Source: an uncultured Saprospiraceae bacterium (GTDB lineage: Bacteria; Bacteroidota; Bacteroidia; Chitinophagales; Saprospiraceae). Taken from it: a DNA stretch of 64,000 nt. Within the stretch, counting starts at the first letter, position 1. Every line of letters begins with the position of its first letter. Below the pieces are notes generated by a model. That model worked only from the letters and a program-made list of their open reading frames with translations, was not told where the DNA came from and ran no database searches. The position numbers and the translations under genes are program-made. Where the stretch lies: contig CALLMH010000003.1 of NCBI GenBank assembly GCA_938007965.1, positions 62,001-126,000 on the forward strand, in the 5' to 3' direction. This document shows, in pieces, positions 1-64,000 of this stretch.

Positions 1-466
1 CAGTATCTTCAGGTACAAGGATATTGAATATCGAATTATTTCTACAACACCTTTGATAAGCTATCATGTAGGACTCTGTGGTGCTTTGTGTGAATGTAAT
101 CGTAAACTTATAAACACCGCTCTGAACACCTACTCCTGTAGGGACTTCGAGGCATGGATTACCTGTATCAATATTAATATTGGATATATCCATTGGATTT
201 TCAATGTATGTCCGCACATGACTCCATGAATTACCATTGCCTCGGAACAAACCAAACCTCCCTTGATTGTCAAACTGAGCTCCCCCTCCTTGACTATCAC
301 GATACATTGTAAATAATACCTCAAATGTTACTTGATCACCTTGTCGACTCACAAACTCATAGGTCACATCTCCACCTACTATATGCTTAGCTTGAGTTAC
401 TGATGGCACTAAGAAAAGTATAACTACAATAAAAAACAGAACTGGTTTCATGTATATTTTTTTCAT
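1..466 (-). CDS. Type IX secreted gliding-motility-type large protein, N-terminal part (runs off left edge)
   Basis: An open frame of 155 codons runs without a stop from ATG at 466 to the window edge, so only the N-terminus is present. It starts with a clear signal peptide (MKKIYMKPVLFFIVVILF..., cleavage near ATQAK-like 'TQA'), followed by a 'KHIVGGDVTYE' start of the mature protein and, near residues 140-153, 'YQRCCRN' and a 'P-x-x-TG' segment. This arrangement is familiar from very large Bacteroidota proteins that end in the CHU_C/gliding-motility C-terminal (type B) secretion domain; the C-terminus is outside the window, so that part is inference. A second Met five residues in (ATG at 451) is an alternative start; both keep the signal peptide. 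It is divergent from the tsaC-like gene at 596. Confidence 0.8.
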   Translation of the reverse strand, partial: MKKIYMKPVLFFIVVILFLVPSVTQAKHIVGGDVTYEFVSRQGDQVTFEVLFTMYRDSQGGGAQFDNQGRFGLFRGNGNSWSHVRTYIENPMDISNINIDTGNPCLEVPTGVGVQSGVYKFTITFTQSTTESYMIAYQRCCRNNSIFNILVPEDT

Positions 467-595
467 CAATTTTCATTTTGAAAAATTAATCTCAAATATT
501 AAACGTTAGTATTTTTTATTTGAGTATAAATAAATAACGATCATATCTACAAATAGATCATATATTATTTCATAACTGCAAATTTAGATTAAAAT

Positions 596-1165
596 ATGTT
601 ATTTGATGATAAGCTAAGTGACATTATAAGGACATTAGAAAGCGATGGAGTGTTATTACATGCTCGAGATACTGTCTGGGGTCTCGCTTGCTCAGCCTTA
701 TCCGAAAAAGGTATAGAAAAAATATATCAGATAAAACGACGAAATAGAAGCAAACCTATCTTAATGCTGGTGGATTCTATTGATATGATTAAAAAATATG
801 TACCACATATTCATCCGAGGATTGAGACTTTACTTTTATTTCACAAAAAACCGCTGACCATAGTCTTTCCTAATGTGATCAATCTGCCAGATTATGCATT
901 AGCTAAAGATAAAAGCGCCGCTATGAGAATCACTTATGATGTATATACAAATCATTTAATAAAGCTCTTGGACAATCCATTGATGTCTACATCCGCTAAT
1001 GTAGGTAATCAACCAATCGCTAGATCATTTCAACAAGTACCACGCGACATAGTGGAATCTGTAGATTTCGTATCGAAGCACAGAAATAGTGAAGAATTAA
1101 ACGGAAAACCATCCGTTATGATCAACTATAATACGGAGGGAGAAATTAATTTTCTTCGGCTGTAG
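596..1165 (+). CDS. L-threonylcarbamoyladenylate synthase family protein (Sua5/YciO/YrdC, short form)
   Basis: 189 residues, the length of a single YrdC domain without the C-terminal Sua5 domain. The family condenses threonine, bicarbonate and ATP to threonylcarbamoyl-AMP for t6A at position 37 of ANN-decoding tRNAs. Visible family motifs are the 'DTVWGLACSA' opening (usually DTvyGL), the basic 'KRRNRSKPILMLV' strand that binds the nucleotide, and 'STSANVGNQPI' near residue 130. The last 20 bp overlap, tail to tail, with the end of ctpA on the other strand. The genome may hold a second YrdC-like gene (YciO type), so TsaC versus a paralogue cannot be settled from this sequence; the KR/SxN positions look intact, which favours an active enzyme. 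Confidence 0.85.
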   Translation: MLFDDKLSDIIRTLESDGVLLHARDTVWGLACSALSEKGIEKIYQIKRRNRSKPILMLVDSIDMIKKYVPHIHPRIETLLLFHKKPLTIVFPNVINLPDYALAKDKSAAMRITYDVYTNHLIKLLDNPLMSTSANVGNQPIARSFQQVPRDIVESVDFVSKHRNSEELNGKPSVMINYNTEGEINFLRL

Positions 1166-2792
1166 GTTTTATAAGATCGGTTAGCTTATCGGAAGAATAA
1201 AAATATTCTAATGATGCTTTTATAAATTCATCATTCGGCAATTCGAATTTGAAGACTGAGGTTTCATCATTTATATATTTTATAAGCGTAGATTCTATTT
1301 TGTTTTTGATATCATTTTGATAGCTCAGGATTACCTTTTTATTTTCTGGAGTTACTTTCGATGAGATGTAACTGTTGGTGATGGTTTCTGCAAATCTTGA
1401 GATAGAAGATGAATCAATATTGGCAGTATTTCCGGCCAACTTTCTAAAAACATATTGTGGAATCTCATTCATGATCTCACCATATTTCGGCTCAAATCTA
1501 GAAGAATCAATAGGAATAAAAATATCAGGTGTAATGCCGCCGCCACCAAATACTGGACGGCCAAACTTCATCGTTTTGTAGATTTCAGAATTTCCTTTTG
1601 CTATAGAATCTTCTGAGAAAAACTCACCACTGTAGTATCTTTCTTCATAGTCTGAGTAGTAATTAGCTTTGTCATCATAGGTCCTCTGTATACTTCTGCC
1701 AGATGGTGTGTAGTATCTAGCTACCGTAAGTCTTAATGCCCCGCCGTTATTTAGATCGTATTGTTCTTGGACGAGCCCTTTGCCAAATGACCTTCTACCG
1801 ATGATGACTCCCCTATCCCAGTCTTGAATGGCACCAGCCATAATCTCAGACCCCGACGCTGAATTTTCATCGATGAGTACAGCGATCTTATCGATTCTGA
1901 AGAATGTCTTTCCAGTAGTTTTATATTCTTGTTTTTTATCGTTTTTTCCTTGGGTGTATACCATTAGGTTCCCCTTATCTTTGAATAGTTGACTGAGAAT
2001 ATTGGTAGCTTGTGGCAGATATCCACCAGGATTATCTCTGAGGTCAATGATGACATTTTTCATTCCTTCCTTCTCCGTGAGAGACTGAAAGAAATCCATG
2101 AACTCTCTATATGTATTAGCTCCAAAACGATCAATTTTGATATATCCTGTTTTATCATCTACCATCACACCTCCTTTGACAGAACTTACGGGTATATCAT
2201 CTATTACTATGTGTGCTGTACGCGATTCGTTTGATTTTGAAACAAGTTTTAATTCTAATTCATCACCGATATCACCTCTCAGCATCTTTCTTATGTCAGC
2301 AAATTTCAGACCCTGCCCAGCTACCAAAGAGTCATTGATACTTATAAGTTTATCGAATGATTTGACACCTGATTTTTCGGCAGGACCACCAGCAATTGTA
2401 TTGATAACATTGACTGTATCATCAAGGTAAAAAATCTCTACACCGATTCCTCTAAATCTTCCTTCCATTTCATCATTGACACCATTCAACTGAGCAGGCG
2501 TTATGTACACAGAATGGGGATCGAGATCATCTAATACGGCTTTGATCGCACTATCAGTAAGCTTGTCTCTATCTAAACTGTCTACATATCTAGTTTCGAT
2601 GAATCTGATCAACTCTTCTACACTACCGACGGATCCAGCTTTATCTTTATCTATCAGAGATATCAGACTGTTTTGATCTTGAGTATTCATTTTATACCCA
2701 ACTAACATACCTAGGGCTAGCATTATTGATAATGCTAATGGTTGCCATATTTTAAAAGTATCCTTTTCTTTAGATATCACTATATCTTTCAA
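1146..2792 (-). CDS. ctpA: Carboxy-terminal processing protease (S41 family, PDZ domain)
   Basis: 548 residues. Order: short cytoplasmic N-terminus, one membrane anchor or uncleaved signal (about residues 18-34), an N-terminal helical part, a PDZ domain (about 105-190, 'GRFRGIGVEIF' and 'GGPAEKSGVKSFDKLISIN'), then the S41 protease core. The 'DLRDNPGGYLPQA' strand is at about 250-262. Catalytic Ser is predicted as S313 in 'ENSASGSE' and the general base Lys as K338 in 'RSFGKGLVQ', giving the 25-residue spacing usual for CtpA/Tsp. The C-terminal extension beyond residue 400 is longer than in minimal CtpA, as is common in this phylum. It works in the periplasm on C-terminal tails of envelope proteins. 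Convergent overlap with the tsaC-like gene. Confidence 0.93.
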   Translation of the reverse strand: MKDIVISKEKDTFKIWQPLALSIMLALGMLVGYKMNTQDQNSLISLIDKDKAGSVGSVEELIRFIETRYVDSLDRDKLTDSAIKAVLDDLDPHSVYITPAQLNGVNDEMEGRFRGIGVEIFYLDDTVNVINTIAGGPAEKSGVKSFDKLISINDSLVAGQGLKFADIRKMLRGDIGDELELKLVSKSNESRTAHIVIDDIPVSSVKGGVMVDDKTGYIKIDRFGANTYREFMDFFQSLTEKEGMKNVIIDLRDNPGGYLPQATNILSQLFKDKGNLMVYTQGKNDKKQEYKTTGKTFFRIDKIAVLIDENSASGSEIMAGAIQDWDRGVIIGRRSFGKGLVQEQYDLNNGGALRLTVARYYTPSGRSIQRTYDDKANYYSDYEERYYSGEFFSEDSIAKGNSEIYKTMKFGRPVFGGGGITPDIFIPIDSSRFEPKYGEIMNEIPQYVFRKLAGNTANIDSSSISRFAETITNSYISSKVTPENKKVILSYQNDIKNKIESTLIKYINDETSVFKFELPNDEFIKASLEYFYSSDKLTDLIKPTAEEN

Positions 2793-3101
2793 TTAGTTAG
2801 ATGATTAGCAAAACGGGTAAAATGATAACAATGTTCACTTCTATCCTTTTTACAACACAATAGTAAATATTACCTTTTATCTTTACGCATATTTCTTGCC
2901 AATAATATAAAGATTATCATTTGGTCATAATCGACTAAGACAATAAACTAAAAAAAATATCATTTGAGATCTGCAATTATTTAAATTTCAGATGATTGTA
3001 ATTAACACCATCAAGCGAGGAGTACGGACTTTAGGAATAATACATCCTTGGATATAATAGATTCTTGGCATTAGAGATATTCAAAATTAATTAGAAAACA
3101 T
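2793..3101. other. Divergent intergenic region
   Basis: 309 bp between ctpA (leftward) and the Lrp/AsnC gene (rightward). It must hold promoters for both genes. I find no full TTTG-N19-TAnnTTTG match, no convincing hairpin and no open frame with support. Confidence 0.5.
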
Positions 3102-3581
3102 ATGAAAAAATCAGCTACAAAACTCGATGATACTGATCATGGTATATTATCAATATTGATGATGGATGCAAAAACTCCATATTCAGAGATTAGCTCCAGA
3201 TTATCCATTTCTACAGGAACGGTGCATGCAAGACTCAAAAAAATGAATGATCTCGGTCTGATCAATGGGACACACCTATCAGTGGATTATAAAAGAATAG
3301 GATTTGATGTGACGGCATTTCTAGGAATATATCTCGAGAAAAGTGATCTATATGCCTCTGTATCAGCAAGCCTAAAAAAAATACCCGAAGTAGTAAGTGC
3401 ACATTATACAACTGGAATCTATGGCATATTTGCCAAAGTGGTGTGCAGAGATACGGAGCATCTAAGAAATGTCCTTTCTAATTCAATCCAAAGCGTAGAA
3501 GGTATTCAGAGAACAGAAACATTCATTTCATTACATGAAAGCATAAGTCGTCCGCTAATTATAGATAATATTAAACAATAA
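3102..3581 (+). CDS. Lrp/AsnC family transcriptional regulator
   Basis: 159 residues, the normal length. Residues about 8-66 form the AsnC-type winged helix-turn-helix ('LDDTDHGILSILMMDAKTPYSEIS' region, then 'LSISTGTVHARLKKMNDLGLI'); residues 70-150 are the RAM/AsnC effector-binding domain ('SAHYTTGIYGIFAKV' with the Gly-rich turn). Such proteins bind DNA as dimers or octamers and respond to amino acids. No target is evident: neighbours are ctpA (divergent) and sigma factor rpoD (convergent), neither of which suggests an amino-acid pathway. It ends into a shared bidirectional hairpin terminator. Confidence 0.9.
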   Translation: MKKSATKLDDTDHGILSILMMDAKTPYSEISSRLSISTGTVHARLKKMNDLGLINGTHLSVDYKRIGFDVTAFLGIYLEKSDLYASVSASLKKIPEVVSAHYTTGIYGIFAKVVCRDTEHLRNVLSNSIQSVEGIQRTETFISLHESISRPLIIDNIKQ

Positions 3582-3625
3582 GTGCACAAATCGTCACTTA
3601 CAATTATATGCAAAAAAGAAGGACC

Positions 3626-3644
3626 CTCCAAATAAAATTTGGAG
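3626..3644. terminator. Bidirectional rho-independent terminator between lrp-like gene and rpoD
   Basis: Perfect 8-bp stem CTCCAAAT-AAA-ATTTGGAG. On the minus strand it is followed by TTCTTTTTTG, a good U-tract for rpoD; on the plus strand by a weaker CCCTTTATT. Confidence 0.75.
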
Positions 3645-3722
3645 AAGCCCTTTATTAAGGTGTTAAGATCGCTGTAAAGATAGTAAACTAAATTATTTTA
3701 TACAACTTATTGTATCAAATAA

Positions 3723-4592
3723 TTAAGAACCTAAATAGTGCTTTAATAATTTACTTCTTGAAGCTGATCTTAATTTATTTATTGCTTTGTCTTTTATCTG
3801 TCTGACTCTCTCTCTTGTCAATCCAAATTTATCACCAATATCTTCTAGAGACATAGGATGCTCAACTCCGATCCCGAAGTAGAGTTTAATCACATCACAT
3901 TGTCTCTCTGTCAGCGTACCAAGCGATCTCTCAATTTCTGTTCTTAGCGAATGTGTGTATTCTAGTTTTTGATCTGTCTTAGGTGTATGTCCATTTTCAA
4001 GAACATCTAATAACGAATTATCTTCTCCATCAACGAATGGTGCATCCATAGAGACATGTCTAGCAGCCACTCCTAGTGTAGTTTCCACTTCTTCTGTAGG
4101 TATCTCAAGTAGTGTTGCCAATTCTTCAGGAGAAGGTTCTCTTTCGAATTCTTGCTCTAATTGAGAAAATGCTCTGTTGATCTTGTTAAGTGAGCCTACC
4201 TTATTCAATGGTAATCTTACGATTCTAGATTGCTCAGCTAATGCCTGTAATATTGACTGTCTGATCCACCATACAGCATAAGATATAAACTTAAAACCTC
4301 TTGTCTCATCAAATCTTTGCGCAGCTTTTATCAGACCGAGGTTACCTTCATTGATCAGATCACTTAATGATAGACCTTGATTTTGGTATTGCTTAGCAAC
4401 TGAAACTACGAATCTTAAATTGGCTTTTGTGAGTTTTTCTAATGCCTCTTGATCATCTTGTTTGATTCGTTGAGCCAAATCTACTTCCTCTTCGGGAGTA
4501 AGGAGATCTACCTTGCCTATTTCTTGAAGATATTTCTCTAATGATTGACTTTCTCGATTCGTGATCGATTTCGTAATTTTAAGTTGTCTCAT
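3723..4592 (-). CDS. rpoD: Primary RNA polymerase sigma factor (sigma-70/SigA type)
   Basis: 289 residues, the typical short primary sigma of Bacteroidota, which lacks region 1.1 and the non-conserved region. Region 1.2 starts around '[20 protein letters not shown]'; region 2 (about 60-130) carries '[29 protein letters not shown]' and '[16 protein letters not shown]'; region 3 follows; region 4 (about 225-285) ends with the -35-binding helix-turn-helix '[18 protein letters not shown]'. It directs transcription from TTTG/TAnnTTTG promoters, which are found repeatedly in this window. The gene is single, with its own promoter (4631-4662) and terminator. Confidence 0.96.
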
Positions 4593-4630
4593 ATATAATT
4601 TTTATCTTATTTTTTTTACTGAAAGGTGTG

Positions 4631-4662
4631 CAAAAGTACGGGTAAAAAAGGTAATATTCAAC
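4631..4662 (-). promoter_or_regulatory. Bacteroidota-type promoter of rpoD
   Basis: On the minus strand, a perfect -7 box TACTTTTG (4631-4638) preceded after 20 nt by GTTG (4659-4662), one mismatch from TTTG. It lies about 40 bp before the rpoD start codon. Confidence 0.65.
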
Positions 4663-4861
4663 TTTAGACTAAAAGTATACATTTATTTGTAACTAAATGT
4701 CAAAAATAAACATCCTAAACCTTCTTTTATCTAATTAAATTTTAGTGAAATAAGTTCATTTCTTTTGATAAATGAATTATTTATTTTTATTTGCGCCTAC
4801 GGTGTTAAATTTTAGCATCATGTTATCATAAAATGATGATTAATTAAAAGCGTTTTTAACG

Positions 4862-5242
4862 ATGGGAAGAAAAAAAATTAAAATGGAATTTATCTTTAGG
4901 GCATCGCCTGCGATCCTCTATAGTTTCCTTACAGATCCAGCTACACTGGTACGATGGTTCTGTGATGAAGTAGATATTCAAGATGATGTATATACGTTTA
5001 GTTGGGATGGATCTGAGGAGATTGCAGAGATCGTTGACGATATAGAAGAAGAAAGAGTAAGATTGAAATGGGAAGATGCAGATGATCCTGAAGAGTATCT
5101 TGATTTTAATATGTATAAATCAAATATCACTAACGAAACAATCCTAGAACTTACAGACTTCTGTGATGATGATGAAGTAGATGAACAGAAAGATCTATGG
5201 ACAACACAAATGAAAAAACTTAAAGTCGAATGCGGAGGATAA
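4862..5242 (+). CDS. START-like (SRPBCC fold) domain protein
   Basis: 126 residues with no signal peptide. The N-terminus 'MEFIFRASPAILYSFLTDPATLVRWFCDEVDI' matches the opening strand and helix of AHSA1/START-like SRPBCC proteins, which bind hydrophobic ligands or act as co-chaperones; the rest is very acidic. Single-domain proteins of this kind are conserved in Bacteroidota but have no fixed biochemical role, so function is unassigned. It is a single gene ending in a very strong terminator. Confidence 0.8.
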   Translation: MGRKKIKMEFIFRASPAILYSFLTDPATLVRWFCDEVDIQDDVYTFSWDGSEEIAEIVDDIEEERVRLKWEDADDPEEYLDFNMYKSNITNETILELTDFCDDDEVDEQKDLWTTQMKKLKVECGG

Positions 5243-5268
5243 TAATCGCATAAACTTATGATTTAGTC

Positions 5269-5302
5269 AAAGAGGGATTCGAATTATCGAATCCCTCTTT
5301 TT
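5269..5302 (+). terminator. Rho-independent terminator after START-like gene
   Basis: Perfect 14-bp stem (5269-5282 with 5287-5300), loop ATTA, ending in a run of T. Because the stem begins with AAA the structure is also usable from the other strand. Confidence 0.9.
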
Positions 5303-5446
5303 GGTTTGTTTTGTTTCAGTCCGTTAACTATTGAATAAAACCTGCAAGCGGCTGGTAATAGTAAAAACCAACATCAGCGACTTTATACTAGAATACCAAT
5401 AAAGAGAATAATCATACAAGAAGTAGTGTGGAAAACGGTATGAGAA

Positions 5447-5476
5447 AAGCATATTCGCTTTTTTATGAATATGCTT
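5447..5476 (-). terminator. Terminator after VCBS-repeat lipoprotein gene
   Basis: 10-bp stem AAGCATATTC / GAATATGCTT (5447-5456 with 5467-5476) starting 9 bp after the stop codon of the leftward gene at 5486; the minus strand continues TTCTC. Confidence 0.6.
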
Positions 5477-5485
5477 ATCATAGTC

Positions 5486-8400
5486 TTACTTCAGTTTATA
5501 GCTAATCGCTTTATCATTATTATAGAAGGCTATTACCTCCGTGTTAGACCCATCTTCTATAACAGAGAGAGACCTTCCATCTCCTCTGTGATACAAACCA
5601 CTTCCATAAGCGGATTTGTACGTTAACTTTTGATCTTTATTTCCTAATAAAACCCAACCGTACCCAGCATCGTATCGTGCGGTCTCTACTTCTGCCCCAT
5701 AATGGTTACCTATACCTATCATATCATCAATTCCATCTTCATTGATATCTAAAACAGCTATAGATTTGATAGGAGATATTTGGCAGTAAGTTGGAAGTTT
5801 TTCTGAAGTCCATCCGGAAGGTAAATTCCACAAAACGAGGTGACTCATACCCGTTATTTTTTTGTGGATACTTTTTTCTAAATTTTCAGTTCCTAGTATA
5901 TCATCTATCCCTGCAAGGGCAAATTCATTGAATGTGGGAAACTTATCTTTGATATTTGGTATTTGTTGGCTACTGCATTCTCTCCCTCTCGTAGGAACTA
6001 CTTTATCGTTGTAGTGTTTTGCAAGGACTACATCATTCGTTCCTGAGCCATCGAAATCTCTCCCGAATATTTCGAGCGGTTTTTTGTCGCTTGGATGAAA
6101 TTTATTGTTTTCTCCAAATGAGCCGATTACTAGATCCTGTCTTCCATCATTGTTAAAGTCTCCTGTGGATACCGTATTCCACCAACTTGAAAGATTTTCT
6201 AATTCCGCTGGAGAATCTAATTTTAGTTTCTTTCCATCTGAAATCAATACATGAGGAACAGACCACTCTCCTACCGTCAGGATATCCATCTTACCATCAT
6301 TATTATAATCTATTTCTACCGCGTCTGATACTAATCCGATTTCAGCTAATCCTACATCCAAGTCCTTGGTTACTTTAAAATTACCATCATTATTTTCAAG
6401 AATGTAAGAAGAAAAACTTTCTGGGTATGATCCAATCCTGTGACTTGCAAATACAACCAAGTCCATATCACCATCAGTATCAATATCTTTTGCTATTGCT
6501 TTGGAAGTATTTTTACCTATTTTAGGAAGTGTTTTATTGATTGTAAAGTTTCCCTTGCCGTCATTTATCATAAGTTGATCGACCAACCAGCTATTGCCAT
6601 TGGTTATGGACTCGTTTCCTCCATTAGCAATATATAAGTCCTGATCGCCATCTCCGTCTGCATCAAAAAATGTCATACTACGATTTTCACTTCCTTTCCA
6701 TTGTTCCCAATTGGTAGCATTGATACTTACCCACTTAGCGGATTTTTTCTGAAACTGATGCATTGGATACCCTTTACTTCCTCCAATAAACAAATCTTTA
6801 TTACCATCACCATCTACATCCGCCACTGCAGTATATGGACCATTCTCAGATAGTTTGTGCGGTAGAAGCACCTCTACTTTATAATCGTTAAAATCGTTTT
6901 CTTGATGGGTATAATCTATAGATGATGAATTGGAGAAGTACTGTGACTTATTATTTCGTCTAGGTGATTTTATAGATTTCAAACCTGCCTTGGTTATTTT
7001 ATTTATTTCCCCATCTGCTTGTATATTTAATTCATAGTTATCTCCATAGATAGTCGTTACATAACCTCTAAGAATACTGCATTCGTTAGGAACTGCAAAT
7101 ATTATTTGATCCCAACTTGACGAGTTGTATCCTCTCGTCGGGACGACGTCTCTTCTTTGAACACCGCAATTAGTTTCTACGATAAACTTTGAATTTAGGA
7201 ATTCATTCCATAGCCCAGCATCTAATGAATAGACCAATAGCTTACTCGTATGGGAGGTATTGTTTTGTAATATTTTGCTAGGCCCTTCGGACACCGATGC
7301 TACTATATCAAGGTCTCCATCGCGATCAAGATCAGCTACTGCACATCCGGTAGAAAAATCAGCATCAAAGGCAGCGCTAGCCTTTGTTCTATCTTCAAAA
7401 GTAAGATCTCCTTTATTCTCGTAGTAATAGTTAGATATAGGATTTGATGGTAATTGATTAACTAAATCTAGGGTTTTGAAATTTCTTTGGCCTTGTCTTA
7501 TTTTTGATTCCAAAGACTTCGTAAAATCATTGTTACGAACATCTTTGGCTATGCCATTGGTAACGTATGCATCTTTGAGTCCATCCATATTGAAGTCTTC
7601 TAAAATAACACTCCAACTCCAATCCGTCTGAGCTACACCACTCATCTGAGCGATTTCGCTATATTGCCCTTCTCCTTGATTTAGATGGAGTGCATTAAAC
7701 ATGTATTGGTAGTAATTTCCTTTACCTACATTCTCCCAAAAAGCCTTCTCGTCCATGGCATTCATATTGGTTTTTGACTTGTAGTGATCACTTGATGACA
7801 TGTCTAAAGTCAATATATCATTCAACCCATCATTATTAATATCAGCCACATCACTACCCATCGAGAAGTTTGAGATATGACCTACTCGGCCCTCTAGTTC
7901 ATTCTTGAATCCTTTACCTTCTTGATTAATATATAAGTAATCTGGCTTCTCATAATCATTGGTTATGTATAGATCTAACCATCCATCTTCATTTACATCA
8001 TCTACGAGCACATTAAGACCGTAAGCTAGATTGTCGATCCCATATTGCTTCGACTTATCTACATATTTACCATTGCTATCTCTGATGAGAAACTTATCAC
8101 TGAAGTCGTATCTTTTGTCAGCGGGATTAACTCCGTTTATTTGGGCCAGTTTCACATCTAATGGTTGATTGACGATATAAAGGTCTTTATCTCCATCCTT
8201 ATCCATATCAAAAAACGTAGCCATGATAGTGAACCCTCCATCGTCTACTCCATACTTGGCTGCCTCATTTACAAATGTATTGTTCTTTTGATTGACTAAA
8301 AGTCGGTTTTTTCTATCCTTGGGATTCATCGAAGGACCGAAGGAACAGACATATATGTCCATCCAGCCGTCATTATTGATATCTACGACAGAGACTCCAG

Positions 8401-8788
8401 TTGTCCATTGTAAATTTTTGGGTAATGATGTATCAGATATATCATCAAACTTCATATTCCCCTTATTGATATATAATTTATCTTGAGTCATATTTTGACC
8501 AATATAAACATCAGGGAGTCCATCATTATTAAAATCAGCTATTCCTACCCCAGACCCCATATAAAAAGAGGCCCAAAGAAAATAATTGAAGTTTTCTGTT
8601 GGTGTTACTATATTGTCTGCATCTATTCCTGTGGACTTAGGGTCGAGAATCTGAAATGAAGTTGAGGCTCTATTGATAGACTCTAAAGCAACAAAATCTG
8701 TTTCGATTAGAGTTGGTTCTTTATTTTCACTACATCCAAAAAACAACAATAATACAATAGCTGTAAAAAGTAAAAATGTCTTATTCAT
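5486..8788 (-). CDS. VCBS/FG-GAP repeat outer-surface lipoprotein
   Basis: 1100 residues. A lipoprotein signal peptide ends at 'LLLFFGCSE' (lipid-modified Cys19). From about residue 78 there are many FG-GAP/VCBS calcium-binding repeats of the form 'D-x-N-x-D-G-x-x-D' (for example 'IADFNNDGLPDVYIG', 'VVDINNDGWMDIYV', 'DMDKDGDKDLYIV'), in two blocks separated by a middle part (about residues 530-620) that could be a divergent ASPIC/UnbV-like domain. The predicted structure is a seven-bladed beta propeller pair on the cell surface. In this phylum such ~1100-residue proteins are often encoded beside SusC/SusD pairs; here no SusC/D gene adjoins, so the partner is unknown. Confidence 0.88.
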   Translation of the reverse strand: MNKTFLLFTAIVLLLFFGCSENKEPTLIETDFVALESINRASTSFQILDPKSTGIDADNIVTPTENFNYFLWASFYMGSGVGIADFNNDGLPDVYIGQNMTQDKLYINKGNMKFDDISDTSLPKNLQWTTGVSVVDINNDGWMDIYVCSFGPSMNPKDRKNRLLVNQKNNTFVNEAAKYGVDDGGFTIMATFFDMDKDGDKDLYIVNQPLDVKLAQINGVNPADKRYDFSDKFLIRDSNGKYVDKSKQYGIDNLAYGLNVLVDDVNEDGWLDLYITNDYEKPDYLYINQEGKGFKNELEGRVGHISNFSMGSDVADINNDGLNDILTLDMSSSDHYKSKTNMNAMDEKAFWENVGKGNYYQYMFNALHLNQGEGQYSEIAQMSGVAQTDWSWSVILEDFNMDGLKDAYVTNGIAKDVRNNDFTKSLESKIRQGQRNFKTLDLVNQLPSNPISNYYYENKGDLTFEDRTKASAAFDADFSTGCAVADLDRDGDLDIVASVSEGPSKILQNNTSHTSKLLVYSLDAGLWNEFLNSKFIVETNCGVQRRDVVPTRGYNSSSWDQIIFAVPNECSILRGYVTTIYGDNYELNIQADGEINKITKAGLKSIKSPRRNNKSQYFSNSSSIDYTHQENDFNDYKVEVLLPHKLSENGPYTAVADVDGDGNKDLFIGGSKGYPMHQFQKKSAKWVSINATNWEQWKGSENRSMTFFDADGDGDQDLYIANGGNESITNGNSWLVDQLMINDGKGNFTINKTLPKIGKNTSKAIAKDIDTDGDMDLVVFASHRIGSYPESFSSYILENNDGNFKVTKDLDVGLAEIGLVSDAVEIDYNNDGKMDILTVGEWSVPHVLISDGKKLKLDSPAELENLSSWWNTVSTGDFNNDGRQDLVIGSFGENNKFHPSDKKPLEIFGRDFDGSGTNDVVLAKHYNDKVVPTRGRECSSQQIPNIKDKFPTFNEFALAGIDDILGTENLEKSIHKKITGMSHLVLWNLPSGWTSEKLPTYCQISPIKSIAVLDINEDGIDDMIGIGNHYGAEVETARYDAGYGWVLLGNKDQKLTYKSAYGSGLYHRGDGRSLSVIEDGSNTEVIAFYNNDKAISYKLK

Positions 8789-8835
8789 CAGGTACTAATA
8801 AGTTTTGCGTAAAACTAATAATACTAAAATAAAAA

Positions 8836-8864
8836 AGAGCCTAACTCATAATGAATTAGGCTCT
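8836..8864 (-). terminator. Terminator after the 973-residue cargo gene or its intergenic boundary
   Basis: 9-bp stem AGAGCCTAA / TTAGGCTCT (8836-8844 with 8856-8864), followed on the minus strand by a TTTTTTATTTT tract. It lies just after the stop of the leftward gene at 8897. Confidence 0.85.
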
Positions 8865-8896
8865 AATATATCTAGAAGCAATAAATTATTGAAAAC

Positions 8897-11818
8897 TTAT
8901 TGTTTCACTATCTTTTCAATTTGAACTCCATTTTCAGTTTTCAAAGAGAAGAGGTAAACTCCTGCACTTAAATTTTCAAGATTAATAGATACTGTATTTA
9001 ATCCGTCTTTCAGATTGATATTCTCATTGTAGACCAATACACCCGTCATATCGTATACCAGAATAGATCCACTCATCGGAGTATCTGATACCGTCTGTAA
9101 AGATATTCTCGAGTCTGTAGGATTTGGTGACAATGTCATTTTACTCAACTGATCATTACGACTTACATTAATTATATGAGACATTTCAGATCTTTCATCT
9201 TTGTCGATAGAATGTAGTCTATAATAAGTGATTGAATGAGGATTTTCGTCAAAAAATTCGTAGTCCATTTTCTCATAACTCTCACCTTGCATTTCTACCC
9301 TACCTACAGTTTCCCATTTCGTTGATCCATTTGGAGAACTTTGTACTTCTACATAGTCACTATTGATTTCAGACAATGTAGACCAAATTACTCTATTTCC
9401 TCTTTTTTCAGCTCTAGCATCAAAAGATGATAATTCGATAGGAAGTGCTGAACCTTGTGTCTCGACAGTGAAAGTTTCTCCTGTAGGATTCTTTTCATAT
9501 ACTCTTAAGAAAAACTCATCAGCTCTAGTTGTACTTGTTTCTTTTTGATCTTGAAGGGCAGCAATTACATTGATTGACTCCGTTCCTCCATCGCCATTCA
9601 AGTCTCCGCAGCCTTCAGCATTTGACACAGGGTCGCCGCAAGAATTGTACAAACTCATTACTACATCACTATTAGCTCCAGGTATTACATTGACTATTAA
9701 TGTTCCAGCATCACCAGTAGTGATTCTAAACCAAACATCAGCTGGTGTAGCCGTATTATCAGAATCACAGGCATCTGGACCCAATCCACTTGGTGAAGCT
9801 CCAACTAGAGACTGACCAGTGAGTGCTGCCGAACCCGTAGTACCATTATCTAAGATATCTGTAGGATCTGTGCAATCATCATTTGCAGGTGGGGGTGTTG
9901 GATCCCAAGCGCATATATTAAAATCACCTTGACTATCATTTCCATACTCCCATACAGCAATGTATATTGTAGTCCCCGCTAGAGAAATATCATCAATTTC
10001 AATCTTTGAATGTGCAGAATTTGGAAATGCACCTTCATTACCGTCATCATCACAATCTATTTCATTCAATCCTTGACTATCACTATATGCTGACATTCCA
10101 GCATCACTAAAAGATCCACTTACATTAGACGTCTCGATAGTTATGGTTCCAGAATTAGGAACTACAGCCGAAAACCAGACATCTCCGCCCTGATAGTTTG
10201 CACATGAATGATCTACCCCGCTATCAGTTGCTGAAATTGTCGTAGATGTAATACCTCCACTAGTGCATGATAAAGCATCAACGGTCAACATAACTGGCGC
10301 ATCTGCATCATCATTAGCAGGTGCCGGTGGTGGCGGTGGTGGTGTTTTAATACAAACATCGAACGAAGATGTCTGTCCAGCTGTAGAAGTCCAACTGTAC
10401 ACTCTTAAATAATATGTGCTCCCTATTGTTAAGTCGGAGGCAGTACTCGTATTCGGGTCACTACATAATCCTTGATGAGTAAGAGATCCGCATGATCCTT
10501 CCCATAATGAATGATAGAGGTCTGATGTGCCACCTGTAATATTTAAAATTTCAATATCATGTATTGTTGATGTGGCTACGAATGAATACCATACGTCATC
10601 ATTTTCCGTTCCACTGCATGCAGTAGCATCTTCTGGAGATGCAGTAGCAGACTCAATTGTCCCAGCTGATGTCGATGTACAATTCAAATCAGCATTTACC
10701 GTTAATTGAATAGCTCCAGAACAGTCATCATTAGCTGGTGGTGAAGGTGGTGGTGGTGGTGTCTTAATACAAACGTCAAAAGAAGATGTTTGACCTGGTG
10801 CACTTGTCCATGAATTAATTCTTAGATAGTATGTGTCTCCGACAGTAAGACCTACGGCACTACTTGTATTCGGATCGCTACAAAGACCTTGAGAAACAAG
10901 AGCTCCACAAGTTCCAGTCCAAAGTGAGTGGTATAAGTCTGTTGTACCGCCTGAAATATTTAAAATTTCAATTTCATGAAGTGTTGATGTAGCTACAAAT
11001 GAATACCATACATCATCATTTTCTGTTCCAAAACATGCAGTAGTATTTTCATTAGACGCGGTTGCTCCAGCTATTGTACCAGAGGTGGTTGATGTACAAG
11101 TTTCATCAGCATTCAATGTTAATGCAATCGCCGCAGAACATTCATCATTTGAAGGTGGACAAGCCGAAGCTAGTGTTATCGAAGGAAGAATTATATTACA
11201 AAGCGGATCTAAAGGGTTTTCAATTGTAATAATTACGGTTGAAGAAAAAGGAAATGGACCAACTGATGTTACACCTAATGAACTTATACCATTAGTTGAA
11301 GCTACTCCAGCGTCATTTGCAATATTTACAACACCATCACCTAAATCTGTAACATCTACATCAATCATTATCCCTGCACCTGGAGTACAAGTTCCAATGG
11401 TTGCACTACCAGCTACTGGAGTACAAGAAGTTTGAAAGTCAACTTCTACATCAATAGTAATAGACACATTATCTGTATAATTATCAGTATCTGCAGATGT
11501 TATTGTTAATGTCGTAAAACCTGTAATATCAACGTTATTCAATTCAGCTGCACATCCAACGATAGGTGCGCCACCATCAACTACAAGAGTAAAATCAAAC
11601 CAACTGTTACAAAAAAAACTTGTTAGGCTCCCAGCACCATTGACTAATGTAAGACTATTGATTGTGTTTCCGCTATTACAATTTATATCTGATGAATTAA
11701 TGGTTAATACAGTAGGTCCAGAATCGGATCCTGATGTGGTAAAGTTCTGTGTACAGATAGCTGATTGTGCTGTCTGTACGATAAAGAATGAAATAATTAG
11801 TAGTAAAAGTTTTTTCAT
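8897..11818 (-). CDS. Modular secreted protein with type IX (type A) sorting domain
   Basis: 973 residues. Signal peptide MKKLLLLIISFFIVQTAQSA. The middle holds two closely related modules of about 139 residues (starting near 'NDECSAAIAL' and 'NDDCSGAIQL', each with 'TENDDVWYSFVATST', 'YHSLW', 'QGLCSDPNTS' and 'SSFDVCIKT') joined by proline linkers, then a third (DADAPVML...) and fourth (NDDCTDPTD...) diverged module. These resemble pre-peptidase-C-type beta-sandwich domains. The end carries 'ELSSFDARAEKRGNRVIWST', a pre-CTD domain, and the type A sorting domain 'LSPNPTDSRISL...' ending 'IEKIVKQ'. Exported by Sec and then the Por/T9SS machine and probably anchored at the surface. No catalytic domain is visible, so adhesion or structure is the likely role. 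Confidence 0.9.
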   Translation of the reverse strand: MKKLLLLIISFFIVQTAQSAICTQNFTTSGSDSGPTVLTINSSDINCNSGNTINSLTLVNGAGSLTSFFCNSWFDFTLVVDGGAPIVGCAAELNNVDITGFTTLTITSADTDNYTDNVSITIDVEVDFQTSCTPVAGSATIGTCTPGAGIMIDVDVTDLGDGVVNIANDAGVASTNGISSLGVTSVGPFPFSSTVIITIENPLDPLCNIILPSITLASACPPSNDECSAAIALTLNADETCTSTTSGTIAGATASNENTTACFGTENDDVWYSFVATSTLHEIEILNISGGTTDLYHSLWTGTCGALVSQGLCSDPNTSSAVGLTVGDTYYLRINSWTSAPGQTSSFDVCIKTPPPPPSPPANDDCSGAIQLTVNADLNCTSTSAGTIESATASPEDATACSGTENDDVWYSFVATSTIHDIEILNITGGTSDLYHSLWEGSCGSLTHQGLCSDPNTSTASDLTIGSTYYLRVYSWTSTAGQTSSFDVCIKTPPPPPPAPANDDADAPVMLTVDALSCTSGGITSTTISATDSGVDHSCANYQGGDVWFSAVVPNSGTITIETSNVSGSFSDAGMSAYSDSQGLNEIDCDDDGNEGAFPNSAHSKIEIDDISLAGTTIYIAVWEYGNDSQGDFNICAWDPTPPPANDDCTDPTDILDNGTTGSAALTGQSLVGASPSGLGPDACDSDNTATPADVWFRITTGDAGTLIVNVIPGANSDVVMSLYNSCGDPVSNAEGCGDLNGDGGTESINVIAALQDQKETSTTRADEFFLRVYEKNPTGETFTVETQGSALPIELSSFDARAEKRGNRVIWSTLSEINSDYVEVQSSPNGSTKWETVGRVEMQGESYEKMDYEFFDENPHSITYYRLHSIDKDERSEMSHIINVSRNDQLSKMTLSPNPTDSRISLQTVSDTPMSGSILVYDMTGVLVYNENINLKDGLNTVSINLENLSAGVYLFSLKTENGVQIEKIVKQ
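10325..11160 (-). repeat. Tandem 417-bp coding repeat in cargo gene
   Basis: Two copies with a period of 417 bp (139 codons); for example the same 'TTAATACAAAC' stretch recurs at 10346 and 10763. Identity is high at DNA level, including the linker coding for runs of proline. Confidence 0.85.
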
Positions 11819-11878
11819 ACCTGGTTGGATTTTATTAAATAATTAAATTTCTTACAAAGAAATCTTTTAATTGTCGCA

Positions 11879-11909
11879 TAAATGTATCTAATAATACCTA
11901 AATGACAAA
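11879..11909 (-). promoter_or_regulatory. Promoter of the 973-residue cargo gene
   Basis: On the minus strand TTTG (11906-11909), 19 nt, then TACATTTA (11879-11886), one mismatch from the TAnnTTTG consensus. The implied leader before ATG at 11818 is about 55 nt. Confidence 0.65.
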
Positions 11910-12015
11910 TAAATGACCAATTATTAACTAAAACAACCCAATAAACCCTATTAAAAAACCAGTAATCACAAAATATAGTTGCGTATGCAACTAATAATCT
12001 GGCAGTATCCTTACA

Positions 12016-12786
12016 TCAAAACTCCGCCTTCCTCTTTTCAATAAATGCACTCACACCTTCCTTACATTCATCACTTTCCAATAATAGGCCGAAGGTGGAA
12101 TGTTCCGTTTCAAATCCGTCGTTTGATTTGTCATAATATGCGTTTATCGCTTCTATTGCTTTTGAAACAGCTAATGGGCCTTTTGTCCTAGTCTTTTTAA
12201 ATATAGATTGACACTTTGAGATTAATTCATCTTTATCTATGGCATAATTAATCAGCCCTATTTTCACGGCTTCCTCTGCCGATATCATTTGACCCGTCAA
12301 TATCAATTCCATGGCTTTAGCTTTACCGACCAATTGTGGCAACCTTTGTGTCCCTCCATATCCAGGAATCAGACCAAGAGACACTTCTGGTAATCCAAAT
12401 TTTGCATCCATAGATGCCACTCGAATATGACATGCCATAGCCAATTCACACCCTCCACCGAGGGCAAAACCATTGACAGCTGCAATTACTGGCACATGAA
12501 AGTTCTCGATAAGGAAATATGTCTCTTGACCAAATCGTGACACTTCACTTCCACTTTCTGCCGTAAGATTTGTAAATCCTTTAATATCCGCTCCAGCTAC
12601 AAAAGCCTTCTCACCACCGCCTGTTATAATTACTCCTCTGAGTTTATCTACCGATTTATATCCTTCAGAAAACCAATCATTGAGCCCTTGCATGACATCT
12701 GCATTGATCGCGTTGAGTGCTTTGGGCCTATCTATGGTCAATGTGGCTATATGTTCTTTTATTTCGATTGTTATGGTGTCATTCAT
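12016..12786 (-). CDS. Enoyl-CoA hydratase/isomerase family protein (crotonase)
   Basis: 256 residues, the usual size of a short-chain enoyl-CoA hydratase. Oxyanion-hole segments 'AFVAGADIKGF' (61-71) and 'NGFALGGGCELAMACH' (105-120) are intact, and both catalytic glutamates are present: E114 in GGGCELAM and E134 in 'GLPEVSLGLIPGYGGTQRLP'. Having both Glu favours hydratase over isomerase activity. It would hydrate trans-2-enoyl-CoA in fatty-acid or amino-acid degradation. It follows the sterol-desaturase-type gene by 26 bp in the same direction, so the two are probably cotranscribed; no other beta-oxidation gene is nearby. Confidence 0.92.
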   Translation of the reverse strand: MNDTITIEIKEHIATLTIDRPKALNAINADVMQGLNDWFSEGYKSVDKLRGVIITGGGEKAFVAGADIKGFTNLTAESGSEVSRFGQETYFLIENFHVPVIAAVNGFALGGGCELAMACHIRVASMDAKFGLPEVSLGLIPGYGGTQRLPQLVGKAKAMELILTGQMISAEEAVKIGLINYAIDKDELISKCQSIFKKTRTKGPLAVSKAIEAINAYYDKSNDGFETEHSTFGLLLESDECKEGVSAFIEKRKAEF

Positions 12787-12812
12787 TTTATTGTCCTTTA
12801 TTAATTTGCGAT

Positions 12813-14063
12813 TTAAATTTTGTCCATTTTTTTATATAGAAAATAGAAATTTAGAAATAGTGAAACTACTAGATATACTGTTATTATCAAGGTACCATAT
12901 GGTAAGATATCATCAATACTAAACCAACTGCCCAATTGTAATATCAATAGTACGCCAATACAAAATTTCGAAATCTCAGAAGGAATACTAAGTCTAGACC
13001 TGTCCATAAGGCTAGTATAGGCAAATATACTCACCGCTAAAAACAGCCCATATATGAGAATCATCGAGAAGGAAATCTCTCCAACCAATTGAAACATGTA
13101 AATCATTAGTATCAGTGTTATGATAAGTTGTATCCATATCCAACAGTGCATCCCTAGTGATGCAACACTTGTGTACTTCACTTGCTCGTTTACTCTGTCA
13201 GTATATGGTATAGGGTCATCCTCTTCCCTATCTTCCGGCCTCCACCCTGTAGGCATGAAAAATACTTTTACTTTATCTATCCAACGTTCTGTCAACCATG
13301 CGTCTTTGGTGACAACCCATAGATGTTGAAAATTTATAAGGTATGGATTCCAAGTATTAACTTGTCTTTTGACACCGTATACAGCCAATTCATCATCCAG
13401 CTCTTCTTGAAAAGTTCCGAACCATTTGTCCCATATGATGAACACTTGACTGAAGTTCTTATCCATGTACGGATCATTGATAGCATGGTGGACTCGATGA
13501 TGAGAGGGAGTAACGAGAAAATATTCCAACCAACCCATCTTATCTATCAATCTAGTATGATACCAGAACTGTGCAAAAAGATGTAATGGCGCCACAATAG
13601 CAAACACTTCTACAGGAATACCTAAAATGGCTAATGGAATCCACAAAAAGAAAAACAGCCCAAAGACTGCAGATATATTTTGACGTAATGCGCAGGCGAG
13701 ATTAAATTCTTCACTACTGTGATGTATGATATGTCTGTTCCAAAATAGATTAATCTCATGTTCGAACCGATGCGCCCAGTATCCTGCAAAATCTAGCCCA
13801 ATGAATGTAATAATATATAATGATAACTGAGATTCGATCTCAAAAAGTGCCAGATGACCAACCATCCAATCATAACTGACAATAACTACGGCAAGCCCGA
13901 GCACCTCTTTCAATGAATTAGTCAATCCTGAACTCAAACTAGATACGGTATCAAAACTATTTATTACATCGCGATTTTTAATTCTAGAAACCATGAATTC
14001 TATCAATATCAGAACCATAAAAAAAGGTATCGCATAAGTAAGTACTTGCGCATAAGTCTGCAT
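12813..14063 (-). CDS. Sterol desaturase/fatty acid hydroxylase family membrane protein
   Basis: 416 residues, multi-pass. The eight-His di-iron signature of the family is spread over 'HRFEHE' (about 103-108), 'HIIHHSSEEFN' (about 119-129), and 'SHHRVHH' (about 193-199), with a further His in 'HLFAQFWYHT'. The C-terminal third has four or so additional hydrophobic segments not found in the minimal family member, as seen in other Bacteroidota homologues. The reaction is probably O2-dependent hydroxylation or desaturation of a lipid; the substrate cannot be told. First gene of a pair with the crotonase downstream, suggesting lipid modification or turnover. Confidence 0.88.
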   Translation of the reverse strand: MQTYAQVLTYAIPFFMVLILIEFMVSRIKNRDVINSFDTVSSLSSGLTNSLKEVLGLAVVIVSYDWMVGHLALFEIESQLSLYIITFIGLDFAGYWAHRFEHEINLFWNRHIIHHSSEEFNLACALRQNISAVFGLFFFLWIPLAILGIPVEVFAIVAPLHLFAQFWYHTRLIDKMGWLEYFLVTPSHHRVHHAINDPYMDKNFSQVFIIWDKWFGTFQEELDDELAVYGVKRQVNTWNPYLINFQHLWVVTKDAWLTERWIDKVKVFFMPTGWRPEDREEDDPIPYTDRVNEQVKYTSVASLGMHCWIWIQLIITLILMIYMFQLVGEISFSMILIYGLFLAVSIFAYTSLMDRSRLSIPSEISKFCIGVLLILQLGSWFSIDDILPYGTLIITVYLVVSLFLNFYFLYKKMDKI

Positions 14064-14374
14064 AGATGTATTCGGATTAGATTGGTGTAAATATAATCGT
14101 TTGATGTTACATTTATGGAGTTAATACAGTATTATATAATCATAATTACAAATATTTATTCTTCCACTTCGGAAATAGGCATATGTTAAAATCACAAGAA
14201 AAGTTATCATATAGTACAAATAATCATAATATATAAAGTGCAGATCAAAAGACAATAGTATCTATGAAGCAGCGACTGATTATTCTACGAAGTCTAACAT
14301 ATGTAAATAAATAAATATTTCAAGACAGTGCTTACCACATAAAAAGTTACTTTTGCTATAACAATCTAGAGAAA
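14064..14374. other. Divergent intergenic region
   Basis: 311 bp between the hydroxylase gene and the 1843-codon cargo gene. It contains a perfect -7 box for the rightward gene (14348) and a near-match TATATTTA on the minus strand close to 14090 for the leftward gene; nothing else was recognised. Confidence 0.5.
14348..14355 (+). promoter_or_regulatory. -7 promoter element of large type B cargo gene
   Basis: TACTTTTG fits TAnnTTTG exactly, 20 bp before the ATG, which gives a very short leader. No TTTG is found at the proper distance upstream. Confidence 0.55.
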
Positions 14375-17300
14375 ATGAGAAAGATAAGTCTGTCTTTGTT
14401 TTTAAGTTTGATTTTTAGTCTTTTTGGGATTTCACAATGCCCCGACTTATCGAACAATGTCCTAGTAAATGGAACTACAAATACTGATTTCTCTCTTTGT
14501 GGCACACAATCTGTAACATTCTCTGTCGATGATGTAAATCTCCCTACTGGAACTATAGATTGGTTCTCAAGTCCTGTGTCAGGATTTGATCCAGCGACTA
14601 GTGGGACCTTGATCGGTTCGTCTACTATAAATAGTACCGCTAATCCTTGTACAGGTTTATGCCCTACTATAGAAGCCATATATATAGATGCATGCGGAGA
14701 TGAAGGGCTCAATGAATTCGTTGTAGTTGGTTCAGGATCAGGATTGAACATTGATGACTTATCATTTAGTTTTGACGTAGCAAATACTGGAGGTTTTGGC
14801 GGCCCTGCACCCAATGGAAATATTAATGTAGGAGGAGCTTGTGATTGGATAATGGGTGATCCATCTTTAGTAACTGGATGCTCTAATATCATCGTGGTAG
14901 GATCAGGAGACTATGTGCCACCCAATAGTACAATCATCATCCAGACCAGTAACTTTGGAGTTACCACTTATGATGTCTCCGGTATCTGCGGATCATCAGA
15001 ATGTATCTATCTAGTAAGAAATTCATGTGATAGGCTTATTGGGGGATTTTCAAATTGTGGTGCTGGCACAGGAGTAACAAGCGAGAGAGTAAATACTTTA
15101 GAATTAACTTGTGGCTGTAGTGACGTACTTACATATGACATACTCAATCCCGACTTCCTCGCCGTATGTGCCGCTGGAGCTAATGGAATGCACGTTTTTG
15201 CAGATCTAACATATGCCAACAATGGTTGTAATATAGGTCCCAATGTATCCTCTATCCCTCAATTCCCACTGAGCGCAACTATCGATCCTTTTAATTATAC
15301 TTTTTCTTCGGCGGATTGTAATAATGATTTGTACATCGTCGGGGTACTCAATTCTAATCAAGAAAATGAAGATTGCTGCAGTGAACAAATAACAAGTGAG
15401 TATTCATTTAACATATCTTGCCCAGAAGCTCAATTGAGTGGTGTAGGTAGTCTATGTCCGGGAGAGTGTACACAGATAGACGTACTATTCACTGGTGGAG
15501 AGACGCCATATGAGCTAGATATGCAAGTGACTACGCCCCTATTCCCGATTACATTTACACTACCAGGCTTCGAAGCGAATGATCAAATTACAATATGTTA
15601 CGATAGCCTCGGTCCACCACTCGACCCTGCAACGAATACAGTGAACGTTCCTTCATTTTTAGGAGGGTTTACTGGAGATTTGGAATTACTCAACTTCACA
15701 GATGATCAAGGATGCGCCGGAACTATTACTGGAGGAGTTATCGCCATTGATTTTAATGATGCACCAGATGTAGTATCTCCGCCAACTGTAACGGAATGCG
15801 ACATGGGTGATGGAACAGCATTTTTCATCCTTTCTGATTTGAATATCATTGTGAATAATGGATCTGGATTACAAGTCAACTACTACTCTGATGCTATGGG
15901 GCTCAATCCGATACCCAACGTCTATCAGACAGGAACCACCATCATATACGCGCAAGTAATAGATAACCCATGTAGCAGTGATATCGTACCGATTAATCTA
16001 GAAGTAATATCAAATGGAGATGCTGGAGTCGTCAATATGTTCTGTAACACAGGAGACGGCAACAGTCTAGAATGTACCATATGCGACGATGATAATATTT
16101 CTGGAGAAGAAGTGGACATCACTATCGTGTTTCAAGATGGATCTATCGAGTATGATTACATTGTGAATATGACTACGCTCAGTGGTGTATCTATTGATAT
16201 CAATGGTACGGCGATAGGAGGCTCCGCCACGATTACCCAGGACATTTTTGAGACGACTACTTTTACCGTAATCTTAGTAGACCCAAATAATGACTGCCCA
16301 GACATGACAGACCTTGGTGATCCAGTGACTATCTTCTACGGCGTACTTCCTGATATGGATAACCCGGGTGACTTGAGTAATTGTGGAAGCGTAACGTTAC
16401 CTCCTATAACTGGGAATATTATACCTGCAAATGCTGGATATTATTCGATGCCAGGTGGTATGGGTACGATATTGATCCCAGGTGAAGAAATCTCTACTAA
16501 TACTACGCTCTATCTATATGGAGGGTTTGATGGATGTGAGCAAGAAATAGAAATAGAAGTCAATATTCTGTCTTCAAGTATGATAAATAATCCTGGAGAT
16601 ATCACTACATGCGGTTCTTTCATACTTCCTGCAATTACGGGTGTCAATGTGGATAATGCCAATTATTATACAGAGACGAATGGCGGAGGAAACGAACTGG
16701 CTGTCGGTACCAACATAGTCGTAGACTCAGAGATATTTATATTTGATCCAGTATGTCCAGGTATTGAAGAATCATTTATGGTTTCAATCACCCCTGGAGC
16801 CGTAATCACGACAGGACCTGACACTATAGTCTGTGATACTTTCATCCTAGAAATGATCGAAGGTGTAGACCTGACGGGTGCTGAAGCTTACTACGAATTG
16901 CCAGATGGTCTAGGCCAGCAAATACTAGTCGGTGACACCATAACACAAGACACTACGATATACATCTATGACAATACTCCAGGATGTATTATTGAAGTTC
17001 CTTTTGTTATCACTATTTCTACCCCTGGTTTTCCTGGATTGGATTCTACCGTTGTCATCTGTGAAGGGGATGCTACCTTATATGATATCAATACCTTACT
17101 TGGAGGCAATACTCCTGATACTATAGGTTTTTGGGTAGAAAATGGAACAAATATTATATCTGATAGCAGTGCAGTAGACTTCTCATCTCTATTAACTGGT
17201 CAGTACACATTCGATTACATGATTTCTGATTCTATTTGCCTTGATACGTCTTCGACGCTCACAGTCAATATAATAGGTAATGTCAACGCTGGCACCGATA

Positions 17301-19906
17301 CATTATTAGTAGTATGTGAAGACATCACCAATGTGAATGTTTTTGATCTTTTGGGTAATCCAGATCAGGGAGGAGTATTCTTAGACAATACGGGCGCACC
17401 TGCACCATTCGATCCGCTAGACGCTTCATTTACTACCGTTACTCCTGGGTTTATCATTTACAGTTATATCGTAGGGGATCCATTATCTTCGTGTGGTGCT
17501 GATACTTCTATATTCTCTGTAATAACTGGACAAGAGGTAAACGCTGGTGAAGACATCGGTCAAACAATATGCGCTGGTCAACCGCCGATCATGCTATCCT
17601 CTCTATTGATGAATAATACGGATATCGGAGTATTCTCAGAACCTGTAATCAGCGGCGGACTTGATGGAGCGGGAATATTTAATAGCGCATTGGTTTCAGA
17701 TGGAGAATATGTAATCTACCATATACTACAAGGTAGTGGACAGTGTCCCTCTGATACTGCGACCATAACATTGACGGTGGTAGATGGACCCAATGCAGGA
17801 GACGAACAAGAAGTAGAGTTATGTTCTGATGACCTCACATTAGACCTCTCTAGCGTATTAGATCCGGCGGCAGATCCTAATGGTGTATTCTACTTTGGTA
17901 ATAATGCAATCTCAGACCCAAGCATAGATTTCACAGGCGTATCCGGTGAAGAAGAATATCTATACATCGTTGGTGATGGAGTTTCTTGTCCGTTTGACAC
18001 CGCAGTGTTGACCATTAAAATCACGCCGATCCCTAGCACTTCTTTGACTTTAGATGTTGCCTCTGTTTGTTCTGATGAATGCGCCACATTTACTTTATTT
18101 GCAGATGCAAGTACTACTCAAACGCTGACACTATTCTATCAAATTACTAATAACAATGGTGATACCGATTCTAGAACTGCAATATTTGACGATACTTCGT
18201 CCCCTCTATCTGAAGAATTTTGTGAAGGAGATGGTTCGCTGATAAGTAATATCGTTGAACCAAATAATACCTATATTCTATCCTTTGACAGTATCTATGT
18301 AGACGGTCCAGAGTGTGTATTCTTTCTAGATGACATTCAATCATTTGAAGTAGGCGGAGATACAGATACCTTACTACAGAATACCTATTGCTTAGATGAT
18401 GTAATTCCAGTAGGAACTGATATTTATGATGTCAATACACAAGATGGAACTACCATTATCTCGAATGCTAGTGGATGCGATAGTACCATCACAGTAGACT
18501 TCACTTTCTTATCGGAGGTGCCTGGCACCTTCGTGGCAACAGAGTGCGAGGGAGATACAGTAACTGTGTTTGGCATAGACTATACTACTGATTTCACGAG
18601 CGATACTACTTTGATAGGCGCTAGTTCTTCAGGATGTGACAGTATCGTAAGTATTGATATATCATTCCTAGAAAATGAAATGGAAGATTATATTAGAACA
18701 AAATGCAGTGGCGAAACCGAAAATTTAGGAGGTATCTTATTCTCAGAGGCTAACAATTCGGGTACAGCCATTATCGAAAATGGAGCAAGCAATGGATGTG
18801 ATTTGATCTTGGATGTTTTCTTCACATACCTTGATCAAGTGGAAGTCGTATTAGACACAATGGTGTGTGACAATTATAGTATCGAAATTGCTGGCGAGAC
18901 CTATGATATAAATAATCCTACGGGGATGGAGATATTGCCAAGTGGATCGATGAATGAATGCGATACCACGATAATGATCGATCTTGATTTCTCTTTGATG
19001 GGGATAGATTCATCGATTGTACTTTCTACCTGTGATGATGGGCTATTTTTTGTTATCGGCAATGAGACATTCAATAGGACCAATCCGTCAGGCACATCAA
19101 CAGTTGATGGTCTTAATGGCGAATGTGACACTACATTCACAGTGGACATCACATATGGCGTGATGCAAGTAGACTTAGAAGAAATAGATGCAGGATGTGA
19201 GGTAATAGATTCTGGATTAGTGATTATAAACAATATAAATGGGGTGCCTCCTTATAATATCATCTATAATGGAAATAACACGATAGCATTCGTACTACCT
19301 GTAGAGATCGAATTGCCAGCAGGTATGGGCAGTTTGCTTGTGACAGATGACAATGGTTGTGAATCTACCATACCTTACGAAATACTAGAGGGCAATGATG
19401 ATGGCGATTTCGAAATAGTGCAAAACGGCAATCAGCTCAATATTATAGGAGGTATAGTGGATTCAGTCTCATGGCTTCCAGATGAATCACTAAGCTGTAT
19501 AGACTGTATCGATCCTATAGTATCACCTACTATCACCACTATTTATACAGCGAATGTATTTTATGGAGGTGAATGTGAGATCGAAATAGAGTATATATTC
19601 CAAGTGATAGACGACATTCCAGACTATATACTGCCAGGCGTATTTAGTCCCAATAATGACGGTGCGAATGAGAATTTTACATTGTTCCTTACCGATGGAG
19701 CGATAGGCGTACCACAAAGCATGGTGATTTTCGATAGATGGGGTAATAACGTAGCCACAGTGCAAGGACAAGACATCATTCAAGTAGGATGGGACGGTAG
19801 AAAAGACGGTAGTTCTGTTGCTGAGGGAGTCTATGTATACAAAATAGAAATCCTAGAACAAGATAAACTCCTTGTGCTTTATGGAGATGTTACAGTGATA
19901 CGATAA
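14375..19906 (+). CDS. Giant secreted protein with CHU_C/gliding-motility (type B) sorting domain
   Basis: 1843 residues. Signal peptide MRKISLSLFLSLIFSLFGISQ. An N-terminal region (about 90-260) with 'EAIYIDACGDEGLNEFVV' resembles a lamin-tail-like beta domain; the rest is a series of Ig-like repeats. Two repeat types are visible: three copies with 'NPGDLSNCGSVTLPPI'-like openings (about 665-890), and four to five ~65-residue copies near 1330-1590 each closing with 'GCDSTI...VDFTF'-like strands. The final ~95 residues are the CHU_C domain ('GVFSPNNDGANENFT', 'FDRWGNNV', 'WDGRKDG', 'GVYVYKIEI'). It is a T9SS cargo, probably surface bound or released; adhesin is the likeliest role. Many Cys pairs suggest disulphides. 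The next gene starts 2 bp after the stop. Confidence 0.92.
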   Translation: MRKISLSLFLSLIFSLFGISQCPDLSNNVLVNGTTNTDFSLCGTQSVTFSVDDVNLPTGTIDWFSSPVSGFDPATSGTLIGSSTINSTANPCTGLCPTIEAIYIDACGDEGLNEFVVVGSGSGLNIDDLSFSFDVANTGGFGGPAPNGNINVGGACDWIMGDPSLVTGCSNIIVVGSGDYVPPNSTIIIQTSNFGVTTYDVSGICGSSECIYLVRNSCDRLIGGFSNCGAGTGVTSERVNTLELTCGCSDVLTYDILNPDFLAVCAAGANGMHVFADLTYANNGCNIGPNVSSIPQFPLSATIDPFNYTFSSADCNNDLYIVGVLNSNQENEDCCSEQITSEYSFNISCPEAQLSGVGSLCPGECTQIDVLFTGGETPYELDMQVTTPLFPITFTLPGFEANDQITICYDSLGPPLDPATNTVNVPSFLGGFTGDLELLNFTDDQGCAGTITGGVIAIDFNDAPDVVSPPTVTECDMGDGTAFFILSDLNIIVNNGSGLQVNYYSDAMGLNPIPNVYQTGTTIIYAQVIDNPCSSDIVPINLEVISNGDAGVVNMFCNTGDGNSLECTICDDDNISGEEVDITIVFQDGSIEYDYIVNMTTLSGVSIDINGTAIGGSATITQDIFETTTFTVILVDPNNDCPDMTDLGDPVTIFYGVLPDMDNPGDLSNCGSVTLPPITGNIIPANAGYYSMPGGMGTILIPGEEISTNTTLYLYGGFDGCEQEIEIEVNILSSSMINNPGDITTCGSFILPAITGVNVDNANYYTETNGGGNELAVGTNIVVDSEIFIFDPVCPGIEESFMVSITPGAVITTGPDTIVCDTFILEMIEGVDLTGAEAYYELPDGLGQQILVGDTITQDTTIYIYDNTPGCIIEVPFVITISTPGFPGLDSTVVICEGDATLYDINTLLGGNTPDTIGFWVENGTNIISDSSAVDFSSLLTGQYTFDYMISDSICLDTSSTLTVNIIGNVNAGTDTLLVVCEDITNVNVFDLLGNPDQGGVFLDNTGAPAPFDPLDASFTTVTPGFIIYSYIVGDPLSSCGADTSIFSVITGQEVNAGEDIGQTICAGQPPIMLSSLLMNNTDIGVFSEPVISGGLDGAGIFNSALVSDGEYVIYHILQGSGQCPSDTATITLTVVDGPNAGDEQEVELCSDDLTLDLSSVLDPAADPNGVFYFGNNAISDPSIDFTGVSGEEEYLYIVGDGVSCPFDTAVLTIKITPIPSTSLTLDVASVCSDECATFTLFADASTTQTLTLFYQITNNNGDTDSRTAIFDDTSSPLSEEFCEGDGSLISNIVEPNNTYILSFDSIYVDGPECVFFLDDIQSFEVGGDTDTLLQNTYCLDDVIPVGTDIYDVNTQDGTTIISNASGCDSTITVDFTFLSEVPGTFVATECEGDTVTVFGIDYTTDFTSDTTLIGASSSGCDSIVSIDISFLENEMEDYIRTKCSGETENLGGILFSEANNSGTAIIENGASNGCDLILDVFFTYLDQVEVVLDTMVCDNYSIEIAGETYDINNPTGMEILPSGSMNECDTTIMIDLDFSLMGIDSSIVLSTCDDGLFFVIGNETFNRTNPSGTSTVDGLNGECDTTFTVDITYGVMQVDLEEIDAGCEVIDSGLVIINNINGVPPYNIIYNGNNTIAFVLPVEIELPAGMGSLLVTDDNGCESTIPYEILEGNDDGDFEIVQNGNQLNIIGGIVDSVSWLPDESLSCIDCIDPIVSPTITTIYTANVFYGGECEIEIEYIFQVIDDIPDYILPGVFSPNNDGANENFTLFLTDGAIGVPQSMVIFDRWGNNVATVQGQDIIQVGWDGRKDGSSVAEGVYVYKIEILEQDKLLVLYGDVTVIR

Positions 19907-19908
19907 GC

Positions 19909-20811
19909 ATGGTCAAAATAGCATACTCCCCAGTCTATAAATATGAGCTTCCTGAAGGCCATAGATTTCCTATGATTAAGTACGAGCTTATTCCTGAGCA
20001 GCTCTTATATGAAGGTTCGGTGACGGAGGATCACTTCTTCCATCCAGACAAACTTTCTGATAGCGAAATTTTACTTACGCATACAAGAGAATACCTCGAT
20101 AAACTCAACACGCTGAATCTTGATAGAAAAGAGGTAAGAAACATAGGATTTCCAGTATCAGACAAACTCATAGATCGTGGTAAATATATAGCTAATGGCA
20201 CTCTACAATGTGCCCGACTCGCTATAGAGCATGGCTGCGCTATGAATATAGCTGGCGGCACACACCATAGTTTTGCGGATAGAGGGGAAGGGTTTTGCAT
20301 CTTCAATGATATTGCCATAAGTGCTAATATCCTTCTCGATGAAGGAAGCCATGATAAAATATTGGTGGTAGATCTTGATGTACATCAGGGAAATGGAACA
20401 GCTAAGATATTTGAAAATGAGGATCGAGTGTTTACCTTTAGTATGCATGGAGAGCGCAACTATCCAACGAGAAAAGAAAAGTCCGACCTTGATATAGGAT
20501 TACCTGACAAAGCGGAAGATGACCTATTTCTTAATACGCTTAGAGAAACCCTACCAAAGGTGATAGATCAAGTGCAGCCACAGATCATATTCTATCTTGC
20601 TGGTGTAGATATATTAGAATCTGACAAATTGGGTCGACTATCTGTATCTAGAGAAGGGTGCAAAGAAAGAGACAGATTCGTATTCGAGTCTTGTAAAAAC
20701 AATGGAATACCTGTCGCCGTGAGTATGGGTGGTGGATACAGTCCCAAAATATCAGATATTGTAGAAGCCCATGCTAATACATTTAGAATGGCACTCGAAA
20801 GTTATGAATAA
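19909..20811 (+). CDS. Histone deacetylase family protein (acetoin-utilization/acetylpolyamine amidohydrolase-like)
   Basis: 300 residues, single HDAC domain, cytoplasmic. All key positions are visible: tandem His 'THHSF' (H119-H120), zinc ligands D157 and H159 in 'DLDVHQGNGT', third ligand D234 in 'AGVDILESDKLGRL', and the catalytic Tyr277 in 'GGGYSP'. The enzyme should remove acetyl groups from lysines or small amines; the natural substrate of bacterial members is mostly unknown. Its ATG is 2 bp after the stop of the type B cargo gene, so translation is probably coupled even though no functional link is obvious. Confidence 0.92.
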   Translation: MVKIAYSPVYKYELPEGHRFPMIKYELIPEQLLYEGSVTEDHFFHPDKLSDSEILLTHTREYLDKLNTLNLDRKEVRNIGFPVSDKLIDRGKYIANGTLQCARLAIEHGCAMNIAGGTHHSFADRGEGFCIFNDIAISANILLDEGSHDKILVVDLDVHQGNGTAKIFENEDRVFTFSMHGERNYPTRKEKSDLDIGLPDKAEDDLFLNTLRETLPKVIDQVQPQIIFYLAGVDILESDKLGRLSVSREGCKERDRFVFESCKNNGIPVAVSMGGGYSPKISDIVEAHANTFRMALESYE

Positions 20812-20836
20812 ATGATGGTAATTCTTAGCTGACTAG

Positions 20837-20861
20837 GGATATTCAGTAGATCTGAATATCC
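20837..20861 (+). terminator. Hairpin after HDAC-family gene
   Basis: Perfect 10-bp stem GGATATTCAG / CTGAATATCC with a 5-nt loop, 25 bp after the stop codon; followed by TCATTTATAT instead of a clean T-run, so termination strength is uncertain. Confidence 0.6.
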
Positions 20862-21304
20862 TCATTTATATAGACCTTCACTCCGCTTACTGCTGAATGA
20901 ATACCCCGTTTACGCTTGATTTTACGTAAATATGAGGTAATAAATTTCAACCTAATCTTCCACTCGCCGTTCGGGCTTTCATTTTTGGCTTGACCCAAAA
21001 ACGAAACAAAAAACGAGTGTTTGCTAAACAAGCCATCTCTTATCTCAAGACTTTACCTGACTTTTAACGCTATTGGGATCACTTTTTGACTAAACTTGCA
21101 AAACTCGCTTACGTTCAGACAGTTGCGAGTTCTTAACGCCAAAATGAAATCCAAATACCTAAGCCAGCTAAGGTAAATTTAATCTCTGCCACAAATTAAT
21201 GCACCTTGTAAGTGATATAATTTTAATATTGTCCTTACTTCTGAATAACCCTATTTAAAATTTTGGAGATTGATTTTGGGTTACTTACTATAAGGATAAA
21301 TCAA
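20862..21304. repeat. Non-coding region, candidate degenerate interspersed repeat
   Basis: About 440 bp without a supported gene. It holds the inverted repeat AACTCGC (21112-21118) / GCGAGTT (21125-21131), and tracts such as 'TTTTTGTTTCGTTTTTGGG' on the minus strand whose look recalls decayed intergenic repeats in Bacteroidota. A 62-codon leftward frame here has no family resemblance and is not accepted as a gene. Confidence 0.35.
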
Positions 21305-22075
21305 TTATCTCCCAATGGTAAACAAAGCTCCTATATTAATGATATCTCCAGAACTGTCATTCAAACCAATATCGTAAAATGGAAATAAGACTATACCATC
21401 GTATATCCAAAATAACATTCCGATTTCAAGATATTGCTGATAAGAAGAAGTTTCTGTTTGGAACGGATCTGAACTACCAGTGAGTCCTATATATGTTGTC
21501 TGCCAATCAGTAACTATAGTTTCAATATTAAAAGAATAATTACTTGTTATATCACCCGCTTGCTCGTCCAATGAAAATTGTAGATTTCCATTTATGCACC
21601 AAGATTTAGAAATAGCTTTTTCGTATAGTAAATTGATGGTAGGATTAAAGGGTTTTTTTGTAGGATCAAAAGTTAGATTAGCCGATACGATAGCGGCCAA
21701 TGCGGGAAACCATTTGCTATCTTCAGTCAGATGTACTTTGATTCCGATATTTGATGACTCAGATGAGATACTCGCTAGATCACTATTATCTTTTTGTCCA
21801 GTCCATCCGAATTGTAATTCGTAGTTTTTAGCAATTCCATATCTGAGTAGCGTACTTAAATTGTTTTGACTGGTTGACTTGAAACTATTATTACTGTAGT
21901 AATTGTCTATTTGAAAACCCTTTTTTTGAACGCCGGTTATTTCTCCGTTGTCCAATGGTCTAATCTGTGCACTCACTTCAGTACTTGTTGCTAGTTGAAT
22001 CACCAATACAAGTAAAATAGATACTATTGATGACATGTAATTTGTAATAATACTAGAGGGTAAGTTATACTTCAC
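21305..22075 (-). CDS. Outer-membrane transporter-like beta-barrel protein (phenol MetA-type family)
   Basis: 256 residues. N-terminal signal peptide (hydrophobic stretch about 14-32, cleavage near 'VSAQIRPL'). The mature part, 'QIRPLDNGEITGVQKKGFQIDNYYS', and the alternating strands ('LLRYGIAKNYELQFGWTG', 'IGIKVHLTEDS', 'FPFYDIGLNDSSGDI') match the transporter family once called MetA-pathway of phenol degradation, which forms a ~10-12 strand barrel. Substrate unknown. Single gene, divergent from the M28 peptidase at 22165. Confidence 0.75.
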   Translation of the reverse strand: MKYNLPSSIITNYMSSIVSILLVLVIQLATSTEVSAQIRPLDNGEITGVQKKGFQIDNYYSNNSFKSTSQNNLSTLLRYGIAKNYELQFGWTGQKDNSDLASISSESSNIGIKVHLTEDSKWFPALAAIVSANLTFDPTKKPFNPTINLLYEKAISKSWCINGNLQFSLDEQAGDITSNYSFNIETIVTDWQTTYIGLTGSSDPFQTETSSYQQYLEIGMLFWIYDGIVLFPFYDIGLNDSSGDIINIGALFTIGR

Positions 22076-22164
22076 TATATTGCTCTTTTATTTATTGTTA
22101 GCACTCAAAATAAGAACAAGAATCGTTATTATTTTGTAATAAATGCTAAAGTATATTAATTACT

Positions 22165-23589
22165 ATGACCTTACGAATATTCTTATCAATAATTTTAATA
22201 GGATGTACTTCACATCTTTCTATCTGCCAGACGGAATCAACAAATGAGGATAGAGATGAGGATGCGTTATTTCTAAAAGATATCCATGACTATGCGTTGA
22301 CGGAGAGCTCTACCTACGCATGGTTAGAGCATCTAGCTACTGAGTGTAAAGGCAGACTTGCAGGAAGTGAAAATGCCGAGAAAGCAGTCCAATATACTAA
22401 GATGATCATGGATACATTGGGCTTTACTTCTACCTCACTACAACCATGTAAGGTCAAAAAATGGCACAGAGGAGATCCAGAATATGTCTATATTACTTGG
22501 GGAGATTACAAAACTTACAATGATCAAGGCAAAGAATTAAATGCATTGTCTCTAGGTAATTCTTATGGAACAGGACCTGATGGTATCACTGCTGAGGTGA
22601 TAGAAGTACAAAGCTTGGACGAGGTGGAGAAGTTAGGACGAGAAGTTATAGAGGGTAAGATAGTATTCTACAATAGACCGATGGATCCGACACAGCTGAG
22701 AACATTCAATGCATACGGCGGTGCTGTAGATCAGAGAGTGTGGGGTGCATCAAAAGCCGCAGAATATGGAGGCGTCGGTGCTATAGTAAGATCAATGACG
22801 CTCCGACAAGATGATTATCCACACACGGGTACAATGGTGTACAAAGAAGAATTTGAGAAAATATCAAGTCTTGCCATAAGTACGAATGATGCTGACTTCC
22901 TAAGTGATAAGCTCAAAACAGAAAAGGTAACCATGACTGTAAGAAATAACTGTACTCCAGGGGAAGAGGCAGTATCTTACAATGTAATCGGTGAGATCGA
23001 AGGAACTACATATCCAGATGAGATCATTGTGATTGGCGGTCATCTAGATGCTTGGGATGTAGGCGGTGGAGCGCATGATGATGGTGCAGGGTGTGCGCAT
23101 TCGCTTGGTGTGATCAATATACTCAACGGGATCGGGTATAGACCACAACGTACGATCAGATGTGTCATGTTTATGAATGAAGAAAACGGACTCGCTGGCG
23201 GTAAAGAATATGCTCGTGTATCAAACGAAAAGGGAGAATACCACCTTGCAGCATTAGAGTCAGATGCTGGTGGATTCGTTCCTAGAGGCTTTAGTTTTGA
23301 CGGACATGCAGATGTGCTAAAACCATTCTACGCAAGAGTAAGTAAATGGTTACCTTTGTTGGAGAGTTATGGTTTGTACTTCACTACAGGTGGATCGGGT
23401 GCAGATATTGGCCCACTAAAAAGTCAAAAAGGACTACTTATAGGTTTGAGACCTGATTCGCAAAGATACTTCGATTACCATCATACGACTATCGATCAAA
23501 TCGAAGCGGTGAATAAAAGAGAACTAGAATTAGGAGCCGCATCTATGGCTTCATTGATATATTTAATAGATAAATACGGACTGAAATGA
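22165..23589 (+). CDS. Secreted M28-family metallopeptidase (carboxypeptidase Q-like)
   Basis: 474 residues with a signal peptide (about 1-21, ending 'LSICQ'). A PA-domain insertion (about 135-250) precedes the peptidase core. Zinc ligands and catalytic residues of M28 are in order: H293 in 'GGHLDAWD', the bridging Asp at about 305 in 'GAHDDGAG', the E-E pair at 339-340 in 'MNEENGLAGG', D367 in 'ESDAGG' and a His in 'DYHHTTID' near the end. It would act as an aminopeptidase or dipeptidase in the periplasm or outside. The stop overlaps the hpt start (ATGA), so the two genes are translationally coupled. Confidence 0.9.
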   Translation: MTLRIFLSIILIGCTSHLSICQTESTNEDRDEDALFLKDIHDYALTESSTYAWLEHLATECKGRLAGSENAEKAVQYTKMIMDTLGFTSTSLQPCKVKKWHRGDPEYVYITWGDYKTYNDQGKELNALSLGNSYGTGPDGITAEVIEVQSLDEVEKLGREVIEGKIVFYNRPMDPTQLRTFNAYGGAVDQRVWGASKAAEYGGVGAIVRSMTLRQDDYPHTGTMVYKEEFEKISSLAISTNDADFLSDKLKTEKVTMTVRNNCTPGEEAVSYNVIGEIEGTTYPDEIIVIGGHLDAWDVGGGAHDDGAGCAHSLGVINILNGIGYRPQRTIRCVMFMNEENGLAGGKEYARVSNEKGEYHLAALESDAGGFVPRGFSFDGHADVLKPFYARVSKWLPLLESYGLYFTTGGSGADIGPLKSQKGLLIGLRPDSQRYFDYHHTTIDQIEAVNKRELELGAASMASLIYLIDKYGLK

Positions 23590-24155
23590 TGTACTTCAGC
23601 GATAAAAAGGATGTAGTAACGATAGGGGCATTGGATTTTGCAATCTATCTAAGCGCACGTGAGATTCAAAATAGAATAAGAGAGGTGGCTAAAACCATTG
23701 AAGTCGAATATGAAGGTAAAAACCCCTTGTTCCTGGTCGTACTCAATGGAGCGTTTATATTTGCAGGTGACTTGATACGGAATATGGATATTGCCTGTGA
23801 TGTCGATTTCGTAAAGGTATCATCATACAAAGGACTAGCAAGTACGGGTAGGCTCGAAGTAAAAATCCCAAATGAAAAAAATCTTGAAGGGAGACATGTG
23901 GTCATTGTTGAGGATATAATAGACAGTGGGTTTACGCTAGACCAATACGTGCCAGTTGTAGAAGCTCAAAAACCAGCTTCTTTGAAAATATGTACTCTTC
24001 TACAAAAGCCAGATGCAGCAAAGTATAAGGTGGATATAGATTACAAGTGCTTCTCTATACCTACTAAGTTTGTAATTGGGTATGGTTTAGATTTTGATGG
24101 AGCAGGCCGTAATCTTCCACACATATATCAGTTGATTGATGAGTGGGGTAGATAG
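23586..24155 (+). CDS. hpt: Hypoxanthine phosphoribosyltransferase
   Basis: 189 residues, cytoplasmic. The PRPP-binding loop 'VVIVEDIIDSGFTL' (about 99-112) is intact, preceded by the 'LNGAFIFAGDLIRNM' and 'KVSSYKGLASTGRL' segments characteristic of Hpt; the C-terminal 'KFVIGYGLDFDGAGRNLPHIY' carries the Asp and base-stacking region. It converts hypoxanthine (and guanine) plus PRPP to IMP or GMP. It overlaps the M28 peptidase by 4 bp and lies upstream of atpZ-like and punA genes, which fits a purine-salvage operon. The second codon is also ATG (23589), an alternative start. Confidence 0.94.
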   Translation: MMYFSDKKDVVTIGALDFAIYLSAREIQNRIREVAKTIEVEYEGKNPLFLVVLNGAFIFAGDLIRNMDIACDVDFVKVSSYKGLASTGRLEVKIPNEKNLEGRHVVIVEDIIDSGFTLDQYVPVVEAQKPASLKICTLLQKPDAAKYKVDIDYKCFSIPTKFVIGYGLDFDGAGRNLPHIYQLIDEWGR

Positions 24156-24164
24156 CAGAATCAT

Positions 24165-24380
24165 ATGAAAGAATCATTACCAAAGAAGAAAACTAAGAAT
24201 CTACTAAAGTACATGGGTCTAGGATTTCAAATGGCGGGTGTGTTTGTCTTTGGAATCTTTGGAGGTCAGTGGTTAGATGGTCATTTTTCCACAGAAAAAC
24301 CTTACTTCACGATTGGTCTTATTCTCTTTTTGTTCGTAGGTTATCTCTATAAACTTTACCTCGACCTTGCTAAGGATTAA
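24165..24380 (+). CDS. AtpZ/AtpI family small membrane protein
   Basis: 71 residues. Two transmembrane helices (about 17-36 with 'MGLGFQMAGVFVFGIFGGQWLD', and 46-64) with the Gly-rich and Asp-containing turn of the AtpZ/AtpI family that is linked to assembly of the F0 c-ring or Mg2+/Ca2+ passage. It usually sits at the head of the ATP synthase operon; here it lies between hpt and punA with gaps of 9 and 3 bp, away from any other atp gene in this window. Confidence 0.8.
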   Translation: MKESLPKKKTKNLLKYMGLGFQMAGVFVFGIFGGQWLDGHFSTEKPYFTIGLILFLFVGYLYKLYLDLAKD

Positions 24381-24383
24381 TAA

Positions 24384-25220
24384 ATGGACATAGAAACATA
24401 TTATCAAAATATACTCTTATCAGCTGATTTTATATCTAACAAGATAGATTCGGATATGCCTAAATCTGCAATCATGATGGGCACTGGTCTAAGCAGTATC
24501 GTGGATAGGATGGAGGATTGTAAGACTATAGATTATGCAGAGATTCCTCATTTTCCAAAGAGCACGGTGGAGGGTCATAAAGGTAAATTAGTCGTTGGTA
24601 AGTTAGATGGAAAAGAGATATTAGTCTTGGCAGGAAGATGGCACTACTACGAAGGATACAATACCAAAGAGCTAACATTTCCTATCCGTGTTCTTTATCA
24701 ATTGGGAGTGCGTACAATTATATTTACCAATGTATCAGGCGGTGTGAATGCTGAATATGCTGCAGGGGATTTGGTAGTTATAAAAGACCATATCAACGCA
24801 ATTCCAGATCACCCACTACGTGGAACCAATGATGATAGGTTGGGCCCTAGGTTTCCAGATATGCTAAAAACGTACGACCTTTCTCTGAGACGAGATATAA
24901 AACGTATCGCTGAAACCCTCGATATTACTATCCATGAAGGCGTATATTATGGCCTGCAGGGTCCTAGTCTTGAAACTCCCGCCGAATATTTGATGATCCA
25001 TAAAATGGGAGCTGATCTAGTGGGTATGTCGACGGTTCCTGAGGTCATCGTAGCCAAACATGCGGGCATGAATATAGCTGCGGTATCTATCGTCTCGAAT
25101 GTGTGTTTCCCGCCAGAGCGTATCACAGAGACTACACTCGAAGAAGTAATCAAGGTAGCTAATATGGCGTCCGAAAAGCTCAATCAAATTCTTGGGTTGC
25201 TTGTGAAGGGCTTAAACTGA
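24384..25220 (+). CDS. punA: Purine nucleoside phosphorylase (family 2, trimeric type)
   Basis: 278 residues. The family motifs are seen: 'MMGTGLSS' at the phosphate site, 'GHKGKLVVG', 'AGRWHYYEGY', 'TNVSGGVN', 'GPSLETPAEY' and 'GADLVGMSTVPEVIVAKH'. It cleaves purine nucleosides with phosphate to the free base and ribose-1-phosphate; Hpt would then reuse the base, so the two encode consecutive salvage steps. The 'SNVCFPPE' segment replaces the more common 'TNxAAG' loop that contacts the base, so base preference (guanosine/inosine) is not certain. Confidence 0.93.
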   Translation: MDIETYYQNILLSADFISNKIDSDMPKSAIMMGTGLSSIVDRMEDCKTIDYAEIPHFPKSTVEGHKGKLVVGKLDGKEILVLAGRWHYYEGYNTKELTFPIRVLYQLGVRTIIFTNVSGGVNAEYAAGDLVVIKDHINAIPDHPLRGTNDDRLGPRFPDMLKTYDLSLRRDIKRIAETLDITIHEGVYYGLQGPSLETPAEYLMIHKMGADLVGMSTVPEVIVAKHAGMNIAAVSIVSNVCFPPERITETTLEEVIKVANMASEKLNQILGLLVKGLN

Positions 25221-25428
25221 TTTTACCATTTCTATATTACTGATTTATCTATAACGTCTTTCTAAATGATCAATAAGCGCTTGTAATAAGTACGCTAGGT
25301 TGATGTCACAGATGTGATGAATTTATTACTCTTTATCGCTCTGTCTTTTGATTTCGTCACATCCTTCTTTATGGAGCTAGACAGGAAACTTTATTTTGGA
25401 CTTGGGAAGGTGCGCAAAACTATATTTT

Positions 25429-25451
25429 TTATTTAGATTTGGTCTAAATAA
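25429..25451 (+). promoter_or_regulatory. Perfect 9-bp palindromic operator, Fur/DtxR-like
   Basis: TTATTTAGA - TTTGG - TCTAAATAA, a perfect inverted repeat with a 5-nt spacer that ends 2 bp before the -33 element. Its A+T-rich TTTAGA/TCTAAA arms resemble iron-repressor operators of Bacteroidota and it precedes iron-type genes. Binding by Fur or a DtxR-type protein is inference. Confidence 0.7.
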
Positions 25452-25453
25452 GT

Positions 25454-25484
25454 TTTGTGCTTTGCGTTTTCTGCTATACATTTG
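25454..25484 (+). promoter_or_regulatory. Consensus Bacteroidota promoter of the iron operon
   Basis: TTTG (25454-25457), exactly 19 nt, TACATTTG (25477-25484): a full consensus match. The leader to the ATG at 25526 is about 35 nt. Confidence 0.85.
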
Positions 25485-25525
25485 CCCTTATTAAGAATTA
25501 ATCTAATTAAATTTAAGCCTTGAAA

Positions 25526-26740
25526 ATGAATAGAAACAAAAATATAAACACAATTGGGTTGTTGCTTTTAGGAGTAGCATTTACGCTGGGCAGCTGTGGT
25601 GACAATGAGTCAGAAGATAACGTGCCTGCTACGTATGAATTTTTAAGAAATGGGGAGTCTACTGTTTCTTTCTCTGGACAAACGACTCGGATCTTGATGG
25701 CAGAAGAATTAGCGACTGCATTATTGGATTTTGATAAGTCGGCGACAGACTTGCAAGAGATGTTTGCCAATGAGGACGCTACAGGCGGAGATGTAAGTCC
25801 ATTTGTAAATGAATCTCTAAATTCTGAGACGAAAAGTATAAGATCAAAAGTGGCAGCATCTAGAGACTTATTTAGCACAAATGCAACGGGATCTGCAGCG
25901 ATCAAAACACAGATGGATCAGTGGATCGCAGCTCAGGTAAGTGACGTTTTTCCTAATGAAAATGAACTGGCAGAAATTGGTAAAGCAGGACAAATAGCGG
26001 ATGGATCGTCAACTCGATATATAAACGGTAAAGGACTAGAGTACAATCAAGCAGTGACTAAAACACTCATCGGAGCATTGATGACAGATCAAATATTGAA
26101 TAATTATCTAAGTCCTGCAGTGTTAGATGAAGGTACTAATATAGAGGATAATAACGTCAGTAAAGTGGTAGAGGGTAAGACATACACCAACATGGAGCAT
26201 AAGTGGGACGAAGCATATGGATATCTGTTCGGTAAGTCGAGTTCGGTAGCGAATCCACTTGCGGATCTAGGTGCTGATAACTATCTCAACAAATACCTAG
26301 CAAGAGTAGAAAACGATGCTGATTTTTCAGGGATAGCACAAGAAATATATGATGCATTTAAGTCCGGTAGAGCTGCTATCGTATCTGAAGATTATAATAC
26401 TAGAGACAAGCAAGCAGATATCATCAAAGAGAAAATATCAGATGTAATCGGTATCAGAGCCGTCTATTATCTCCAACAAGGAAAAAAAGGTATCGAAGCG
26501 GGTAATTTGGGTACAGCATTCCATGATTTATCTGAGGGGTTTGGATTTATTTATTCTTTAAGATTTACAAGAGATGCAGGAAGCGACAGTAGTAAGTTTA
26601 GTGATGATGAGATAGAATCTTTTATTTCCCAACTATTAGAGGGGGATGGATTTTGGGATGTAACTCCAGCAACATTAGACGGAATATCAGAATCAATAGC
26701 GGCAAAATTTAATTTCACAGTAGCACAAGCTGCAGAATAA
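25526..26740 (+). CDS. DUF4856 lipoprotein of iron-regulated operon
   Basis: 404 residues from ATG 25526; a TTG two codons earlier (25520) is possible but less likely. Lipobox 'FTLGSCGD' (Cys24). The remainder is the DUF4856 domain, with 'MDQWIAAQV', 'NGKGLEYNQAVTKTLIGALMTDQILNNYLS' parts and 'KWDEAYGYLFG'; this mainly helical family is regularly found next to imelysin genes in Bacteroidota and is thought to be an envelope iron-uptake component of unknown mechanism. First gene of DUF4856-imelysin-HTTM-TonB receptor, with 14 bp to the next gene. Confidence 0.85.
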   Translation: MNRNKNINTIGLLLLGVAFTLGSCGDNESEDNVPATYEFLRNGESTVSFSGQTTRILMAEELATALLDFDKSATDLQEMFANEDATGGDVSPFVNESLNSETKSIRSKVAASRDLFSTNATGSAAIKTQMDQWIAAQVSDVFPNENELAEIGKAGQIADGSSTRYINGKGLEYNQAVTKTLIGALMTDQILNNYLSPAVLDEGTNIEDNNVSKVVEGKTYTNMEHKWDEAYGYLFGKSSSVANPLADLGADNYLNKYLARVENDADFSGIAQEIYDAFKSGRAAIVSEDYNTRDKQADIIKEKISDVIGIRAVYYLQQGKKGIEAGNLGTAFHDLSEGFGFIYSLRFTRDAGSDSSKFSDDEIESFISQLLEGDGFWDVTPATLDGISESIAAKFNFTVAQAAE

Positions 26741-26754
26741 TATAAGAGGAGTTT

Positions 26755-27864
26755 ATGAAGGCATTAATATCATCGTTTTTAATAGTATTATTGGTCCTAT
26801 CCACACAATCTTGTGGGGAGAATGACATCTCAGAAATAGATATACCTAATGATAATTTTGACAGAGGTGCATTATTAACAGATATCGCAGACAATGTTAT
26901 TATTCCTGGATATATCAACTATACTACGGATTTAGCTAATCTTGACTTGATGGCTAATAATTTTAGTACTAATCCAGATGCAGAGACGCTTTTTCAACTT
27001 AAGTTAGAGTTCAAGAATGCATACCTATCTTGGCAGAGCGTATCGATGTTTGAAATAGGAAAGGCAGAGGCGCTTGCATTGAGAAATAATACCAATATAT
27101 ATCCGACAAACACATCAGAAATAGAGGAGAATATTTCAACTGGCGAATATAATCTAGCGCTTCCATCAAAAATAGACGAGCAAGGATTTCCAGCTCTGGA
27201 TTATCTACTTTATGGAGTGGCTGATACCGAAGAAGAAATAGTAAAATACCATTCCGAAAATGAAAAAGCTAGAAATTATCTAACTGACTTGACTTCTAGA
27301 TTAGTAAGTCTTACGAATGAAGTGAAAGAAGATTGGGTAGGAGATTATAGAGCATATTTTATTGAAAATGATGGATCGTCGGCTACAAGCTCCTTGAATA
27401 AATTGGTGAATGATTATATTTTCTACTATGAAAAATTCTTGCGAGCTGGTAAAATTGGAATCCCAGCGGGTGTCTTTTCAGGCAATCCTCTTCCCAATAC
27501 AGCTGAAGGCTTATACTCTGAGGAATATTCAAAAACTCTATTTTTGCAAGGGCTAAATGCAGCATCAGACTTTTTTGTAGGTGCTAGTACCAATCATGAT
27601 GAGATAGGAGAAAGCTTAAAGTCATATTTAGATTATCTCGACCCAGATGGAAATGCACTTAGTGAAAAAATCATAACACAGTTTGAGGAGATAAAAGCAA
27701 AGGCGAATGAATTGGATGATAATTTTGTAACTCAAATCGCATCTGATAATACGAAGATGCTTGAGACGTATGATGAACTCCAAAAGAATGTCATATTACT
27801 TAAGGTTGATATGTTGCAAGCTTTGAATATCAAGGTAGATTTTGTGGATGCTGACGGAGATTAG
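26755..27864 (+). CDS. Imelysin family lipoprotein (M75-like iron-regulated protein)
   Basis: 369 residues. Lipobox 'STQSCGEN' gives Cys20, so it is an outer-membrane or periplasmic lipoprotein. The body is the imelysin (insulin-cleaving membrane protease/ICMP, IrpA) fold: an alpha-helical bundle with 'FKNAYLSWQSVSMFEIGKAEAL' near 85 and 'DEQGFPALDYLLYG' near 140, a variant of the family motif that in M75 peptidases reads GxHxxE. The His and Glu of that motif are not seen, which fits metal/haem or siderophore binding rather than proteolysis. A good AGAGGAG sits just upstream of the ATG. Confidence 0.87.
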   Translation: MKALISSFLIVLLVLSTQSCGENDISEIDIPNDNFDRGALLTDIADNVIIPGYINYTTDLANLDLMANNFSTNPDAETLFQLKLEFKNAYLSWQSVSMFEIGKAEALALRNNTNIYPTNTSEIEENISTGEYNLALPSKIDEQGFPALDYLLYGVADTEEEIVKYHSENEKARNYLTDLTSRLVSLTNEVKEDWVGDYRAYFIENDGSSATSSLNKLVNDYIFYYEKFLRAGKIGIPAGVFSGNPLPNTAEGLYSEEYSKTLFLQGLNAASDFFVGASTNHDEIGESLKSYLDYLDPDGNALSEKIITQFEEIKAKANELDDNFVTQIASDNTKMLETYDELQKNVILLKVDMLQALNIKVDFVDADGD

Positions 27865-27995
27865 ATAATTTTCTTCTATATGATTTGCTACGTTTCTGTA
27901 AAAATAATTGACAAATGAAGTAAATCTCCTAGCATCTCCATCATTAAAGCGATTCATTGATTCTAATCAATCGGCGATTCAGCAAATATCAAGAA

Positions 27996-29345
27996 ATGCA
28001 ATTTCATCGACTCAAATACGAATTTAGTGAAACAACGAGCGCTGCGCCGTTAGCACTTTTTCGTATTCTCTTTGGGATAATGATGTTTATATCTATAGTA
28101 CGGTTTTGGTATTATGGATGGATTGAGAAGTTCTATATCGAGCCTAAGTTTTTCTTCTCCTATTACGGATTCGATTGGTTGAGACCACTAGGAGAGTGGA
28201 CGTATCTATTATTTATTATCTGTGGATTGTCGTCGATATTGGTGGCGATTGGCTATAAATACAGATTATCCATTGTAGTATTTTTTCTATCGTTCACCTA
28301 CATAGAGCTGATGGACAAGACGACTTACCTCAATCATTATTATTTCATTAGTATTCTTAGTTTTTTGATGATTTTTTTGCCAGCATCTGTATACTATTCT
28401 ATGGATGCAAGAGCTGATAAGACAAAAGCATATGAATATATCCCGAGGTGGACAATCGACTGTATAAAATTGTTATTGGGCATCGTCTATTTCTATGCTG
28501 GGCTCGCTAAGCTCCAGCCTGATTGGATGTTGAGAGCTATGCCGCTGAAGATCTGGCTACCTTCCAAATATGACATACCACTGCTTGGTAATTTACTACA
28601 TGAAAACTGGGTGCATTATGCATTCAGCTGGGGAGGTGCAGCTTATGACTTACTGATCCCCTTCTTGCTTATCAATAAACGCACTAGAGGTTTTGCTTTT
28701 GTGGCGGTCGTTATATTTCATGTACTGACCAGAGTGCTATTTCCGATCGGTATGTTTCCATATATTATGATTGTGAGTGCATTGATCTTTTTTGATCCCA
28801 GCGTACATCATAAGATCCTAGGTTACATCTCTAATATTTTGAAAATCGACAAAACGAACTTTGATAATAGACGTGCACTTGCTTACTCGAATACTTCGGC
28901 GACAAAATTTAGGAACAGTATCTTGATCGTATTCTTTGTGATTCAGATATTATTGCCATTTAGATTTCTGGCGTATCCGGGCAATCTATTTTGGACAGAG
29001 CAGGGCTTTCGGTTTTCTTGGAGAGTAATGCTTATGGAGAAGGCAGGATATGCCAATTTCAAGATAGTCGACGGCGTCAGCGGTAAGAGATTCTATGTAA
29101 ACAATTCAGATTTTCTGACGGCACAACAACAGAAAATGATGAGTACACAACCAGATATGATCGTAGAGTATGCCCATTTTTTGGGGAATAAATTTGCCCT
29201 AGATGGACACCAAAACATAGAGATATATGTAGAAAGTTACGTAGCACTAAATGGACGACCAAGCCGCCCATACATAAATCCGAATATAGACTTAATGAAA
29301 GTATCTGATGGATTCGAAAATAAGGAATGGATATTGCCATATTGA
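27996..29345 (+). CDS. HTTM-domain multi-pass membrane protein
   Basis: 449 residues from ATG 27996 (M-Q-F-H-R-L-K); a TTG 13 codons earlier is also in frame. Seven or so transmembrane helices followed by a soluble C-terminal part. The 'APLALFRILFGIMMF' start, 'YYGFDWLRPLGEWTY', 'IVYFYAGLAKLQPDWM' and 'FHVLTRVLFPIGMFP' segments belong to the HTTM family (homologous to the membrane part of vitamin K-dependent gamma-carboxylase). The bacterial role is unknown. It sits between imelysin and the TonB receptor, an order known from other Bacteroidota, where it probably supports metal or siderophore uptake. Confidence 0.85.
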   Translation: MQFHRLKYEFSETTSAAPLALFRILFGIMMFISIVRFWYYGWIEKFYIEPKFFFSYYGFDWLRPLGEWTYLLFIICGLSSILVAIGYKYRLSIVVFFLSFTYIELMDKTTYLNHYYFISILSFLMIFLPASVYYSMDARADKTKAYEYIPRWTIDCIKLLLGIVYFYAGLAKLQPDWMLRAMPLKIWLPSKYDIPLLGNLLHENWVHYAFSWGGAAYDLLIPFLLINKRTRGFAFVAVVIFHVLTRVLFPIGMFPYIMIVSALIFFDPSVHHKILGYISNILKIDKTNFDNRRALAYSNTSATKFRNSILIVFFVIQILLPFRFLAYPGNLFWTEQGFRFSWRVMLMEKAGYANFKIVDGVSGKRFYVNNSDFLTAQQQKMMSTQPDMIVEYAHFLGNKFALDGHQNIEIYVESYVALNGRPSRPYINPNIDLMKVSDGFENKEWILPY

Positions 29346-29469
29346 GTAAGGAAACAAGGTATCAATAGAAATGAAACTTATCTGAACTAACGGATCATTG
29401 GTTTTAACTTATCGACACCGAGTAACAGTTTTTTGGAATAAAATCTAAACGAACAATCACACATAAATT

Positions 29470-31941
29470 TTGAATAAAAAGCTAAATATATTTTTCATAT
29501 TAATCTTACTATCACAGGCACTTATTGGCCAACATAAGCTATCCGGTAAGATCAAAAACTTAGATACCAACAAGGCCATCGTAGGTACAGAGGTATATAA
29601 TCAGCAAACTGACCAAGTAGTATTCACCAATCAAGATGGGTATTACGAATTTACCGATCTAGAAAGTGGAAACTATGACCTGACCATATTCACTTTTGAT
29701 TTTAATACACAGACTAAGTCGATAGTTCTTGACGGCGACGGTATTATTGATTTTGTATTGGAGCCACTGTCACAGAAACTATCGGAGGTAGAAATTATAG
29801 CCAAGAAAGCAGAGTTTTTTGATATCCGTCGATTGAGACCTGTAGAAGGGACCTCTATATTTGCAGGTAAAAAGTCAGAAGTAGTACTCCTAGATCAAGC
29901 CGTGGTAGCGGTCGCATCCAATACAGCAAGACAGATCTATGCGCAAGTAGTAGGGCTCAATATATATGAAAGTAATGATGCAGGACTACAGCTTAGTATT
30001 GGAGGTCGGGGACTTGATCCTAATCGAACAGCAAACTTCAATACACGTCAAAACGGCTATGATATAAGTGCAGATGTATTGGGATATCCAGAAAGTTATT
30101 ACTCTCCACCTGCAGAAGCATTATCTGAGGTCCAAGTGATAAGAGGTGCAGCTTCTCTCCAATATGGAACTCAGTTCGGAGGACTAATCAACTTCAAGAT
30201 GAAAAAGCCTGTGAGAGATAAGAACATAGAATTGATATCAAGACAAACACTGGGTTCATTTGGTCTATTTACATCTTTTAATAGTATCGGCGGTACAGTG
30301 GGCAAGATCAGTTATTATACATATTTTAATTACAAAAGAGGAGACGGATATCGTGATAATTCAGCATTTGATTCTAAGAATTTCTATGGATATGCGAATT
30401 ATAAATTAAGTAATAAGACGAATATATCGGTCGAGGGGACCTATCTCAAATACTTGGCAAAACAGGCGGGGGGATTGACCGATGCACAGTTTGCAAGGAC
30501 ACCAAGATTAAGCACACGGGACCGAAATTGGTTTGAGGTGGATTGGAAGCTATATTCAGCAAAACTGAATCATAAGTTTTCTGAAAATCAAGAATTGGAC
30601 TTTATTGTATTTGGACTGGATGCAGAGCGTAACTCAGTAGGTTTTAGAGGGAATCCGATAAACTTAAATAGTAATCCAATAACGGAAATAGATGAACAGG
30701 ATGCTTCAGGAAATTATATTTTACCAAGAGATTTATTGAGGGGCAGTTTCGATAATTGGGGCATAGAGTCTAGATTTTTGTCTCGATATAAGATAGGAGA
30801 GCGAGACGGTGTATACTTGATCGGTTCGAAATTTTATAAAGCCAACAATACCAGTATACAGACAGCAGGTACAAATGGTGTCGACGCGGATTTCTCTATC
30901 GCTGATGATTTGTTTCCAGAATATGCCAACCAGTCTAGTTTTGTATTTCCGAATTTGAATGTCTCGCTATTTGGAGAAAACATCTTTTTCCTAAATGAAA
31001 AATTATCGATCACGCCAGGATTTAGATTCGAATATATTAAGACGGAAAGTGAGGGAAATTATCAACAGATAAATTTTGATAATGCAGGGAATGTCATCAG
31101 TCAAAACGTACTTACTGATAATAATGAACTAGAGCGAAAGTTTTCACTTTTTGGGATTGGAGCGAGTTACAAACCCAGTAAGAATACTGAGCTATACGCT
31201 AATATTTCACAGAATTATAGATCCGTTACATTCAGTGATATCCGTGTAGTGAGTCCAACATTTATCATCGATTCATTGATTACAGATGAGAAAGGATTTA
31301 CCGCTGATCTTGGACTCCGAGGGAGGTGGCAGAAGTATCTAGCATTCGATGTAGGAGCATTTGCATTACAGTACAATAATAGGATAGGTATACTCCTTGA
31401 TTCTCGTGCAAATCGGGTCAGAAAAAACATAGGAACTGCATTTATTTATGGGATAGAAGCATTTGCAGATTGGAATATTGCCGCTACTTTTTTACCAGAT
31501 AACAAGAAAGCGAAACTGAATCTATTTATCAATACGGCCATCACAGATTCGGAATACATAGCCTCTGAAGAAAATAATGTAAAGGGGAATAAAGTCGAAT
31601 TTATCCCAGCAATAAATTTCAAATCAGGCATCAAAGCGGGGTACAAAAATCTTTTATTGAGCTTGCAGTATTCGAGCCTCTCCGAGCAATTTACTGACGC
31701 AGAGAATAGCTCACCACCCGAAGAAGGAGACAGTAGAAGCGGAGTGATTGGAGAGATTCCTGGATATAATATTGTCGATTTTTCTATGTCGTACAAATTC
31801 AAAAAATTCACTCTAGAATCAGGTATACTCAATCTATTAGACAATCAGTATTATACCAGACGCGCCACGGGTTATCCGGGTCCAGGGATTATTCCAAGTG
31901 ATGGGAGAGGAGTTTATTTGACATTGGGGGTAAGGATTTGA
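29470..31941 (+). CDS. TonB-dependent receptor, FecA-like
   Basis: 823 residues. The first codon is TTG at 29470: there is no ATG that leaves the signal peptide (NKKLNIFFILILLSQALIGQ) intact, so TTG is chosen. Then a carboxypeptidase-D regulatory-like domain (about 22-98, 'LSGKIKNLDTNKAIVGTEVY'), a plug domain (about 125-240, with 'LSIGGRGLDPNRTANFNTR', 'VQVIRGAASLQYGTQFGGLINF'), and a 22-stranded barrel ending 'GRGVYLTLGVRI'. The plug sequence resembles ferric-dicitrate receptors. No FecR/FecI pair is adjacent, so control likely goes through the upstream operator. Last gene of the operon. Confidence 0.92.
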   Translation: MNKKLNIFFILILLSQALIGQHKLSGKIKNLDTNKAIVGTEVYNQQTDQVVFTNQDGYYEFTDLESGNYDLTIFTFDFNTQTKSIVLDGDGIIDFVLEPLSQKLSEVEIIAKKAEFFDIRRLRPVEGTSIFAGKKSEVVLLDQAVVAVASNTARQIYAQVVGLNIYESNDAGLQLSIGGRGLDPNRTANFNTRQNGYDISADVLGYPESYYSPPAEALSEVQVIRGAASLQYGTQFGGLINFKMKKPVRDKNIELISRQTLGSFGLFTSFNSIGGTVGKISYYTYFNYKRGDGYRDNSAFDSKNFYGYANYKLSNKTNISVEGTYLKYLAKQAGGLTDAQFARTPRLSTRDRNWFEVDWKLYSAKLNHKFSENQELDFIVFGLDAERNSVGFRGNPINLNSNPITEIDEQDASGNYILPRDLLRGSFDNWGIESRFLSRYKIGERDGVYLIGSKFYKANNTSIQTAGTNGVDADFSIADDLFPEYANQSSFVFPNLNVSLFGENIFFLNEKLSITPGFRFEYIKTESEGNYQQINFDNAGNVISQNVLTDNNELERKFSLFGIGASYKPSKNTELYANISQNYRSVTFSDIRVVSPTFIIDSLITDEKGFTADLGLRGRWQKYLAFDVGAFALQYNNRIGILLDSRANRVRKNIGTAFIYGIEAFADWNIAATFLPDNKKAKLNLFINTAITDSEYIASEENNVKGNKVEFIPAINFKSGIKAGYKNLLLSLQYSSLSEQFTDAENSSPPEEGDSRSGVIGEIPGYNIVDFSMSYKFKKFTLESGILNLLDNQYYTRRATGYPGPGIIPSDGRGVYLTLGVRI

Positions 31942-31991
31942 ATGTTCGCATCTTAAAAATTTTGGGACTTGTTGAAGATGTTGATTTATGA

Positions 31992-32558
31992 TCAAAACTC
32001 CCCATTGAGGAAATCAATCATCTCATTGCCAGATTTATTGGGATCGTAATACATATTTTCTACAATGAGGTTTTCAATCTCGTTGTAAAACACAAGCTTA
32101 TAATAACCAGCGGCAAATTCTGATGGAAATGCTACCTGTATATTCTGAGTTGCAAAATCGATTGGTGTACTGTCAATATTGTATAATGAGTCCAGAGAAT
32201 ACAAGTATGTGTAATTGTCGAAAACGAGATTTTTGCACATGGTATCTTTTTCGGATGGTATGATAAACAGCTGATATTCTATCTCATTTTGCTGTGAGAT
32301 GCTTATCACTCCATTGCTTGGGTTAGGATAGATGATGATGGGACTGTTGGTCGTAGTATTGGGATTACCTACTTTGCCGATAGGGCTTCCATTTTCATCA
32401 CTAAATTTTATTCCTGTTACAATTTGTAGTGACTTGTCATTTAACTCAGTGCAGTCAAGTTCTTGTTCTTCATTGTCATACGGAGGGGGATCGGTATGCG
32501 TATCATCACACGAATAGCTCAGAATGATAAAAATCAAAAGTAATATAGATTGTTTCAT
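31992..32558 (-). CDS. Hypothetical lipoprotein
   Basis: 188 residues from ATG at 32558, which starts directly at a lipoprotein signal (MKQSILLLIFIILSYSCDD, Cys16); an upstream in-frame ATG at 32600 would put 14 residues before the signal and is rejected. The mature part starts with a disordered 'THTDPPPYDNEEQE' and contains 'IIIYPNPSNGVISISQ' about residue 70, which looks like the first strand of a type A sorting domain though it is far from the C-terminus. No family recognised; divergent from the MORN-repeat gene, convergent with the TonB receptor. Confidence 0.65.
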   Translation of the reverse strand: MKQSILLLIFIILSYSCDDTHTDPPPYDNEEQELDCTELNDKSLQIVTGIKFSDENGSPIGKVGNPNTTTNSPIIIYPNPSNGVISISQQNEIEYQLFIIPSEKDTMCKNLVFDNYTYLYSLDSLYNIDSTPIDFATQNIQVAFPSEFAAGYYKLVFYNEIENLIVENMYYDPNKSGNEMIDFLNGEF

Positions 32559-32994
32559 GTGTTTTTTATTTTGAAAATTCGATTTTAAGGTTTCGCACAT
32601 TTACTTTCTGTAAGCCCACTTATCTCCGTTGTTTGACTTCAGGTTTTTAATCTCATCCTAATCATACGTGATGAAATCATTTTTCTGGTAACGTAAAACA
32701 CGTCGGAAGAACGATATAGAGAAATCTCAAAATTAAAAATTTTAATTTGATACCATAGCACTCTTTTTGATAGAACTGATTCTTGAAATTTGAAAATCCT
32801 TCTACATTCTTTTCGAATCGTTGTACGATCGTTCCTTTTTTTTATAACTTTATTTGAGCATTGATGAACAGGAGGTAATGCAAAGTTCATACCCGAGTTG
32901 CCGAAGGTTTTGTTCGACACAGAATAATCAGGGAATGACTTGTTCCTCACCACTATCGAAATACTAATTCCGTGATAGCCAGCCAATATCAAAA
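32559..32994. other. Intergenic region, A+T-rich, no supported gene
   Basis: 436 bp between two divergent genes. A 117-codon leftward frame (32639-32992) has no recognisable domain or signal peptide and starts within 2 bp of the divergent ATG; it is probably a chance frame or a decayed element. No consensus promoter seen. Confidence 0.4.
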
Positions 32995-34635
32995 ATGAAA
33001 AAACTTACCATTATATTAATTCTTATGTTGTTTTCTAAAATGATAGCAGCATCATGTTTTGGCGAGAAATTCAATTTGGCACAGATATTATTAAACAATA
33101 AAGACAAGCATTCAATATTCACTTGTCAAATTTCCAAGACTTATGTTGGGTCGGGCGGTTTTACGAGTATAGCTGTTGTTAGGGATGTTTTCCGTGGAAA
33201 CCCTATGGACACAATTAGAATAGTAACTGGAGGTCATACTACGGAAGGTGGCACAAAACTAAAACCGGGTACTAATTGGCTAATTGTTAGCGAAACTCAA
33301 GACAACTATCAATATACTGCCACAATTTGCCATAATCATTCCAAACCTATGACTGAGAATGATATTGGATGTGGATATAGACGGAATATATATGGTGAGG
33401 ATATTGTAAATGTAACAAAGCAAATAGACGAATTGAAAGCAAAAGGATTCTCTGGGTCAAAAAAATTATACTTAAAAGAGATGCTTATCGCAGAAGGGAA
33501 CTATTCAAAGGGTAGTGCTGACGGAATATGGAAACATTACAATCACAGAATTGACAAAACAGAGCAAAATTTAGAAGTTGAAATAGAATACATTGACGGT
33601 ATTCCAAATGGGAAAACTATAAGATACGTATTGGAATATTTGCCACTAACAATTGAATCAATCGTCAATACAAAGAACGGCAAGTTGATTTCTAAATATG
33701 TATATAATGATAGATTCTACAAATACACTTACAGTAGACCAAATGTAAGACTAACAAAATACTATAGATTAAATGAAGTTGGTGACACCATTACTCACTA
33801 TCAAGAAATTGGACATAAAAATCCAGCAATGGAAGATTACTATTTATATTATAAAGATGGAATTTACCTTAACCTAGTAGATTCATCAAGCTATAATTGT
33901 CTATGTAGCGGAAGGTACTATAAAGGTGCAAAAGTTGGAACTTGGAAATACTATGACAAAAACGGGAAAATAATAAACCAGGAAACATATAAGCTGAAGG
34001 ATACACTTATCAGCAATGTCAAAATGTATGAAGAAGATGGTTCCTTTAAAGTTATTGGAAGAACCAGTGAAAACAAGCCAGTAGGACAGTGGAAATATTA
34101 TCACGACAGTAAACTTGAATATGAAGTGTTTTACGATCAGAAATCCGAAATAATAACTAACTTAAGATATTACAATAGTGGCGGTAAGAAAGTAACACCA
34201 TATAAAGACGGTAAACCACATGGAACTGAACACAGATATTACAAATCTGGTGTTCTTAATGAATTAACAAATTACAATCAAGGAATAAAAAATGGGCTAC
34301 ATTATAAATTTGATGAAGAGGGAATTTTAATATACCACAGTAATTTTCTAAAGGGTATCGAAACGACAATTTATAGAGCAGACGCTAAAGCAAATATTTT
34401 AGATGGCTTTAGAAGTGGATATAACATTCAGTTAAACTATAAAACAGGAGAGAAATTACACGAAGGAAAATTTTGGATGGGTTATAGAATTGGCAAATAT
34501 ATTAGCTATAAGAAGAATGAGGATTATACAATTTCATATTATGAGACAAATAAAGATATCTTAGTTTCGAATTGTGAAAGTGAATTTCCTAGAAAAATTT
34601 TGTATTACAATAAGGATAATAAATTGATTAAATAG
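32995..34635 (+). CDS. Secreted protein: TIMP/NTR-like N-terminus plus YwqK/MORN-type repeats
   Basis: 546 residues. Signal peptide MKKLTIILILMLFSKMIAAS. Residues about 20-130 ('CFGEKFNL', 'FTCQISKTYV...FRGNPMDTIRI', 'LKPGTNWLIVS', 'DIGCGYRRNI') look like a netrin/TIMP-like OB-fold domain with Cys residues. From about 165 there are many ~22-residue repeats of the 'G-x-W-K-Y-Y-x-x-x-G' form ('GSADGIWKHYNHR', 'KGAKVGTWKYYDKNG', 'NKPVGQWKYYHDS', 'GKPHGTEHRYYKSG'), the toxin-antitoxin YwqK/MORN_2 family. The exported form in Bacteroidota has no known activity. The gene is richer in A+T than its neighbours and isolated. Confidence 0.75.
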   Translation: MKKLTIILILMLFSKMIAASCFGEKFNLAQILLNNKDKHSIFTCQISKTYVGSGGFTSIAVVRDVFRGNPMDTIRIVTGGHTTEGGTKLKPGTNWLIVSETQDNYQYTATICHNHSKPMTENDIGCGYRRNIYGEDIVNVTKQIDELKAKGFSGSKKLYLKEMLIAEGNYSKGSADGIWKHYNHRIDKTEQNLEVEIEYIDGIPNGKTIRYVLEYLPLTIESIVNTKNGKLISKYVYNDRFYKYTYSRPNVRLTKYYRLNEVGDTITHYQEIGHKNPAMEDYYLYYKDGIYLNLVDSSSYNCLCSGRYYKGAKVGTWKYYDKNGKIINQETYKLKDTLISNVKMYEEDGSFKVIGRTSENKPVGQWKYYHDSKLEYEVFYDQKSEIITNLRYYNSGGKKVTPYKDGKPHGTEHRYYKSGVLNELTNYNQGIKNGLHYKFDEEGILIYHSNFLKGIETTIYRADAKANILDGFRSGYNIQLNYKTGEKLHEGKFWMGYRIGKYISYKKNEDYTISYYETNKDILVSNCESEFPRKILYYNKDNKLIK

Positions 34636-35150
34636 AAAGTTTCTAAAAGACGAGTGGAAGGTAATAATAGCGTTACTTCAGCTTACCCTTTGGATAAACT
34701 GGATAAACATAATCCTGCAGTAAAACACACTAATTGTGGCAGCTTTTACACCACCTTTTATTTTCAAATGACTCCTTGTCAATTTAAGAGATATTTTCCT
34801 TCCCACGTGCTAAAATTTTGTATTTCCAAACTATTCATATAGCCATATTCAATCAATTAGTCTTTCGTTATTTTTTTGCTAGGATGCGACTATTATCATA
34901 TAAACCAACTAGATCTGCCATCATAAATTCTTGATCCATATTTTAGCATGTTCACATCAAAATAAGCTAATATTCCTTTTGGTACAATCAAACTTGCAAG
35001 CTTAGCACTAACAATTGCACACGCTTTTTACAGCAATTCTAACAGCTATCGACTTAGATCACTTTTTTGAGAAATAGCCCAAATGAGTTTTAGCACTATG
35101 GATCGCCTCATTTCGTACCGTAAAGATTAGGCAAATTCCTTTAATATTCT

Positions 35151-35158
35151 TACCTTTG
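35151..35158 (+). promoter_or_regulatory. -7 promoter element of rimP-nusA-infB
   Basis: TACCTTTG is an exact TAnnTTTG match placed about 79 bp before the rimP ATG and about 23 bp before the leader hairpin. No clear TTTG at -33. Confidence 0.65.
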
Positions 35159-35180
35159 CAGCAGATTGGAGAGCAGAAGA

Positions 35181-35203
35181 GGGAACAGTTCGTTCCCTTT
35201 TTT
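35181..35203 (+). terminator. Leader terminator/attenuator ahead of rimP
   Basis: GGGAAC - AGTTC - GTTCCC followed immediately by TTTTTT (35198-35203), all inside the transcribed leader between the -7 box and the rimP start. This is a complete intrinsic terminator in a position where it would end transcription before the operon, so it is a likely regulatory attenuator. Confidence 0.75.
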
Positions 35204-35236
35204 CATTCTAATCGGTCATTGTAAGCGAAATAACGC

Positions 35237-35728
35237 ATGATAGAAAAGAAATTTGAAAAACTTATTGACCAAGCTATCAAGGAGTTAGAGTATGATGATT
35301 GCTTTCTTGTAGATTTGAAAGTGAACAATACCAAAGTTGAAATTTTCCTCGATAGTGATGAATCTATTACCTTTTTGAAGTGTAGAAAAATAAGTCGTTT
35401 TATCGAGGCTGTAATCGACGAAGAACAATGGTTAGGTATAAAGTATACACTCGATGTGAGTTCAGCGGGCGTAGGTAAGCCGCTCAAAATGACGCGACAA
35501 TATGTCAAGAATATCGGACGAGATATTGAAGTCAAAATCTACGGAGAGGAGAAAGAGAAGGTCTTCGGAGAACTCGTCGCTGCATCTGAAGAGAGCATAA
35601 GTGTGTTCTACATAGAAGTTGTGAAAGAGGGTAAAAAGAAGAAGAAAGTAGAGACCACCCGTGTGATACCTAGAAGCGAAATTAAGGAAGCTAAAATAAA
35701 GATAAGCTTCAAAAAGAAGAAGAAATAA
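35237..35728 (+). CDS. rimP: Ribosome maturation factor RimP
   Basis: 163 residues, cytoplasmic. The N-terminal domain holds 'FLVDLKVNNTKVEIFLDSDESI' and the classic 'YTLDVSSAGVGKPL' (usually LEVSSPGxxRPL) at about 75-87; the C-terminal SH3-like domain is followed by a lysine-rich tail. RimP assists 30S subunit assembly. The three genes rimP, nusA and infB occur in this order in most bacteria, here with 76 and 199 bp gaps. Confidence 0.93.
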   Translation: MIEKKFEKLIDQAIKELEYDDCFLVDLKVNNTKVEIFLDSDESITFLKCRKISRFIEAVIDEEQWLGIKYTLDVSSAGVGKPLKMTRQYVKNIGRDIEVKIYGEEKEKVFGELVAASEESISVFYIEVVKEGKKKKKVETTRVIPRSEIKEAKIKISFKKKKK

Positions 35729-35804
35729 AGTAGTATGTATTCCAAAATTAAGGAGTGCTAAATACAAAATTAAGATATAGTATGGTAGTTAAAAATTTAA
35801 AGAA

Positions 35805-37046
35805 ATGATGAATTTAGTAGAATCATTCTCGGAATTTAAAGCCGGTAAAAATATAGACAGACCTACGATGGTTCGTGTACTAGAAGATGTTCTTCGTACA
35901 TTGATCAAAAAGAAGTATGGCTCTGATGAAAATTTTGATGTGATCGTAAATACACAAAACGGTGACCTCGAGATGTGGAGAGTTAGAGAGATAGTCCCAG
36001 ATGGTGAAGTGATGGATGAGCAAGCTCAAATATCATTCTCAGAAGCGGTGTCTATCGATGAAGATTACGAAGTGGGCGAAGAATGTTATGAAGGTCTGAC
36101 ACTTGCAGAATTTGGAAGAAGATCAATCATGGCCGCTCGTCAAACATTGATTTCTCGTATCATGGATCTTGAGAAAGATGAAGTATACAAGAAATATATG
36201 GAGAGAGTGGGAGAAATCGTATTAGGAGAAGTAAGTCAAATCTTGAAGAGAGAGTTACTCATCCTCGATGATGTAACCGGTAATGAGTTGATACTCCCAA
36301 GAAATGAAATGATCCGAGCTGATTATTACCGTAAAGGTGATATGGTGAGGGGAATAATCAGAAGAGTAGAAATGAAAAATAATAATCCTGTAGTGATCGT
36401 ATCACGAACTGACAGTTTATTTTTGGAAAAACTACTCGAACAAGAAGTACCTGAAATAGAAGACGGATTGATCACCGTAAAAAAGATCGTAAGAATCCCA
36501 GGTGAAAGAGCCAAAGTTGCGGTAGAGTCTTATGATGACAGAATCGACCCAGTAGGTGCTTGTGTAGGGATGAAGGGATCTAGAATCCACGGTATCGTCA
36601 GAGAGCTGAAAAACGAAAATATTGACATCGTAAATTATACTGAGAATAGTCAATTGTTCATCCAGAGATCACTGACTCCAGCTAAGGTTTCATCTATCAA
36701 TTTGGATGATGAGAAGATGACAGCGGCGGTATTCTTAAAGCCTGATCAAGTATCATTGGCCATTGGTAAAGGAGGTAGCAATATCAAATTGGCTAGTAAG
36801 CTAACAGGGTACGAAATAGACGTATTCAGAGAGACAGATGAAGCAGAACTAGAAGATGTAGAATTAGACGAATTTAGCGATGAGATTGAAGAGTGGGTAA
36901 TCATCTCACTTAAGAATATCGGTTGTGATACTGCAAGGTCAGTCCTACAATTGAGTAAGCAAGAATTGGTTAGAAGGACGGATCTTGAAGAAGAGACGAT
37001 CGATGAAGTGATCAATATCTTAGAAACAGAACTTAAGGAAGACTAG
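35805..37046 (+). CDS. nusA: Transcription termination/antitermination factor NusA
   Basis: 413 residues. N-terminal RNAP-binding domain (1-125), an S1 domain (about 130-200, 'GEIVLGEVSQI...'), and two KH domains: the first with 'GACVGMKGSRIHGIVREL' (about 246-263) and the second with 'SLAIGKGGSNIKLASKL' (about 321-337). A short C-terminal helix-hairpin-helix region (about 365-410) stands in for the longer acidic repeats of enterobacterial NusA. The gene follows rimP in the same operon and its product could act on the leader terminator. The frame begins with two Met codons. Confidence 0.96.
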   Translation: MMNLVESFSEFKAGKNIDRPTMVRVLEDVLRTLIKKKYGSDENFDVIVNTQNGDLEMWRVREIVPDGEVMDEQAQISFSEAVSIDEDYEVGEECYEGLTLAEFGRRSIMAARQTLISRIMDLEKDEVYKKYMERVGEIVLGEVSQILKRELLILDDVTGNELILPRNEMIRADYYRKGDMVRGIIRRVEMKNNNPVVIVSRTDSLFLEKLLEQEVPEIEDGLITVKKIVRIPGERAKVAVESYDDRIDPVGACVGMKGSRIHGIVRELKNENIDIVNYTENSQLFIQRSLTPAKVSSINLDDEKMTAAVFLKPDQVSLAIGKGGSNIKLASKLTGYEIDVFRETDEAELEDVELDEFSDEIEEWVIISLKNIGCDTARSVLQLSKQELVRRTDLEEETIDEVINILETELKED

Positions 37047-37079
37047 TGGGTGTTTTCACTGGTTTCGAAATAAAATATT

Positions 37080-37102
37080 AGAGATATACGACAAATATCT
37101 CT
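37080..37102 (+). terminator. Weak hairpin between nusA and infB
   Basis: AGAGATAT - ACGACAA - ATATCTCT, 8-bp A+T-rich stem followed by TTAGGG. It could reduce read-through from nusA to infB; a partial -7-like TACCTTAG at 37213 might give infB its own start. Weak evidence for both. Confidence 0.35.
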
Positions 37103-37245
37103 TTAGGGTCAAATCTTAGATATGACTGATATACAAAGAGATATAGCGATATGTCTTGCTCCTTGATCCACGGTGGAGATAGGCTAATATTATAAGTAAG
37201 GTAAATTTTATGTACCTTAGTAAAGAAGAAACTTAAAAAAGCTGA

Positions 37246-40104
37246 ATGGCGGCAATAAGATTAGTAAAAATAGCGAAAGAACTTAATGTAGGTACGAGCA
37301 CTATCGTAGACTTCCTGAAGGGGAAAGGGTATGATATTGAAAACAAGCCTACGTCTAAGATTTCGGACGAGATGCACGATGAGTTGCTTTTAGAATTTAG
37401 CGATTCTATGGCAGCAAAAGAAAAAGCAGATAAGTTAGTCATCGGGAGTCGTTACGAAAGTAAGGAAGAAGCTCCAGCGCCTCCTCCTGTGGTAAAGGCT
37501 CCTGAGCCAGTACCTGAGCCTATTGTCGAGAAAGTGCCAGAGCCGACACCGGAGCCTGTGCCTGAACCACAACCAGTAGAGGAAGTTACTGTTCCAGAAG
37601 TGAAAGCTGAACCGACTCCAGAACCAGTGGTCGAAACTCCCAAAGTAGAGGAGCCAACTCCTGCCGAAACTAAAGAGGAATCTCCTGAAGAAGAAGCACC
37701 TAAAAAGGTAGTTCCTGGAATAAAGGTATTAGGTAAAATTGATCTTAGCACAGCTGGAAAACCACCTAAGAAAACGAAGAAAGAAGCGCCTAAACCAAAA
37801 CCAACGCCTGAAGTCAAAAAAGAAGTAGCGGCAGAAGCTCCAAAAGAAAAAGAAGCACCTAAACCTACTGAAGAATCTACTTCAACTGATGGTGCGAAAG
37901 CTCCAGTCGAGGAAATGATCAGAGCTAAAACTCCAGAATTAGCAGGTCTAAAGATTCAAGGAAAAATAGATCTTAGTACAATTCAATCTGATAAAAAGAA
38001 GAAGGATCCTAAAAAAGACGACGGAGATAGAAAAAAGAGAAAACGTAAAAAAATACCTGCTAGAGGCGTACCAGCGACAGGCGGTAATAACAGAGGTGGC
38101 AATAATAATAGAGGCGGCAACAACAGAGGCGGCAGCAATAGAGGGTCTTCTAGAGGAAATAGCCGAAGAGATGAGGTAAAAGAGGTTACTCAAAAAGAAA
38201 TAGACGATAAGATCAAAGCAACTATGGCTCGATTGTCTGGCGGCGGAAAGAACAAACGTCAAAAGATAAGAAGGGAGAATAGAGACGAAAAGAAAGAAAA
38301 ACAAGAAATTAAAGACCTAGAGGCTGTAGAGACAACACTAAAAGTGACAGAGTTTATTTCTGTTTCTGAGTTGGCTAGTCTTATGGACAAACCAGTGACA
38401 GAAGTCATCATGACGTGTATGTCACTCGGAGTCATCGTATCTATCAATCAAAGGTTAGATGCAGAGGTTATCGAATTGGTAGCCACTGAGTTTGGGTTTG
38501 AAGTCGAGTTTATAGGAGCGGACGAAGAGACAGAGGAAGAAGAAGAGATCATCGACGATCCTGCTGATTTAGTATCTAGAGCTCCTATTGTAACCGTAAT
38601 GGGTCACGTAGATCATGGTAAAACTTCGTTATTGGATTTCATCAGAAGCGCAAACGTGGCAGATGGAGAAGCAGGGGGTATTACCCAACACATCGGTGCA
38701 TACGAAGTAGCCGCTGGTCCCGATAAGAAGAAAGTTACATTCTTGGATACTCCAGGTCACGAAGCATTTACTGCCATGAGAGCCAGAGGAGCTAAGGTGA
38801 CAGATGTAGCCATCATAATCGTAGCTGCGGATGACAAGATAATGCCACAAACCAAAGAAGCAATTTCTCACGCCCAAGCGGCGGGTGTACCGATCGTATT
38901 CGCAATCAATAAGATCGATAAAGACGGTGCAGATCCAGAAAGAATAAAAGCGGAACTGGCACAAATGAATTTCCAAGTAGAAGACTGGGGAGGATCATTC
39001 CAATCTCAAGATATATCTGCAAAAAAAGGAGAGAATATCGACAAACTACTAGAAAAAGTACTTCTAGAGTCGGAAATGCTAGAACTCAAAGCAAATCCTA
39101 ATAGAGAAGCCCACGGAACTGTAATAGAAGCGTCACTCGACAAAGGAAGAGGGTACGTAACCAAAATGCTCGTACAGAATGGTACATTGAGAGTTGGTGA
39201 TTCTATGGTTGCTGGAGCACACTCAGGTAAGGTCAAAGCGATGTTCAATGAGAAAGGAAAACGTGTAAAAGAAGCGGGGCCATCTGCACCTGTACTCGTA
39301 TTGGGACTAAGCGGAGCACCACAAGCGGGTGAGAAGTTCAAAGTCATGGAGACAGAGCAGGAAGCAAGAGCTCTCGCAACGAAGAGATCACAGATCGAAC
39401 GAGAACAAACAAACAGAGCAAGCAAGCGTATATCTCTAGACGAAATCGGAAGAAGATTGGCGCTAGGTAGCTTCAAAGAATTGAACTTGATCGTGAAGGG
39501 TGATGTAGATGGATCTATCGAGGCACTATCAGATGCATTGATCAAGCAATCAGTCGAATCTATCCAAGTAAATGTGATACACAAGGCTGTAGGACAGATC
39601 GTAGAGTCAGATATTTTATTGGCTTCTGCATCGGATGCGATCATCATTGGATTCCAAGTAAGACCTTCTTCTAATGCTAGACAATTGGCAGAGAGAGAAG
39701 GTGTAGAGATCAAAACATATTCTATCATCTACGAAGCGATCGAAGAGATCAAATTGGCGATGGAAGGTATGCTAGAACCTACCAAAGAGGAGAAAATACA
39801 AGGTCAAGTCGAGGTCAGAGAAACATACAAAATTTCTAAAATTGGTACCATCGCAGGATCATACGTTACAGAAGGTAAGATTTTCAGAAACTCAAAAATA
39901 AGAGTGGTCAGAGATGGTATCGTCGTATATCCTACTAAAGAGGGTGTTGTCGGAGAGCTTTCTGGTTTGAAGAGATTCAAGGATGATGCTAAAGAGGTGA
40001 AGTTTGGTTTTGAATGTGGTATCACAATCAAAAACTTCAACGACATCAAAGTAGGTGACGTGATAGAACCGTATGAAATAGTAGAAGTAAAGCAAACATT
40101 GTAA
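37246..40104 (+). CDS. infB: Translation initiation factor IF-2
   Basis: 952 residues. N-terminal IF2_N helix bundle (about 1-55), then a long low-complexity linker rich in Pro/Glu/Lys/Ala (65-270) that ends in an RG-rich patch made of 'GGNNRGG'-like repeats (about 283-310). A second IF2_N-like subdomain is near 370-420. The GTPase domain begins about 450: G1 'GHVDHGKTS', G2 '[10 protein letters not shown]', G3 'DTPGHEAF', G4 'NKIDK'; domains II-IV and the fMet-tRNA-binding C2 domain follow. The RG patch is common in Bacteroidota IF-2. Last gene of the rimP operon. Confidence 0.97.
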
Positions 40105-40142
40105 TAGGTCAAAGGCTTACCAATATTTGATTAGAATTATAT

Positions 40143-40175
40143 AATCCCTGGATGATCTTTCGTTCAGGGATTTTT
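40143..40175 (+). terminator. Terminator after infB
   Basis: Stem AATCCCTG (40143-40150) with CAGGGATT (40165-40172) and a 14-nt loop, ending in TTTTT. Confidence 0.8.
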
Positions 40176-40243
40176 AGTATCATATGATTTGAAAAATATT
40201 TTCGATTTTTATTTTCATGATGACATTCCTCAAATAGGTATTA

Positions 40244-41014
40244 ATGAATAAAGCACAAAAAAATCTAAAGCTTCTACTCGATGAAAAAGTGAAGCATTAT
40301 AATGTGTCAGGCTTTATAGAAGATGATCCAGTCGGGATACCACATAGATTTACCAAGCGAGAAGATATTGAAATCACTGCATTCTGGACTTCTATTCTAG
40401 CTTGGGGCCAGCGAGTAACCATTATAAATAAGGCGACTCAATTATTCGAATTGATGGATGGCGCTCCACACGATTTTATTGTCAATCATGAAGAAGGTGA
40501 TCGTAAGCGCTTCGCCTCATTTAAGCATCGAACATTCAACTATACTGATACCCTTTATTTTTTAGAGTTTTTGCAAAATCACTATCGCAAATATGATACG
40601 TTAGAAGATGCATTCTTACAGAATGGAAAATTTAAGGATGTGGAGACTTCGTTGATTTATTTTAGAGCATACTTCTTCGATCACCCTTATGCTCCCCAAA
40701 GAACTACTAAGCATATCGCCAGTCCAGCAAGAAAATCTACCTGTAAGCGGTTGAATATGTTCCTTCGGTGGATGGTCAGAAAAGACGATAAAGAAGTTGA
40801 CTTTGGTATCTGGGATCGGATACCGACTTCTGCCCTTATGATGCCGCTCGATGTGCATGTAGAGCGAGTAGCCCGTCATCTTGGAATCTTAAAACGTAAG
40901 CAGCGAGACTGGCATACGGTGGTAGAGTTGACGGAGAGTCTACGACTATTTGATCCCGAAGATCCTGTGAAATATGATTTCGCATTGTTTGGGATGGGGG
41001 TAGACCCAGAGTAG
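40244..41014 (+). CDS. Conserved protein of the TIGR02757/DUF2400 family
   Basis: 256 residues, cytoplasmic. The opening 'DDPVGIPHRFTKREDIEITAFWTSILAWGQR' and the later 'STCKRLNMFLRWMVRKD', 'DFGIWDRIPTSALMMPLDVHVERVARHLG' and 'YDFALFGMGV' are the conserved blocks of this family, which is widespread in Bacteroidota and without an experimentally defined role. A helix-hairpin-helix/EndoIII-like arrangement has been suggested by its 'LDVHV-R' region, so a DNA-repair link is possible but unproven. Ends convergent with the IYD-like gene. Confidence 0.87.
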   Translation: MNKAQKNLKLLLDEKVKHYNVSGFIEDDPVGIPHRFTKREDIEITAFWTSILAWGQRVTIINKATQLFELMDGAPHDFIVNHEEGDRKRFASFKHRTFNYTDTLYFLEFLQNHYRKYDTLEDAFLQNGKFKDVETSLIYFRAYFFDHPYAPQRTTKHIASPARKSTCKRLNMFLRWMVRKDDKEVDFGIWDRIPTSALMMPLDVHVERVARHLGILKRKQRDWHTVVELTESLRLFDPEDPVKYDFALFGMGVDPE

Positions 41015-41067
41015 GTTCTAGGTGGTAATCTGATATAAGCCCGTTCGATGTAGGAATTCTAAAATCT

Positions 41068-41733
41068 CTAATAGTACGTAATTACTTCATCCACACTTTT
41101 TCGTTTTAGGACGGGCACTACGGCATCATCCGCTGGATATCCGACAGGCAGTAGCAAAAACGGTCTTTCGTTTTCGGGTCTTTCAAGTAATTTCTGTAAG
41201 AAGTTCATGGGACTAGGAGTGTGGGTAAGTGTGACTAATCCAGCATGATGCACTGCAGAGATAAAGAATCCTGCCGCTATCCCTACCGATTCATTCACAT
41301 AGTAATTTTTCATTTTATTACCGTTTTCATCCAGATCATATGCTTTCTTGAATAGTACAATGATCCAAGGAGCAATATCGATAAAAGGTTTGTTCCAGTC
41401 TGTGTCAAATTTTTTGAGATCCTCCAACCATTCATCCGACATACGACCATTGTAGCTAGCATATTCTTCTTTTTCTGCAGCTTCTCTGATTTTTGCTTTA
41501 ATATCAGCAGATGAGATTGCGCAGAATGTCCATGGCTGCTTATGAGCGCCAGATGGGGCGGATGAAGCGGTCATGATTATATTTTCTATGGTTTCTTTCT
41601 CAACAGCTCTATCAGAAAAAAATCGAAGCGACCGTCTCTGATCGAGGAATGCTCGATATTGTTTTGATCGCTCCTGAGCAGTAAGATTCTGGGTCTCAAT
41701 CGGAGTATACTCAATAAAATCCTTGGCTTTCAT
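41068..41733 (-). CDS. Iodotyrosine deiodinase-like nitroreductase-family flavoprotein
   Basis: 221 residues, no membrane anchor. FMN-binding segments of the nitroreductase fold are seen: 'RRSLRFF' (33-39), 'SAPSGAHKQPWTF' (58-70) and 'GLVTLTHTPSP' (165-175). Compared with the animal thyroid enzyme IYD from memory, the zwitterion-binding triad of halotyrosine (Glu, Tyr, Lys; E157, Y161, K182 in human) is present with the same spacing as E90, Y94 and K115, and the lid 'EEYASYNGRMSDEWLEDL' and tail 'PVGYPADDAVVPVLKRK' match too. IYD removes iodide (or bromide/chloride) from halotyrosines using FMN. A homologue from Haliscomenobacter hydrossis of the same family has deiodinase activity, which supports function here. 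Single gene. Confidence 0.88.
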   Translation of the reverse strand: MKAKDFIEYTPIETQNLTAQERSKQYRAFLDQRRSLRFFSDRAVEKETIENIIMTASSAPSGAHKQPWTFCAISSADIKAKIREAAEKEEYASYNGRMSDEWLEDLKKFDTDWNKPFIDIAPWIIVLFKKAYDLDENGNKMKNYYVNESVGIAAGFFISAVHHAGLVTLTHTPSPMNFLQKLLERPENERPFLLLPVGYPADDAVVPVLKRKSVDEVITYY

Positions 41734-41916
41734 AATAAATATATTTTTGCTAGGTTAAATGTAAGTGGATTTGTCCAAAGTTTGTTTCACAAAGAAGACA
41801 GATATAGATTATTTTTGAAAAGGCGGTTGATATATTAATATTATCTTAGCCTTTCATAATTGAAGAATAAAGAAGAGGTAGCTAGAAATAGATACTACTT
41901 CTTGTAAAATATAGAC

Positions 41917-42981
41917 ATGAGCAAACTAAAATTAGGAATTACAATAGGAGATATAAATGGAGTGAGCACAGAAGTAATCATCAAAGCACTAAGTGATGAG
42001 CGTATGCTTAATTTGTTTACTCCGATAGTATATGGATCTTCGAAGGTAGTATCTTATTATAAGAATATAGTCAGTGATAGTTTTCAGTTTTCTACGATTT
42101 CGTCAGCGGAAACGGCAAAATATAATCGGGTAAATGTCCTAAATTGTTGGGAAGAAAAAGCGGATATAGAGCTAGGTGTAGCCACGGTAGACGGGGGGAA
42201 ATTTGCCCATATAGCGCTAGATCGAGCGGTTAGGGATTTTCAAGATAACAAGATTGACGGTATAGTGACAGCGCCGATTAATAAGCACGCTATGAAGTTG
42301 GCTAATTTCCCATTTCCTGGCCATACCGAGTTTATAGCGGATAAGTTCAAGAGTAGCGAAAGCATGATGATGATGGTGAGTGATACGCTGAGAGTGGCGC
42401 TGGTGACCAATCATGAACCGATATCAAAGGTGGCGGATCTAATTACAAAAGATTTGGTCGCTAAGAAATTGAATATTTTGCACAAGACACTCATAGAAGA
42501 TTTCGGAATACAAAAACCAATAATCGCAGTATTAGGATTGAATCCTCATGCAGGAGATGATGGTGCTATAGGAAGTGAAGACGACAAACATGTAAAACCA
42601 GCGGTCTTAGAAGCTAAGAAAAACGGGATGATCGTTACTGGTCCATATCCGGCGGATGGATTTTTTGGTTCTTCTCAATTTAAAAAAGTAGATGCTGTTT
42701 TAGCGATGTATCACGATCAGGGATTGATTCCATTTAAGGCGCTTTCGTTTGGTAATGGCGTTAATTTTACGGCGGGACTACCAATTATTCGTACTTCTCC
42801 AGATCACGGTACGGCTTATAACATAGCTGGTAAAAATCTTGCCGACGCGTCCTCATTGAGGAGTGCTATCTACGAAGCTATCGATATTGCCAATACGAGA
42901 AAAGAGTATCATTCTGATAGAGAAAATCAACTAAAAAGAACAGACCGATCTAGAAGTAATAGAGATCGAAGACCTAGATAG
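41917..42981 (+). CDS. pdxA: 4-hydroxythreonine-4-phosphate dehydrogenase
   Basis: 354 residues. Motifs of PdxA: 'GITIGDINGVSTEVI' start, the metal-binding His in 'FPGHTEFIADKF', 'LGLNPHAGDDGAIGSED', 'YHDQGLIPFKALSFGNGVNFTAGLPIIRTSPDHGTAYNIAGK' with the remaining zinc histidines. It oxidises 4-phosphohydroxy-L-threonine in the DXP-dependent route to pyridoxal phosphate. The last ~25 residues form a basic tail rich in Arg/Asp/Ser ('TDRSRSNRDRRPR') that is not part of the fold. The stop codon TAG is directly followed by the ATG of the outer-membrane receptor gene. Confidence 0.93.
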   Translation: MSKLKLGITIGDINGVSTEVIIKALSDERMLNLFTPIVYGSSKVVSYYKNIVSDSFQFSTISSAETAKYNRVNVLNCWEEKADIELGVATVDGGKFAHIALDRAVRDFQDNKIDGIVTAPINKHAMKLANFPFPGHTEFIADKFKSSESMMMMVSDTLRVALVTNHEPISKVADLITKDLVAKKLNILHKTLIEDFGIQKPIIAVLGLNPHAGDDGAIGSEDDKHVKPAVLEAKKNGMIVTGPYPADGFFGSSQFKKVDAVLAMYHDQGLIPFKALSFGNGVNFTAGLPIIRTSPDHGTAYNIAGKNLADASSLRSAIYEAIDIANTRKEYHSDRENQLKRTDRSRSNRDRRPR

Positions 42982-45000
42982 ATGAAATATATAATAATTG
43001 TATTTCTTTCTTTGATTCTTACTGAAATGTATAGTCAAGGAGATCAGGACTCTACTATGCAGCAGCGGGTAGATGGTTTGGAGATATCGGATGCTAGAGT
43101 TTATGAAAGTGGTACTGTAAGCTTGAGTAGAAAACAGTTTCTCACGATGTCGGGAGCATTAGAAGATCCTACTAGATTGCTAATCAAGACGCCTGGTATC
43201 AGTACTGCAAATGATCAAGCTAACTCTGTGATATACCACGGTATGCCAGCACAATATCATCAGTGGAGTCTATATGGAGGACGGATTTTAAATCCAAATC
43301 ATAATTCTAATGCAGGGACAATTTCTGACCTGCCTTCTACTTCTGCTGGTGGGGTCAATATGATGAGTGGACAAGTACTAGGTGCTCTAGAATTCAATGG
43401 AAATCCTTCTGAGAAATCATTAGGCTCTGTGGCAGGAATGTCTAATATAAAATTTAGAAATCCATATAAATCTGGTATGACCACCAACCTCAGTTTAGTA
43501 GGTTTGGAAGCCGGATATGACATGGTATCGGGAAATGATAATCTCATGATCAATTATCGATATTCAACAGTAGGTGTGTTGACGGGACTAGGATTAGATT
43601 TTGGTGGGGAGAGGATCAACTATCAAGATCTGACTGCGAAGTACAGTACAAAACAGAAGAATGGAAGCTACTCATTTTATGTAACTGCTGGTACCAACAG
43701 CACTAGAAAAGATTCTTTCGAGGCGGCAAGTGTTACGGAATTCAGGGATTTGCAAAAATCAGATTATGCAGCGAAGATTTTGATAGGTGGAATGAACCAT
43801 AAATACGCTAATGATCAATATGAAATCAATACCACCATCAATGTGAGTCGTAGAGTCGTAGATAAGACGGCAGAGGCAAACATCCCAATCAACTCAAACA
43901 CAGAATATAGAAATAGGGCTACTCTGGTATCCATTAATCACAATTATACTAGAAAATTTGAAGGGTGGAGAATAGGATATCAAATCGAATCCTGGATGGA
44001 GGATCAGTTTCTAAAGAAGTTATATCCGGCTAGGACAGAGGGACTATCTGTGGAGAGAATCATAAACAGGACGAGCCTATCTACACAACCAACGATTAAC
44101 ATAGGCGTGAGTCTGCTAGATAATTTGACATTGAGCTCGACGGTTGGAGTAGCTACTCAGCATACTGGAGAAAATCAAGTAGACGCAATAGGTCATTTTG
44201 GATTAGAATACAAATTGGGCGAGTTAGATATGAATTTATTAGCATCTCGAGCAGCGCAAAATCAGGCAATAGAACTAGCGCTTGATAGTTTTAGTTTGCA
44301 AAATAACATTAGCAACAATGTAAGCCTCGATGTTAGATTCAGAGGGTTTGGAGTAAATATTTTTAGGCATAGCATCACAGATCTATCAGAAAGAGGTGGA
44401 CGTAATGAGATATTATCTTTGCTGAATCTTGATAATCTGCCACTGGAATATAGTAATACACCAGAACAATTTCTTGGTGTAGATAATTCTGTAATAAGTG
44501 GTCTATCATTGTACGCCGATCATAATATTTTCGACTTCAATGTGAGTTCTAATCTTACACTACAAAACTCCAAAGTCCAATATTCGGGAGCAACTTTTTT
44601 AGGTTATTCGAGAGCACCGTTAGATTATAAATATCTATTTAATATTCGACTACAAAAAGAATGGGACTTTAGAAGTAAGAAAACATTTGGTGTTTCGACA
44701 TCAGTACATATGCGAGGAGGTGAGAGGCAAATGATTGTTTCAGAAGTATCGTCTCGTGATTGGGGTTATACAGAATTTTTATCAGGATTTCCGCCACAAC
44801 AACAGCTATCAGATTACTATCGTGCAGATCTTAGAATATATTACAAGTCCAGTAAACGAAGTACCATCTCTCTAGATATTCAAAATGTAACCAATAGGCT
44901 AAATGATGCCTTCTACTATTATGAACCACTAACAGGAGAATCAACGCTAAGAAAGCAGCTCGGGTTGATACCGATACTAAGTTGGAGGGTAGATTGGTAG
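42982..45000 (+). CDS. TonB-dependent receptor plug-domain outer-membrane protein
   Basis: 672 residues, short for a TonB receptor. Signal peptide MKYIIIVFLSLILTEMYSQ. There is no carboxypeptidase-D-like N-terminal domain; a plug-like part follows (about 40-150, 'LEDPTRLLIKTPGISTANDQANSVIYHGM', 'GGVNMMSGQVLGALEF'), then a barrel of about 500 residues with many aromatic-ended strands and a C-terminus ending in W. A TonB box is not obvious. The start codon touches the pdxA stop, which implies co-translation; whether the receptor carries a B6-related compound is speculation. Confidence 0.8.
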   Translation: MKYIIIVFLSLILTEMYSQGDQDSTMQQRVDGLEISDARVYESGTVSLSRKQFLTMSGALEDPTRLLIKTPGISTANDQANSVIYHGMPAQYHQWSLYGGRILNPNHNSNAGTISDLPSTSAGGVNMMSGQVLGALEFNGNPSEKSLGSVAGMSNIKFRNPYKSGMTTNLSLVGLEAGYDMVSGNDNLMINYRYSTVGVLTGLGLDFGGERINYQDLTAKYSTKQKNGSYSFYVTAGTNSTRKDSFEAASVTEFRDLQKSDYAAKILIGGMNHKYANDQYEINTTINVSRRVVDKTAEANIPINSNTEYRNRATLVSINHNYTRKFEGWRIGYQIESWMEDQFLKKLYPARTEGLSVERIINRTSLSTQPTINIGVSLLDNLTLSSTVGVATQHTGENQVDAIGHFGLEYKLGELDMNLLASRAAQNQAIELALDSFSLQNNISNNVSLDVRFRGFGVNIFRHSITDLSERGGRNEILSLLNLDNLPLEYSNTPEQFLGVDNSVISGLSLYADHNIFDFNVSSNLTLQNSKVQYSGATFLGYSRAPLDYKYLFNIRLQKEWDFRSKKTFGVSTSVHMRGGERQMIVSEVSSRDWGYTEFLSGFPPQQQLSDYYRADLRIYYKSSKRSTISLDIQNVTNRLNDAFYYYEPLTGESTLRKQLGLIPILSWRVDW

Positions 45001-45050
45001 CTACATACTTCAAAACTATCCTATACATCAGAACTAGGTGAAATACAAGC

Positions 45051-48000
45051 TTATAACTTTATCCATTGATGGGTTTCTTTTTTATCACCTATTTTGATTA
45101 CTAACAAATAAATGCCACTTTCTAGATCACTCATATCATTAGATAGCGTGTGTTCGCCTGCGGGCATGACTTTATTGAGCATCGTGGTGATTAATTGTCC
45201 TTCTATATTATATAATTTTGCAGTGACATGCGATTGGTTATCTAGTTTGATTGCTATTTGAGTATCACCTAAAAACGGATTAGGAGACAACTTAATTGGT
45301 AGACGCTTATTATTTTCAGAGACGGCTGTTAGGTCTGTATTTATTTCACCAGGACTTCCATTGACCTTGAAACTTGTCCAGTTTTCCGCTTGAGTATTAT
45401 CCAGACTTGGTGATTTTAATTCTAGGGTATATCCTTGGCCATTGGCTAGATGTGGCCAGGGGCTGATGGGCAGATATTCGACAGAATCCATTATACTACC
45501 ATCTGCAGAATATAGTTTTATCGACTCTCCATTACTAGATAGACCAAATGGTAGATCACCTAATACGGGTTGCACTTCGGTGTGGATTTCATCAAATTTT
45601 GATTTGTCTCTTGTGAGTACTAGAAATTCTTCCCCTTGTAGTATAGTATTGTCTGGAATATTATAACCATTCTCTAGGTCGCTATCGGTGATTAGCCAGC
45701 CGGACAGATCAATCGGTACATTATTAGGATTGTATAGTTCTATCCAGTCACCTGCATCGTTTTCATTGTTTGAGTTATAGTTTATCTCATTGATGATCGC
45801 TGTAGGTTCATCATTGCTAGGAATGAATACGGCCGTCAATAATAAATCAGAATTCATGTCAATCGTTAATTCTGAACTTTCGGCTTCTGCAGCTCCAATC
45901 CAATGCGAGAATGCGTACCCATGCTTAGGTATGGCAGTAACTTTTATTGGGACACTCTGGAAGTATTCTCCCTTCCAAAGTGGATCGCTAAGTGTAAGGC
46001 TATTTACCTTAATGAACCCTTGAGTAGGATTAGTAACTTGCAACGTTATTTGGTGCCTTGCTGGAAGGTTAAACTCATTTTTTATTTGATTTTTAATGAA
46101 GCTAGGTCTCAGATTACCGAATTGAATCATTTCGTCCACTTTTGTAATATGATCAGAAAAGGAACCACCCCATCTATTATAGTGGTCGGAGATTTCGCTC
46201 GCTACTCCATCAGCTATTTCTTCTATATGATTTTCTACGTTTTGAGGAATAAATCGACTATTTAGTTCATCAGCAAATTGGTTGATAAATCTATTTCGAA
46301 AAGAAATATTACCTATTAATCTTCTCAATAAGAGTGTCGAAGATGGGGGATTTGGCCATTCGGGTCCATTTTGGTCTAGTGCAAACGCGAGTGTATTATT
46401 TTGGTATGCAAAGGGATTCCAAATACCAAATCCAAAGTCGGTATCATACAACATCCATCGCCATTTTCCATTTTTCGGTCGCCATTGCTTATTGTTATTT
46501 ACGGGCCAATCCCTATTGTCAAAGTATATTTGTGCAACATTATACTTGATGAAATTATCAATATCGATTTGATTTGAGATTATCTGATAGTTTTCTTCCG
46601 AATCTAAGGTATTGGATTCTAGGAACAACATCATAGTTCTAAAATCAGAATTAGAACCTTGGATTACTTCATTGTATGGGCCTAGAATGTCTATCTCGTC
46701 AGCATCGATATTGTAACGAGATGCAAGGTAGTGCTCATTCATTTTTTCTCTCATGTTGAATATTCCCCAATATGCTGTATTAATATAAGTGACTACGGGT
46801 CTATAGGCTTGAGTCTCGATTCCCGACCCATCCATTAGAGACGTCAGAGCGGCATCCCTTATATTGGTGCTCAAGAAATCATTCCCTGAGTTCCTGAGTA
46901 TGAATGCTTGATAGGTATCATAAGGGCGCTGCGGAAATAGCGGATAATCTATCTCAGAAGTGCCATATCTACTTCTCGCAAAAATAGATAATGACCTTTG
47001 ATCATGGGCTCTACTCCAACCTCCAAATATTTTTGTACCTCCATTAAAATTTAGTTTCAAATCATCGTCTTCATAAAGTGAGACGTGGATGGGTCTTTCC
47101 CAATCTTCCCATATGTTAGATCCTTCGTACGGGAAATCTGGAAAAAATCCTGGACCAAGTACATAAATACCAGTCTCACCACTGAAAAAATTATCAGGTT
47201 CGGTAATAAGAGACATCACGGGTAGTTCGTGGTCTCTATTTAGGATGTATGCTCTAGAGTTTATCCTGGAAGGTACATATCCTTGTTTGAAGATTCTTGC
47301 TCTGATTACAGTGTTTTGAGAGATTGTTATCGGAGAGGAATATACATTGGAGGATGTATTTGGCTCTGATGAATCAGTCGTGTATAGTATTATATTATTC
47401 TGCCCAGAAGTAGAAAGTGTCAGTTGTAATTCATCTACCAGTCCGCCATCATGGGAGAATATGACTTCGTCCGTAAGGAATCCTTGAAGTCCATCTTGCG
47501 AGTTGATTGCGAGTGGGGTAGGAGGATCATAGAGTACGGTGTCTTGACTATTCGGATTGATACCGGTGGATACGTCAGTAGGAGCATTTTGTACTTTTAA
47601 TCTCGAAACTTCATTCCCATCAGAATTGTATAAAAAGATGGTCTCATCAGAGGATATTTTGAAGTTCGTATGTATTTCATTGCTGGCGTATCCTAAGATC
47701 TCAGGCACTTCAGTTGGGTCTAATATGGCCTGGTTGTACTTTACCGTTAAAAAAGGAATAATTGTCATATCAGAAGAAGTGCTTGACACATTATGCGCTT
47801 GGATTGCAATTACGTTCTGACCTTCTTGAAAATATGATCTATCAATTTCGAACTGCTCAGGTCTCATGCCTCTGTGGATGTTGGCTTCATGATCAGTAAT
47901 GCTAAATTGATTGTATTCTGGACGAGCATCAGATATATTGGATCTCGCTATTTCTACTCCATTGAGATAAGCCACGAATGCGTCATCATAGTCAATGTCG

Positions 48001-48539
48001 AGATATATAGATTCGATAGATTCTAAATCTGTAAGTAAGAATTGCTTTCTCATAAATACCGAACTAGTTCCTGATGGGATGATTGTCGCGTCGTCTTCAT
48101 CAGCATAGCCGAACCCCGATGGACCAGTCAACCAGTTATCATCGTTATACTCATTATCTATCCAAGATAAATCTATGGGCTGATTAGGGACTGTATACTT
48201 CCATATATCACCACGATTTATCAGTGTTTCGAATGTATTTTTAGTCTTACTCTTGCCAGATGCCCAGATTAGTAGGTAGTCATTTGCCTTGATTTCTGAT
48301 TCTTCAAGTTTCCATTTTGGATTGTTTTCTCTGTCTGTAATTACCCAGTCAGTAAGATCTATCGTATTGTCACTAAAGTTATATAGTTCTATCCAATCAG
48401 AAGGATCATCATCTTCATCCAGATATTCCAAATTAGCAGATAGTACTTCATTTATCATAACTTGACCAGTGCAAAAAACTGGTGCAAAAACAATAACAAA
48501 AATGATTAACAATGGTACTTTTATATATGACATCTGCAA
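45051..48539 (-). CDS. Secreted CotH-kinase protein with lamin-tail domains and type IX sorting domain
   Basis: 1162 residues. Signal peptide up to 'VFCTG'. Domain order: lamin-tail domain (about 25-90, 'VMINEVLSANLEYLDEDDDPSDWIELYN'); a beta-sandwich (about 110-270); a chitobiase-C-like strand block (about 375-430, 'LYTTDSSEPN'); the CotH protein-kinase-like domain (about 480-760, with 'FGGWSRAHDQRSLSIFAR', 'YINTAYWGIFNMREKMNEHYL' and catalytic-type 'WRWMLYDTDFGFG'); a 'GYAFSHWIG' InlB-like repeat; a second lamin-tail domain (about 925-1035); and the type A sorting domain ('LSPNPFLGDTQIAIKL', ending 'THQWIKL'). CotH kinases can phosphorylate proteins on Ser/Thr. Cell-surface or released. Confidence 0.9.
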   Translation of the reverse strand: MQMSYIKVPLLIIFVIVFAPVFCTGQVMINEVLSANLEYLDEDDDPSDWIELYNFSDNTIDLTDWVITDRENNPKWKLEESEIKANDYLLIWASGKSKTKNTFETLINRGDIWKYTVPNQPIDLSWIDNEYNDDNWLTGPSGFGYADEDDATIIPSGTSSVFMRKQFLLTDLESIESIYLDIDYDDAFVAYLNGVEIARSNISDARPEYNQFSITDHEANIHRGMRPEQFEIDRSYFQEGQNVIAIQAHNVSSTSSDMTIIPFLTVKYNQAILDPTEVPEILGYASNEIHTNFKISSDETIFLYNSDGNEVSRLKVQNAPTDVSTGINPNSQDTVLYDPPTPLAINSQDGLQGFLTDEVIFSHDGGLVDELQLTLSTSGQNNIILYTTDSSEPNTSSNVYSSPITISQNTVIRARIFKQGYVPSRINSRAYILNRDHELPVMSLITEPDNFFSGETGIYVLGPGFFPDFPYEGSNIWEDWERPIHVSLYEDDDLKLNFNGGTKIFGGWSRAHDQRSLSIFARSRYGTSEIDYPLFPQRPYDTYQAFILRNSGNDFLSTNIRDAALTSLMDGSGIETQAYRPVVTYINTAYWGIFNMREKMNEHYLASRYNIDADEIDILGPYNEVIQGSNSDFRTMMLFLESNTLDSEENYQIISNQIDIDNFIKYNVAQIYFDNRDWPVNNNKQWRPKNGKWRWMLYDTDFGFGIWNPFAYQNNTLAFALDQNGPEWPNPPSSTLLLRRLIGNISFRNRFINQFADELNSRFIPQNVENHIEEIADGVASEISDHYNRWGGSFSDHITKVDEMIQFGNLRPSFIKNQIKNEFNLPARHQITLQVTNPTQGFIKVNSLTLSDPLWKGEYFQSVPIKVTAIPKHGYAFSHWIGAAEAESSELTIDMNSDLLLTAVFIPSNDEPTAIINEINYNSNNENDAGDWIELYNPNNVPIDLSGWLITDSDLENGYNIPDNTILQGEEFLVLTRDKSKFDEIHTEVQPVLGDLPFGLSSNGESIKLYSADGSIMDSVEYLPISPWPHLANGQGYTLELKSPSLDNTQAENWTSFKVNGSPGEINTDLTAVSENNKRLPIKLSPNPFLGDTQIAIKLDNQSHVTAKLYNIEGQLITTMLNKVMPAGEHTLSNDMSDLESGIYLLVIKIGDKKETHQWIKL

Positions 48540-48607
48540 TATTTACTTGGACGTGCTAATATATTGCTTAATGATCTAAAAGCTTGAAAAGATCAGTAAT
48601 AAAAAGA

Positions 48608-48633
48608 AAAGACGACGCGGTAACGTCGTCTTT
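48608..48633 (-). terminator. Terminator after the M56 gene
   Basis: 10-bp stem AAAGACGACG / CGTCGTCTTT with a 6-nt loop, with T-rich tail TTCTTTTTATT on the minus strand, directly after the M56 stop codon. Confidence 0.85.
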
Positions 48634-48675
48634 CTCTTATTTTATCCCAATATCAAAAATATAGGCTTATTTAAT

Positions 48676-50802
48676 TTAAAAAGTTCTCACTTTTCTTTTG
48701 CTAGGTTTTCCCTCTATTTCGAAAATCATCTTTGATTTTTTAGTGAGTGGGGCGCCTGTTTCTTCTTGGTACATGTTTTTGTATTTATTGAATAAGGCTT
48801 TAGGCATCTTATCACCATTTATTTTTAGATGTTTTCCCGATAGTTCTATTCTATTGATTTTGTACTCTTCTAATAGACCGTCTTTATTCAAGGTATTTCC
48901 TATTTTATCTACGACTGTTTGAGAACCAAATAATTCGTCTCTGCCCATGATTTTCGTGTTTTCGTCATTGAAGAATTCAAATCCATCAAACATTTCTTGA
49001 AATCCATTGATTCCGTCAGTATCGAAATGGTACATTTTTATAGTTGAGTCCATTTGGATACCCATGTTTTCAAAAAACTCTTCAAGGTTTTCCAGTCCCT
49101 TTAGCTCTTCTAGACCTTTTAATCCTTCTAAATCCTTAAGTCCTTCAAATCCTTCTAACCCTTCGAGGTCCTCTAATTTTTCGAAATCAAAGTTTCTTAG
49201 ACCCTCCATATCCTGCATCTTATCGAAGACATCATTTTCAAGAAATTGCTCGATATTACCACCAAATTCTCTCCAGTCTTCACCATCGAATATCATCCCG
49301 AAGGAGTTTGAGAATAAACTGTCCATAGATTTTCCCTCGAATAGATTTTCCATATCAAAATCCTCAAGCCGTTTACTGATGTCAAATGATGATCCATTAA
49401 ATACAGCATCAATATCATTTTGATACATTGGATATTCACTTTCAGGAATTTCTTTTCCATTTATTTTCAGGTGTTTGATTTTACCGTTTTCCTTTGTGAT
49501 TTCTATTTTTTTACCATTTTTTTCAGTTGATATGGTGATTTGATTGTTTTGCGGTAGCGTATCAATTAGGATTGAGAATCTATCATGATCCGATGAAAAT
49601 TCTTGTTGCAACTTGGATCCTACTTCTACACTGTTTAATTCACGTTCAACGATGTCGTTAAGGGAAATCGCATCATTTGGAACTTCATAAATTTCATCAT
49701 GATTTTCATACCCTCCTTGGTTATCTTTTGAGTCTGTAATTACACTAGTATCAGTATGTAATGTTGACTTATTGGACATTTGACTATTGGTATTGCTCGC
49801 AAATAGGATAGCAGCAAATAACAACAAAATGGTGGCTACAGATTTTTCTCTGATATCATTTTTAGTCTGTTTCATATTTAGTATTCTTTTTATTCTATTT
49901 AATAATTGATGTTTATTAGCGACGAACGGCATGGCTAGTGCCGGTGTTCTTGCATTTTTCATTTCTTCTAATTTTACTAAAACCCTAGCATATTGTATCG
50001 AATCTATATTGTTGATTGCTGCATCATCGCAGCAGTTTTCTCTCTCTGATTTTATATTGGCACTGATCCACCACATGGCAGGATGGAAAAAATACAATAT
50101 CTCGACCAGCGTAAGTCCTATGTTGATAATGTAATCATGACGTTTGATATGATGCAGCTCATGAGTGATTATAGCTTCTAGTTCGGCAGTTGTGAGCATG
50201 GTAACCATTCCTACGGGAAATAATATAATAGGCTTGAGATGTCCCAAGACCATCGGCACGTTGATCTTTTCGGATTCCATCAACTTTATAGGTTTTGTTA
50301 TTTTGAAATGGCTTATCATCGAGGTCAAGATGTCTCTTGCATTACTCTTGTCTAGTGCTGTAGAGGTGGATCTGAGATAATTTATATAGAGGAACGAAGC
50401 TATGAATCTCAGTGTAAAGATGCTGATACCTGCTATCCATATGGCATTGACATGGTGTAAGTTCTCAGCAATGAATCCATACACAGTGGTAGTGAGATAT
50501 TCAGAGTTCTGAGGAGTTACTATCTCATCAATAGTAATGCTCGGTGTGATGGCTTGCCCATTTGGGGCGGCACTTTCGGCGAAGTAATACCACATAAAGG
50601 TATATATAGAACTGGCTATACAGATCATCACACTGCCGATAGATACATTAAACTTGAATGCAGAGGAGTGGTGATCGTATACTTTATGTATGGCGGACAT
50701 GATGAGCGCAATAAGAGAAACTTGCCAAAATGAATGAATGATGGTCCATCCTAAAGTATGAGAAACATCTGCACTTATGAAATCAATAAATTGAACGAAC
50801 AT
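48676..50802 (-). CDS. BlaR1-like M56 family membrane metallopeptidase/sensor
   Basis: 708 residues. Four N-terminal transmembrane helices (about 14-35, 52-75, 105-135 with a loop, and one after the catalytic part near 321-337). Zinc motif H214-E-L-H-H218 followed by 'CCDDAA' (about 257-262). The C-terminal ~370 residues are outside the membrane and differ from the penicillin-binding sensor of BlaR1: they contain 'KNGKKIEITKENGKIKHLKINGKEIPE'-like strands in two copies (about 420 and 680) and an acidic Leu/Gly-rich run of 'LEGL'/'LKGL' units (about 545-590). It is cotranscribed with the BlaI-type repressor (1 bp between genes), a sensor-protease/repressor pair. The inducing signal is unknown. 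Confidence 0.9.
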   Translation of the reverse strand: MFVQFIDFISADVSHTLGWTIIHSFWQVSLIALIMSAIHKVYDHHSSAFKFNVSIGSVMICIASSIYTFMWYYFAESAAPNGQAITPSITIDEIVTPQNSEYLTTTVYGFIAENLHHVNAIWIAGISIFTLRFIASFLYINYLRSTSTALDKSNARDILTSMISHFKITKPIKLMESEKINVPMVLGHLKPIILFPVGMVTMLTTAELEAIITHELHHIKRHDYIINIGLTLVEILYFFHPAMWWISANIKSERENCCDDAAINNIDSIQYARVLVKLEEMKNARTPALAMPFVANKHQLLNRIKRILNMKQTKNDIREKSVATILLLFAAILFASNTNSQMSNKSTLHTDTSVITDSKDNQGGYENHDEIYEVPNDAISLNDIVERELNSVEVGSKLQQEFSSDHDRFSILIDTLPQNNQITISTEKNGKKIEITKENGKIKHLKINGKEIPESEYPMYQNDIDAVFNGSSFDISKRLEDFDMENLFEGKSMDSLFSNSFGMIFDGEDWREFGGNIEQFLENDVFDKMQDMEGLRNFDFEKLEDLEGLEGFEGLKDLEGLKGLEELKGLENLEEFFENMGIQMDSTIKMYHFDTDGINGFQEMFDGFEFFNDENTKIMGRDELFGSQTVVDKIGNTLNKDGLLEEYKINRIELSGKHLKINGDKMPKALFNKYKNMYQEETGAPLTKKSKMIFEIEGKPSKRKVRTF

Positions 50803-50803
50803 T

Positions 50804-51175
50804 TTATTTGGTTTTTTCTATTTGTGAAATTAATTTTTTGATTTCATCTAGATCTTCTTGACTTGTTTCATTGTTGCCAAGTGCTTGTAAGACCAATGAT
50901 GTCGCTGATCCTTTGAAAGTAGAGCTTATAAATGAGGAGAGGATATCTTTTTTCGCTTCTTGTTCGGACATAGATGCAGAGTAGATATGGGTCCTAGATG
51001 AAGTATCCCTGAATGCATGGCCTTTTTCTGCCATGATCTGCATTAGTTTCAATGTGGTGGTGTAACCTGCTTCTTTATTTTCAGAAATTATTTCGTGAAC
51101 ATCTCTTACAGATGAAGGTCCTTGGTCCCACAATATTTGTAAGATTTTCAATTCACTTTGAGTGGGTTTTGCCAT
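50804..51175 (-). CDS. BlaI/MecI family transcriptional repressor
   Basis: 123 residues from ATG at 51175 (M-A-K-P-T-Q-S-E-L), the normal BlaI length; the frame stays open further upstream to 51583, but that part is translated from the operator region and is not homologous to anything. Winged-helix domain 'LKILQILWDQGPSSVRDVHEIIS' and 'GYTTTLKLMQIMAEKGH' (residues about 9-55), followed by the dimerisation helices and the region cleaved by BlaR1-type proteases. Upstream lie three identical palindromes and the -7 box. First gene of the repressor-sensor operon. Confidence 0.95.
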   Translation of the reverse strand: MAKPTQSELKILQILWDQGPSSVRDVHEIISENKEAGYTTTLKLMQIMAEKGHAFRDTSSRTHIYSASMSEQEAKKDILSSFISSTFKGSATSLVLQALGNNETSQEDLDEIKKLISQIEKTK

Positions 51176-51213
51176 GAGAATAGTTTTATAATAAATGAAA
51201 ACATAAATCGATC

Positions 51214-51229
51214 TACGAATATTTTCGTA
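51214..51229. promoter_or_regulatory. BlaI-type operator box 1
   Basis: TACGAA-TATT-TTCGTA, perfect palindrome, located within the probable 5' leader of the repressor transcript. Confidence 0.85.
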
Positions 51230-51237
51230 CAAATATA

Positions 51238-51253
51238 TACGAACCGTTTCGTA
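51238..51253. promoter_or_regulatory. BlaI-type operator box 2
   Basis: TACGAA-CCGT-TTCGTA, perfect palindrome, centre 24 bp from box 1, just past the -7 element on the transcribed side. Confidence 0.85.
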
Positions 51254-51257
51254 CTTG

Positions 51258-51265
51258 CAAATATA
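51258..51265 (-). promoter_or_regulatory. -7 promoter element of blaI-like gene
   Basis: TATATTTG on the minus strand, an exact TAnnTTTG match, lying between operator boxes 2 and 3. Confidence 0.7.
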
Positions 51266-51266
51266 A

Positions 51267-51282
51267 TACGAAATTTTTCGTA
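51267..51282. promoter_or_regulatory. BlaI-type operator box 3
   Basis: TACGAA-ATTT-TTCGTA, perfect palindrome, centre 29 bp from box 2; in the -7 to -33 spacer of the blaI promoter and about 85 bp before the divergent amidase gene. Confidence 0.85.
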
Positions 51283-51365
51283 GATTATTATTTGAAGTAT
51301 GATTTTTTGCAGATTTCTGCCTATGCAGATAGAGTAGCATCCATATATTATGTGATATTTGTAAT

Positions 51366-52112
51366 ATGAAGATCAGCATTCTCCAATATGATATACAGTG
51401 GATGGATATAGAAGCCAACCTCAAAACGATAACAGAGCATCTCAACGGACTACAAGACGGCATTGATCTTCTAGTCTTGCCAGAGATGTTTCTTTCAGGA
51501 TTCAATATGGATGCAGCCACCGCTTCTATTCTTGAAACCCACAGAGCTATAGAGGCGCTTACTCGGATAGCTGAGAAATACAATACGGGCTTGGTAGGTT
51601 CACTGGCTATAGCAGAGGATGGCCAGTACTTTAATAGAGTACTATTGGTAACGGGCGATGGGATAATAGGACGCTACGATAAACAATATCTGTTTTCACC
51701 GAGTGGAGAAGATAAAAGTTTCACACAGAAATATCCGACCGCACTTTTCGAATATAAAGGTTGGAATATTCTTCCGCAAGTATGTTATGATTTAAGATTT
51801 CCAGAAAATGTAAGGTCAGTAGATAGTGCAGATTTGATCGTATATATGGCGAATTGGCCAGCGGGTCGAATCCAGCACTGGGATGCATTGCTCAAGGCGA
51901 GAGCTATCGAAAATCAGTGCTATACCATAGGGTGCAATCGGATAGGCAAAGATAAAAATGGATGGAGTTTTCTAGGTCACTCCCAAATAGTAAATCCAAA
52001 GGGGACAGTTTCGAGGATCGATGAAAATCAAATAAATCTGCTCGGCCATCTTGATATAGATAAGCTGAGAGAATATAGAATGAGGTACCCTTTTTGGAAA
52101 GATAAAAAATAA
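51366..52112 (+). CDS. Nitrilase/carbon-nitrogen hydrolase family protein (omega-amidase YafV-like)
   Basis: 248 residues. The catalytic triad is visible: Glu40 in 'VLPEMFLSGF', Lys106 in 'YDKQYLFSPSGED' and Cys140 in 'PQVCYDLRFPE'. The sequence follows the YafV/Nit2-like branch, which hydrolyses alpha-keto-glutaramate and similar omega-amides made by transamination, in metabolite repair. It is divergent from the BlaI-type gene; the operator boxes are 84-152 bp upstream of its ATG, so it could share control, though I see no clear promoter of its own. Confidence 0.9.
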   Translation: MKISILQYDIQWMDIEANLKTITEHLNGLQDGIDLLVLPEMFLSGFNMDAATASILETHRAIEALTRIAEKYNTGLVGSLAIAEDGQYFNRVLLVTGDGIIGRYDKQYLFSPSGEDKSFTQKYPTALFEYKGWNILPQVCYDLRFPENVRSVDSADLIVYMANWPAGRIQHWDALLKARAIENQCYTIGCNRIGKDKNGWSFLGHSQIVNPKGTVSRIDENQINLLGHLDIDKLREYRMRYPFWKDKK

Positions 52113-52444
52113 GATCGCTATCGAAGTTTTAATAAAAGCCATATTAATCAGCACATGGTTTTATTGAGTGCTACAATTAGGCTTCTGTCTCTTTGCGTCT
52201 CTAGCAGATAAAATCAGTCAAGATGCAAATTGTGAAGTCTATTATTAATATTGTAGTAATGCATCAAAATAAACTTTAGCCAGAACCATGGGAATAAAAT
52301 CCTAAGTAGCTCAACTTATTTGAAAATAGACTGAAAAATCTTACCTTTGCTCAACTTTTGCGTAGGTAAAAGAAATTTTAGAATAAGTAAACACATAATG
52401 TTCTGATAATCAGAATATAATATAACAAAAGAAACATACTACGA
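52113..52444. other. Intergenic region before PpiD-like gene
   Basis: 332 bp. Contains the consensus promoter at 52319-52349 and a ~90-nt leader; the rest is A+T-rich without supported genes. Confidence 0.5.
52319..52349 (+). promoter_or_regulatory. Consensus Bacteroidota promoter of PpiD-like gene
   Basis: TTTG (52319-52322), 19 nt, TACCTTTG (52342-52349): complete match, with a leader of about 90 nt to the ATG at 52445. Confidence 0.85.
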
Positions 52445-54571
52445 ATGGCTTTAATAGGAAAAATTAGAAACAATTTTTGGTTTGTGCTGCTGGTATTAGG
52501 TCTTGCCTTGGCTGCATTCGTCCTCATGGACATGGTAAATGCTGGAAATCAAGGAGGACTTGGACCAAAGCAAATCATAGGTGAAGTTGCTGGACAAGAG
52601 ATTGATTACAGAGATTTTCAGAGAACTGAGCAGGCGCTCTACTCTGGAGGAACTGATTCTTATGCAGGTAAAACTAGCGCGTGGAACTACCTAACAGAAA
52701 AGGCTATCGTTGAGAATCAAGCGGCTGACTTAGGTATCGGAGTAAGCGGTGACGAATTAGGAGAGCTTTTATTTGGCAACAAATTGAGCCCAGTAATTCA
52801 AAACGTATACAGAAATCCTCAGACTGGTCAAGTAGATATGCAGAGTTTATTGGGTATCAAGCAAGCATTACAGAACGGTGATGAGTTAAATCCTGATTTC
52901 GTGTTGAGATGGGAGGAGCTTCAGAAGCAAGTTGTAAAAGTAGCGAAGCAAGAGAAAATAAATGCATTGGTTTCAAAGTCTATATTTACGCCTAAGTTCG
53001 TAGCGGAGAATGTAGGTATGAAGACTTCCGAAAAAGTGAGTTTTGACTACGTGAAGATTCCATTTGATAATATTGATGATAGTGCAGTTAGTCTTACGGA
53101 CTCTGACTACTCAGCTTATATTAATGAGAATGCATTCAAATATACGAATGAAGAAGAGACAAGAGTATTGGAGTATGCAGTATTAAATGTATTACCAACG
53201 CCATCGGACTCAGCGAATATCAAGGCTGACCTAGCAAATAGAGTTGCAGAGTTCAAATCAAAGTCTTCAAGTACTGAAGATTCTCTTTACGTAATCAATC
53301 AAGAAGGATTCTACAGTCCATTCTACACGAGGAGAGATGACCTTACTGGACCGATCAAGGATGCAGTATTAGATATGAACGAAGGAGATGTATACGGTCC
53401 TTACTTAGATAATGGAGCATATTTCATATCTAAACTTACAGGAAAAGCGGTAGTGCCAGATTCAGTTACAGCTAGACACATCTTGAGACCTGCTACACAA
53501 GGTGATGCAGCGGGAATGGCGGCAGCAAGAGCGTATATCGATAGTCTTAGAGTATTAGTAGAAACTAGAAAAGCTGATTTTGCTGATTTGGCAAGAGACA
53601 ACAGTTCTGATGGATCTGCAGCACAAGGCGGAGACTTAGGTACATTCGCACAAGGTAGAATGGTGCCAGAATTCAATAAGGCTGCATTCTTCGGAAGTAG
53701 AAAAAATGGTCTATATACAGTGCAGACTCAGTTTGGAGTACACTTAATTAATGTACAAGATATCATCTACAATGATAGAGATCCTAAATATAGATTGGCG
53801 CTAATCAGGTCTGCAATAGTACCTTCAGAAGAAACTCAAAATGCAGTATATGAAGTAGCCGATCAGATCGTAAGTACAAACAGATCACTCGATGTACTTA
53901 GGACAGCTGTAGAGGGAAAAGCGAACATATCAATCGAAAGAACCTCTCCACTAAAAGCGAATGACTATATAGTAGGAGCACTTGGTGGAGGTGAGACATC
54001 TAGAGAAATAGTAAGATGGGCTTATGATGAAGATTCTAACATAGGTGATGTGTCTCCAAGTATTTATACATATACAGATCAAGTTAACTACTACAATGAT
54101 AAATATGTGTTGGTTGGTTTGGCTAGTGTGACTGCTCCAGGGCTGGCAACAGTTGCAGACCTGAAATCAGATATTGAGACACAGGTAATGAATCAGAAAA
54201 AAGGAACTACAATAGCTGCTAAGGTGAGTGGCACAGACCTAGGATCAATCGCTAGTACATTCAGTTCTTCTGTAGAGTCAGTAAGCGATGTAGCATTTAC
54301 AGCGGGCGGAGTTACAGGGTTAGGAAACGAGCCTAAAGTATTAGCTACGGCTATAGGTCAGGCGGAAGGTTCTGTATCGGCTCCTGTCATCGGAAACAAT
54401 GGTGTATACGTAATAAAAACTACAGCAAAGACTGCTGGAACAGCGCCAGCAAACGTATTAGCCCAAACGAAAACATTGAATAATACAAATAGAGGTAGAG
54501 TAAATTTCAGTCTATTGAACGCGCTAAAAGAGCAATTCAAATCAACAGACAACAGATCTAAGTACTTCTAG
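52445..54571 (+). CDS. PpiD-like periplasmic peptidyl-prolyl isomerase/foldase
   Basis: 708 residues. One N-terminal transmembrane anchor (about 11-32) with a long periplasmic part: a SurA_N-like chaperone region (about 45-330), one parvulin (rotamase) domain (about 335-440, with 'TARHILRPATQGD', 'FADLARDNSSDGSAAQGGDLGTFAQGRMVPEFNKAAF', 'TQFGVHLINVQDI') and a C-terminal domain. This is the SurA/PpiD architecture; it would assist folding of outer-membrane and secreted proteins that leave the Sec translocon, relevant given the many exported proteins here. Single gene with its own strong promoter and terminator. Confidence 0.92.
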   Translation: MALIGKIRNNFWFVLLVLGLALAAFVLMDMVNAGNQGGLGPKQIIGEVAGQEIDYRDFQRTEQALYSGGTDSYAGKTSAWNYLTEKAIVENQAADLGIGVSGDELGELLFGNKLSPVIQNVYRNPQTGQVDMQSLLGIKQALQNGDELNPDFVLRWEELQKQVVKVAKQEKINALVSKSIFTPKFVAENVGMKTSEKVSFDYVKIPFDNIDDSAVSLTDSDYSAYINENAFKYTNEEETRVLEYAVLNVLPTPSDSANIKADLANRVAEFKSKSSSTEDSLYVINQEGFYSPFYTRRDDLTGPIKDAVLDMNEGDVYGPYLDNGAYFISKLTGKAVVPDSVTARHILRPATQGDAAGMAAARAYIDSLRVLVETRKADFADLARDNSSDGSAAQGGDLGTFAQGRMVPEFNKAAFFGSRKNGLYTVQTQFGVHLINVQDIIYNDRDPKYRLALIRSAIVPSEETQNAVYEVADQIVSTNRSLDVLRTAVEGKANISIERTSPLKANDYIVGALGGGETSREIVRWAYDEDSNIGDVSPSIYTYTDQVNYYNDKYVLVGLASVTAPGLATVADLKSDIETQVMNQKKGTTIAAKVSGTDLGSIASTFSSSVESVSDVAFTAGGVTGLGNEPKVLATAIGQAEGSVSAPVIGNNGVYVIKTTAKTAGTAPANVLAQTKTLNNTNRGRVNFSLLNALKEQFKSTDNRSKYF

Positions 54572-54604
54572 AGAATACCCAAATAACCTGAAAACCAGGT
54601 AATA

Positions 54605-54631
54605 GGCCTGACTTGCATTGTGAGTCAGGCC
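54605..54631 (+). terminator. Terminator after PpiD-like gene
   Basis: 9-bp G+C-rich stem GGCCTGACT / AGTCAGGCC followed by TTCTTATTT. Confidence 0.85.
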
Positions 54632-54785
54632 TTCTTATTTGATAATTATACGAAAGCTAATTTGGGGATGTTCTGAAGTAAGGGCCCTTTTCTGAATTCT
54701 GGTATTTTATAAAGTTGCTGAAACAAGTTGAATTGGCCTTAGTCAGTGTAGTTTTTCGAAGACTATTCTAGCTAAATCATTGTTG

Positions 54786-55325
54786 TTTCTGTTTCTATTT
54801 GGCTGTTGGGCTGAGATCGTTTTCCCGCGAATCTAGGGATTTTCTTTCTGGGATTGACTCTTGGGCACAGATCGTTTTCCCGCGAATCTAGGGATTCGCT
54901 ACAAAAGCCGATCTTTGATTCACTACAAAAGCCGATCTTTGTGTTTTTTGTTTTCTATTTGGCTGTTGTGGTGAGATCGTTTTCCCGCGAATCTAGGGAT
55001 TTTCTTTCTGGGATTGACTCTTGGGCACAGATCGTTTTCCCGCGAATCTAGGGATTCGCTATAAAAGCCGATCTTTGTGTTTTTTCTTTTTCTATTTGGC
55101 TGTTGTGGTGAGATCGTTTTCCTGCGAATCTAGGGATTTTCTTTCTGGGATTGACTATTGGGCACAGATCGTTTTCCTGCGAATCTAGGGATTCGCTATA
55201 AAAGCCGATCTTTGATTCACTACAAAAGCCGATCTTTGTGTTTTTTGTTTTTCTATTTGGCTGTAGTGGTGAGATCGTTTTCCCGCGAATCTAGGGATTC
55301 GCTACAAAAGCCGATCTTTGTATCA
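54786..55325. repeat. Tandem array of hairpin-forming repeats, units of 137-161 bp
   Basis: Units begin with TGAGATCG at 54812, 54972, 55109 and 55270 (160, 137 and 161 bp, the last truncated). Each complete unit has two copies of AGATCGTTTTCC[C/T]GCGAA. The full copy makes a long imperfect hairpin: GATCG and CGATC at the base, TTTT with AAAA, then the perfect core GCGAATC-TAGG-GATTCGC. A short direct repeat 'AAAAGCCGATCTTTG' is present once or twice per unit, which explains the difference in length. No protein coding: the 65-codon frame across it is only the translation of the repeat. Confidence 0.92.
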
Positions 55326-55377
55326 TAAAAAATTAAATATATACTGCTTTAAACTCTGATATATCTAACCATTTCTA

Positions 55378-55385
55378 TAATTTTG
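55378..55385 (+). promoter_or_regulatory. -7 promoter element of purA
   Basis: TAATTTTG is an exact TAnnTTTG match, 28 bp before the purA ATG and about 50 bp after the repeat array. No TTTG at -33. Confidence 0.6.
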
Positions 55386-55413
55386 GTTTTTAATTTCTGC
55401 ATAAAATCCAATA

Positions 55414-56682
55414 ATGGCAGTAGATGTAATTTTAGGCCTCCAATGGGGCGACGAAGGAAAGGGTAAGATCGTAGATTATCTTGCTGATAAATATGACATG
55501 GTATGTAGGTTCCAAGGTGGTCCAAATGCTGGTCATACGATCATAATAGGTACCAATAAATATGTGCTTCATACGATCCCTTCTGGAATATTCAGACAAA
55601 ACATAACCAATGTAATAGGAAATGGTGTCGTAATCGATCCTATAACAATGGTAAGAGAACTTGATAATCTAGACAAAGAAGGGGTAGAATTCAGAAGTAG
55701 ACTGTTCATCGCTAGAAAAGCGCACCTGATATTACCAACCCACAGATATATAGATGCAGCTTCTGAAGCTGCTAAGGGTAAGGAGAAGATAGGCAGTACT
55801 TTGAAAGGTATCGGCCCTACTTATATGGATAAGACAGGTAGAAATGGCCTCAGAGTAGGAGATATAGAAACTTCTGACTTCAAAGAAAAATATGAAGCGC
55901 TAAAAGCGAAGCATATGGATTTCATCAAGCTATATCCTGAGATAGAATTTGATCTAGCTGCGGAGGAGAAAAAATGGTTCGATTGTATCAATATCATCAA
56001 AGAACTCAACTTCGTAAATGGTGAGTATATGGTCAATAAAGCGATCAAAGAAGGTAAGAAAGTACTCGCAGAAGGGGCACAAGGTTCTATGCTTGATATT
56101 GACTTCGGTACGTATCCATTTGTCACTTCCTCTAATACTATCTCAGCGGGCGTCTGCAATGGATTAGGAATAGCACCTTCACAGATAGGAGAGGTGATAG
56201 GAATAGTAAAAGCATATTGTACAAGAGTAGGCTCTGGACCATTTCCTACACAGCTAGACGATGCGGACGGGGAGAAACTACGAAGAATAGGTTCTGAATT
56301 TGGAGCTACAACCGGAAGGCCGAGAAGATGCGGTTGGATAGATATACCACAATTACTATATACTATTATGCTAAGTGGTGTGACGCAAATCGTTATTACT
56401 AAGCTAGATGTACTCGATGAATTCGAGACAATCAAGGTGGGAACTCACTATGATGTAAGTGGAGAAGTAACGAATGAACTACCATATGATATAAATGCAG
56501 GTAGTATAACTCCAGTATATGAAGCTCATAAAGGATGGTCAAGTAGCCTAGAAGATGTAACTACTCTCGATGAGCTACCTCAAGAGGCAAAAGACTATGT
56601 CGCAGAACTAGAAAGGCAATTTGGAGTTCCTATTTCAATGGTGTCTACGGGGCCAGAGAGAAGGAAGTTGCTAGTGAAATAA
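55414..56682 (+). CDS. purA: Adenylosuccinate synthetase
   Basis: 422 residues. All signature elements are in place: N-terminal 'GLQWGDEGKGKIVDYLA' P-loop (residues about 8-24), 'NAGHTI' (IMP-binding), 'GSTLKGIGPTYMDK', 'LAEGAQGSMLDIDFGTYPFVTSS', 'RVGSGPFPT', 'TGRPRRCGW' and the C-terminal 'STGPERRKLL'. It joins IMP and Asp using GTP in the first step to AMP. Single gene between the tandem hairpin array and its terminator; it uses IMP, which is also produced by Hpt encoded elsewhere in this window. Confidence 0.97.
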   Translation: MAVDVILGLQWGDEGKGKIVDYLADKYDMVCRFQGGPNAGHTIIIGTNKYVLHTIPSGIFRQNITNVIGNGVVIDPITMVRELDNLDKEGVEFRSRLFIARKAHLILPTHRYIDAASEAAKGKEKIGSTLKGIGPTYMDKTGRNGLRVGDIETSDFKEKYEALKAKHMDFIKLYPEIEFDLAAEEKKWFDCINIIKELNFVNGEYMVNKAIKEGKKVLAEGAQGSMLDIDFGTYPFVTSSNTISAGVCNGLGIAPSQIGEVIGIVKAYCTRVGSGPFPTQLDDADGEKLRRIGSEFGATTGRPRRCGWIDIPQLLYTIMLSGVTQIVITKLDVLDEFETIKVGTHYDVSGEVTNELPYDINAGSITPVYEAHKGWSSSLEDVTTLDELPQEAKDYVAELERQFGVPISMVSTGPERRKLLVK

Positions 56683-56706
56683 AATATACAATTAGTACGT
56701 AAATAT

Positions 56707-56741
56707 AAAACCGCAATCAATCAAAACTTGGTTGCGGTTTT
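56707..56741 (+). terminator. Terminator after purA
   Basis: Perfect 10-bp stem AAAACCGCAA / TTGCGGTTTT with a 15-nt loop. Confidence 0.85.
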
Positions 56742-56802
56742 ATGATTTTTGGTTCATCTATGATATCAAATTCGATATCTTTACTCATAAATAAATGATC
56801 AT

Positions 56803-57591
56803 ATGATTAACATGTCACTTAAAAGTAAAAACGCCCTTGTCTGCGGATCATCAAAAGGTATAGGTTTGGCTTCGGCTGTGTTGTTGGCAGAATTGGGAGC
56901 GAATGTAATCCTAGCGGCAAGATCTGAGGATAAGCTAAATGCAGCAATAAGTAAGTTGGATACTTCGAAGAGGCAGTCACACATGTATATTAAGGTAGAT
57001 TACAACAATCAAGCTGACCTAAGAGATAAGATCGGTTCACTTGCTTCAAAGAAAAATATACACATACTCGTCAATAATACGGGAGGTCCACCAGCTGGAC
57101 CAATAGCAAAAGCGACACCTGATGAATTCTTAACGGCATATAATCAGCATCTAATCTGTAATCATCTATTGGCTACTACATTGCTTCCGGGGATGGAGTC
57201 AGAAGGGTACGGTAGAATCATCAATATAATATCCACTTCCGTAAAAAGTCCGCTTACAAATCTAGGCGTAAGTAATACGACACGAGGAGCAGTAGCCAGT
57301 TGGTCAAAGACACTTGCGGGAGAAGTGGCCAGTAAAGGGATCACTGTGAATAATGTACTACCTGGAGCAACAAATACAGGAAGGCTCGATGAGATCATAA
57401 ATAATAAAGCCAAAAAGTCCAATAAAACCAAGGAAGCAACGATAGCCTCTATGCAATCCATAATACCAATGGGTAGATTCGCAGAACCATCTGAGATTGC
57501 AGCGGCTGTAGGTTTTCTAGCCAGTCCTGCAGCATCTTATATCACTGGAATCAATATTCCTGTTGATGGTGGTAGAACTAAATGCCTTTAA
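56803..57591 (+). CDS. SDR-family protein lacking the catalytic Tyr and Lys
   Basis: 262 residues with the SDR Rossmann fold. The nucleotide motif 'VCGSSKGIGLA' (G15-x-x-x-G19-x-G21) and 'LVNNTGGP' (89-96) are present and the catalytic Ser is S144. At the place of the YxxxK motif, 13 and 17 residues on, are S157 and R161 in 'GVSNTTRGAV', so Tyr and Lys are both absent. The rest, including 'PGATNTGRLDE' and 'ASYITGINIPVDGG', is like FabG. A beta-ketoacyl-reductase-like subgroup with this change exists in other bacteria; reductase chemistry is therefore doubtful. Followed by the small protein after 11 bp. Confidence 0.88.
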   Translation: MINMSLKSKNALVCGSSKGIGLASAVLLAELGANVILAARSEDKLNAAISKLDTSKRQSHMYIKVDYNNQADLRDKIGSLASKKNIHILVNNTGGPPAGPIAKATPDEFLTAYNQHLICNHLLATTLLPGMESEGYGRIINIISTSVKSPLTNLGVSNTTRGAVASWSKTLAGEVASKGITVNNVLPGATNTGRLDEIINNKAKKSNKTKEATIASMQSIIPMGRFAEPSEIAAAVGFLASPAASYITGINIPVDGGRTKCL

Positions 57592-57602
57592 TCAATTGTT
57601 AA

Positions 57603-57914
57603 ATGTATATGAGCGAAGACCTTCCATCCAATGAGATATTTCCAGAGACACTATTCGAATTATCAGAGCATGACTTGTATAAGGCGATTAGGGATAGGGT
57701 AGAATACCTGTTGGAAAAAAATCCAGAATTGCTTATGAGCTACCTTTATAGGCTGGATGTATTGGAGGTAAAGATAAACGCCGTATTGTCTCCTACTTCT
57801 ATCATACCACCGATAGATGGCCTTTCTCGTCTGATATTAGAAAGGCAAAAACTACGGATAGAAACAAAGAAAAAATATAAATCACCACCGCCTATCCCAG
57901 GTTGGGAATTTTAG
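57603..57914 (+). CDS. Conserved hypothetical small protein upstream of recO
   Basis: 103 residues; an ATG at 57609 (third codon) is an alternative start. Predicted mostly helical: 'LYKAIRDRVEYLLEKNPELLMSYLYRLDVLEVKINAVLS' forms a long amphipathic helix pair, ending with a basic tail and 'PPIPGWEF'. No known domain. Such proteins are seen in Bacteroidota at the same place. Gaps of 11 bp to the SDR gene and 3 bp to recO show a shared transcript. Confidence 0.7.
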   Translation: MYMSEDLPSNEIFPETLFELSEHDLYKAIRDRVEYLLEKNPELLMSYLYRLDVLEVKINAVLSPTSIIPPIDGLSRLILERQKLRIETKKKYKSPPPIPGWEF

Positions 57915-57917
57915 ACA

Positions 57918-58640
57918 ATGGGACTATTCAAGAGTACAGGTATCGTTTTTAGATCATCAAAATACAGTGAAAGTAGTTTGATCTTAGATATATTTACTCG
58001 CGAGAAAGGAATGAGATCATTTATCGTAAGTGGAGTAAGATCTGCTAAGACAAAGAATAAGGCGTCCCTTTATAGGCACCTCAATATCTTAGATCTAGTA
58101 GCTTACGATAAAGATGATAAACTAGCTAGGATCAAAGAGTGTAGTATTGAGTACCACTATAAGAATCTATCCTATGACGTTGTCAGGTCTTCGATAGGTT
58201 TATTTATCTTAGAGGTGTGCAAAAACGCGATTCGTGAGAAGGAAGAGAACTTACCATTGTATGATTTTATATATGATCGTCTGGTGCTCTTGGACAGTGA
58301 TAAGTCCCTCAATCTAGGATTATACACGATCAAGTTTATGCTTGAGCTATCTGAGTATATTGGATTCATGCCGATTAATAACTTCCATTCAGAGACCACT
58401 TATTTTGATTTATACAATGGTAAATTCATAGACAATACCAATGAAAAATACGTGGCTTCTATTGAAGTAAGTTCTGCCATCTCAATGATAGATCATATGG
58501 CTATGGAGGAGCTGCATATACTTTCATATCCAAAAGAACTGAGGAGTCAAATTTTAGATGATATGGTCATCTACTTCAGGTTACACATAGAACAGTTTCG
58601 AGAATTAAAAACGCTAGAGGTGCTACGAGCCATCTTTTAG
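57918..58640 (+). CDS. recO: DNA repair protein RecO
   Basis: 240 residues. N-terminal OB-fold with 'GIVFRSSKYSESSLILDIFTREKGMRSFIVSGVRSAK' (residues about 8-44) typical of RecO, followed by the helical domain. The C-terminal zinc-finger Cys residues of the enterobacterial/Deinococcus forms are not seen, as in many Bacteroidota. RecO loads RecA onto SSB-coated DNA together with RecR. Third gene of the SDR-small protein-recO group. Confidence 0.92.
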   Translation: MGLFKSTGIVFRSSKYSESSLILDIFTREKGMRSFIVSGVRSAKTKNKASLYRHLNILDLVAYDKDDKLARIKECSIEYHYKNLSYDVVRSSIGLFILEVCKNAIREKEENLPLYDFIYDRLVLLDSDKSLNLGLYTIKFMLELSEYIGFMPINNFHSETTYFDLYNGKFIDNTNEKYVASIEVSSAISMIDHMAMEELHILSYPKELRSQILDDMVIYFRLHIEQFRELKTLEVLRAIF

Positions 58641-58768
58641 GCTCCAACTTTCATACCCGACCCACTATAGATAATTTGCAAATTGCGCGTCATTTCATAA
58701 CTAATGGGACTACAAAATTCTAGTCTCGCATCATTTTTGGAATATAACTATCAACCAAAAAAGTTGAA

Positions 58769-59605
58769 ATGAAAAAGTCTATTTATGTGTGCCTATTGAT
58801 GTGTGTAGGTCTTCTTTCTACGCTCGAAGCACAGATTTCAGAACTAAAGTATCTTATGAATTACAATTGCGAAACCAGTCAATATGATGTGAGTATCAAA
58901 ATAATGGAAGGTTCTGCAAATACAATATTAGATAGAATACAATTCAATAGTCAATTGACGATACTGATACCTACGGGGATGAGTTTTGAGATCGTAGATA
59001 GATATCAACCACTAGAGAATAATCAAACTTATCAAGGAACGGTGCCAAATGGTTGGGCAACATACACACCAATAATAAGTCCAGATGGGCATGAAAAATA
59101 CGATTTTTACAGTGTAGCACCTAAGCTTGCACCTGCATCGTTTTTCAATGATATAGAAGAAGGTGAAGAGATCTGTCTTTTCAGTTTTGCGGTAGATGGT
59201 GAAGAAGAATTTAATGAGCGAATTAGATTTTTTGATAATGAGATAGACAATGATCTTAGTCTATTTGAAGGCGCGGATCTTAGAAATGGTTATTCGATCG
59301 GTGGAGCGGCAGATAAGTATAATGGAAATATCCATCATAATTGTGTGCTATCAGCTGTAACTCAAGTGAGTGATCAGGAAACAAATATCTACCCAAATCC
59401 GACGAACTCAAAAATAAATATCGATGTGACAGAAAATATAAAACATCTAAAAATGATGGATAGCTCTGGTTACATCATCAAAGAAATCATTGACCCTTCG
59501 ATAAGTACATATACGATCGATGTGACAAGGCTTTCAGCCGGGATATACTATATTCAATTGGATAACGGAGGTACTATAAATACCCAACAGTTCGTCGTAT
59601 ATTAA
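58769..59605 (+). CDS. Small secreted protein with type A sorting domain
   Basis: 278 residues. Signal peptide [22 protein letters not shown], then a ~170-residue beta-rich domain with no family resemblance ('[33 protein letters not shown]', '[15 protein letters not shown]'), and a C-terminal type A sorting domain starting at '[15 protein letters not shown]' (about 200-278). A T9SS cargo of unknown function; similar short forms are usual in this phylum. The stop shares TTAA with the oppositely oriented prfC stop. Confidence 0.85.
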
Positions 59606-61182
59606 TCTACTTCGGAGGTGAATAAAAACCCTACCTCTGGATGATTTTCTTGTGCCAATTTGAGTGACCAAGCTGACTCAGCTAACATTACGATTTTGCC
59701 ATCTTTATCTAGAGCGATATCTCTCTTCCTCTTTACCATGAAATCTTTGAACGCTACAGGATCATCACATTTTATCCAGCATGCTTTATGAAGGTTGATA
59801 GGTTCGTAGTCACATGATGCTCCATACTCATGCTTAAGTCTGTATTGGATCACATCAAACTGCAGTGCACCTACTGTACCGATGATTTTTCTACCATTAT
59901 CTTGTTTTGTAAAGAGTTGGGCTACCCCTTCGTCCATGAGTTGATCTAGACCTTTGGCGAGTTGCTTGGTCTTCATAGGATCAGTATTATTGACAAATCT
60001 AAACTGCTCTGGAGAGAAAGATGGAATGCCTTTAAAATTAAGTTTTTCTCCCTCGGTCAGCGTGTCCCCGATCTTGAAGTTGCCACTGTCGTAAAGACCG
60101 ACAATATCTCCTGGATATGCCATATCTACGACTTCTTTTTTCTCAGCCATAAATGCTGTGGGGTTGGAAAATTTGATTTTTTTCTCTTTTCTAATATGAA
60201 GATAGTTTGTATTCCTCTCGAATAGGCCAGAGCATATTCTCATGAATGCGATACGATCCCTATGTTTAGGATCCATATTGGCATGGATCTTAAAGATGAA
60301 TCCTGTAAATGAATCTTCTTCTGGTTTGATTATTCTTTCTTCTGTCTCTCGTGGTAGTGGGGATGGAGCGATCTCTACGAAGCAATCGAGTAGCTCTTTC
60401 ACACCAAAATTATTGACAGCACTGCCAAAAAATACTGGGGATTGATTTCCATTAAGATATGCTTCTCGGTCAAAATCAGGATATACTTCTTCTATCACTT
60501 CTACTTCTTCTCGGAGCTCATCGGCGAGTGATTCTCCAATCTTTTCATCTAAGACAGGATTACTTAAATCTTTAATCTCTACGATATTTGTAGATTGTTT
60601 TTCATGTGGATTGAAGAGGATAAGTTCTTCTTTGTACTTGTTGTACACCCCCTTGAATCTCTGGCCCATACCTGCAGGCCAAGAAAGGGGAACAACTTTC
60701 AGTTTCAATTTATCTTCTATCTCATCGAGTAGATCGAAGCCATCTTTTCCCTCTCTGTCCATCTTATTGATGAATACGATGATAGGTGTTTTTCGCATTC
60801 GACATACTTCTACTAATTTCTCTGTCTGTGCCTCTACTCCCTTGGCAACATCTATGACCACGATCACACTATCTACAGCGGTCAATGTACGAAAAGTATC
60901 TTCTGCAAAATCTTTGTGACCCGGAGTATCTAGAATATTGACTTTTCTATCTCTATACTCGAAAGCCATGACGGATGTAGCTACAGATATTCCTCTTTGT
61001 TTCTCAATCTCCATAAAATCAGAAGTCGCGTGCTTTTTGATTTTATTTGACTTTACAGCACCTGCAGACTGTATCGCTCCACCAAATAGCAATAGCTTCT
61101 CAGTCAAAGTCGTCTTACCCGCATCTGGGTGAGATACAATGCCAAATGTTCGTCTGCGTTGTAATTCTTTGATTCTGCTCAT
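59602..61182 (-). CDS. prfC: Peptide chain release factor 3
   Basis: 526 residues from ATG at 61182 (M-S-R-I-K-E-L), the usual RF3 length. The frame remains open to 61305, but the upstream part is not homologous to RF3 and contains the -7 promoter box at 61205. GTPase motifs: G1 '[10 protein letters not shown]', G2 around '[10 protein letters not shown]', G3 'DTPGHKDF', G4 'NKMDRE'; domains II-III follow with '[30 protein letters not shown]' at the end. RF3 releases RF1/RF2 from the ribosome after termination. It shares its stop with a convergent gene. Confidence 0.96.
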
Positions 61183-61204
61183 GCGTACTGTAAATTTGAG
61201 AGGG

Positions 61205-61212
61205 CAAATGTA
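61205..61212 (-). promoter_or_regulatory. -7 promoter element of prfC
   Basis: TACATTTG on the minus strand is a perfect TAnnTTTG match, about 22 bp before the prfC ATG. Its presence supports the start at 61182 over the longer frame. Confidence 0.65.
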
Positions 61213-61411
61213 TGAAAAAATGGGTCTTAAGGAGGTGTATTTGAGTTTGTCGTTTTTTGAATCTAAATAATTTCTCTTGGTGAACGAGATAAAGCGATTG
61301 AGCAAATCAGGCCATTGAAGGAATATTCAATATTACTTCATATCGCTATATTACATAACTTTAAGCCAATCCCTTATTGATCATTGTAATCTTTAAATGT
61401 GGAATATAGAG

Positions 61412-61981
61412 CTATTTATCAAATGGATATCCAAAGCTATTCTCTGGAATGTATCCAACGGTGTCTTTAAAATATTCTGCAGCATAATCGAGTTCAGCTC
61501 TGACATTATCTGCAACCATTCTTGGTTCTCCAAAATCGACTATTTTGTTTCCCCAGTCAAATTTTACATAGACAATAGGAATATTAGCCGCTTTTGAGAT
61601 ATGATAGAATCCTGTTTTTAGTTTATCCACTTTTCCTCGTCTTCCTTCTGGAGCTATAGATGTACAGAATCTTTCTCGAGCATTTATCATTTCGACTACT
61701 GCATCTTTGAATCCTTGAGTTTTTTTACGATTTACGGGGATACCACCGAGCGCTTTAAAAAACCAGCCAAACGGAAATCTAAATAACGATATTTTAGCAA
61801 TAAAGCCTACCTCCATTTTGAATCCAAACTTGAGGCATATACCTACTGGGAAATCCCAATTAGAAGTATGAGGAATAACGACATAGAGCTTTTTAGGGAT
61901 GTGATTAGGAACCTCACCTACTTTTTTCCAACCCCACAATTTGAAAATTAGTCTAAAAAACCAACTGATCATAGATTCCAT
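61412..61981 (-). CDS. 1-acyl-sn-glycerol-3-phosphate acyltransferase family protein (PlsC-like)
   Basis: 189 residues, one hydrophobic N-terminal stretch. The acyltransferase motifs are seen: 'PHTSNWDF' (H-x4-D, about residues 37-44), 'GGIPVNRKK' (about 79-87) and 'APEGRRGK' (about 109-116). This small single-domain branch transfers acyl chains to glycerol-phosphate-type acceptors or other lipids and is common in Bacteroidota; exact acceptor unknown. A hairpin-free stretch of ~215 bp separates it from the barrel gene at 62198. Confidence 0.87.
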   Translation of the reverse strand: MESMISWFFRLIFKLWGWKKVGEVPNHIPKKLYVVIPHTSNWDFPVGICLKFGFKMEVGFIAKISLFRFPFGWFFKALGGIPVNRKKTQGFKDAVVEMINARERFCTSIAPEGRRGKVDKLKTGFYHISKAANIPIVYVKFDWGNKIVDFGEPRMVADNVRAELDYAAEYFKDTVGYIPENSFGYPFDK

Positions 61982-62197
61982 TATTAGAAAGCAAAATTAA
62001 TTATTTTTGGATAAATGCTGTTGTATTTTCTAAATGGTTATTGGTTCTTTTACGATTTGGGCAGGTGGGAGCTAAGTTGTTTTAGTGTACTCTGTGATAG
62101 CGCTTATGGTATAGTATTCCGTTGATTATTCGCTCTATTCGCTAGAGAGAGGCTGATTTTTTTATCTTTCTTAGAAAAAATTAATATAAACTTTATG

Positions 62198-63691
62198 CTA
62201 GTTTAACTGATATCGCACGCCAAAATCTAGTGATACTGAGTGTACTCTATCGAGGTTTGGTCCTAGGCCTTTGGATGAGATGAGGTGACTATATTTAGGT
62301 TCTATGAATAGGCTCGTAGATTCTGATACACTTTTTATCAGTCCCAGACTTACACTAGCAGAGGCATAGAGATTGTCTTTGAGTGAGCCTCCCTGCAGAA
62401 TTCCTAAATTAAATTCTTTTTGACTAAGTAGTGCTCTTTGATTGATTTCGGTTTTTTCAGTTTCTGGTTTGACTTCACTTGGAGATCTAGAGCCTCTTTC
62501 TGCTGGCAGATCATATACTTCGTATTCCGTTTGCGTTATGAGATTTACATCGACTCCAGCTGCGGCATAGAGTTGTAATCTTGGTGTGTTCACGAATGCG
62601 TAGTTGACCCCAATCGGCACATTGAATGTATTGAAACTAATATTCTCAAGACTTGCTTGATTGATTTGTTCATTTTGGTTTTTATAAATCTCTTCTATGA
62701 CCAATGGCTCATAAGACGTCTTACTGTATCCAAGGCCAGCATATAATTCTGCAGGGCCCACTTCTTTATGAATCTTTGCGGTGATATTAAAGTTTGTATT
62801 TAGAGTATTATAAGGATCAATCTCATATACAGGATCGAATGGGGAGTTGATTAGGTTCAACTTTGGTCCTATGGCAAGGCTCACATATGACTTCTCTTCT
62901 GATTTACTTCTCACAGGCCCTAAGGTGATATCAGGATACCCCAATGGCCGCTGCGGTATCAATAATGCGGTAATAGATTTATTATTGATAGCGGTTACCT
63001 CATTTTCAATATTTGATGCTTCTAATTCTATATTCTCATTGTAGTCATTTAGAAACGGGAAGTTATCCTCTATTTTCATCTGTCGCATCGACTCTATATG
63101 AGGCGAATTGATAGGTTCTATCTTAGATGTTTTACTTTTTTCTTGTTGATTTTTCTTGGTTGGTGTTATTGGTGTTTCTGGTATTTTATTATTGGCTGTA
63201 TTGATTGTTTTTGTTTGTTGTTTTGAATGATTTTCTGATTGAAAGTGCTGTATTTCAGAGGTTGATTTATTCGCGGGTACCGCCATGACCATAGGTATAT
63301 CAGTTACGGGGAGTTCGTATATATCATTTTGAATAGGAAGTATATTTAGCACACCAAAGATGACGAAGATTAACATTAGTATTTCTACAGTCTTAGCTAC
63401 GAAGAGTCTTTTTTTGAAGAGGACTTCTGATTCCAGTTGAGTTTTGAGTTTAATCCAGTGGTCGGAGTTGAAAGGCACTCTGAGACCTTTCATGTTTTGT
63501 TTTATTTTAGCATCAAAATGATCGTCAAGGCTTTCGTCGATAGTCTCTTCAGAATTTTCAGGAGAAGGATCAGCGCTGGAGTTGTCATTTTTCCATTTCT
63601 GGCGAAATACCTCCCACCCATCATCAGTGTCTCCACTATTGAGGGCTTCTAGTTTTTTCTTTATAATATCATCGAATTCCTTGTTGTCCAT
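62198..63691 (-). CDS. Candidate dual-membrane-spanning anti-sigma factor (cytosolic domain, TM helix, disordered linker, beta-barrel)
   Basis: 497 residues. Residues 1-90 are charged and contain two related helical units ('FDDIIKKKLEALNSGDTDDGWEVFRQK' region at 6-33 and 'FDAKIKQNMKGLRVPFNSDHWIKLK' region at 59-83), each F-D-x-x-I-K ... W. A single transmembrane helix is at about 98-118. Residues about 120-265 are a disordered linker rich in Asn/Thr/Pro/Lys. Residues about 266-497 form a barrel of probably eight strands ('KSYVSLAIGPKLNL', 'AELYAGLGYSKTS', 'VPIGVNYAFV', 'LYASASVSLGLI', 'VSLDFGVRYQLN'). There is no cleavable signal peptide. ATG follows directly after the stop of the ECF sigma gene. 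This layout matches Dma-type anti-sigma factors, described in Bacteroides, that bind sigma in the cytosol and end in the outer membrane. Confidence 0.75.
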   Translation of the reverse strand: MDNKEFDDIIKKKLEALNSGDTDDGWEVFRQKWKNDNSSADPSPENSEETIDESLDDHFDAKIKQNMKGLRVPFNSDHWIKLKTQLESEVLFKKRLFVAKTVEILMLIFVIFGVLNILPIQNDIYELPVTDIPMVMAVPANKSTSEIQHFQSENHSKQQTKTINTANNKIPETPITPTKKNQQEKSKTSKIEPINSPHIESMRQMKIEDNFPFLNDYNENIELEASNIENEVTAINNKSITALLIPQRPLGYPDITLGPVRSKSEEKSYVSLAIGPKLNLINSPFDPVYEIDPYNTLNTNFNITAKIHKEVGPAELYAGLGYSKTSYEPLVIEEIYKNQNEQINQASLENISFNTFNVPIGVNYAFVNTPRLQLYAAAGVDVNLITQTEYEVYDLPAERGSRSPSEVKPETEKTEINQRALLSQKEFNLGILQGGSLKDNLYASASVSLGLIKSVSESTSLFIEPKYSHLISSKGLGPNLDRVHSVSLDFGVRYQLN

Positions 63692-64000
63692 CTATTTCTC
63701 AAAATCTAAAGCAAGTAAAATATTTTTTAATTTAGTTCTTGCCTTCACTAGATTTGATCTTGAAGTACTTTCTGTGATGCCGAGCATACTGCCCACTTCT
63801 TTGTGAGAGTATCCTTCGATTACATATAGATTAAATACCGATCGATAAGCTGGGGTCAATTGTTGCAATGCCTTCATGATCTCTTGTGTAGTGAGATCGG
63901 AGACAGCATCCGCACCTTTGATTGATTGCCCATAAGCTGTTTCGAGGTTTTCTGTACGTCTTCTTTTGACTTTTCTGTAGTAATCAATAGATGTATTGAT
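63692..64000 (-). CDS. ECF-type RNA polymerase sigma factor, C-terminal part (runs off right edge)
   Basis: 103 codons are visible and the frame is open to the window edge. It includes the end of the region 2-4 linker (starting 'INTSIDYYRKVKRRRTENLE') and a complete region 4: 'LQQLTPAYRSVFNLYVIEGYSHKEVGSMLGITESTSRSNLVKARTKLKNIL', with the helix-turn-helix that recognises the -33-type box. The stop TAG is directly followed by the ATG of the dual-membrane protein, so translation is coupled. By analogy with the sigma/anti-sigma pairs the downstream gene should be its regulator. Confidence 0.93.
   Translation of the reverse strand: MNTSIDYYRKVKRRRTENLETAYGQSIKGADAVSDLTTQEIMKALQQLTPAYRSVFNLYVIEGYSHKEVGSMLGITESTSRSNLVKARTKLKNILLALDFEK

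Follow-up and report, generated by a model that had tools for sequence, protein, structure and literature searches.

A predicted dual-membrane anti-sigma factor with a variable array of cytosolic helical units in a Saprospiraceae-type clade

Introduction

Can a single polypeptide hold an ECF sigma factor in the cytosol and at the same time sense the outer membrane? The question is raised by a gene pair at one end of the window, the whole 64,000-nucleotide stretch of DNA from an uncultured Saprospiraceae bacterium that was analysed here. An earlier note, made from the sequence alone, had read the pair as an ECF sigma factor coupled to a Dma-type protein that spans both membranes. The follow-up analysis makes it very likely that the locus is a sigma/anti-sigma operon whose anti-sigma factor is of the Dma/Reo type and crosses the envelope as one polypeptide; the operon is probably autoregulated, and sensing of the outer membrane seems somewhat probable. 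In Dma/Reo proteins a single chain connects a cytosolic transcription factor with the outer membrane.

Organization of the operon

The sigma gene lies on the minus strand at the window edge, which cuts its ORF. The part inside the window (63692-64000) encodes the C-terminal 102 residues (84-185) of an ECF sigma factor, containing region 4 (PF08281, E 4e-16). In the genome sequence the gene runs on to G000:C3:126249, giving a complete sigma of 185 aa (ORF L003:2193-2750) with a PF04542 match at G000:C3:125959-126165, one of 22 such matches in the genome. No ECF21-named model was found for the sigma fragment among the 25 of 87 NCBIfam matches listed, all of which are generic sigma models.

The anti-sigma gene (62198-63691, minus strand, 497 aa) begins exactly where the sigma gene ends. 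At the junction, GAG AAA TAG ATG, the sigma stop abuts the anti-sigma start as the earlier note had observed, and both are in the same frame. Of 36 other genomes of its family, 32 contain a match to the anti-sigma, and of 23 genomes from other families of its order none does (E <= 0.001). A sigma gene stands directly upstream in 32 of 33 loci, the window's included, the lone miss being at a contig end. Since the protein is this widespread in the family and so regularly preceded by the sigma, the pairing is not due to chance. The two genes overlap or touch in 25 loci of a subset of 39 from the clade described below, with starts called by script. A sigma-Dma fusion of the Dma3 kind was rejected because the in-frame position of the stop is not conserved; the anti-sigma starts in another frame in one of three same-genus relatives. 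The reading of G155 as one open frame of 591 aa was also rejected, the region consisting of two ORFs with a stop between them.

The next ORF downstream of the anti-sigma gene encodes a 189-aa acyltransferase (PF01553), not a TonB-dependent receptor. Past the sigma gene the other strand encodes a hydrolase; a protein that matches no Pfam family and one that bears a type IX sorting domain also lie there. No NigD-like gene was recognised in the four other ORFs closest to the operon, both sides taken together. Within the window, a 278-aa ORF at 58769-59605 carries a type IX secretion sorting domain (PF18962, E 1.4e-10).

Domain architecture of the anti-sigma factor

The 497-residue protein can be assigned with high confidence to the Dma/Reo-type dual-membrane anti-sigma factors, on the basis of its ORF, Pfam matches, AlphaFold model, homologues and adjacency to the sigma. 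The model was made from the window reading frame, comprising sigma residues 84-185 and the whole anti-sigma with the TAG read as serine, and a 38-row alignment (A5). Its mean pLDDT is 66.4 and its pTM 0.43, and the anti-sigma begins with helices at residues 3-18, 24-37, 54-67 and 76-117.

The cytosolic part is predicted to contain two helical units, unit 1 at residues 4-32 (63596-63682, minus strand) and the membrane-proximal unit 2 at residues 57-86 (63434-63523, minus strand). Helices 3-18 and 24-37 correspond to unit 1 (block pLDDT 49-80), and helix 54-67 and the helix from residue 76 onward to unit 2 (block pLDDT 50-75). Both units are thus of low confidence (49-80 over all blocks) in this model, which holds the sigma from residue 84 to 185.

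A single inner-membrane helix follows, with a hydrophobic peak at residues 102-120 (63332-63388, minus strand; hydropathy 2.57), close to the 98-118 of the earlier note; AlphaFold gives one helix from 76 to 117. Six K/R residues fall in the 25 positions before the helix and one in the 25 after it, a bias that points to an N-terminus inside the cell. Basic residues are more numerous before the helix than after it in 57 of the 68 clade proteins, and equal in 10 of 68. The helix leads into a putative periplasmic tether, about residues 121-265 (62897-63331, minus strand), and the disordered linker of about 145 residues that had been read from the sequence agrees with pLDDT values that stay under 50 for almost the whole of residues 118-263 (~146 residues). 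Its commonest residues are N, I, E, P, T, K and S, with six aromatics in 145.

The C-terminal part, about residues 267-496 (62204-62893, minus strand), is predicted to form an 8-stranded outer-membrane barrel. PF13568 matches residues 272-454 marginally (E 3e-6, 27.9 bits against a cut-off of 27). AlphaFold gives eight long strands and one short one over residues 268-496, most of them at pLDDT 87-97, with one loop at pLDDT 39-53. The best Foldseek matches in the PDB are 8-strand barrels of the OmpA/NspA/OmpX type (E down to 2.4e-9), 10-strand barrels being listed too; for NspA (1p4t) the TMt is 0.78 and the rmsd 3.8. An even number of strands places both ends of a barrel in the periplasm, as the layout needs. 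Barrel proteins carry an assembly signal near the C-terminus, and near the C-terminus of this family lies G491, the sole invariant column of a 40-row alignment.

A search of PDB sequences with the anti-sigma gave no match at E <= 1. No FecR domain was detected in the anti-sigma, the Pfam matches at E <= 1 being two barrel families only. The ZAS anti-sigma domain binds zinc through a His/Cys motif, and such a motif is excluded by the lack of any cysteine in the 497 residues.

Relatives and the Saprospiraceae-type clade

When the best 80 loci from a scan with the sigma alignment were taken, about half were from Saprospiraceae or close Bacteroidetes and the others from Chitinophagales, Flavobacteriales, Sphingobacteriales, Cytophagales and Bacteroidales. 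These neighbours point to the lineage of the window. Near-duplicates (L076, L082, L085, L114), fragments (L115, L143) and L049, with no sigma on its contig, were dropped before counting. The sigma tree groups 68 rows, the window's included, in a starred clade, called here Saprospiraceae-type, which bears out the claim of a lineage other than Bacteroides. In the 40 clade anti-sigmas scanned at E <= 0.01, PF13568 was matched in 26 and PF13505 in 15; 14 of the 40 gave no match to PF13568.

Outside the clade the C-terminal parts are often different. Among the 38 non-clade anti-sigmas at the loci taken from that scan, PKD domains occur in 13, the CHU_C type IX secretion domain in 11 and PF13568 in 6. 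L104 is an example with PKD/CHU_C-type C-terminal parts. With one cytosolic unit and one membrane helix, such PKD/CHU_C proteins would be a second possible trans-envelope design, in which the surface is reached by way of type IX secretion. At one locus the gene after a one-unit anti-sigma (L105:7619-8575) has a putative PorP/SprF-like start; inspection by eye of the other 14 loci scanned showed nothing of the kind.

A set from the Bacteroidales order was added, consisting of 20 regions from genomes of Proteiniphilum's order, in which 22 downstream proteins were read. The sigma is matched in 105 of 119 genomes of that order (E <= 1e-25), and PF13568 in 15 of the 22 downstream proteins.

An array of helical units that varies in number

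The helical hairpin was described by a profile (FD..I...L......W..L...L) whose 196 seeds had been chosen by pattern among the scanned proteins themselves. It gave 201 matches at E <= 0.1 and 211 at E <= 1 in 112 proteins; the controls, 112 reversed and 560 shuffled N-terminal parts, gave none and seven respectively. In a run that left the window protein out of the profile, unit 1 was detected at E 8.6e-7 and unit 2 at E 1.8e-9. The claim that the two units are related thus stands by the family profile; direct comparison of one with the other is marginal, 222 of 5000 shuffles scoring as high.

At E <= 0.1 the 68 clade proteins have one unit (8 proteins), two (38), three (17), four (4) or five (1). 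The duplication remarked on in the window protein is thus real, but it is the usual state of the clade (38/68) and not a peculiarity of that protein; the variability is the new point. Among the 38 non-clade proteins from the loci listed the counts are none (3), one (30) and two (5). A unit is detected in 20 of the 22 Bacteroidales-order proteins at E <= 1 and in 18 at E <= 0.1, and two units before the membrane helix in none of the 22. The clade counts look conservative because the largest array, in the 754-residue protein L068:4424-6685, contains, in tandem ahead of the membrane helix, five units at E <= 0.1, seven at E <= 1 and eight by eye.

On a quick sigma tree the number of units changes at least 27 times over 106 rows (shuffled 50.4; L068 entered by eye), a count to which thresholded unit numbers add noise, on a tree with 46 of 103 inner branches open. 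If just the starred branches are counted, fewer changes are required, with a minimum of 9 for the two-unit state. Cytosolic length tracks unit number (r 0.82) and the part after the membrane helix is nearly constant at 408 +/- 27 residues (r 0.23 with unit number). Within a protein, middle units are closer to the first unit (mean BLOSUM 1.87) than they are to the first units of other proteins (1.26), as after local duplication. The core residues are kept in first, middle and last units, and all classes share the same signature.

The hairpin is therefore put forward, from these sequence comparisons, as a profile-detectable unit whose copy number varies from one to about eight in the Saprospiraceae-type clade. 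A literature search on tandem anti-sigma unit arrays found no description; it did not cover the founding Dma and EcfO papers.

Units occur beside other sigmas of the same genome as well. Twenty of its 21 other PF04542 regions were examined and 14 sigma ORFs were recognised with the window sigma as query; three of these stand beside a one-unit partner (L216, E 1e-6; L211, 0.0015; L207, 0.023). The L211 partner is L211:1320-2042, and that of L216 (L216:1427-2761) has a weak barrel match under the cut-off (E 8e-5). L209:1085-2602 shows a unit-like start by eye and has no Pfam match. Because other ECF partners carry the unit, one of them with a weak barrel match, several trans-envelope pairs may coexist in this genome, by analogy with Dma1-3 in B. 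thetaiotaomicron.

A structural model bearing on possible sigma binding

That the cytosolic units hold the sigma is inferred from their homology with the units of the Bacteroidales order. A structural model was obtained with L095, in which sigma and anti-sigma are in frame. The two were folded as one readthrough chain up to the membrane helix (alignment A8, 33 rows), an artificial chain with the sigma present in 13 of the 33 rows. The model has a mean pLDDT of 84.3 and a pTM of 0.69; the blocks of unit 1 are at 78-95 and those of unit 2 at 51-94.

In structure comparisons, whose rows mainly cover model residues 7-184 (VIA-align), the L095 sigma superimposes on SigW bound to RsiW with Z 13.2, 154 residues aligned and an rmsd of 5.0, and on CnrH bound to CnrY with 152 aligned and an rmsd of 6.3. 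Against ECF sigmas bound to RNA polymerase the rmsd is about 21-28. The sigmaE/RseA and AlgU/MucA complexes fit over region 2 only (89-96 residues), with a whole rmsd of about 15-17. The compact shape of the modelled sigma agrees with inhibition, but it could be the AlphaFold default.

A candidate promoter upstream of the sigma gene

Of 67 clade members, 42 carry GCMGC-N16/17-CGTW ahead of the sigma gene, 40 of them with a spacing of 17; the pattern was chosen after viewing the same sequences, some of which are close relatives. Shuffled controls gave a mean of 0.16 (maximum 2) and the opposite strand none. The pattern is missing within 130 bases in the other 25 clade members, and is absent from 22 Bacteroidales-order loci and 36 other loci. 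Conversely G[GA]CAAC-N16-NGTC is present in 4 of the 22 Bacteroidales-order loci and 8 of the 36 others (shuffled means 0.0 and 0.02) and in none of the 67 clade members. The recognition motif of B. fragilis EcfO has been published, according to PMC7366714.

GCMGC-N16/17-CGTW is thus a new candidate ECF-type promoter of the clade's sigma genes. Its conservation before the sigma gene suggests that it is the sigma's own promoter, and hence autoregulation. The distribution of the two patterns suggests that the clade sigma has a changed promoter specificity relative to other orders.

The strict pattern has 17 matches in the window genome, against 26 for a backwards control. Fifteen lie inside ORFs of at least 80 aa, and another is without an ORF of this size within 250 bases. 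The remaining match, 51 bases before the sigma gene of the window operon, is the sole one followed by an ORF within 250 bases. A wider regulon could not be proposed from the strict pattern, the other 16 matches being inside ORFs or without a nearby ORF. Because a single match is linked to an operon, the direct regulon may be narrow, or its other promoters may be more divergent.

Proposed mechanism and alternatives

In the mechanism proposed here the ECF sigma would transcribe its own operon from the GCMGC-N17-CGTW promoter, as the conservation of that pattern suggests, and the cytosolic helical units would keep the sigma at the inner membrane. The single helix would anchor the anti-sigma with its N-terminus inside, the tether of ~146 residues would span the periplasm and the 8-stranded barrel would sit in the outer membrane as the sensor. 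The trigger could be a ligand, or else damage, envelope stress or a barrel whose assembly is lost or fails. Such an outer-membrane change would pass through the tether and free the sigma, presumably raising expression of its own operon; release could occur by an allosteric pull or by proteolysis. That the barrel senses the outer membrane seems somewhat probable, and release without proteolysis rather less likely than not.

The placement of the C-terminal part could be questioned, the protein being instead an ordinary inner-membrane anti-sigma with a soluble periplasmic sensor. The non-clade relatives carry PKD and CHU_C parts more often than PF13568 among the matches listed, as such a layout would have it. 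For the window protein, however, an 8-stranded barrel is the common result of Pfam, AlphaFold and Foldseek, and the soluble C-terminal region that the earlier note had named as the contrary outcome did not appear, which makes this reading highly improbable. With the barrel in place, it and the tether could still serve only to position the protein, a periplasmic protease cutting the tether under envelope stress and an intramembrane protease freeing the units with the sigma, as for RseA. Membrane anti-sigma factors commonly signal through regulated intramembrane proteolysis, a disordered periplasmic stretch of 146 residues is an easy protease target, and the single-helix N-in anchor suits it. 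Loss of Dma or Reo lets the sigma act, but the accessible parts of the papers that report this give no account of the signal route (PMC13088901, PMC9308784, PMC13114119). Regulated proteolysis is a serious contender, short of being the probable one.

The number of units can be read in two ways. Each unit could hold one sigma, so that unit number would set the size of the store and the sharpness of release. This agrees with core residues that are kept in first, middle and last units, with a near-constant length after the helix while cytosolic length tracks unit number, and with the frequent copy-number change and local-duplication pattern of the middle units. One unit is probably enough, since most Bacteroidales-order proteins and 30 of 38 non-clade proteins among the matches listed have just one. 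However, an excess of sigma to be stored is not evident, because one operon encodes both sigma and anti-sigma, and later units may be decayed or structural; one sigma per unit is accordingly a rather doubtful reading. Alternatively a single unit could bind, the extra ones being spacers, oligomerisation parts or binders of another protein. First units are indeed more alike between proteins than last units (mean BLOSUM 1.61 vs 1.37), and in the L095 fusion unit 1 is modelled at higher pLDDT than unit 2 (78-95 vs 51-94), but the order of the fused chain favours unit 1 and all unit classes have the same signature. A single binding unit comes near to an even prospect. In our preferred mechanism, where the units keep the sigma at the inner membrane, the array probably tunes affinity or the number of sigma molecules held.

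The combined proposal, that the clade's Dma anti-sigma is a multivalent sigma store of one to about eight hairpins and that its promoter shifted from GGCAAC-N16-NGTC to GCMGC-N17-CGTW, is speculative and on the unlikely side. If it is true, several sigma molecules could be set free together by one event at the outer membrane. The clade offers natural variants with one to about eight grip units and near-constant tether and barrel length, and its sharply defined candidate promoter could be used as a reporter. Stoichiometry and release mechanism are therefore directly testable.

Comparison with known systems

In the FecI-FecR-FecA system three proteins, including a TonB-dependent receptor, report the state of the outer membrane to an ECF sigma. 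The window system in contrast consists of one polypeptide, with no FecR domain among its Pfam matches. The modelled L095 sigma shares the compact shape of the sigmas in the PDB complexes RsiW-SigW, CnrY-CnrH, NepR-RpoE and RskA-SigK. To our knowledge, none of the anti-sigma factors RsiW, CnrY, NepR and RskA has an outer-membrane barrel.

The closest counterparts are the dual-membrane anti-sigmas of Bacteroides. Dma1/Das1, Dma2/Das2 and Dma3 of Bacteroides thetaiotaomicron were reportedly described by Pardue et al. in 2024, and EcfO/Reo of Bacteroides fragilis is said to go back to Ndamukong in 2013. Like the window operon, the Dma pairs combine an ECF sigma with an N-terminal anti-sigma part, one helix, a tether and a barrel, and in EcfO/Reo the sigma gene precedes that of a large anti-sigma, which is predicted to cross the periplasm and to end in a barrel. 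A Dma protein is defined by an anti-sigma domain at the N-terminus, joined through a transmembrane helix and a long disordered tether to a C-terminal barrel, and lies beside an ECF21 sigma (PMC13088901), and a Dma-like layout is described for Reo of P. vulgatus (PMC9308784, PMC13114119). The precedent given in the earlier note, B. thetaiotaomicron, is sound and can be widened, the Reo type being known from Bacteroides fragilis and Phocaeicola vulgatus (PMC9308784, PMC13114119). EcfO/Reo is proposed there to sense outer-membrane stress (PMC9308784, PMC13114119). NigD genes belong to the EcfO-Reo and Dma1 regulons (PMC13114119, PMC13088901), three nigD genes being in that of P. vulgatus EcfO/Reo (PMC9308784, PMC13114119).

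The window protein differs from Dma1-3 and from Reo, by their descriptions, in its two N-terminal units, its Saprospiraceae-type lineage, its own promoter signature and the lack of a NigD-like gene among the four nearest other ORFs. A locus of the Bacteroidales order, L178, joins the two groups. It has a sigma related to the window's, then a one-unit anti-sigma (unit E 1.3e-7, by a profile trained without L178 but with a few Bacteroidales loci) with a PF13568 barrel (E 1.4e-11), and then a NigD-like gene (PF22221, E 2.9e-26). Because related sigma, one-unit barrel anti-sigma and NigD-like gene are found together at this locus, the window protein probably shares ancestry with the Dma/Reo system in unit, sigma and barrel type. 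The layout that had been proposed, a Dma-type architecture with a sigma partner, is thus supported by the predicted domains and by the sigma upstream in 32 of 33 loci. The trans-envelope Dma/Reo type is already known from Bacteroides, and what appears new here is the variable unit array and the suggested promoter shift.
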